From: a bacterium
GTDB taxonomy: Bacteria > CSSED10-310 > JAJRTK01
DNA length: 32,475 bases
Reading direction: 5' to 3'
Assembly (NCBI GenBank): GCA_024278345.1
Contig: JAJRTK010000204.1
Span: 1 to 32,475, forward strand
This document shows positions 1-32,475 of the stretch, one piece after another; position 1 is the first letter of the stretch, and each line of letters starts with the position of its first letter. The notes under the pieces were generated by a model. The model worked only from the letters and a program-made list of their open reading frames with translations. It was not told the origin of the DNA and did not search any database. A program made the position numbers and the translations under genes.

Positions 1-304
1 CCACCCCGCCTCACGGCGACGCAGTTTCTGTCGGATACAGACCGGAGTGTGCATGTCTGGGAAGGACTTTCACCTTCCTGTCCGAATGTGCTTTCAGGCG
101 TACGTCCAGGGAGCTGGCTCCCTGGCGTGGGTCTGGGAGGCGCTCCCAGCGGAGGTCCGGAGGCGGAGCCTCCGCCGGGTTCCAGGGCTGGAAGCCCCGG
201 GGCGGCGTCTGAAATCTGAACCGTGGCCGGTACCATGACCGAGGCCGAAAAAACCAATCCGCTGATCTCATTGCATGAAACCGGAGCGCCCTTTGGAAGC
301 GGCT
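1..304. other. Intergenic left edge with dense GC-rich hairpins, possible group II intron 5' part (minus strand)
   Basis: No convincing protein gene. Several inverted repeats are visible: GAAGG/CCTTC around 61-77, a perfect 9-bp arm pair with a 2-nt loop at 106-125 (CCAGGGAGC/GCTCCCTGG), GGAGGC/GCCTCC near 160-175 and GGGCT/AGCCC at 185-197. Read on the minus strand the segment contains AAGGTGAAAGTCCTTCC, which resembles the GGTGAAAGTCC-type motif of bacterial group II intron domain I, and then runs off the window edge. No intron boundary or reverse transcriptase is visible, so this is a weak suggestion. A cluster of transcription-end or repeat hairpins is the alternative. Confidence 0.3.
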
Positions 305-3016
305 CTACTGGGAGGGAAGCGGTTGGAACCGCACGCATAGACGGGACTCACTGTCAGGCGTGCAATAGCGGGCGCCGAATCCGTCGAAGAAGAAATCGCG
401 AGGCCAGTTGGAGGGTCTTAGGGGAAAGGCATCGGCCTTGTAGACCTGGAAAAGGCCTGCGTCCCAGTCGATTCGGAGCAAGGGGTTATCGCCGCCCGTC
501 AGGGTTGGGATGGGATCGTCGTCACCTCCGGCGGCGATGTCCCTTTCCCATAGCTCGATCCGGGCATCGCTCACCAAGCTCATTCCCGACGTGGGCTGAT
601 CGCTCAACATGTTCCAGTCTCCGGCGCAATCGTCATCGAGCCAGGCTACGTGGGGAATGCCTGTGCAACTCCCACTCTTGAACGTGGTGGAGGCTCCGTC
701 CCGGGTGAGCTGGATCCGAACGTAGGGATCGGCCTTTCCGCAATAGAGGCAGTCATCGACATTGGTGGCGTCGGCCGATGTCACCCGGACCTCCATTCGG
801 TGGCTCCAGGCCCGATGGTACTTGGGAGCGGCTCGGAGAGGAACTAGCTCCAGGCTGGAACGGACCGGCATGTGATCCGAATAGCGGTCGATGGTGCCCC
901 ACCAGGCCGCATTGGTTTCATCCCACCAGGGGCCGGGCCAGAGAGGCTGCCAGACTGAGCCGCCATTGCCGCGAGCCATCAGGTAGGCGGCGGCCCCCTG
1001 GTTGAGAAAGTCGGTGGGCAGGGGAGGCCGCACGAAGATATGGTCGATCCTGGAACGGGGTGACAAACCATCCTTCCCCACCGATGTGCCCAATCCATTG
1101 TCGGGATCGAGCCAGACGGTGAGATCGGGGATCTCCTCCAGCCCCAGGTCCCCGTGATCGATGTCCCATCCAAAAAGATCGGGCCAGGGGCTGATACCAT
1201 CCTGAACCTCCTGAAGCCAAGGGTCGATGGTGGAAGCCCCAAGTCCCAGGTAGTGGAGGAGCCACCCGTACTCGTTGGTGGACTCGCCATTCATGGGATC
1301 GGTCCAATTCAGGTGGACCCCATTGATATTGAAATCGCCTGCGATGATGGCGGGGCGATCCCGGCGGTCACCCAGGACCGCGTCGATGAAATCTCCCATC
1401 TCCTGGAGCTGGGATTGGCGGAGTTCCGTCGTGCTCAGATCGGGGCAGAGGCCGGGATCGCGGAACTGCTGGGCGAACTCTTGGGATCCGGAGATTTCGG
1501 CGATCCCGTCCAGGAATCCGCTGCTGAGATCGCAGAGTGCGTTTCCGCCTGCCTGGAGGTGGGTGGTGAAGACGTCGAGGTAGTGATCCGCGCTGGGCGG
1601 CAACGGGCAGCCGGATGGCGGCGGGAAATCCCCGGCATACTGATCGTAAAGGGCCTGGCACTGATCCGAAAGATCGGTGGGCGGGTTGATCCAAAGGCGA
1701 ACCCAAAGGGTCCCCTTGGGTTTCAGGCAATCTTCGCCCTTGCACTGGGAATAGACGCGGAAATCGCCATCGATCTTCGGCCAGTGGGAGAGGACGAAGA
1801 GGCCGCCCTGCCCTTCGTTGGGGTAGTTGGGAGGAAAACTCAGATTGCGCCCGAGCTTTTCTCTTAGGGGCGGGTCGTCATAATCGAACTCCACGGGACC
1901 ATAAAGCTGGAAGGGCGGCAGCCCTTCCTGGGCCCTGGCGGCGTTGGCGGCGTCTCGGATCGCTTTGACCTTTGCCGTATCCCAGCCCTCCTGCAAGACG
2001 ACGACATCGTAGGAAACCAGGAAGCGCCCGATATCCGCATCATCCACCAGGGAGTCATCAAATCCTTCCTTGTCCACGACGTGCATCGCCGCCGTAAACC
2101 GTTTGACATTCCAAGTGGCAAACTGGATGGGGATCCCTTTGGGCGGACCAAAAAAGAGGGTCTGGAAAAAACGGCGGTCATTGGCTCGAACCGGCGCGGG
2201 GGAAGCATCAGCCGACGCGGCCAATTCCTCTGGCATGGCGGCCTGGGCGATGTCGCCGGCTTCCACCTGAGCCACGGCCAATCCCAGCCCCGGTGTAGAA
2301 CCGCTCGTTCCCAGGGATGGAAGAGGGAGAGCCAGCTCGGCATCGAACTCGAAAACGCCTTCTCGAACCGGGCGAACCGGTCCTAAACGTGCCTCCCAGG
2401 AGGGTTCGTCGGAGGGTGGCGCAACCGCCTGCCAAGCACCCGTGGCATCGGGAATCAAGAGTTGGGTGGAACCGGTTTCGAGGTCCAGAGCGTAGGCGCG
2501 ATCCTCCGATGTGGGAAGCCTGCTCCCCGACCGGAAGCGATCATGGTCCAAGTAGACGATAAGGGTGGGGAGAGAGGCACCGGATCCCACGGCCGTCGTG
2601 CGGGCAGCCTTGACTCTGACCTCCAGGGTCGAAAGCTCTTCGTCGATAGCAATCAGGACGCTCCCCGAAGCCGGTTCCTGAAGAGCGAGGTTGAGGAAGG
2701 GGAACTCCACACTGCCAAAGGCCTCGCCAGGGTCGAGGGTCCCGTCCGTCTGGCCGGGGAGCCCTACTTGGGCGCGAGGCGGGACGGTCCAACAGAAGGA
2801 AGGCCCGACGCCGGCATTACAGAGATCCGGCCCCGGAGCCGTGAAGGAGGCTGCCCCAGAAATGGAAACCAGGCAGGGGATAAACCACAAGAAACTCGCA
2901 GTAGCGACAACCCACGGGGAAAGCCTCATGGGACGGCGGGGCACGGAAGCAAACCCCTTTGGCCCGGATTTTTTGGGGAGGCTGACGTCCTGGAGACAGA
3001 AGTTTCGGGCTTGCAT
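305..3016 (-). CDS. Secreted endonuclease/exonuclease/phosphatase-family protein with C-terminal C2-like domain
   Basis: Predicted exported metal-dependent phosphodiesterase (nuclease or sphingomyelinase-like). Residues 30-56 form a signal peptide. Residues 57-280 are a beta-rich region of unknown type. Residues 297-725 carry the EEP fold signatures: TWN (N303), LQE (E343), GDFN (D561, N563), RIDH (D658, H659) and a terminal SDH (H715). Residues 740-895 look like a C2/calcium-binding module (KADPYVRIQL, ARIELWERD). The family core is 250-300 residues, so insertions and extra domains are large. The ATG at 3016 has GGAG 9 nt upstream; an ATG at 2929 would give a compact signal peptide but has no ribosome site. 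It stands alone, divergent from hisA. DNA, RNA or lipid substrate cannot be decided from sequence. Confidence 0.85.
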   Translation of the reverse strand: MQARNFCLQDVSLPKKSGPKGFASVPRRPMRLSPWVVATASFLWFIPCLVSISGAASFTAPGPDLCNAGVGPSFCWTVPPRAQVGLPGQTDGTLDPGEAFGSVEFPFLNLALQEPASGSVLIAIDEELSTLEVRVKAARTTAVGSGASLPTLIVYLDHDRFRSGSRLPTSEDRAYALDLETGSTQLLIPDATGAWQAVAPPSDEPSWEARLGPVRPVREGVFEFDAELALPLPSLGTSGSTPGLGLAVAQVEAGDIAQAAMPEELAASADASPAPVRANDRRFFQTLFFGPPKGIPIQFATWNVKRFTAAMHVVDKEGFDDSLVDDADIGRFLVSYDVVVLQEGWDTAKVKAIRDAANAARAQEGLPPFQLYGPVEFDYDDPPLREKLGRNLSFPPNYPNEGQGGLFVLSHWPKIDGDFRVYSQCKGEDCLKPKGTLWVRLWINPPTDLSDQCQALYDQYAGDFPPPSGCPLPPSADHYLDVFTTHLQAGGNALCDLSSGFLDGIAEISGSQEFAQQFRDPGLCPDLSTTELRQSQLQEMGDFIDAVLGDRRDRPAIIAGDFNINGVHLNWTDPMNGESTNEYGWLLHYLGLGASTIDPWLQEVQDGISPWPDLFGWDIDHGDLGLEEIPDLTVWLDPDNGLGTSVGKDGLSPRSRIDHIFVRPPLPTDFLNQGAAAYLMARGNGGSVWQPLWPGPWWDETNAAWWGTIDRYSDHMPVRSSLELVPLRAAPKYHRAWSHRMEVRVTSADATNVDDCLYCGKADPYVRIQLTRDGASTTFKSGSCTGIPHVAWLDDDCAGDWNMLSDQPTSGMSLVSDARIELWERDIAAGGDDDPIPTLTGGDNPLLRIDWDAGLFQVYKADAFPLRPSNWPRDFFFDGFGARYCTPDSESRLCVRFQPLPSQ

Positions 3017-3058
3017 GGCCGAAGGCTCCGATCATCGTTATGATTGAGTTTCCGGTTC

Positions 3059-3182
3059 GTGGCCAAAAATCCGGTGGTGCTCCAGCCCTAGGGCAATGGA
3101 TCGAAGGCGGCGACGATGGCGAGCAGCGGGCGCCGGATGGAGACCGATGTGAGCGGAACGCAACACGAAGAAAACAAAGGGT
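3059..3182 (+). repeat. Dispersed intergenic repeat, copy A
   Basis: Aligns over about 120 nt with 23158-23284, sharing blocks such as CGGTGGTGCTCC, AGGGCA.TGGATC, GCGGCGAC.ATGGCGAG and GAGCGGAACG, with scattered substitutions. Both copies have the same orientation and sit in non-coding DNA upstream of a housekeeping gene (hisA here). Function unknown. Confidence 0.7.
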
Positions 3183-3463
3183 TTTTCGGCAACTCCGCTC
3201 TAAAAGAAGAGCACCGCCAGGAATTTCGGGGGTCCATATTCAAGAGTCATGGAAGAAGCACAAGTGCGGAAGACCGTTGCATTTCTTGCAAAATTCATGC
3301 TGACTTCCTCTTTTCCTTGAAGGCCGGCAATCAATTGCAGGGCAAGCCTTGTCCATGAAGGAGTTCGGCGCGTTGTCCAGGAAGAAGTCGCCTCGCTTCG
3401 GACCCTGGAAAGCGTGACGGTGGTTTGACAAGTGTGAACTTGGTTCCCACAGCAGAGTGCCAT

Positions 3464-3479
3464 CCAGGGCGTGCCCTGG
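3464..3479. promoter_or_regulatory. Inverted repeat upstream of hisA, possible operator
   Basis: Perfect 7-bp arms CCAGGGC/GCCCTGG with a 2-nt spacer, just upstream of the extended -10 element at 3498-3506 and overlapping the expected -35 position. A repressor or activator site is possible; so is a chance GC palindrome. Confidence 0.3.
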
Positions 3480-3497
3480 TGTCAGGGGCCAGAGAGT

Positions 3498-3506
3498 TGG
3501 TATGAT
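3498..3506 (+). promoter_or_regulatory. Extended -10 promoter candidate for hisA
   Basis: TGG-TATGAT matches the extended -10 form (TGn then TATAAT with one mismatch). No good -35 lies 17 nt upstream, as is usual for extended -10 promoters. It would give a leader of about 100 nt before the hisA start. Confidence 0.35.
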
Positions 3507-3611
3507 GGAGTAGCGCTGGTAGGCAAGACTCGATGAATTGGGGATTGTTGCCGGGGGGGGTAACGGGACAGCGCCCTGGACTTGTCCAGAACGCCTCAGG
3601 AGAAAGAGCTG

Positions 3612-4349
3612 ATGAAATTATTTCCGGCCATCGATTTGCAAAACGGGCGCTGCGTGCGCCTGGAGCAGGGAAACTACGAACGCTCAACCGTCTATTCGGA
3701 AGATCCGGTGGAAGTGGCTCAAAACTTGGAAGCTCAAGGTGCTGAAGTTCTGCACGTGGTGGACTTGGACGGGGCACGGGAAGAGCGGCTGGTGCAGCTC
3801 GACGTAGTACGGGCCATCGTGGGGGCCGTGCGGATACCGGTGCAGGCAGGTGGAGGTTTTCGGTCGGCGGACGATTTGGAGCAGGGTTTCCGGGCTGGGC
3901 TCTGGCGGATTGTGCTGGGAAGTCTGATGTTGGAAGATCCGAAATCGGCGGCGAGGCTGGCACGGAAGTATCCGGCGCAGCTCGTGGCGGCGGTGGATGT
4001 CTTCGGGCTGCGAGTCAGGAGCAAGGGCTGGCTCGACGAATCTTCCACGGATCCGCAAGTTCTCATTTCGGGGATCAAGGAGTGGGGAATCGATGCGTTC
4101 CTTTGCACGGAGATCTCGAAGGATGGGATGCTGGACGGGCCGGCGTTCCAATGGTACGAGAAGCTGCGGCGCAATAATCCATCGGTGGAGCTCATGGCGG
4201 CGGGTGGCGTGAGTTCAGCGGAGGATATCGTCAAACTTGCGGAAATCGGCGTGGACGGCGTCATAGTGGGAAAGGCTCTGTCCGAGGGGAATCTGACGAT
4301 GGAAGATGCTCTGCGGGCGGCCATGACCGAGGAATTGCCAGGATCGTGA
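3612..4349 (+). CDS. hisA: HisA, 1-(5-phosphoribosyl)-5-[(5-phosphoribosylamino)methylideneamino]imidazole-4-carboxamide isomerase
   Basis: TIM-barrel isomerase of histidine biosynthesis, converting ProFAR to PRFAR in the cytoplasm. 245 residues, the usual length. Visible marks: FPAIDLQNGRCVRL at the N-terminus with catalytic Asp8, QAGGGFR phosphate loop (79-84), the second acid Asp129 in AAVDVFG, CTEISKDGML (165-174) and the second phosphate loop AAGGVSS (196-202). The start is the ATG at 3612 with AGGAG at 3598-3602; an upstream TTG at 3582 has no ribosome site. No other his gene is nearby, so it lies outside a classical his operon. HisF is the paralogue to rule out, but the sequence begins and reads as HisA. 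Confidence 0.93.
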   Translation: MKLFPAIDLQNGRCVRLEQGNYERSTVYSEDPVEVAQNLEAQGAEVLHVVDLDGAREERLVQLDVVRAIVGAVRIPVQAGGGFRSADDLEQGFRAGLWRIVLGSLMLEDPKSAARLARKYPAQLVAAVDVFGLRVRSKGWLDESSTDPQVLISGIKEWGIDAFLCTEISKDGMLDGPAFQWYEKLRRNNPSVELMAAGGVSSAEDIVKLAEIGVDGVIVGKALSEGNLTMEDALRAAMTEELPGS

Positions 4350-4399
4350 TAGAGGAAGAGGCCAGCGCACGCGAACATTGACCAGGAGAACCCAGGATT

Positions 4400-5167
4400 G
4401 TGATGGACGGGGATAGACCGCTGGCCAAGAGCCACTGGAAAACGACTCTGAAACCGCATCGGATATTGCGGTGGTTTCGGTGGTCAGTGGTCCATCGAGC
4501 CAAACGTTCGATCCAGCGGAGTTTTCGTCTGTGGCGCCTGATGCGGTTTCCCAAGATGCCGCTGGACAATGATCTCTATGTGCTGGCCTCGGGGGTCGCT
4601 GAGCGCATTGACGAAATCCTTGTCTCGATCCACAGCTCTTCGGATCCCAGCGCACGAGAGATTTTCCGGGACATCGAGCCCAAGGTGCGAGAACTGGCCG
4701 ACATGGCGTTCAGGCTTGTAGGAATTGCCCAAGAGTTGCGAACCGCTCTAGCCAGAGTCGATAAGGAGGACCCCGACAAAGTCTTGCGTCTCCGCTCTGA
4801 GCTGGCGGCCGCCAGGGACCCCGATCTGCAAAACCTTGTGGCTCAGACGCTCAAGAGCGAAGAGCGGAAAACCGAAAGCCTGGCCCTTTGCCGCCGGAAC
4901 CTCCGGTTCCTGGAGGTCAAGTTGGGGGCGATCACAAGCTTTCTCGACTCGATGATCCTGCGGGTTCCCAACGTCAAGGCTCTTGCTGATCGGCATGATG
5001 GCCTGGCAACCCTCACCTTCGAATTTGATAACGAGCTCAAGGGATTGGAAGAGGCTTTCCAGGAGTTCCGCTCGTCGCTCCCCGTCAGCCACGTGGCAAA
5101 CGCATGTTTGGAGACGGGGGAAAAGCCCGCGCTGCCGGAGGCACTGAGCGGGAAGAGGGAGAGCTAG
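4400..5167 (+). CDS. Hypothetical helical/coiled-coil protein
   Basis: Not recognised. 255 residues. The N-terminal 50 residues are very basic and rich in Trp, Arg and His, which could bind membrane or nucleic acid. Residues about 60-230 are predicted by eye to be mostly helical with heptad-like Leu spacing (for example LRTALARVDKEDPDKVLRL). There is no signal peptide, transmembrane segment or catalytic motif. A GTG at 4400 is immediately followed by an ATG at 4403; AGGAG at 4384-4388 serves either. It starts 51 nt after hisA on the same strand, so co-transcription is likely, but that says nothing firm about function. Confidence 0.6.
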   Translation: MMDGDRPLAKSHWKTTLKPHRILRWFRWSVVHRAKRSIQRSFRLWRLMRFPKMPLDNDLYVLASGVAERIDEILVSIHSSSDPSAREIFRDIEPKVRELADMAFRLVGIAQELRTALARVDKEDPDKVLRLRSELAAARDPDLQNLVAQTLKSEERKTESLALCRRNLRFLEVKLGAITSFLDSMILRVPNVKALADRHDGLATLTFEFDNELKGLEEAFQEFRSSLPVSHVANACLETGEKPALPEALSGKRES

Positions 5168-5205
5168 ACGTGTTTCCGCGGCTCAACCATGTTGACCAGT
5201 GTTTC

Positions 5206-6222
5206 TCACTCCTCACGGACGCCGATACAGATTTTCCCAAAGTGGGCCCCCGACCGGAGGCGCTCGAAGGCATCCCTGGCGGCGGAAAAGGGGAAGAGGC
5301 CATCGATAATCGGTCGCAGCTTGCCCGCCTCCACGGCGCGGTTCATCCCTTGAAAACTCTGGCGATGTCCCACCAGGATGCCCTGGATGCGCAGCTTGTT
5401 CATCAGAATTCGCGTCAGGTCAAGCTCCCTGGCCGCACCGGCCAGGATGCCGATGACGGCGATCTGCCCGCCAAGGCGAACCGCCCGAAGCGATTCCCCA
5501 AAAGTTCCAGCGCCGCCGACCTCCACAACGTGGTCCACGCCGCCGCCGGAAAGGCGGCGTACCTCTTTTCCCCATTTGGGGGTAGCCATGTAGTTGATAC
5601 AGAAATCGGCGCCCAGAGCACGCGCTCGTTCCAGCTTTTCATCACTGGAGGAAATGATGAACACCTCAGCGGAGAAAAGCTTGGCAAACTGAAGAGCAAA
5701 GATGGAAACGCCGCCGGTTCCTTGGATAAGAACAGTGTCACCAGCCTTGAGGCCTCCCGACTCCACCAAGGCATTCCAGGCAGTGAGGGCGGCGCAGGGA
5801 AGAGTCGATGCCTCGGCGTCGCTCAGGTGGTCCGGAACCCGGACAACACCACTCTCCCCCAAGACAACACGCTGCGCCAGCATACCATCGATTGGACCAC
5901 CCAAAGTATCTCGAACGGCGGCAACACTAGGACGCCCCGCCTGCCAGCCTTGGAAAAAGGTCCCGGCAACGCGCTCCCCAACGGCAAAGCCCCCAACGCC
6001 TGCACCCACGGCCACGATCTTGCCCACGCCATCGGAAAGCGGAATCAGCGGCAAAGGCTGGCGCGGATTGTACCGCCCATCCACCATGAGCAGATCCCGA
6101 TAGTTGAGGGAAGTCGAGGAGACTTGAACCAAAAGCTGCCCCGGGCCGGGCTCTGGCTCCGGGCGCTCGACCCGTTCGAGATTCTCGAGGCCGAAGGAAT
6201 TGCGGATTTCATAGGCTTTCAT
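5206..6222 (-). CDS. MDR-superfamily NAD(P)-dependent alcohol dehydrogenase / quinone oxidoreductase-like
   Basis: Medium-chain dehydrogenase/reductase of 338 residues. The N-terminal GroES-like part has LNYRDLLMVDGRY and SDGVGKIVAVGAGV; the cofactor domain has VLIQGTGGVSIFALQFAK (Rossmann glycine loop around 168-171) and HVVEVGGAGTF. The catalytic-zinc Cys of classical alcohol dehydrogenases is replaced in the N-terminal domain and the four-Cys structural zinc lobe is absent, so it is of the zinc-independent type. Start ATG 6222 has GGAG about 10 nt upstream; a longer frame to 6303 lacks one. It is divergent from the protease gene and convergent with the preceding hypothetical gene. Substrate unknown. 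Confidence 0.85.
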   Translation of the reverse strand: MKAYEIRNSFGLENLERVERPEPEPGPGQLLVQVSSTSLNYRDLLMVDGRYNPRQPLPLIPLSDGVGKIVAVGAGVGGFAVGERVAGTFFQGWQAGRPSVAAVRDTLGGPIDGMLAQRVVLGESGVVRVPDHLSDAEASTLPCAALTAWNALVESGGLKAGDTVLIQGTGGVSIFALQFAKLFSAEVFIISSSDEKLERARALGADFCINYMATPKWGKEVRRLSGGGVDHVVEVGGAGTFGESLRAVRLGGQIAVIGILAGAARELDLTRILMNKLRIQGILVGHRQSFQGMNRAVEAGKLRPIIDGLFPFSAARDAFERLRSGAHFGKICIGVREE

Positions 6223-6349
6223 CGCGTGGGATCTCCAAGAAGAAACGTGCCGGTCTGGTCTGGGCAAGACGATTCGTGTCTGAAACAATACTCTCTTGTG
6301 CATTCCAAATCGAAGAGCAAGGCAGCATCAACCCCCGAAGGAGTAAGAG

Positions 6350-8476
6350 ATGTCCCATTGTATTCATCGCAACGGATTCCGGATCCAAGCCGACCGGCGC
6401 CTCTTCGTGTGCCTGGCGGCGATCCTGGGCCTGGCCTTGGCCGGCTGTGGAGGCGACGACGATGGCGGAGGTGGCGGTGGCAATGAAACCCGCGTCAACG
6501 ACCCGCTTTTTTCCAGCCAGTGGCATCTGGAAAACACCGGCCAGAGCGGCGGCTTCAAAGGCGCCGACGCGAAGCTGCCCGGCGCTTGGGGCCAGGGCGT
6601 GACGGGGGCCGGCGTGGTGATCGCGGTGATCGACGACGGCGTGGCTCTCGACCACGAAGAGTTCCAGGGAAAGATCGTGTTGATCCCGGGGTCGGACCTC
6701 AATTCCGGTGACGATGACCCCTCCGCGATGGCCACATTCGGCGATTTCCACGGAACTTCCGTGGCAGGCGTTGCTGCCGCCGCGGCGAACAACAACCTGG
6801 GCGGTGCGGGCGCCGCGTATGGGGCACAGGTCATGCCCATCCGCTTTCTTGGCGGCAACCGGCCGCTGACACTCAGCGCGTCGGCAATTGCCTTCCGGCG
6901 GGCCATGGAGGGCGGCGCCGCAATCCTCTCCAATAGTTGGGGCCCGCCTGACGGAGATGGAGATGTCCCGCTTCCAGACGCCGTTCGAGCCGCTCTAGAC
7001 GACGTGACGGACAATGGCCGTGATGGATTGGGCTGCGTGGTCCTTTTTGCCGCGGGGAATGGCGGAGAATTGGTGACGGGAGATGGCTTCGCCGCCTATG
7101 AGCGCGTCATTGCCGTCGGGGCCAGCACGGACCAGGACAAGCGATCCGCCTACAGCGACTACGGCCCGGAGCTGGATGTCGTCGCGCCGAGTAGCGGCGG
7201 GAGTAGCGGTATCTGGACCACCGATCTGCCCGGCATGCCCGGATACAACATAGGTGCGCTCCCCGCGGGCACCTACTTGGCTGGAGTCGGCTCGTTCCAG
7301 GGGACACCCGAATACCAGCTCCAAATCGGCCCAGGTGGCCCAGAGGTCGCGGAGGTGGAAGGAAACAACTTCGTTGCCACCGCCCAAAACGTGGCCTTCC
7401 CGGCCACGATAAAAGGAATAGCCGATCCTCCAAACGCCCCGGGGAATGTCATCTATTCAGCGGGCGCCTTCGTGGTTTTCGCGGATCTCTTCCGCTTCCA
7501 GACCACGACAACCCAGATCGTCGATCTGACCCTGAGCGCGCCTGGCGCGGGGGAGAGTGACATCGATCTGGCCCTCACCGATGCTGGCGGCAACTTCCTA
7601 TCCTTGAGCCTGGGAGAAGGGAATCTGGAATTTATTTCGGCGGAGATGGACAACGGAAGCTACACGAGTAATTTTGGCGGAACCTCCTCGGCGACACCTC
7701 TTGCTGCTGGCATCGCGGCGCTCGTGCTCCAGGCAAATCCGAATCTAACGTGGCAACAGGTGATGGGTATTCTGGAAGAAACAGCCGACAAAATCGGCTC
7801 AGGTTACGACAGCAACGGCCACAGTAATTTTATGGGCTTCGGGAAAGTCAATGCCGAGGAAGCTGTCCGGCGAGCCAAGAGCGGCAGCACCATCAGACCA
7901 GTCTCCTCCAAGAATCTCCACCGGTCATGGCCTCATGCCGACAAGCCCATGGGAATGGGGCTCTACTGGTATTCCGGAGGCGCCGCGCACGAGCTTTCGT
8001 GGGAACCTGCTTCCGCTTACGTCAGAAACCCTCGTCACTCCGCCGGAATCCGAACCCTCGCCAAACTCAGGCATCGTGCCTCGAAAAAGGTCGATCCTCT
8101 TTCCCTCCTGGGAGCCCAGAGAACCCCCCTCCAGGCGGCCTCCGACCTCGAGGATTACGGCCGTGCCCTCCGGAAAGTCGCCGCCACCCGGGGCGACCTC
8201 GAAGTGGCCCCGGCCCTCTCCACTCCCGGCGGGCTTCCGCTCTGGTTGGGAAGCGATCTCATCGCCGGCCTAAAACCCGATGCAAACCTCGAACAAGCGG
8301 AAGCACTCTTCCACCGGATGGACCTCGAAATCGTCCAAGAGCTCACCACAAGCGAGTTCATTCTCCGCTCTTCGGAGTCGGGAATCCCCGTCCTGCAAAT
8401 GGCCAATAGACTCTACGAGAGCGGGCTCTTCCGCTACGCACACCCCGACTTCGAGATTCCGCTGGTGGTCAAGTAA
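6350..8476 (+). CDS. Lipoprotein S8 (subtilisin-family) serine protease with inserted PPC-like region and C-terminal prodomain
   Basis: 708 residues; ATG preceded by AAGGAG. Signal peptide 17-32 with lipobox LAGC (Cys33), then a Gly/Asp-rich linker. Catalytic domain from about residue 48 (NDPLFSSQWHLENTGQ) with Asp95 in AVIDDG, His134 in FHGTSVAG, oxyanion Asn237 in FAAGNGG and Ser446 in GTSSATP. Residues about 295-435, between Asn237 and Ser446, resemble a pre-peptidase C-terminal (PPC) domain. Residues about 532-708 (YWYSGG..., SDLIAGLKPD, MANRLYESGLFRYAHPDF) match the fervidolysin-type prodomain that normally comes before the catalytic domain. The order is therefore permuted. Predicted outer-membrane or periplasmic peptidase. 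The triad is intact, so activity is plausible. Confidence 0.92.
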   Translation: MSHCIHRNGFRIQADRRLFVCLAAILGLALAGCGGDDDGGGGGGNETRVNDPLFSSQWHLENTGQSGGFKGADAKLPGAWGQGVTGAGVVIAVIDDGVALDHEEFQGKIVLIPGSDLNSGDDDPSAMATFGDFHGTSVAGVAAAAANNNLGGAGAAYGAQVMPIRFLGGNRPLTLSASAIAFRRAMEGGAAILSNSWGPPDGDGDVPLPDAVRAALDDVTDNGRDGLGCVVLFAAGNGGELVTGDGFAAYERVIAVGASTDQDKRSAYSDYGPELDVVAPSSGGSSGIWTTDLPGMPGYNIGALPAGTYLAGVGSFQGTPEYQLQIGPGGPEVAEVEGNNFVATAQNVAFPATIKGIADPPNAPGNVIYSAGAFVVFADLFRFQTTTTQIVDLTLSAPGAGESDIDLALTDAGGNFLSLSLGEGNLEFISAEMDNGSYTSNFGGTSSATPLAAGIAALVLQANPNLTWQQVMGILEETADKIGSGYDSNGHSNFMGFGKVNAEEAVRRAKSGSTIRPVSSKNLHRSWPHADKPMGMGLYWYSGGAAHELSWEPASAYVRNPRHSAGIRTLAKLRHRASKKVDPLSLLGAQRTPLQAASDLEDYGRALRKVAATRGDLEVAPALSTPGGLPLWLGSDLIAGLKPDANLEQAEALFHRMDLEIVQELTTSEFILRSSESGIPVLQMANRLYESGLFRYAHPDFEIPLVVK

Positions 8477-8478
8477 CT

Positions 8479-8492
8479 GGCGGCTCGCCGCC
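8479..8492 (+). terminator. Short hairpin just after the subtilase stop
   Basis: GGCGGC-TC-GCCGCC begins 2 nt after the TAA. There is no T-run, so an intrinsic terminator is not established; it may only stabilise the transcript end. Confidence 0.25.
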
Positions 8493-8548
8493 CACGGCCC
8501 GGAGCCCCACTACCGGGAACGGGCCGGTCTCTTCCAGCGTACCCAGTC

Positions 8549-8616
8549 TCAGGGAAAGCCGAAGGAGACAGACGAAAAATGGCGAGTGGCGGCGGACGGA
8601 GGGGAACTCACGCCGC
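8549..8616 (+). repeat. Dispersed intergenic repeat, copy C (partial)
   Basis: Shares CTCAGGG and, about 28 nt on, a 23-nt identical block around 8579-8601 (starting AATGGCGAGTGGCGG) with copy B at 23215-23238. It carries an inverted pair GCGGCG (8589-8594)/CGCCGC (8611-8616), comparable to the GGCGGC/GCCGCC hairpin of copy B. It lies between the subtilase and pgi 3' ends. Confidence 0.6.
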
Positions 8617-8673
8617 AGGCGTGGGTCATGCCGACGCCAGCGGAACTCCCCCCAAAAAAGCATTCTTGAAAAA

Positions 8674-10386
8674 CTAGCCGCGCCCCTTGTTGCGGCACCG
8701 GGCGTAACACTTCATGAGCCCCGCCGTGGACGAATCGTGGTGGCTGAGATCCATCTCTTCGCCTAGGGCCAGGGTCTTCTGCTCCGCCAAAATCCGCCCA
8801 GCCAGCACCTTTCCAAGCTCTACGCCCCACTGGTCGAAGCTGTTGATCCGCCAGACCACGCCCTGGACGAAGATCTTCATCTCGTAGAGAGCCGTGAGCA
8901 TTCCCAGCGCATAGGGTGTGAGCTTCTGGAGCAAAATCGTCGTCGTGGGTCGGTTTCCCTCGAAAAACTTGTGGGGAAGGAGTTCCTCGATCCTCTCCGG
9001 CGATAGCCCCGCTTCCTCTAGATCCAACCGGGCCTCCTCCGGCGTCTTCCCCCGCATGAGGGCCTCCGGCTGGGCGAAAAAGTTCGCCATGAGCTTCTCA
9101 TGGTGATCGCCCAAGGGCCGGTGGCTTTCGATGCAGCCGATGAAGTCGGCCGGCACCAGCTTCGTCCCCTGGTGAAGGAGCTGGAAAAAGGCGTGCTGGC
9201 CGTTGGTGCCGGGCTCGCCCCAAACAATAGGACCGGTCTGGTAATCCACCCGCCGTCCATCGCGGTCTACCGACTTGCCGTTGGACTCCATGTCCCCTTG
9301 CTGAAAATAGGCTGCAAAGCGATGGAGATACTGATCGTAAGGCAAAATGGCGTGACTTTCGGCGCCAAAGAAATTATTGTACCAAATGCCCAACATCCCC
9401 AGTAGAACCGGCAGGTTCCGCCTAAGGGGAGCCGTCCGAAAATGGCGGTCCAGGACATGGGCTCCCCGGAGAAGCTCCTCGAACCGCTCGAACCCCACGT
9501 CGCAGCAGATGGGAAGCCCGATGGCCGACCAGGACGAATAGCGCCCCCCCACCCAGTCCCAGAACTCAAACATGTTCTCCGGATCGATCCCAAACTTGGT
9601 CACCAGATCCCGATTCGTGGAAAGCGCCACGAAATGCCGCGCAACGGCCTTTTCGTCCCGCAGCGGATCCAGGAGCCACGCCCGAGCCGTCCTGGCATTG
9701 GTCATGGTCTCCTGCGTCGTGAAGCTCTTGGAGGCGATGATGAACAGCGTCTCCTCCGGATCGAGATCCCGCGTCTTCTCATAAAAATCGGAGCCGTCAA
9801 TGTTCGACACGAACCGCACCCGTGGCCCCTCGTCGGCGTACGGTCGCAAAGCCTCCGTCATCATCACCGGTCCAAGATCCGAACCGCCAATCCCGATGTT
9901 GACCACGGTCCGGATCGGCCGCCCGGTATGACCGCGCCATTCCCCCGAACGAATTGCACCGGAAAAACGCCGCATTTTCTCCAGCACCGCCCGCACCTTC
10001 GGCATGACGTCTTCCCCGTCCACGAAAACGGGGTCGTCGGAAGTATCGCGCAGCGCCACGTGGAGTACCGCCCGACCTTCGGTCCAATTGATCTTCCGCC
10101 CCGAAAACATCGCCTCCGCCGCCTCGCGAACCCCCGCCGCTTCCGCAAGCTCCACGAAAAGATCCACCGTCCGCGCCGTGATGCGGTTCTTCGACAGGTC
10201 CACAAGCATCCCCTCCAGCTCGAAAGAGAGCTCGTCAAACCGCCCGGGATCCTCCCGAAACAGCTCCCGCAAATGCAGGCTCTTGACCGAATCGAAATGA
10301 GCAGCCAATCTCTTCCAAGCCACCGTCTCCGTCAAACGGGCTCCCGCCTGAATTTCACGATCGATTCCCGACTGATAAAGGGCCAT
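8674..10386 (-). CDS. pgi: Glucose-6-phosphate isomerase
   Basis: Interconverts glucose-6-phosphate and fructose-6-phosphate in glycolysis and gluconeogenesis. 570 residues, near the usual 550 of the long bacterial/eukaryotic type. Visible: [11 protein letters not shown] sugar-phosphate loop (163-173), signature 1 [14 protein letters not shown] (279-292), [10 protein letters not shown] with catalytic Glu366, [14 protein letters not shown] with His398, and signature 2 with [12 protein letters not shown] near the C-terminus. Start ATG has AAGGAGG at good spacing. It is transcribed alone, convergent with the protease gene and divergent from the transglutaminase-like gene. Confidence 0.97.
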
Positions 10387-10424
10387 GACGCAGCCTCCTT
10401 GAGTGGTTCAATTCCCCGCCTGAG

Positions 10425-10430
10425 ATCATA
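10425..10430 (-). promoter_or_regulatory. -10 candidate for pgi
   Basis: TATGAT on the minus strand, about 40 nt upstream of the pgi ATG. The region 17-19 nt further upstream offers only a weak -35 (TTCGAA/TCGAAA). Confidence 0.25.
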
Positions 10431-10656
10431 CTCCTAATGGCAGCGCTTTTCGAACGATCCACCGGTCAGCCCAAGCATTTCTCCGCAAACTTTCCCGCCA
10501 CGGCATTTCCTTTTTGGGCGTGCGTTCCGTTCACGCTGCTCGCAGCCGCTCCCATCGCTCACCCATTCCACCGCCACCCCGGGCTGCAAACCCACGGAAA
10601 CCCAATGCCCACCAACCTCAAAAGACCGCGAAAACTCCAATCCCAGGAGCCATTCC

Positions 10657-11385
10657 ATGTCCAATGACCCACACACCGCACGCCCCGGCAGCGAAACCGA
10701 TCTAGACCTCTATCTCCGCCCGGGCCGCTTCGTAGACAGCAATCACCCCGCCGTCATCGCCTACGCCAAACAAAAAACCGGGCACCTGGATGGCTCAGAC
10801 AAAGCAGCCATGGCAAGCGCACTCTTCTACGCCGTTCGCGACGGCATCCGGTACAACCCCTATTCTTTCACGCCCGACCCTGAAGCCCTGAAGGCCAGCT
10901 CGGTCCTGGCGGCTGCCGAGACCTTCTGCATTCCCAAGGCGATCCTCCTGGCCGCCGGGGCTCGGGCCGTGGGAATCCCCGCGCGGCTGGGCTTCGCCGA
11001 CGTCCTGAACCACCTGGCCTCAGAGCGGCTCCGACGCTTGATGAAAACCGACGTCTTCGCCTTCCACGGCTACACCGAGCTCTTCATCCGTGGGCAGTGG
11101 GTCAAGGCCACGCCGGCCTTCAACGCCAGCCTTTGTGATAAATTCCGCATCCGGCCCCTGGAATTCAACGGCTTAGAGGACGCCCTCTTCCATCCCTTCG
11201 ACCTGGAGGGCCGGAAGCACATGGAATACGTCCACCAGTACGGCACCTTCGCCGATCTGCCCTACGAAGAGATGATGGAGTCGTTCCGAACGCACTACCC
11301 GGGCCTCCTGGAGAAGGGACCAAGGCCCATGGAAGGCGACATCGAGGCGGAGGGTCCGGGAATAACCCATGGAACTCATGGATGA
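10657..11385 (+). CDS. Transglutaminase-like superfamily protein
   Basis: 242 residues, no signal peptide, so probably cytoplasmic. The papain-like core is visible: nucleophile Cys91 in ETFCIPKAILLAAGARAVGIPARLGF and His137 in FHGYTELFIRGQWV. The third triad residue, usually Asp in a W-x-x-x-D-P context, reads ATPAFN here (151-156), so the classical Asp is missing. The C-terminal part has HMEYVHQYGTFADLPYEEM. ATG 10657 has CAGGAG 7 nt upstream. Members with this layout are annotated as proteases, amidases or unknown; no substrate can be assigned. It is divergent from pgi and has no operon partner. Confidence 0.8.
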   Translation: MSNDPHTARPGSETDLDLYLRPGRFVDSNHPAVIAYAKQKTGHLDGSDKAAMASALFYAVRDGIRYNPYSFTPDPEALKASSVLAAAETFCIPKAILLAAGARAVGIPARLGFADVLNHLASERLRRLMKTDVFAFHGYTELFIRGQWVKATPAFNASLCDKFRIRPLEFNGLEDALFHPFDLEGRKHMEYVHQYGTFADLPYEEMMESFRTHYPGLLEKGPRPMEGDIEAEGPGITHGTHG

Positions 11386-11506
11386 ACCCGGCGGATATCC
11401 ACGTAACACTCATGGAGACCAATCGGACCTCCCCAGAAGCATGAAAGGCAGGACGCCGCAGCCTCCGATGTTTTAGCCCCCCAATCTTTTCGCATGGAGG
11501 CCTTTC

Positions 11507-11532
11507 GCCTGGAGGCCTTCTGGCCTCCAGGC
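11507..11532. repeat. Perfect 11-bp hairpin downstream of the transglutaminase-like gene
   Basis: GCCTGGAGGCC, 4-nt loop TTCT, GGCCTCCAGGC. It lies between the convergent ends of the transglutaminase-like gene and the first pilT-like gene. No T-run follows on either strand, so it is not a standard intrinsic terminator; it could act as a bidirectional Rho-independent-like or RNA-processing structure, or be a repeat element. Confidence 0.5.
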
Positions 11533-11657
11533 TCTCCGCTGGGCGCTCCCGGTTGCCCGGCAAGAAGCGGGCGCGGGCCGGAAGGCCGCACCCCAAAAAG
11601 GGAAAACGCGAAGCGTAAAGAGAGGGTGGCAACCTCAGACGGCGGTGGAAAAGGGGG

Positions 11658-12941
11658 CTAGTCGAACTGGAGTTCCATCTTTTCCGTCTCCTCCTGCTCG
11701 GGAGCGGGGTCGAAGCGCCCGGTATCGGGGTTGAAGCCGTGCTCCTGGAGCTTGAGGACGAAGTCCGTGGGGCGGGAAGCAGCTCGAATCGCCGAGTCGA
11801 AATCAATGACTCCCTTGACGAAGAGCTTTGTGAGGTGTTGGTCGAAAGTCTGCATTCCGTACTGGGGTCCGCCATCCTCGATGATGTCGAAGATGAGGTT
11901 GGTCTTGTCCGGATTCTTGATGTACTCGCGGATGGTCAAGCTTCCGATCATGACCTCCACGGCTGCGACGCGGCCTTTCCCGTCCTTCCTCCGAAGAAGG
12001 CGCTGGCTGATGACGGCCTGGATGTTCTCGGCGAGCTGAAGGCGCACCTGCTGCTGCATATTTCCCTCGAAAGTATCGAGGATGCGGTTGATGGTGCCCA
12101 CCGCGGACTGGGTGTGGAGAGTGGAAAAGACGAGGTGCCCGGTTTCCGCGGCCTGAAGGGCAACAGAGATGGTTTCCGCGTCCCGCATCTCGCCCACCAA
12201 GATGACGTCGGGATCTTGGCGGAGAGCGGCCCTGAGGGCGATGGAAAAGCTGTCGGTATCGGTCCAAACTTCGCGCTGCCGGATGACGGATTTTTTGTCC
12301 CGATGAAGGTATTCCACCGGATCTTCGATGGTGATGATGTGTTTGTCGAGATGCGTATTGATGTAGTCGATCATCGACGCCAACGTCGAGCTTTTGCCAC
12401 TTCCCGTGACGCCCGTGACCAGGACGAGACCCCGTTCGTGCTGGGCGACTTTCGTCAGGATTGGAGGAAGTCCAAGGTCTTGGATCGAAGGAATCTTGAC
12501 GGCGATCTTACGCATGACAAGCGCTGGCGTGTTGCGCTGAAAGAAAACGTTGACGCGAAAACGGGACACGCCGGCGATGCCGTAGGAAAAATCGTAGTCG
12601 TGAAGCCGGTTTTCCTTGATTTTCTGAGAGATCTCGGGATTGGGGATGATGGATCCGAGGATGGAATCGATTTCAGCGCGGCTCATCCGGCGGTCGCTGA
12701 CGCGACGTAAAGTCCCGTCGATGCGGACGATGGGAGGACAGCCCGTGGCTAGGTGAATATCGGAAATGCCCTCCTCAAGCTGGGCCAGCTTCCGAAGAAA
12801 GTCAATGATTTTGCTATTCTTTTTTGGCTGTTGCGGGTTCTCGCGATTCAAGGCAAGCCGTCCTGAGTTTGGGGTGCGGATAAGGGGAGAGGCGAATCCC
12901 GTGGAGAAATGAAGCGCATGGGCGCCCTGAGAAGGGTCCAC
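11658..12941 (-). CDS. PilT/PilU-family type IV pilus retraction ATPase (copy 1)
   Basis: Hexameric motor ATPase of the GspE/PilT class that drives pilus retraction at the inner membrane. 427 residues from a GTG at 12941. Visible: SDIHLATGCPPIVRIDG N-domain, Walker A GVTGSGKS (177-184), Asp box ITIEDPVE, Walker B DVILVGEMRD, His box TGHLVFSTLHT. There is a PilU-like acidic tail (EQEETEKMELQFD). The first 30-40 residues are not conserved; a TTG at 12851 preceded by AGGA would remove 30 of them and may be the true start. It follows copy 2 on the same strand after 234 nt. Other pilus genes are not in view. Confidence 0.9.
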   Translation of the reverse strand: MDPSQGAHALHFSTGFASPLIRTPNSGRLALNRENPQQPKKNSKIIDFLRKLAQLEEGISDIHLATGCPPIVRIDGTLRRVSDRRMSRAEIDSILGSIIPNPEISQKIKENRLHDYDFSYGIAGVSRFRVNVFFQRNTPALVMRKIAVKIPSIQDLGLPPILTKVAQHERGLVLVTGVTGSGKSSTLASMIDYINTHLDKHIITIEDPVEYLHRDKKSVIRQREVWTDTDSFSIALRAALRQDPDVILVGEMRDAETISVALQAAETGHLVFSTLHTQSAVGTINRILDTFEGNMQQQVRLQLAENIQAVISQRLLRRKDGKGRVAAVEVMIGSLTIREYIKNPDKTNLIFDIIEDGGPQYGMQTFDQHLTKLFVKGVIDFDSAIRAASRPTDFVLKLQEHGFNPDTGRFDPAPEQEETEKMELQFD

Positions 12942-13071
12942 GAAGAAACTTCTAAACGTTGGAATACCGCGGGCACTGGACGAAGGAGAAATCGGGACCT
13001 ATCAGATCCGGTTGACAACATCACCGCCGGGGCAGGCCTCCTTCCCGGCTCCGTGCAGCCGGAGGGCGCTA

Positions 13072-13090
13072 CACCGGCAAGATGCCGGTG
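13072..13090. repeat. Hairpin between the two pilT-like genes
   Basis: Perfect 8-bp arms CACCGGCA/TGCCGGTG with a 3-nt loop AGA, embedded in the 234-nt gap. A second inverted pair AAATTGT/ACAATTT flanks an A-rich stretch near 13110-13137. Either could be a transcript-processing or regulatory site. Confidence 0.45.
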
Positions 13091-13175
13091 CCACCGTTTC
13101 GGCGAAGAAAATTGTAAAGCAAAAACACGACAATTTGACAGGTCCCGAGAAATCTACCACGGGTAAGCATCGCGG

Positions 13176-14381
13176 TCACACATCGAAAAGGAATCCACCC
13201 ACATCTTCTTCCTCCTTGGGTTCTTCTTCCGCTTCCGGTTGCGGAGAGCTCGAGTTCATCTCCAGGTGACCGAGGTTCAGGTATTTAGTCGGCAGCGGGT
13301 AGCCGTCGGATTGGAGGCTCAAGATGAGGTCAGCCGGCTGGCTGGAGGCTGTCAATGCAGTGTCGAGATCAATGGAGCCGTCCACGAAGAGCTGCTTCAC
13401 GTGCTGGTCGAAGGACTGCATTCCGTAGAGATCGTTATCATTTTCAATGGCTTGGAGCAGGACATCTGTTTTTTCGACATTCCTGATGGCCTCGCGGACT
13501 CTACGGGTGCCGATCATGATTTCCACGGCGGGAATGCGACCAACGCCCCCGGCTCGAATGAGGAGGCGCTGGCAGATGATCGCCTCCAGGGTGTCGGCAA
13601 GTTGCATTCGGACCTGATGGTGCTGGTGCGGCGGAAACGAATCGACGATCCGGTTGATGGTGCCTGCCGCCGATTGGGTGTGAAGCGTGGAGAGCACTAA
13701 ATGGCCTGTCTCGGCGGCCTGGAGCGCGATCTCCATCGTTTCGGGGTCCCGCATCTCTCCCACGAGGATGAGATCCGGATCCTGGCGGAGGGCCGACTTC
13801 AGGGCGGAAGCGAAGGAGCCGGTGTCGCAGCCCACTTCCCGCTGCCGAATGACCGAGCGTCCATCTTGGTGCAGAAATTCGATGGGATCCTCGATAGTGA
13901 TGACATGTTTTTCTTGGGTCTGGTTGACATAATCGACCATGGAAGCCAAAGTCGAGCTCTTGCCACACCCCGTGATCCCCGTGACGATGACCAGGCCGCG
14001 CGGAGTCTGGGCAATCTTCCCCAAAACGGGTGGAAGCCCAAGCTCGTCGAAGCTTGGGATCGTGGCCTGGATCTTGCGCATGGCGATGGCCGGTGTATTC
14101 CGTTGGTGGTACACGTTGACCCGAAAGCGCGCGAAACCCTGTATCCCAAAAGAGAAATCGTATTCGTAGATCTTCCCTTCCCGGAACCCCTCTCGGGCTG
14201 TTTCCGAAGGGAGAATCGCATCGATGAGGGCTTCAACTTCGCTCTGGCCAAGCCTGCGGTGACCCACCCGTTTGAGGACGCCGCTGCTGCGGATGACCGG
14301 CTGGCAACCACATGCCAGATGGATGTCCGAAATGCTTTCTTCAAGCTCGGCGATGGTACGGATGAAATCGATGGGGTTCAT
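13176..14381 (-). CDS. PilT/PilU-family type IV pilus retraction ATPase (copy 2)
   Basis: Second motor ATPase, 401 residues, ATG at 14381. Visible: SDIHLACGCQPVIRSSG, Walker A GITGCGKS (135-142), Asp box ITIEDPIE (161-168), Walker B DLILVGEMRD (203-212), His box TGHLVLSTLHT (225-235), and an acidic C-terminal tail rich in Glu and Pro. It is clearly a paralogue of copy 1, with the same motif order, so the pair probably arose by tandem duplication. One may be the main PilT and the other PilU-like; sequence alone does not decide. Possible own promoter at 14482-14509. Confidence 0.92.
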   Translation of the reverse strand: MNPIDFIRTIAELEESISDIHLACGCQPVIRSSGVLKRVGHRRLGQSEVEALIDAILPSETAREGFREGKIYEYDFSFGIQGFARFRVNVYHQRNTPAIAMRKIQATIPSFDELGLPPVLGKIAQTPRGLVIVTGITGCGKSSTLASMVDYVNQTQEKHVITIEDPIEFLHQDGRSVIRQREVGCDTGSFASALKSALRQDPDLILVGEMRDPETMEIALQAAETGHLVLSTLHTQSAAGTINRIVDSFPPHQHHQVRMQLADTLEAIICQRLLIRAGGVGRIPAVEIMIGTRRVREAIRNVEKTDVLLQAIENDNDLYGMQSFDQHVKQLFVDGSIDLDTALTASSQPADLILSLQSDGYPLPTKYLNLGHLEMNSSSPQPEAEEEPKEEEDVGGFLFDV

Positions 14382-14481
14382 AACATGTCATACTCTCTCA
14401 AAAGGCTCCATGCGCCGGCCGCCAGCGCACAAGCGCCGCGTCCATGATCTTCCTACTTTCTAGCCCATGGCGGCCACCACC

Positions 14482-14509
14482 TTTATAGCGCACTGGCATA
14501 TTTGAGCAA
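14482..14509 (-). promoter_or_regulatory. Sigma-70-type promoter candidate for the pilT-like pair
   Basis: On the minus strand TTGCTC, 16-nt spacer, TATAAA, about 100 nt upstream of the copy 2 ATG and immediately after the yjbQ stop. This suggests the pil genes are transcribed separately from purB-yjbQ. Confidence 0.4.
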
Positions 14510-14515
14510 ACAGAC

Positions 14516-14923
14516 CTAGGCCCCCACGTGAATGACGAGGCGGCGCCTGCCACCTCGCTGGCGATGTTCCCAAAGAAAAATGCCTTGCCACCGGCCAAGG
14601 GCCAAGGAACCATCGACAATCGGGATCGACAGGCTTGTGGCCGTCAGCGCAGCCTTGATGTGAGCCGGCATGTCATCGATCCCTTCGGCCGTATGCGTGT
14701 AGAGAGAATCGCCTTCGGGAACCAAACGGTGGAACCAGTTCTCCAGGTCCGCCCGCGCCGCCGGGTCGGCATTTTCCTGAATGGTCAAGCTAGCCGAGGT
14801 GTGTTGGACAAAAACAGTACAGACGCCCTCCCGGACGCCAAGCTCTTGAACGATGGCTCCGATCCGCCGGGTGATCTCATGGAGTCCCTTTCCCGACGTG
14901 GAAAGGCTGAGTTCTCGAATCAC
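14516..14923 (-). CDS. YjbQ family (UPF0047) protein
   Basis: 135-residue single-domain protein of the YjbQ family; E. coli YjbQ has reported weak thiamin-phosphate-synthase activity, but the physiological role is unsettled. Family marks: FVQHTSASLTIQENADP, THTAEGIDDMPAHIKAAL, SIPIVDGSLALGRWQGIFLWEHR; the conserved His and Asp residues fit a metal-binding site. The GTG start at 14923 has a strong GGGGGAG site 4 nt upstream. Its first bases overlap the purB stop (GTGA arrangement), so it is translationally coupled to purB. Confidence 0.88.
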   Translation of the reverse strand: MIRELSLSTSGKGLHEITRRIGAIVQELGVREGVCTVFVQHTSASLTIQENADPAARADLENWFHRLVPEGDSLYTHTAEGIDDMPAHIKAALTATSLSIPIVDGSLALGRWQGIFLWEHRQRGGRRRLVIHVGA

Positions 14924-16230
14924 CGGTCTCCCCCTGCCTCTGAAAAGACGCGCTGGAAAATGGTGTCCACGTGCTTTAGGTGACTGTCCAATCGGAAACA
15001 GTCCCCCAACAACCTTGTCCCCAGCAGGCCAACAAGCCCTTTGTCTCCCCGGCAAACAGCGGAGAACTTACGTTTCTTCTCCATGGCCGTAAAGGCAAGA
15101 AGCTGAACCCACGAGTAGGCTTCTTCTCTTGTTTTTCCTGCCTTGATAAGCTCTAAGAGCAGGCGCTGAGAATAAATCCTTCCCTGGGTCATTTCGAGGT
15201 TTTGCACCATCCGTTCACGGTGGATCACCATGTCGCGTACGAGCCGCTCGAAACGAACAAGCATATAGTGGAGCAGGATCGTGGAATCCGGAAGGATCAC
15301 CCTTTCCGCGGAAGAATGGGAGATATCCCGCTCGTGCCACAGAACAACGTTCTCCAAGGCGACCTGCGCATTGGCCCGCAAAACCCTCGCCAGCCCGGTC
15401 ATCTGCTCGGCGGTAATGGGATTCCGTTTGTGGGGCATGGCGGAGCTTCCCTTTTGCCTCCGGCCAAACCCCTCCTCCACCTCACCGACTTCCGTGCGCT
15501 GCAAATGGCGGATCTCCGTGGCGAACTTGTCAATGGACGCACCCAAGAGCGCCATGGCACTGACATAGGCCGCGTGGCGATCCCTTTGGACAATCTGGCT
15601 GCTCACCGGTGCCGGCTTGAGGCCGAGCCTTCCGCAAACCGTTTTCTCGACTTCCGGATCGATATTGGCAAAAGTCCCGACAGCGCCAGAAAGTTTGCCA
15701 ACCCGGATGTCTTCAGCGGCAGCAGCCAGCCGCGTGCGGCCTCGGACAAGCTCGGCATACCAGGTGGCCAGTTTCAGGCCGAAGGTTGTCGGTTCCGCGT
15801 GAATACCGTGGGATCGGCCGATGATCGCGGTCTCCTTTTCCTCGAAAGCTCTCTGCTTGACCACATTCAAGAGTGAGTCCATACGTCTCAAGAGTAATGC
15901 TGAGACCTTTTTGAGGGTCACCGCCAAAGCAGTGTCTAGGAGATCGGACGAGGTCATTCCCCAGTGAAGCCATCGAGCCTCGGGACCGATCTTCTCGCTG
16001 ACGTTCGTCAAGAAAGCGATAACGTCATGGCGAACTCCAGCCTCGATTCTCTTGATACTGGCGACCTCAAATGCCCCATGCTTGGCAATCGCCCGTGCAT
16101 CCTCCATGGGAATGATGCCCTTCTGCCCCATGACAAGGGCAACGGTCGTCTCAACTTCGAGCCAACGTGCAAACTTTGCCTGCTCGCTCCAAAACACGCC
16201 CATCTCCGGTAATGTATATCGCTCGATCAT
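14920..16230 (-). CDS. purB: Adenylosuccinate lyase
   Basis: Cytoplasmic lyase acting twice in purine synthesis: SAICAR to AICAR plus fumarate, and adenylosuccinate to AMP plus fumarate. 436 residues, normal for the short bacterial form. Visible: GMTSSDLLDTAL (91-102), GRSHGIHAEPTTFG with general acid His141, and the superfamily signature GSSAMPHKRNP (261-271) carrying the catalytic Ser loop. ATG 16230 has AAAGGAG at ideal spacing; a longer frame to 16326 has none. It overlaps yjbQ by 4 nt downstream and is divergent from the cation transporter gene. Confidence 0.96.
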   Translation of the reverse strand: MIERYTLPEMGVFWSEQAKFARWLEVETTVALVMGQKGIIPMEDARAIAKHGAFEVASIKRIEAGVRHDVIAFLTNVSEKIGPEARWLHWGMTSSDLLDTALAVTLKKVSALLLRRMDSLLNVVKQRAFEEKETAIIGRSHGIHAEPTTFGLKLATWYAELVRGRTRLAAAAEDIRVGKLSGAVGTFANIDPEVEKTVCGRLGLKPAPVSSQIVQRDRHAAYVSAMALLGASIDKFATEIRHLQRTEVGEVEEGFGRRQKGSSAMPHKRNPITAEQMTGLARVLRANAQVALENVVLWHERDISHSSAERVILPDSTILLHYMLVRFERLVRDMVIHRERMVQNLEMTQGRIYSQRLLLELIKAGKTREEAYSWVQLLAFTAMEKKRKFSAVCRGDKGLVGLLGTRLLGDCFRLDSHLKHVDTIFQRVFSEAGGDR

Positions 16231-16278
16231 TCCATCTCCTTTGAGTTCCTCTTTTCCATCTCGTCGATGATCCCAGGC

Positions 16279-16307
16279 TCGACTCAGCCCCGAATCAGGT
16301 GTAGACT
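16279..16307 (+). promoter_or_regulatory. Sigma-70-type promoter candidate for the CDF transporter
   Basis: TCGACT, 17-nt spacer, TAGACT: four of six matches in each element, about 40 nt upstream of the start. It sits in the 117-nt gap shared with purB. Confidence 0.22.
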
Positions 16308-16347
16308 TCTTTCGTTCACGCGGCAAATGGACACAGGAGGTCGTTCC

Positions 16348-17274
16348 ATGGAGATCAAGACGCGCACAGCCCTCCTATCGCTGTGCGTCGCATTTTCCCT
16401 GGCCCTACTCAAGGCAGTGGCCAGCATCATGACCGGCTCCATCTCCTTGTTGGCATCGCTGGCCGACAGCATTTTGGACTTGTTCGCCTCTTTTCTCAAT
16501 TACATCGCCATCCGGACATCTCTGGTGCCGGCTGACTTCGAACACGCCTACGGCCATGGCAAAGCCGAAAGTCTGGCGGGTCTTTTTCAGTCGATGATCA
16601 TTGGTGGCTCCGGCATCTACCTCCTTTTTCTTGCCTACGCTCGCCTGCAATCGCCGGTACCGCTCGAGCACGAGGGACTTGGACTTGCGGTCATGCTCAT
16701 TTCCATTGTCGCCAGCCTGCTGCTGGTCCGACACATGCGCCGCATCGCCAAAGAAACCAATTCGGTTGCCCTGGCGGCCGACACCGCCCATTACGCCACG
16801 GATGTCCTGGCAAACCTGGGCGTCATTCTCTCTTTGATTCTCAGCCGCTATTTTTCGTTGCCCATCGCTGATCCCGTCATCTCCATCCTCATCGCCACCT
16901 ACGTCCTTTACTCGGCATGGGAAATCCTCCGCTCCAGTATCGACGAGCTCATGGACCGGCAGCTTCCAGACGAAGAAATCGAAAGGATCGGAGCCGTTGT
17001 CAAGGGGTTCAGCCCCGACATCATTGGGTTGCACGACCTCCGCACACGGCAAGCTGGCGGAAGAGTCTTTATCGACCTGCACCTAGACATCCCGCGGGAA
17101 CATACGTTCGTCCGGGCACACCACACGACCGAAGCAGTTGTGGAAGCTCTCCTGGAAGCGTTTCCTGGCGCCATCGTCATCGCGCACTCCGATCCCTACC
17201 CCGGAGATCCGGCCAACGAAACACGCGCACTTCCGGCCGAGCATGCCATGAGCTTCCAAAACCAAGAAAACTGA
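16348..17274 (+). CDS. Cation diffusion facilitator (CDF/FieF-like) metal efflux transporter
   Basis: Inner-membrane proton/divalent-metal antiporter, 308 residues. Six hydrophobic segments between about residues 8 and 190, then a cytoplasmic domain to about 290. The transport site residues are present: Asp40 and Asp44 in LADSILDLF and His148 and Asp152 in ADTAHYATDVL, the DD-HD set of FieF/YiiP, fitting Zn or Fe. HAYGHGKAE (66-74) is the conserved TM2-TM3 loop. The C-terminal domain has DLRTRQAGGRVFIDLHLDI and H residues near 260-270. ATG 16348 has CAGGAGG 7 nt upstream. No metal regulator is adjacent. Confidence 0.92.
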   Translation: MEIKTRTALLSLCVAFSLALLKAVASIMTGSISLLASLADSILDLFASFLNYIAIRTSLVPADFEHAYGHGKAESLAGLFQSMIIGGSGIYLLFLAYARLQSPVPLEHEGLGLAVMLISIVASLLLVRHMRRIAKETNSVALAADTAHYATDVLANLGVILSLILSRYFSLPIADPVISILIATYVLYSAWEILRSSIDELMDRQLPDEEIERIGAVVKGFSPDIIGLHDLRTRQAGGRVFIDLHLDIPREHTFVRAHHTTEAVVEALLEAFPGAIVIAHSDPYPGDPANETRALPAEHAMSFQNQEN

Positions 17275-17313
17275 AGGGGCGGTGGGGAATCTGCTTCCAA
17301 GGTGGACTCTGTC

Positions 17314-17333
17314 AAAACCCCCATCCGCAGGGG
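17314..17333 (-). terminator. Weak intrinsic terminator after the helical lipoprotein gene
   Basis: On the minus strand, 8 nt after the TAA: CCCC, TGCGGAT loop, GGGGG, then TTTT. Stem is short and the T-run only four. Confidence 0.3.
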
Positions 17334-17340
17334 CCTCATC

Positions 17341-18918
17341 TTAATTGTTGAGCGGTGGATCGACGTCGTTGCAATGGTAGAGGGTAAAGCTGCCGAGCAT
17401 CTTGATGGCGGGAGTCAGCTCAGGGTGCAGCTCTTGCTTTTCGTGCATCTTGCTCTTGGCCAATGCCAGGTCGGAGCAAGCCGACCGATTCCACAACAAC
17501 CGCACCTGCTGGAGCAAGAAGAGCGGCTCATCCCGGGACGCTTCCAGCTCGATCTGTGCCTGAGACAGGGTCGCAATTCCTTCCGTTAGCTTGGCCGCCC
17601 GCTGCTCGGGCTTCTTCATGGCCATTGCCTGGCGAAGGGAGAGGTCCGCGGCAACGGTTGCTGCTTGCTGAAAAACAAGCACCCAGAGAGGCGGGTTTGC
17701 CGAAGCCAGGTTCTTTTCGCCCCACTCAATGCCGCCAAGGATTTCCTTTTCTCGTGCATCCATGGGGCTTCCGTTGGCAAGGCTTGCCCGAAGCATCGCC
17801 ATTTGGAGCGATGAATCCGATCCATGGAGCTGTTCCAGTGTCGTGGGCTCGCCCTTCAGCTTGTTTTTGGCGTCGATGATCATCAGCCCCAATAGAGAAT
17901 CGCGGCTGGGGCTCCCGAGACCGGCCACGCACGGGGAATCCTCCAGGGCCCGGCAACTTCGCGCCAAAAGCAGCCGAATCGCCTGGTCAATGGATGGATC
18001 GACCGCGGCGCGGGCGTCCTGAGCTACTTTCAGAGCCTGCTCGAAATTGCTGCGAGCCGCCAGCAAGAAAACCCTCGAAAACAGATCCATGACATAAGGA
18101 TCCCAGAATCGGCCATCCGTTGCTTGACGCCAATTCAGGCGCGTCATCACCTCAAAGGCGAGTTTGGGCGCCTGGCCCCGCAGCCTGGCATAAATTCCCG
18201 GAGCTCCCGCTACCGTCAAGAAAACCTTGGCTACCTCCGCATTCCCCGAAAGAAGCGCGGCCCAAGCGCCATCGGCGTTTTGTTTGTCAAGCCAGTTCTC
18301 CAGATTGGCGGTCTCTTTCCGGCCTTTGGCGGCAACAAGGCTTTTCCAGAACGACACCCCTGGAAGCCCGACCTTCTCAAGATAGCGCCCCGCCTTCTCC
18401 CACTGCCCCAGATAGGCGGCGGCACGGGCTGCCACAAACCGTTCTTTCTCCTCCAGCGGCTTACTGAATCCCTTCTTGACGCTCGCCTCTAATATCGAAA
18501 GGTAACCCTGGTCCAATTCTGCTGTAAGCTCCGCGCATTGGCGCATCCAAACACCGAGAACCAAGTAGGCGCGACCAAGGCCGATATCACGGGAAAGGCG
18601 CCATTCAGCCCCCTTCGCATCGAGGGCCGAAAAATGGGTGACCGCGTCACGGAGATCGCCGTCGAAGAGAAGCTGATAGCCAGGCTCGAGATCGCCGTCC
18701 ACTGTGGCGTAGAGAACATCGTAACCGGCCATGGTTCCAAGTTGAGGAGCGACGCCAGCTTCCGGGGAATCGACACTGGGTTGCCGACGGCTCGAAGCCA
18801 CCTCCCCATGGTCCTGTACGGCTTCGGTATCGGATTGGCAACCTGTTGTCCCCAGGAGGGCGGCGGCAAAAATCGAAAGGGCGACGAAACGTGAGAATCG
18901 CCAGCGTCTTGGCTTCAT
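17341..18918 (-). CDS. Large helical (TPR-like) lipoprotein of unknown function
   Basis: Not recognised as a named family. 525 residues. Signal peptide (hydrophobic 11-24) ending LLGTTGC with lipid-modified Cys27. After a low-complexity linker (30-65) the protein is almost wholly alpha-helical, with repeated A/L/G patterns such as DIGLGRAYLVLGVWMRQCAELTAELDQGYLSI (read in short pieces) and RFVAARAAAYLGQWEKAGRYLEKVG, consistent with TPR-type solenoid repeats. Predicted periplasmic or outer-membrane scaffold. ATG 18918 has GAGGAG about 10 nt upstream; the longer frame to 19029 has no ribosome site. It is divergent from the giant kinase gene, which also ends in TPRs, but shared function is only a guess. 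Confidence 0.7.
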   Translation of the reverse strand: MKPRRWRFSRFVALSIFAAALLGTTGCQSDTEAVQDHGEVASSRRQPSVDSPEAGVAPQLGTMAGYDVLYATVDGDLEPGYQLLFDGDLRDAVTHFSALDAKGAEWRLSRDIGLGRAYLVLGVWMRQCAELTAELDQGYLSILEASVKKGFSKPLEEKERFVAARAAAYLGQWEKAGRYLEKVGLPGVSFWKSLVAAKGRKETANLENWLDKQNADGAWAALLSGNAEVAKVFLTVAGAPGIYARLRGQAPKLAFEVMTRLNWRQATDGRFWDPYVMDLFSRVFLLAARSNFEQALKVAQDARAAVDPSIDQAIRLLLARSCRALEDSPCVAGLGSPSRDSLLGLMIIDAKNKLKGEPTTLEQLHGSDSSLQMAMLRASLANGSPMDAREKEILGGIEWGEKNLASANPPLWVLVFQQAATVAADLSLRQAMAMKKPEQRAAKLTEGIATLSQAQIELEASRDEPLFLLQQVRLLWNRSACSDLALAKSKMHEKQELHPELTPAIKMLGSFTLYHCNDVDPPLNN

Positions 18919-19239
18919 GGCTATCGCACTCCTCAGTGATGAGATGGTTTGCCCGAATCCCAGTGGTCCCTGTGAAACTCTGACAATAGGATAACATTCT
19001 ATTCCAAAAGATGTTTGCTGGGAAGCCAAAACAGGTCAAGGAAGCTTGCCTGTCTGGAGGTGAGCTCTGGGATCTTGCCCAAAAATTGCAGGCCAAGGAA
19101 GCTTGCCTGTCTGGATGTGAGCTCTGGGATCTTGCCCAAAGATTGGATCAGGTACCTTGGTTAGGTTAGTATAGGAAATACCTGAATCACGATCCTTTTG
19201 AAGGGCGATGGCCATTCTCTTTGGCACTGGAGTCCTCGT
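18919..19239. other. Divergent intergenic region between lipoprotein and kinase genes
   Basis: About 320 nt with a 57-bp tandem duplication (listed separately). Near 19148-19185 the arms TCAGGTA and TACCTGA flank a TTAGTATAG sequence that could serve as a -10 for the kinase gene, with TTGGAT (19144-19149) as a weak -35. No small gene is credible here. Confidence 0.5.
19037..19150. repeat. 57-bp direct tandem repeat (two copies)
   Basis: Copies at 19037-19093 and 19094-19150. The first 47-52 nt are identical except for two substitutions; the final bases diverge. Each copy contains AAGCTT and GAGCTC palindromes. It sits in the divergent promoter region, so it may duplicate a regulator site. 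The period is a multiple of three, but the long minus-strand frame through it is antisense to the kinase and not credible. Confidence 0.85.
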
Positions 19240-22200
19240 ATGCGCCGACCAAAGGCTCCCCACCCGCAATACCCGCCACAGGTAGGTGCAGGCTCGCCTG
19301 GACAAGTGGATCGCCAATCCAAGTCGTCTGACCCCGAAAGCGCTCCCCTGCCCAAGAAGAACAGGGACTCGGAAACCCGATGGACGCCTGCGGGCCCAAT
19401 TGAGATTCCTCCCGGTACAGAGACACAGCCCCTGGATCTGGAACCACACCGCCAGCCGAAAACAGACTTTTCCTCCTCGGAACCAGGACCGATCGACTCG
19501 GAGAAAGGCGAAGACTCCGGGCCTTACGAATTCGAGCCTCGCGTTGGCTCCGGACCATACGACTCCGAGACACGCATCGGATGGTCGAATCCTACCGATC
19601 CATCTCATCCCGCTCAGAAACACCTGGCGACGGAGAGTTGGCTGGAAGAGCTTCTCCTTCCCCCGCGTAGAAGCAATCAACACATTGAGCTCCCGACCTT
19701 TGTTCCGGGGGAGATCCTGGCTGGTCGCTATAAGATCGTGCGCCTCATAGCCCGCGGCGGCATGGGGGAAGTCTACGAAGCCGAAGACATGGAACTTCTG
19801 GAGCGGATAGCCCTCAAGACCATCCGTCCCGCCATTGCAGGCCGCAAACGGACGCGGGAACGCCTCAAACGCGAAATCCACCTGGCCAGGCGAGTGATTC
19901 ACCCCAATGTTTGTCGGATTCTGGAGTTCTCCCACCACCGCCTGCCCCCCATTGGAGGCAACAAAGAGGGTCAAGACTTCCTTTTCCTGACGATGGAGCT
20001 TCTTGAAGGAGAAACATTGTGGCGATGGTTGAAGCGTACGGGCCGTTTGAGCCTCCCCGAAGCTCTTCCTTTGATCGAACAGATCGCCAGGGGCTTGGAA
20101 GCTGCCCACGAGGTTGGCGTTGTCCATTGCGACCTGAAGAGTGAAAATATTCTTCTCATCAACAGCGGGAACGTGCCCGCGCCTCAAGACGAAGAACAGC
20201 CTCAAGCCCTCTCCGCCGATTCCGCCATGCTGCGGGCGGTGATCATGGATTTCGGAGTGGCGCAAACCAGTGCAAACGACGACAGTTTTGCCGATCTCCT
20301 GGGGTCGAGCGATGTCATGGGAACTCCGCCTTCCATGGCGCCGGAACAGATGGAAGGCGAACCGATCACGGCCGCCGTGGACATCTATGCCCTGGGAATC
20401 GTCATGTTCGAGATGGCTACGGGCCGACATCCCTTCGCCAAGCACTCCTCGAACCTCCGGGAGCTTCGGAAGCAAAAAGATTCTCCACCCTCCGCGCAAG
20501 AGATTGTCCCGGATCTGGCCCTCTTGTGGGATAGCGTCATCCAACGCTGCCTCGCTCCCAACCCCCTCCATCGCTATTCCACGGTTCAAGAGGTTCTGGA
20601 GACCCTGAAAGCGACTCGTACGCCGGACCGTGACCAAAAGAATGAGAAGCCCGGAAGGCGGCATGTAACTCCTTGGAGCGCGACCGCCGCCTTGTTCCTC
20701 CTGCTCACGACTAGTCTGTTTTGGGGCTGGTTTCAAAACAGGGGCACCGAAAGGGAGAGCGTTACACTGGTTGCCCGCTCGGCCAATGGCCGGCAGGCGG
20801 CGGCGATACTCGGATTCCGTGACCTTTCGGGACACTCGGACAATGCATGGCTTTCCACCGCACTCTCAGAGATGCTTGGCACCGAGCTTGGAGTGGGAAA
20901 CACGCTCCGAATCATCAGCGGCGAACAGGTGGCGCAGGTCAAGAGGCAGCTCGGCCTGGCCAAGGCCGAGGATTTTTCCAGAGAAAGCCTTGATCGGCTC
21001 CACCGGAACCTTGGCGCGGAATGGCTCGTCCTGGGTTCGTATCTCGTCCTCGATTCTTCATTGACGGGCGGCGGCAAGGAAAACGCGAAGCTCAGATTTG
21101 ATCTTCGCGTTCAGGAAATGCCCGAAAACGAGACCGTCGTGCGCCTCGCCAACTCCGGTAGCGTCGCCGATCTTCTTGGGCTCATCGAAAATGTCGGCAG
21201 CGAGCTCAGACATGAGCTCGGAGTGAAAGAACCACCTCGGGAAGATCGGGAAACGGTTCGTGCGTTGCAGCCCCGCAAGCCCGAAGCGCGCCGGCTTTAT
21301 GCCGAGGGACTCTCTAGCCTCCGCTCCCTGGATGCCCTCGGGGCTCGCAGACTTCTGGAAAAGGTCGTGAAGATCGACCCGGGTTTTCCTCTTGCCCATT
21401 CGGCGCTGGCGGAAGCCTGGTCATTCCTGGGATACGATAAAAAGGCAGTGAATGCGGCAAGGCGGGCCTTCGAGCTCTCGGACGGTCTGGCCAGGAAGGA
21501 GAAACTGTTCGTCGAAGGCCGCTACCATGAGATGGCGCGGAATTGGGACGCGGCCACCAAGAGCTACGGAATGCTGTTTGACTTTTTCCCCGATGAAATC
21601 GACTACGGCCTGCACTTGGCGGCAGCTCAAACAGCAGCGGGCCAGGGGGCCGAAGCCCTCGAGACGATCGCCGCGCTGCGGAGGTCCCAGGCCGGCACGG
21701 CGGATGACCTGCGTTTCGATTTTGCCGAAGCCGAAGCGGCCTCGGCTCTCTCTGATTTCAAGCGGCAGCTCGAGGCCATCGACAAAGCCACACGGCGAGC
21801 CCGGGAATCGGGCGCCGAGATCGCCGTTGCTCGCGCCAAGCTCTTGGAGTACTGGGCACGGAGAAACCTCGGGCAGCTCGATGAAGCCAAAGAGGCTGCT
21901 GCCGAGGCGAGGCGGAGCTTCGAAAAAGTCGGCGACCGAGGAGGTCTCGCTCGGGCCCTCAATGCCCTCGCCACCCTGCTTTCGGATAGCGGTCGGCTAG
22001 ATCAAGCCAAAGAGACGGAACAGCGTGCCCTGAGAATATTTCGAGAGCTTGGCGATCAACGGCGAATCACCTGGTCCTTGAACAATCTTGCCAATGCCCT
22101 ACGCATTCAAGGATCCCTTTCCAAGGCGGAAGAACTCTATGAAGAAACCTTGCGGATTTGTCGTGAGATCGGGGATCGTACCGGGGAAGGCCGCGCTCTC

Positions 22201-23061
22201 AAGAACTTGGGGATCGTCTACCGCATGCAGGGAAAGATGGCCCAAGCCATGGAGACGACAAAACTCTCTGAAAATACCCGCCGGGCGGTGGGGGATGGGC
22301 GCGGCATCGCCCAGGCACGGATGAATCTTGCCGTCATCCTTTCGGAACAAGGGGAGCTGGACGGGGCTGAGGCGCTGTTCACGGAGTCCCTGGAGCTGGC
22401 CCAACGGATCAGCTATCAATACACTGTGGCCGATTCGCTCTTCGGCCTGGCCCACATCGCGATGGTTCGAGGCCGACTGCCGCAAGCCCGGAAGATGCAC
22501 CAGCAGGTCCTTGATCTCCGGAGCCGTCTGGGGGACCGCTGGAATACGGCTCGCAGTCAGATTTCCCTTGCCGTGCTGGCACTGGCTGAAGATCGGCCCG
22601 AGGTGGCCGGGTTCCTGGCCGGGGCCGCATCTGAGGCATTGGCTCCCGTCGGTGCGGCTCTTCGGATGGAAGCATTGAGAACTTTGTGCCTCTCGCTCCT
22701 CAACAGGGGCCGCTTGGAAGAAGCTAGAGCAGCGCTGGGGCAGGCTTCCGCCCTGCTGACCAGTACCGAGCAAAAAAACTTTCGCTGGGGATTCGCGTTG
22801 ACCAAGGCAACACTGCAAGCAGCATCCGAAGGCGCGACCGGTCGGCATCAAGCGATTCGCGATCTGGAAAAGCTCCTTGGGAGCTGGCCTGAGAAAACCT
22901 ATTACGGCCTCCGTCTCGAAGCGCGGCTGGAGCTTGCCCGCTTGAAGCTCACGGTGGAAACCGAGGGAGCGCGACACGAAATCGAAATGGTGGCGGTCGA
23001 GGCTGGTGAAAAGGGTTTTAGCCTCCTGGCAAAACGCGCCGGCAAGCTCTCGGCTCCCTAG
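19240..23061 (+). CDS. Membrane Ser/Thr protein kinase with TolB/FlgO-like domain and TPR repeats
   Basis: 1273 residues. Pro/Ser-rich disordered N-terminus (1-155); kinase domain 162-458 with ARGGMGEVYEAED glycine loop, Lys193, HCDLKSEN catalytic loop (Asp298, Asn303), DFG 337-339 and SMAPEQ 366-370. HCD in place of HRD makes it a non-RD kinase; a roughly 20-residue insert precedes DFG. One transmembrane helix (482-498). Residues 518-660 (AAILGFRDLSGHSDNAWLS, EMLGTELG, GAEWLVLGSYLVLDSS) resemble the TolB/FlgO-like extracytoplasmic domain of acidobacterial kinases. About 680-1270 is a TPR array. Catalytic residues are intact. ATG 19240 has GGAG 7 nt upstream. Likely a sensor kinase. Confidence 0.9.
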   Translation: MRRPKAPHPQYPPQVGAGSPGQVDRQSKSSDPESAPLPKKNRDSETRWTPAGPIEIPPGTETQPLDLEPHRQPKTDFSSSEPGPIDSEKGEDSGPYEFEPRVGSGPYDSETRIGWSNPTDPSHPAQKHLATESWLEELLLPPRRSNQHIELPTFVPGEILAGRYKIVRLIARGGMGEVYEAEDMELLERIALKTIRPAIAGRKRTRERLKREIHLARRVIHPNVCRILEFSHHRLPPIGGNKEGQDFLFLTMELLEGETLWRWLKRTGRLSLPEALPLIEQIARGLEAAHEVGVVHCDLKSENILLINSGNVPAPQDEEQPQALSADSAMLRAVIMDFGVAQTSANDDSFADLLGSSDVMGTPPSMAPEQMEGEPITAAVDIYALGIVMFEMATGRHPFAKHSSNLRELRKQKDSPPSAQEIVPDLALLWDSVIQRCLAPNPLHRYSTVQEVLETLKATRTPDRDQKNEKPGRRHVTPWSATAALFLLLTTSLFWGWFQNRGTERESVTLVARSANGRQAAAILGFRDLSGHSDNAWLSTALSEMLGTELGVGNTLRIISGEQVAQVKRQLGLAKAEDFSRESLDRLHRNLGAEWLVLGSYLVLDSSLTGGGKENAKLRFDLRVQEMPENETVVRLANSGSVADLLGLIENVGSELRHELGVKEPPREDRETVRALQPRKPEARRLYAEGLSSLRSLDALGARRLLEKVVKIDPGFPLAHSALAEAWSFLGYDKKAVNAARRAFELSDGLARKEKLFVEGRYHEMARNWDAATKSYGMLFDFFPDEIDYGLHLAAAQTAAGQGAEALETIAALRRSQAGTADDLRFDFAEAEAASALSDFKRQLEAIDKATRRARESGAEIAVARAKLLEYWARRNLGQLDEAKEAAAEARRSFEKVGDRGGLARALNALATLLSDSGRLDQAKETEQRALRIFRELGDQRRITWSLNNLANALRIQGSLSKAEELYEETLRICREIGDRTGEGRALKNLGIVYRMQGKMAQAMETTKLSENTRRAVGDGRGIAQARMNLAVILSEQGELDGAEALFTESLELAQRISYQYTVADSLFGLAHIAMVRGRLPQARKMHQQVLDLRSRLGDRWNTARSQISLAVLALAEDRPEVAGFLAGAASEALAPVGAALRMEALRTLCLSLLNRGRLEEARAALGQASALLTSTEQKNFRWGFALTKATLQAASEGATGRHQAIRDLEKLLGSWPEKTYYGLRLEARLELARLKLTVETEGARHEIEMVAVEAGEKGFSLLAKRAGKLSAP

Positions 23062-23365
23062 CAGGCTTCCAACGGGTCCCGAAATCTTCCGAAAAAACTG
23101 TCGGCATAGGAAGAAGGGCCACGCCAGATGCGTTTGGCCACGGTTTCCCCCAAAAAGGGTGGCTGGAAAACTCGGTGGTGCTCCGGACTCAGGGCAGTGG
23201 ATCAAGAGCGGCGACAATGGCGAGTGGCGGCGGACGGATTGCCGCCGGCGCGAGCGGAACGTAACTCAAAGAAAGGAAAACAATCTGCTCGGATTGCGTC
23301 CCGCGGGAGTTCAACCACCGAAAAGCCATGTCCCTTGTCCCCCTGAACACGGAGAATGTCAGACG
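23062..23365. other. Intergenic region between the kinase gene and dcd
   Basis: About 300 nt, mostly occupied by copy B of the dispersed repeat (23158-23284). An open frame continuous with dcd covers it but lacks family similarity. No clear promoter for dcd. Confidence 0.5.
23158..23284 (+). repeat. Dispersed intergenic repeat, copy B
   Basis: Best-preserved copy; aligns with 3059-3182 along its length and with 8549-8602 over its core. Contains a 6-bp hairpin GGCGGC (23226-23231)/GCCGCC (23241-23246) with a 9-nt loop that copy A lacks in obvious form. Same orientation as the other two. Confidence 0.7.
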
Positions 23366-23899
23366 ATGTCGATTTTGGGTAACAGCCAGATTATGAAGGA
23401 GATCAAAGCTGGGCGAATCCAGATTGATCCGTTCGATGAGCGACTCGTGGGACCGGCCTCCATCGATCTGCGTCTCAGCAACGCGTTCCGGGTCTTCGTG
23501 CGGTTGCCCACGGCGGTAACGGTGGACAACGGAACCGATTTCAAGTGCTACACTAAGGGATTGTGGCTTCAAAATGACGAGCAAATCGTTCTCAACCCGG
23601 GCGAAACCCTCCTGGGCATCACTCACGAGAAGATCACGCTTCCAGACGATATCTGCGGTTGGCTCGAAGGGCGCAGCCGGTTTGCGCGAATGGGTCTCCT
23701 GGTCCACATATCAGCAAGTTTCATGCAAGCTGGCATTTCGAACCACCAAGTGCTGGAGATGAGCAATTTTGGGCACATGCCCTTAAACGTCTATCCTATG
23801 ACGCCCATTTGCCAGTTCGTGTTCCAGCGGATGGAGGGAACGGGGCATTACAGCGGAGTCTTCGAAGGGCAGACCCCTGAGACTTTTTGGAAGGGATAA
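23366..23899 (+). CDS. dcd: dCTP deaminase
   Basis: Deaminates dCTP to dUTP to supply dTTP synthesis; trimer of the dUTPase fold. 177 residues, normal length. Visible: GPASIDLRLSNAFRVF (29-44), PGETLLGITHEKITLP (78-93), catalytic motif LEGRSRFARMGL with Glu101, and ISNHQVLEMSNFG ... PMTPICQFVFQRMEG. GQTPETF at the C-terminus is the nucleotide-closing tail. Whether it is a bifunctional DCD-DUT cannot be told by eye. ATG 23366 has GGAGA 11 nt upstream; an ATG at 23356 is out of frame. Its place between two regulators looks coincidental. Confidence 0.93.
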   Translation: MSILGNSQIMKEIKAGRIQIDPFDERLVGPASIDLRLSNAFRVFVRLPTAVTVDNGTDFKCYTKGLWLQNDEQIVLNPGETLLGITHEKITLPDDICGWLEGRSRFARMGLLVHISASFMQAGISNHQVLEMSNFGHMPLNVYPMTPICQFVFQRMEGTGHYSGVFEGQTPETFWKG

Positions 23900-23920
23900 A
23901 GTTGAACAGGGATAAAGTTG
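23892..23920. repeat. 13-bp direct repeat spanning the dcd stop
   Basis: AGGGATAAAGTTG occurs at 23892-23904 and 23908-23920, period 16 nt. It includes the dcd TAA and looks like a small replication-slippage duplication. Confidence 0.8.
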
Positions 23921-24094
23921 GTGACTCTATGGCGTAAACCTCCGGATCGCGGGCAATCAAAGGCGAACGGCACGCACTTGATCGGCTCTAAATCGGGCCG
24001 CCGGGCGGTACGACGAAGCGACAAACAATCGACATTCCGGTCTCTATGGGTCCTTGGCATGGGGAAGCCGCGTTTGACTGAAAGTTGGATTATA

Positions 24095-24126
24095 GGGAAT
24101 GATTTAAATAGATACCTTTCATTCCC
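24095..24126. promoter_or_regulatory. Inverted repeat upstream of the FHA regulator gene
   Basis: GGGAATGA and TCATTCCC arms (8 bp, perfect) separated by a 16-nt AT-rich loop, 69 nt before the regulator start. A second pair CTGAG/CTCAG follows at about 24126-24152. Together they could form leader hairpins or a dimer binding site. No good sigma-70 or sigma-54 promoter was found. Confidence 0.35.
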
Positions 24127-24194
24127 TGAGCTTGGCGGGTTCAATCCCTCAGCGTGCTGATCCCTTTCCCCCCTCCTGATTTGGGTCTACCGAT

Positions 24195-26072
24195 GTGTAC
24201 CAACTGCGTATTCTTCGCCCAATAGAGCTTGCTCGAACGATCAAGCTCGACGCTTCCACCATAACCATTGGGACGGACGCCTCCAATTCGATTTCGCTGC
24301 CAGGCGGAAACGCGACGAAAGTGTCGCGAATTCACGCTTTGCTCGACATTGATGAAAACGGGGTTCACACCGTCGATCTTAAAAGCACCAATGGGACTTC
24401 CGTGGAGCGAGTGCGTCTGGAAGCCTATTCCCCCCACACCTTGCGGCCCGGAGACATCCTCTATTTTGGAAACGTTGCCGCCACCTTGGAGACCTGCCGG
24501 GAAAGCGACAGCGATGTGGAGGAATCCCTCACAGAGGAAATGGAAACGGTCGAGGTCACCCGGATCTACCAGCAAGACGCGGCCCTGCGCCGCCAGGAAG
24601 AGTTCAGGAAGTTCCTTCAGGACTTACGGAAAAAAGGTGTTGAAGAAGAGAAGGTTCTGGACCATGCGTTGCTTGAGCTCATGCGAAGGCTCGGCGCCCA
24701 GCGCGGAGTTTTGCTCTTTCAAGAAGAAAAATGGCTGGCGATTAGGCCTGACCATGCCTGGCCGACCCTCAGATTCGAGGCCTTCGCGAATCTCTCTCAT
24801 CTTGTTGAAAAAGAAAATGTAATCTTCGCAAGTCATTCCTCCCTGCTTCCCCTACCCAGTCACGGGGCACAAACGCCGACTGCTAGCGCCCTTGTGGTGC
24901 TCAAGCGCAATCCGGAAGATCGGGTCAGGGGCATCTTCTATCTCGAGGCTTCCACGGAGGATGGACGTCAGACCCTTGCGAGAAACCTGGAGATCGTGAA
25001 GCCGCTCGGAGTTCTTCTCACGGAAGAGCTCCTGGGCCAGGCATCCACACGGCGCCGCCTCACGCCCACGCTTCGGAAGCGAGCCTCTCAGGTTCTGCTT
25101 TGGGCAAGCGAGGAGATGGAAAAGGTCGTCGAAACGGCAATTCGGTATGCCAAGGCACCTGGTACCGTCTTCTTGGAGGGCGAAACAGGAACCGGCAAAG
25201 AAAAGTTGGCGGAGCTCATTCACAAGTTTTCCCATCGAGCAGAGGGCCCCTTCACTGCCGTGAATTGCGCAGCCTTCACTCCATCCCTCTTGGAAGATGA
25301 ACTCTTTGGCCATAAGGTTGGGGCCTTCAGCGACGCAACCGCCCCACGACAAGGGGCCTTCGAGCTGGCTCACGGCGGAACTCTGCTCTTGGATGAGATC
25401 GGCGACATGACGATGACCGCGCAAAGCAAACTTCTCAGGATTTTGGAAGAACGGGTCGTCCATCGCCTTGGTGGTGGTCCCCCGATTCCCATCGATATCC
25501 GGATCATTGTGGCCACTCACCACAACATCCAAGAATGTATCCAGCGGGAAAGATTCCGAGACGACCTCTACTATCGGCTTCATGGCCTTCCTCTACGAAT
25601 TCCTCCGCTTCGCCACCGACCACGAGACATCCTTCCTCTTTTCGACTATTTCCGTGACTCCCTTCAAAACATGCCACACACCAGGCGACTCCGCTTGACG
25701 GATAAAGCCCAGGATCTCCTCCTTTCCTACCCCTGGCCGGGCAATGTCCGCGAGCTCAAATCCGAAGTGATGAGATTGCTCACGCTTTTAGATGGCTCCC
25801 TGGTGCGCGAGGAAGACCTCAACGATGAAATCCGCTTCAATCTCGAAAGGGCCACACCATTATACGACGTTGACGGCAAACGGGAGCTCTTCCGATTCAA
25901 GCAGTCCCTCGTGGCCAAGGCCATCTCCCAAGCCAACGGAAACCGGGAGGAAGCAGCCAGGCACTTGAGGCTGCCCCGGACAACCTTCTTCAATTGGCAA
26001 AAGGCGACAAATCTCCAACGCTGGAAGCCCGGCCAGCCCCTTCCAGAACTACCCGCCGTTCAGGATCCGTGA
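24195..26072 (+). CDS. FHA-GAF-AAA+-Fis HTH regulator (sigma-54 activator-like, degenerate GAFTGA)
   Basis: 625 residues. FHA domain 5-100 keeps VSRIH (43-47) and STNGT (64-68), but the usual Gly-Arg reads GT (26-27). GAF-like domain about 130-285. AAA+ domain 300-545: Walker A GETGTGK (329-335), Walker B TLLLDE (396-401), arginine fingers FRDDLYYRL (R455, R461), PWPGNVRELK. The sigma-54-contacting GAFTGA loop reads GAFSDA (376-381). Fis-type HTH at 583-602 (NREEAARHLRLPRTTFFNW). Start is GTG 24195; an ATG at 24193 is out of frame and the ribosome site is poor. It probably reads phospho-Thr signals from a Ser/Thr kinase and binds DNA; coupling to sigma-54 is doubtful. Confidence 0.9.
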   Translation: MYQLRILRPIELARTIKLDASTITIGTDASNSISLPGGNATKVSRIHALLDIDENGVHTVDLKSTNGTSVERVRLEAYSPHTLRPGDILYFGNVAATLETCRESDSDVEESLTEEMETVEVTRIYQQDAALRRQEEFRKFLQDLRKKGVEEEKVLDHALLELMRRLGAQRGVLLFQEEKWLAIRPDHAWPTLRFEAFANLSHLVEKENVIFASHSSLLPLPSHGAQTPTASALVVLKRNPEDRVRGIFYLEASTEDGRQTLARNLEIVKPLGVLLTEELLGQASTRRRLTPTLRKRASQVLLWASEEMEKVVETAIRYAKAPGTVFLEGETGTGKEKLAELIHKFSHRAEGPFTAVNCAAFTPSLLEDELFGHKVGAFSDATAPRQGAFELAHGGTLLLDEIGDMTMTAQSKLLRILEERVVHRLGGGPPIPIDIRIIVATHHNIQECIQRERFRDDLYYRLHGLPLRIPPLRHRPRDILPLFDYFRDSLQNMPHTRRLRLTDKAQDLLLSYPWPGNVRELKSEVMRLLTLLDGSLVREEDLNDEIRFNLERATPLYDVDGKRELFRFKQSLVAKAISQANGNREEAARHLRLPRTTFFNWQKATNLQRWKPGQPLPELPAVQDP

Positions 26073-26182
26073 GATCCAAAAAGTGGGTGGGTCCCCCGCC
26101 AGTGGAGACGATGGATCGGACGCTGCGGCAGGTCTCTGATGAGAGTTCCGAGTCTCGGGCATGATCGAACAATCCTGGAGCA

Positions 26183-28435
26183 TCATTCGTCTCCTGGAGA
26201 CGGAAGGCGATCCAGAAGTGGATTTTTCCACTCCCATAGAGGAACCCAAAGCCCCTCTTTCCAGTATCGGAGCGCCCCTTGGAGTTCCGTAAGGTAGTTT
26301 TGATCCAGAGGGGTCCGCAACCGCTGCTCGTCCACGAGTCGTTCCCGCCGCCACCTGAATTCCGGACTGGGCACGGTGCCCAGCGGTTCCAGGGTCCGCC
26401 CATCGAAGCGATAGCGCACAAGAAGGAAGAGCTCTGGAGAAGAACTCCCCGACTCTTCTACCTCCACAGCCAGCAGAGGTCGAACCGTTCCCCTTTCGGT
26501 GACCATTAGCTTTCGAACCGTATGGCGCCCTTCCAACAGGAATCCTCCAACGTCTGAAACAGGAAATCGGACGTAGGCCAGCTCCTGGCCCGAGGCGAGG
26601 TTCCGGTCCAGCATCTCCGGCATTCCCGGACTTCTTCCCTTGGCGGTGATAGGAAGCACGGCCAAGGTTGCGGCGGCATGCCCCTGGAGTGCGGGCTGAG
26701 TCCGAACATTCGTCCCCCCCACGATGACCTCATCGGCGCCATCGCCATCGAAATCGGCAATCTCAACACAAACCAGAGGGCCAGCATGGACGTAATCCAG
26801 GACTCTCTCTCCAGTTTTGGCATCGAACACAAGAAGAAGTCCAGGCCAACTGGAACTGTGGGAGCTCAAGACGACGATCCCTTCTCGCTCCGCCCCAAGC
26901 ATTGCCCGGCGGAGCTCCAGCACCTCGTAGCTCCCCGATTCGATCCAATCGGAAAAACGAAGAGGCTTGCCGATGGGCTGTTCCCAGCGGATCTCGCCGT
27001 CGCTCCCCAACGCGACGAGGCGACTTTCAACACCATCTTTCACCGAACGAGTGACGGCCCAAAAGCCCCCTTGGGGTTCCCCCGTTACTGGAGATAATCC
27101 AAGAACTGTCTGAATGCGTTCCTCGGAAGCCACTGGGTAGTGGCGAAGAAAAAAATCCTTGGGAGATTCAGGCCGCCAAGGAATCAACCATCCCCCCAGG
27201 AGTGCCGCCGCAATAAGAAGAATGGCAAAGCCGCCGAGCCTGCCTGAAACAAGATCCTCTTTTGCGCTTGGAAGAGAGGCAACAGAAAGCTCAGGCTCCG
27301 GTGGTACCTCCAAAGGAGAAAAGCGAGCCGTTTTCTCTCCTTTCGATAGCCCGCGCCGCCTCGCCCGCTTCAAAGCAGCCGACAACGATGGCGCGTTAGG
27401 ATAGCGCAAGGACCCATCCTTATCACTGGCCTTTTTCACAATCCCCACGAGAACCGCGTGCTGGCGGGAAGTCAGTTGAACTCGAGATTGGGCTAGAAGG
27501 CGCCACAAAAGAAGCCCGAGGGCAAAAATGTCCGAAGCGGGTGAGCCCCCGCCACTTCGTTGCTCCGGAGCAAAAGTCAAGCCGCGCCAAAAACGGTTCC
27601 CCCGAACAAGTTCTTTTTCCCGGGATGTTGGAGCCAGCGAATATCCGATGTCGGAGATCTTCATCTCTTCTTGTGCATCAAACAGGATATTTCCAAAACT
27701 CAGATTCCCGTGCCAGGACTGCGTGTGGATCGCCTCGACCGCGGTCAACACGGCATCCAGCAGCCCAAGAATCTCTCCAAGGGTGGCATTTGGGTGGCGT
27801 CGCAACCAGGAAGAAAGATTCCCGCCCTCCATGTACTCAAGGACGACGAAAGAGGCTTCACCGTCGGCAACCGACTCGTAAACATCGACAATCTGACGAT
27901 GCTCCAAATTCCTCGTCCACTTGGCCTGCGCCATAAGCCTTTGCACCAGGGCCGAACCGTTGGGACCGGCTACCAACTCAGGCCGCACTCTCTTGATGGC
28001 CACTAGCGGGGCATGGAAAAACTCCGGATCCCGCGCCAAGTAAACCTCACACCACCGGCCTCTGCCCAGAAGCTTGACTCCCTGATACCGGTCGAATCGT
28101 ACATCGATGACTTGTTCCTGGCATGCCAATTCCACCAACAACGCATCCTGGGAAAGACCGGTTCGCTCGGCCACGCGCAGCCGTTCCACGGGATTTCCAA
28201 GAACTCCCACAATTTCGGCTCTGGAGCCGAGTCCCGCATCCCCAAGAATCCGCCCGCGAAGCTCGTTCACCATGGCCCTAAAATCTACTTCCTCCATCCC
28301 CGCCCTGGCAGCCAATTGTTTGAACATTCCCCGACCGCAACAACGATTGACCAGATGGGACGGAGCGGAGCAGTCCAGCGATTGGAGCACGCGCATTAGG
28401 CGATCTCTTGGAAAAGCAGTTTTGATAGGCGGCAT
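26183..28435 (-). CDS. Membrane pseudokinase with FG-GAP/beta-propeller-like extracytoplasmic domain
   Basis: 750 residues. N-terminal 110 residues helical, unknown. Kinase fold 116-360: LLGRGRWCEVYLARD glycine loop, Lys148 in VAIKRV, catalytic loop WHGNLSFGNILF with Asn244 where the base Asp should be, DFG changed to DIG (262-264), FAPEQ (288-292) kept. One transmembrane helix about 401-419. The outer 430-750 segment has beta-strand repeats and a calcium-loop-like DFDGDGADEV (561-570), as in FG-GAP/VCBS propellers. Lack of the catalytic Asp predicts no phosphotransfer. ATG 28435 has GGGGGAG 8 nt upstream; a GTG at 28522 lacks a site. Convergent with the FHA regulator, divergent from the histidine kinase. 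Confidence 0.85.
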   Translation of the reverse strand: MPPIKTAFPRDRLMRVLQSLDCSAPSHLVNRCCGRGMFKQLAARAGMEEVDFRAMVNELRGRILGDAGLGSRAEIVGVLGNPVERLRVAERTGLSQDALLVELACQEQVIDVRFDRYQGVKLLGRGRWCEVYLARDPEFFHAPLVAIKRVRPELVAGPNGSALVQRLMAQAKWTRNLEHRQIVDVYESVADGEASFVVLEYMEGGNLSSWLRRHPNATLGEILGLLDAVLTAVEAIHTQSWHGNLSFGNILFDAQEEMKISDIGYSLAPTSREKELVRGNRFWRGLTFAPEQRSGGGSPASDIFALGLLLWRLLAQSRVQLTSRQHAVLVGIVKKASDKDGSLRYPNAPSLSAALKRARRRGLSKGEKTARFSPLEVPPEPELSVASLPSAKEDLVSGRLGGFAILLIAAALLGGWLIPWRPESPKDFFLRHYPVASEERIQTVLGLSPVTGEPQGGFWAVTRSVKDGVESRLVALGSDGEIRWEQPIGKPLRFSDWIESGSYEVLELRRAMLGAEREGIVVLSSHSSSWPGLLLVFDAKTGERVLDYVHAGPLVCVEIADFDGDGADEVIVGGTNVRTQPALQGHAAATLAVLPITAKGRSPGMPEMLDRNLASGQELAYVRFPVSDVGGFLLEGRHTVRKLMVTERGTVRPLLAVEVEESGSSSPELFLLVRYRFDGRTLEPLGTVPSPEFRWRRERLVDEQRLRTPLDQNYLTELQGALRYWKEGLWVPLWEWKNPLLDRLPSPGDE

Positions 28436-28755
28436 TGGCCTGTTCTCCCCCGGCTCTCTCCCCGTTTTCTTTCTCCCCCGGGGGGCAAAGAACCGTCTAA
28501 AGTGTTGAATGAGCTCCCTCACATCGGCGATTCAAACCGGATATCTCATGGCCAATCCGCCGCCGCTGATCCATCGTTCCACGGGTCGTCCTTGGCGACG
28601 GGCCACCTTCGACTGTTCGGCAGGTGTGAGTTCACGATCCGTGATGAGAGTGTTGTGTCAAGATGGCTTTGTCTCCATTCTCTGGCACAAATCAGACCAC
28701 AATCCTTCCATCTTCTTTTGCTCCGACGCGAGGCGCCAGAATCGGGAATTTGGGT

Positions 28756-28771
28756 GCCAAGGACCCTTGGC
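28756..28771. promoter_or_regulatory. 7-bp-arm palindrome in the divergent region
   Basis: GCCAAGG-AC-CCTTGGC, perfect. Possible dimeric regulator site; no adjacent promoter elements recognised. Confidence 0.3.
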
Positions 28772-28903
28772 GAGACTCCTTGGGAAACCGTGAAGAAAAC
28801 ATGATTTGTCAATGGATTGTGCAAAAAAAAATGCCGCCAGTTTCCGGTGGCCATAGCGGCGATCCGTCTTTTGGGGGAATTTCCCTACAGAATTTCCGGC
28901 GCC

Positions 28904-28929
28904 CATAAGTCCCAAAAGTGGGACTTATG
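28904..28929. promoter_or_regulatory. 11-bp inverted repeat, candidate enhancer/operator
   Basis: CATAAGTCCCA, 4-nt spacer AAAG, TGGGACTTATG; a third half-site GTCCCA follows at 28930-28935, allowing an alternative pair TGGGAC/GTCCCA. The centre is about 105 nt upstream of the sigma-54-like element at 29023, the usual distance range for an upstream activator site. Confidence 0.5.
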
Positions 28930-29020
28930 TCCCATTCTTGGAACTTTTTTGTTGCAGAAGGTTTGCTTGACCTCCGTTGAGCATAGCGATGGCTCCTTAT
29001 TTCTTAGGGCAACAGCTCAT

Positions 29021-29041
29021 AGTGGCACACTTTGTGCCACT
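29021..29041 (+). promoter_or_regulatory. Sigma-54-type -24/-12 promoter candidate within a palindrome
   Basis: TGGCAC-N5-GTGC at 29023-29037 places GG and GC exactly 10 nt apart, as the -24/-12 consensus requires. The whole 21-nt element is a perfect 9-bp-arm palindrome (AGTGGCACA/TGTGCCACT), so it matches on both strands and might instead be an operator. Transcription would start near 29049, some 58 nt before the histidine kinase ATG. Confidence 0.4.
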
Positions 29042-29106
29042 CGTGGAATCCAACAGAATCATGGACACGTTCAGCCTCTTGCGAGGAAGCAAAAGAAGAA
29101 ACGACG

Positions 29107-30318
29107 ATGGAGCCGGAGGAAAGTTGCCCCAATTTGGCGGAGCCGTGCGGGAACAAGGGACAAAACGGCACAGGCGGAACCCCCTGTGGAAGGTTTCTGC
29201 ACCTCTTGGGAGCACCGGGTTGTATCCTTGAACAGGCTCCCGTCGGAGTGCTCGTCACGGATCTTGACGGGAAAATCGAATACGTCAACCAAACCATGCT
29301 TCTCCAGATGGGACATGGCAGGCAAACGTTGATCGGAAAAGTCTTACCGAAGTTGCTCGATGACGAGACGTGCCCGCGTCTCATGGAAGTTGTCGAATAC
29401 GCCTCTCGGGGGGAGAGCACTGCCGAGACGGTTCATTGCACGCTTGTGGATTGCGACGGCGGGCCAATTCGGTTGGAGCTTGTGGTCAAACGTGGTGTCT
29501 GCGCGGGTGGCGAGGGGAAACTGATCTTCTCTAGCTTTGATGTCAGTGGGCGAACGGATCTCAAGAGAGTTGACCATGATCTGGAAAGGCGGCGCCATAG
29601 GACGCACCTTTTCGAGTCCCTCAGCACGTTTGCTGGGGGGCTTGCCCACAACATGAACAATCTGCTGACTATCGTTCTGGGAAATATCGAGCTGGCGAGC
29701 AACAGGCTCGAAAAACAGACCGAAGTCGGTCGCCACCTGGCCGCCATTCGAAAAGCGGCCCTGAAGGCGTGTTCTCTCACGAACCGAATCCTGGCATTTT
29801 CGCATATTGGGGCAATGGGCCAAGAAAAATTCGACTTTGCCAGGCTGGTCCAGGGCGCGGTGCGAGATTGTCGGAGCGGATTCCCTGACACGACAACGGT
29901 GCGCTGCCAAACTGCACGTGGCAAGATGCAGGTCGAAGGGGACCCTCATCAACTGAAGCAGGCAGTGATCGGCATATTGGAGAACGCTCGGGAAGCCATC
30001 GGTGAAGAATATGGCACGATTGGGGTTTTCCTGGACCTCGTGGATTGCAGCCGGGATTTTCTGGCATCGACCTTTGTGGATGATGGTCTCTCTGGTGGCC
30101 GCTACGTGCGTTTGGCCATCATTGACAACGGACCCGGTATGAAAGCGGAAACCTTCTTGCGGGCTTTCGAGCCATTCTACACGACCAAGCTCACGGGGCG
30201 AGGGTTAGGCCTCCCGGTACTCCTTGGCACAGTCCGGAACAATGGGGGAGCGGTGGTGCTCCAGAGCACCGTGGAGGGAGGCACGTCGGTGGAAATCTTC
30301 TTGCCGGCGAAACCTTAG
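29107..30318 (+). CDS. PAS-domain sensor histidine kinase (orphan)
   Basis: 403 residues, soluble (no transmembrane segment). PAS domain about 38-150 (ILEQAPVGVLVTDLDGKIEYVN). HisKA-type dimerisation domain with phospho-acceptor His181 in FAGGLAHNMNNLLTIVLGNIEL. HATPase: N box ILENAREAI (290-298), G1 IIDNGPGM (338-345), FEPFYTTKLTGRGLGLPVLLGTVRNNGG. The class resembles NtrB/hybrid kinases that lack or precede a receiver; no receiver is attached and no response regulator is encoded nearby. ATG 29107 is preferred although its ribosome site is weak; a TTG at 29032 overlaps the sigma-54-like element. Six Cys lie in the first 120 residues, possibly of no meaning. Confidence 0.9.
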   Translation: MEPEESCPNLAEPCGNKGQNGTGGTPCGRFLHLLGAPGCILEQAPVGVLVTDLDGKIEYVNQTMLLQMGHGRQTLIGKVLPKLLDDETCPRLMEVVEYASRGESTAETVHCTLVDCDGGPIRLELVVKRGVCAGGEGKLIFSSFDVSGRTDLKRVDHDLERRRHRTHLFESLSTFAGGLAHNMNNLLTIVLGNIELASNRLEKQTEVGRHLAAIRKAALKACSLTNRILAFSHIGAMGQEKFDFARLVQGAVRDCRSGFPDTTTVRCQTARGKMQVEGDPHQLKQAVIGILENAREAIGEEYGTIGVFLDLVDCSRDFLASTFVDDGLSGGRYVRLAIIDNGPGMKAETFLRAFEPFYTTKLTGRGLGLPVLLGTVRNNGGAVVLQSTVEGGTSVEIFLPAKP

Positions 30319-30423
30319 AAACCGATCCAGCAGTGGAATCGATTTCTAGCGAGTGCTCCGCTTTCGGGGCTTATCGAAAACCACGCCCGGTGCGAAGAGC
30401 GTGATCCAAAGTTTGGAGACCGC

Positions 30424-31638
30424 TCAAGCGCCGGGATCGACTTTCCAGGGGATGACGACACTCCCGTAAGCATCGAGAGCCGTTTTCCAGGCCACTTGTA
30501 GTGTCCAGGCTCGTTCGCGGTGATCGTAAGCGTGGGTTAAGCTCGCGTCATAAACCGATGCCGTGATGCCGTACTCGCCTGGTAGAAACGGGCATGAATC
30601 GAGGTAGAAACGGACGGCCCCTTGCCCTTCAACCCGGCGAAGCTGGCATCCAAGGAGCCTCGTATTGGGTCCTGAAAGCACGGTGCCATTCTGGTGGTGG
30701 ATCCCCAGTCCCATGACTGGATCCTCCACGGCTTGGTGGGCGATGTAGCCAACCTCCAGATGAAGGGGGCTTCCCGGAACAGCCCGCTCAATTTCGTGTC
30801 CCGCGGGATCGAGCAACCGGACCGATCGGATCTCTACCTCACCTGTTCCCCAGCGCTGGAAGCGATCCCTGGGTGCCGGAAGCTCTGTTCCGCGCCGGTG
30901 CTCCATCTCAGTCCGGTATGCTTCGAGAACGGTCTGAGTCGGCCCCGACAAGACCAGCCGGCCCTGATCAAGCCAAATGGCGCGGTGACAGAGTTTGGCC
31001 AGGGCATCGAGGTCGTGGGAAACAAAGAGCAAGGAGCGCCCGCTGTTGAGATATCCCACCATGTGATCGATGCACTTTTGCTGGAAATTGAAGTCGCCCA
31101 CGGCCAAGATCTCATCGACTAGGAGAAGATCGGGGTTCAGGTGGGCCACCACTGAAAAGCCAAGCCTCGTCACCATTCCGGAAGAAAAGTGGCGAACGGG
31201 AGTGTCGATGAGCTCGCCGAGGCCGGAAAACTCGCGAATTTCTTCAAAGCGGCCCTCGATCTCCTTCGCTCCCAGGCCCAAGATTGCCCCATAGAGGTGG
31301 ACGTTTTCACGTCCCGTGAGATCTGGCTGGAACCCGGCCCCAAGCTCCAGCAAGGCGGCCACTCTTCCCGCAACGCGGACAGTTCCCCGGTCGGGGGGAT
31401 AGATCCCGGCAATGAGCTTGAGTAAAGAGCTCTTGCCTGAACCATTCGCTCCAATGAGTCCTATGGTTTCCCCGGAGCGGATCTCGAAGCTGACATCTTG
31501 GAGCGCCCAAAAGATCTCAGATCTCCGGGCTCCCCGCAGCCAAAGAAGGGCTCTCTCCTTGAGAGTAGAAGTTCGCCCGAAGCGACGGCGATAAGAGAGA
31601 CCGACATTTTGGAAGTTGCATAGCAAAGCGGGAGACAT
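30424..31638 (-). CDS. wzt: Wzt-type ABC transporter ATP-binding protein with C-terminal carbohydrate-binding domain
   Basis: ATPase of an ABC-2 exporter for O-antigen or other polysaccharide. 404 residues. Walker A GANGSGKSS (63-71), Q-loop region GAGFQPDLTGRENV, signature FSSGM (151-155), Walker B LLLVDE (171-176), switch His208 in FVSHD. Residues about 255-404 form the Wzt C-terminal beta-sandwich that binds the capped glycan (GLGIHHQNGTVLSGPNT, GEYGITASVYD). ATG 31638 has AAGGAG 6 nt upstream and overlaps the permease stop (TGATG), showing coupling. A longer frame to 31815 lies inside the permease gene and is rejected. Confidence 0.92.
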   Translation of the reverse strand: MSPALLCNFQNVGLSYRRRFGRTSTLKERALLWLRGARRSEIFWALQDVSFEIRSGETIGLIGANGSGKSSLLKLIAGIYPPDRGTVRVAGRVAALLELGAGFQPDLTGRENVHLYGAILGLGAKEIEGRFEEIREFSGLGELIDTPVRHFSSGMVTRLGFSVVAHLNPDLLLVDEILAVGDFNFQQKCIDHMVGYLNSGRSLLFVSHDLDALAKLCHRAIWLDQGRLVLSGPTQTVLEAYRTEMEHRRGTELPAPRDRFQRWGTGEVEIRSVRLLDPAGHEIERAVPGSPLHLEVGYIAHQAVEDPVMGLGIHHQNGTVLSGPNTRLLGCQLRRVEGQGAVRFYLDSCPFLPGEYGITASVYDASLTHAYDHRERAWTLQVAWKTALDAYGSVVIPWKVDPGA

Positions 31639-32475
31639 CAAAGCTCCTTGATGGCAGCGGCCTCGCTGCGGCAAAAGATGGTTGCGCCTCCCCAAAAAGA
31701 GAGGAGCGCCGCAGCCACAAAAACTCCACACCATGAGAGGGGCGGCGCTGGCATTCCCAAAATGAGCCAGCGATAAAGACCGACAGCGCCCGACATGGGA
31801 TTCAGACCAAGCCAACCGCCGAAGGGAAGGTCGAGTACCAGGGAAGCCGGATAGAGGACAGGGCTAAGGTAAAACCAAGCCTGAAGTACAACCTCCACAA
31901 TGGGCAGCAGATCCCGAAAAAAAACCGTATCGACGCTCAAAACAAGAGCAAGACCAAAAACGAAGAGCCAGTGAAAAGCCAAGAGAAGGGGCAAAAAAGC
32001 CAACAATGGGCCAGGAAGTTGGCCGAAGCAAGCCATGACAAGGCCAAAGACCAGCAGAGAAAGAAGAAGATCGACAAACTGCACGATGACGCTGCTGGCG
32101 ACGAGAAGCTCCCGGGGCAAACAAACTTTCTGGAGAAACGTACCCTGTTCGATGAGAACGTGGTTTGCCCGCTCCAGACTCCGGGCCGTAAAGAGCCATG
32201 GAAGCAACCCGGACAGCAAGAAGAGTGGGTACGCGACAGGTGTCTCAATCCGGACGATGAGTGAAAAGACAATGCTGTAGACTGCCATGAGAAGAAGCGG
32301 CCCCAGCAGCGACCAAAAAAAACCCAGGGCCGAGTGACGGTATTTGAGCTGAAGATCTCGGACAACGAATCGCCGGAGCAACCAGCGATGCCCCCACAAA
32401 TTCCCGAGTAACCGCCAGCCCGAGCGGCGGCCTTCAAGGGCTGGTGGCCGAAGACCAGGGGGTTCCGCTGTCTGA
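31638..32475 (-). CDS. wzm: Wzm-type ABC-2 polysaccharide export permease, 5' end beyond the window
   Basis: Inner-membrane pore partner of the adjacent ATPase. About 279 residues are in view. The reading frame stays open to the right edge; the last visible part (RSGWRLLGNLWGHRWLLRRFVVRDLQLKYRHS, in pieces) is the typical cytosolic amphipathic start of the family, so the real start lies outside and the TTG at 32399 is not it. Six hydrophobic spans follow, with SALGFFWSLLGPLL, the LPWLFTARSLERANHVLIEQGTFLQKV gate region and LSPVLYP. It shares one base with the ATPase start. Probably part of a larger surface-glycan locus to the right. Confidence 0.92.
   Translation of the reverse strand, partial: QTAEPPGLRPPALEGRRSGWRLLGNLWGHRWLLRRFVVRDLQLKYRHSALGFFWSLLGPLLLMAVYSIVFSLIVRIETPVAYPLFLLSGLLPWLFTARSLERANHVLIEQGTFLQKVCLPRELLVASSVIVQFVDLLLSLLVFGLVMACFGQLPGPLLAFLPLLLAFHWLFVFGLALVLSVDTVFFRDLLPIVEVVLQAWFYLSPVLYPASLVLDLPFGGWLGLNPMSGAVGLYRWLILGMPAPPLSWCGVFVAAALLSFWGGATIFCRSEAAAIKEL

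Follow-up and report, generated by a model that had tools for sequence, protein, structure and literature searches.

The locus and its gene

The window analysed here is a stretch of 32,475 nucleotides from a draft bacterial genome (6.06 Mb, 550 contigs, 87.9% complete), whose phylum is represented by 8 genomes only in the collection that was searched. At positions 6350-8476 of the forward strand lies one open reading frame encoding a protein of 708 aa, hereafter P0001, the parts of which are listed in Table 1. Its neighbours on both sides run on the opposite strand; judged by eye, their translations resemble an oxidoreductase (5206-6303) and a glucose-6-phosphate isomerase (8674-10386). GC content by codon position was 0.69/0.53/0.76 in the catalytic part of P0001 and 0.68/0.47/0.72 in its C-terminal part; this similarity across the joint indicates that a single frame is coding throughout, and a frame accident joining two genes was rejected on that ground.

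Elsewhere in the window, two adjacent reverse-strand genes (11658-12941 and 13176-14381) have an SDIHLA.GC.P motif in common close to their starts. A GVTGSGKSST nucleotide-binding motif is also present in the first, and the pair resembles, by eye, paralogous PilT-type ATPases. A further cluster comprises a Ser/Thr kinase with TPR repeats (19198-23061, forward), an FHA-domain sigma54 activator (24195-26072, forward) and a second Ser/Thr kinase (26183-28522, reverse).

Table 1. Features of the P0001 gene, with positions in the window and residues of the protein
Feature	Residues	Position	Strand	Basis and remarks
Shine-Dalgarno-like AGGAG		6339..6343	+	Sequence; 6 nt ahead of the ATG
Signal peptide and lipobox LAGC (LALAGC)		6350..6448	+	Cys33 (6446-6448) predicted to be lipidated, by pattern alone
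Gly/Asp linker, low-complexity	34-49	6449..6496	+	Sequence; ends TRV before NDPLF
Catalytic domain, part 1	50-302	6497..7255	+	D95 (6632-6634), H134 (6749-6751), N237; PF00082
PPC-like beta domain (~130 aa)	303-433	7256..7648	+	PF04151 scores; aligned with PPC domains from the same phylum
Catalytic domain, part 2	434-512	7649..7885	+	Nucleophile S446 (7685-7687) in FGGTSSATP
Tether between catalytic domain and prodomain (24 residues)	513-536	7886..7957	+	Sits between two homologous regions
Two-lobed C-terminal prodomain (YWYSGG ... LYESGLFRYAHPDF)	537-708	7958..8473	+	blastp, HMM, AlphaFold, Foldseek
C-terminal tail EIPLVVK	702-708	8453..8473	+	Junction alignment; equivalent to the canonical autoprocessing junction (P0002 LRPVALR-ASVNDP)

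A kexin-like catalytic domain with an inserted beta domain

P0001 matches Peptidase_S8 (PF00082) with E=1.2e-46, and its D95/H134/S446 triad and oxyanion N237 occupy invariant columns in an alignment with 20 relatives. The earlier note had described an unbroken frame, an intact triad and a catalytic domain standing directly behind the lipobox and linker, and all of this holds: the domain starts at NDPLFSSQWHL (N50), 17 residues past Cys33, and ends at about residue 512. Ahead of N50 there is only the signal peptide and the Gly/Asp linker, where an S8 protease would usually have its N-terminal prodomain. Kexin was the best PDB sequence match for the catalytic domain (2.3e-42), with the Aeromonas protease ASP more distant (E 1.2e-14), and part 1 carries the kexin-type motifs NDPLF..QWHL, SWGP and GDGF. 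The motif NYDGY of kexin, which holds the S1 Asp, aligns with VTGDGF of P0001, an alignment that would fit a basic residue at P1.

AlphaFold was run as two separate jobs, one on full-length P0001 and one on residues 530-708. The alignment supplied for the full-length job covered the catalytic part only; the insert and prodomain were modelled with low confidence, and the model is informative only for the catalytic core, in which residues 451-510 reached pLDDT 91-96. With its triad in GTSxAxP and HGTxxAG motifs within a subtilisin fold, P0001 is, as judged from its sequence, an S8 protease of the kexin-like kind and is predicted to be active.

The catalytic domain is complete but interrupted by a beta domain that went unmentioned in the earlier note. 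This insert lies between the stretch that follows TTD and the nucleophile loop, and within it what looks like the C-terminal hairpin of a PPC domain (LPAGTYLAGVGSFQGTPEYQLQI) precedes the N-terminal part. PF04151 scored 13.3 bits on the native insert and 18.7 bits once the hairpin had been moved to the end, both below the curated cut-off of 25.9, and the PPC listing was lost altogether with each of three shuffled hairpins. Because of the sub-threshold scores we call the domain PPC-like only and treat its rearrangement as a lead, with the order of its parts suggesting that the insert is probably a second circular permutation within P0001. Catalytic inserts of 150-170 aa were also seen in five other loci (L123, L130, L134, L159 and L174), where they occur elsewhere in the domain, right after the oxyanion AxGN.

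The C-terminal segment is homologous to N-terminal prodomains

Two other proteins of the same genome were used in what follows. P0002, on contig C451, is a canonical subtilase of 831 aa in which a two-lobed N-terminal prodomain is followed by NDPMFKNQWHL. It belongs to the same catalytic subfamily as P0001 (52% identity) and has the same two-lobed prodomain, but at the N-terminus; unlike P0001 it has a DUF4384 tail and is without the PPC-like insert. P0003 (L009 23-1054, G000:C211) is a stand-alone secreted protein of 344 aa that contains the same two-lobed segment without a protease. Its gene adjoins one for a repeat protein resembling DUF4384 and one for a caspase-like protein (GHGA...DSCYSGT), both named by eye.

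No Pfam family covers residues 537-708 of P0001, and the comparison was therefore built from the prodomains of relatives. A whole-genome search with the C-terminus matched P0003 at 1.3e-6, and blastp against a two-sequence database gave 2e-7 to P0003 and 7e-5 to the P0002 prodomain. We also built an HMM from 31 canonical N-terminal prodomains, leaving out the window sequence. It picked out residues 632-702 of P0001 (E=5.3e-4 among 494 sequences), the sole ORF of the window to exceed noise, and gave the whole C-terminus 18.5 bits, where the best of 2,000 shuffles reached 4.0.

Structure prediction for residues 530-708 used AlphaFold2 and an alignment with 27 prodomains. The C-lobe was modelled at pLDDT 87-97 with its elements in the order b-a-b-b-a-b (E101-112, H118-127, E130-137, E140-145, H152-161 and E165-173 in the model), which is the order of the I9 fold; this I9-like lobe spans about residues 630-702 of P0001. 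The four best PDB matches found by Foldseek were all the human PC1/3 prodomain (9fic/9fid/9fie). VIA-align added the prosegments of subtilisin E and BPN', EpiP and ORF2, the separate chaperone of ASP (1spb, 1scj, 3whi, 3t41, 3wqb). The match to ORF2 (3wqb; Z 7.1, 93 residues) had an aligned range covering both lobes. Profile A2 searched against PDB sequences returned chance matches only, with none to ORF2 (3wqb) up to E=10. Ferredoxin-like folds are common and the structural scores are moderate (E 8e-3, Z about 7), and we accordingly take the fold as support and let the sequence matches carry the assignment.

By these sequence comparisons, residues 537-708 are homologous to the N-terminal prodomains of relatives, and the model has, at moderate scores, the I9-like sandwich with C-terminal strand and tail of the propeptide fold. 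That a prodomain-like segment forms the last part of the protein is thus as the earlier note had it, except that the segment starts at about residue 537 (7958) and not at 7943. The structural search which that note proposed for residues 530-708 returned a prodomain fold, and a different domain having taken the place of a lost prodomain was rejected, given the agreement of sequence and fold. By analogy with the family, the segment would serve as folding chaperone and inhibitor.

In its divergence, too, the moved prodomain is ordinary. P0001 and P0002 are 52.3% identical in the catalytic domain and 24.8% in the prodomain, and canonical pairs with 50-55% catalytic identity (n=28) have a prodomain identity of 25.6 +/- 4.1%. 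Since P0001 falls within this range, its prodomain is no more diverged than those at the N-terminus; at the sequence level it is normally conserved and not decaying.

This conservation bears on whether the segment is a leftover, i.e. the remnant of a tandem duplication that has lost its second catalytic domain, or a domain with another job such as inhibiting P0002, beside a protease that folds prodomain-free. Tandem pro-cat-...-pro-cat fusions do exist (see below), and stand-alone propeptide-like proteins are known to serve as inhibitors (PMC6993865). However, residues 537-708 retain normal conservation and codon structure, the flanks of P0001 contain no trace of a prodomain before the start codon or of a second protease beyond the stop codon, and a prodomain-free subtilase of this type would be exceptional, ASP being the one exception to the subtilase prodomain rule named in a 2022 survey (PMC9549277). 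We regard this explanation as improbable.

The ends of the chain meet at the canonical junction

In canonical relatives, mostly about ten residues separate the P[DN]F of the prodomain from the ND at the start of the catalytic domain; the junction of P0002 reads YPDF-LRPVALRASV-NDPMF. The two ends of P0001 are HPDF-EIPLVVK-stop and TRV-NDPLF, which supply 7 + 3 = 10 residues with none missing or duplicated. When the ends are joined virtually (HPDFEIPLVVK|TRVNDPLFSSQWHL) and set against P0002 (YPDFLRPVALR-ASVNDPMFKNQWHL), the spacing from PDF to NDP is equal, at 10 residues. This clean join places the ends of the P0001 chain in the segment where canonical subtilases cleave themselves. The first self-cut of subtilisin and proteinase K prodomains falls 6-8 residues past a conserved Asp, and K708, the last residue of P0001, is eight residues past D700. 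Going by this distance, the stop codon appears to create the product-like end that would otherwise come from autocleavage. A basic residue is only mildly enriched at the junction across the family (22% at -11; 60% versus 38% in a control stretch).

Domain order among relatives

Domain order was surveyed in about 470 genomes across bacteria by a prodomain-profile search, with 80 loci added from a scan of the collection, and prodomain and catalytic domain were scored in every frame of the fetched matches. The prodomain is N-terminal to the protease in 170 distinct relatives, which include cyanobacterial, Planctomycetes, Bacteroidetes and Acidobacteria proteins with the catalytic subfamily and two-lobed prodomain of P0001, and P0001 alone has the reverse order. 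The homologues sharing its arrangement that the earlier note had suggested looking for were sought, and none (0 of the 170 distinct prodomain-protease proteins from the genomes and the genome-contig scan) was found, making P0001 a single case so far. A scan of plasmids gave no match, a genome-contig scan with the window protein alone returned nothing usable, and a viral-contig scan with a catalytic-tail alignment yielded 8 distant loci that lie outside the order count. Neither a circularly permuted subtilase nor a C-terminal subtilisin prodomain was found in the literature searched. The reversed order relative to 170 relatives, together with the clean joining of the ends, supports the circular permutation proposed in that note.

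A single case in a draft genome of many contigs raises the question of a chimeric assembly, in which the contig would mistakenly join two genes. The absence of a relative with the same order is what such an error would leave, but the joint preserves the reading frame, shows no shift in codon-position GC and has a plausible tether, and the ends match the family junction to the residue. Moreover, P0002, at 52% identity the other, canonical member of the subfamily in the genome, is intact on another contig and so is not the source of the P0001 C-terminus. An assembly error is in our estimation very improbable.

Several loci carry prodomain-like segments in other settings. Small ORFs of 109-130 aa (L140, L145, L202 and L215) consist of little beyond a prodomain C-lobe and are candidate stand-alone subtilase inhibitors. 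Two species of one genus (L136 in G104 and L198 in G454) have a two-lobed prodomain-like N-terminus on a non-protease of 548-549 aa with a C-terminal hydrophobic segment. One locus (L214, G446:C71:36500-44600) encodes, in one open frame of 1815 aa, a tandem pro-cat-...-pro-cat subtilase. If a cat-pro order evolved by duplication and subsequent loss of the outer halves, a protein of this sort would be an intermediate.

Two routes to the reversed order

P0001 could have arisen by permutation within the gene, through duplication and trimming, or by fusion with a stand-alone gene of the ORF2 type. In the latter case, an ancestor that had lost its N-terminal prodomain and relied on a separate chaperone gene immediately downstream would have merged with that gene, giving the same working with a different history. 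The raw material for a fusion is at hand: P0003 is encoded in the same genome and further stand-alone prodomain-like ORFs occur elsewhere (e.g. those with the C-lobe noted above). The structural match of ORF2 to residues 537-708 extends across both lobes, and in the shared pattern GLYxYxxGxxHxLS P0001 seems most similar to P0003. Set against this, the prodomain identity to P0002 is what the catalytic domains would lead one to expect (24.8% versus 25.6), that to P0003 is slightly lower (21.6%), the ends join with zero residues lost or duplicated, and the tether is without a signal-peptide remnant. Trees of the prodomain and catalytic domain do not decide between the routes, P0001 and P0003 having very long, poorly placed branches in the prodomain tree. 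Permutation within the gene is favoured because of the proportional divergence and the clean join; fusion is the less likely route, with the existence of P0003 and of operons of the asp/orf2 type in its favour.

A proposed tethered chaperone-inhibitor

Taken together, we consider it fairly probable that P0001 is a surface kexin-like S8 lipoprotein whose whole prodomain has been moved to the back, where it would act as a tethered chaperone-inhibitor with a tail made by the stop codon. The catalytic domain would be exported and anchored first, waiting unfolded or molten while the tethered prodomain is synthesised, and the prodomain would template catalytic folding once both parts had been made and exported. 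Its tail, PDFEIPLVVK-COOH, would then occupy the S4-S1 cleft and inhibit the enzyme in the manner of a cleavage product. Canonical subtilases generate this product end by autocleavage; in P0001 the stop codon would supply it, making a first self-cut unnecessary. Activation would instead require that the tether (513-536) be cut, or the prodomain released or degraded, whether by the enzyme acting in trans or by a different protease, and the N-terminus of the protease would stay lipid-anchored throughout. Two solved systems, CspB and ASP/ORF2, lend the mechanism plausibility.

The fuller reading, namely a permuted subtilase with its chaperone after the enzyme, an inhibitor end set by the stop codon, strictly post-translational folding, activation by cutting of the tether and a nested permutation in the PPC-like insert, is one to which we give about even chances. 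Subtilases are the textbook case of an intramolecular chaperone, in which an N-terminal prodomain and a first self-cut are taken for granted. A native C-terminal prodomain would uncouple the order of synthesis, the covalent link via the active site and autoprocessing. P0001 offers a ready test of whether the prodomain has to be synthesised before the enzyme and whether folding depends on the first self-cut, and it suggests a zymogen design with the inhibitor end finished beforehand.

Comparison with known systems

The propeptide fold is also found apart from a protease N-terminus in POIA1, yeast proteinase B inhibitor, SUB1-ProM and TgMIC5, as in P0001; unlike the P0001 prodomain, these proteins have no covalent link to a protease. 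P0003 resembles these stand-alone propeptide-like inhibitors and is possibly an ORF2-like chaperone or inhibitor.

In CspB, a clostridial germination protease, the prodomain stays in complex with the enzyme and blocks the active site with its last residues, and it folds the enzyme in trans too (PMC3567191). The protease domain of CspB is interrupted by a jellyroll of ~130 aa (PMC3567191), much as a beta domain of ~130 aa interrupts that of P0001. The CspB prodomain is, however, N-terminal and self-cut, unlike that of P0001, and the CspB insert is a jellyroll and not PPC-like.

A close parallel is ASP of Aeromonas sobria (S8B; 3hjr, 3wqb), a kexin-like protease without a propeptide. Its folding and inhibition are the work of ORF2, a distinct protein encoded immediately downstream, with the C-terminal Lys of ORF2 at the catalytic centre (PMC5638518; PMC9549277). 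Like ASP, P0001 has no N-terminal prodomain and has its chaperone-inhibitor encoded 3' of the protease; ORF2 structurally matches the C-terminal segment of P0001, and both naturally end in Lys. They differ in that ASP and ORF2 are two proteins, whereas P0001 is one tethered chain of 708 aa. By analogy, P0001 looks like ASP plus ORF2 within one chain.
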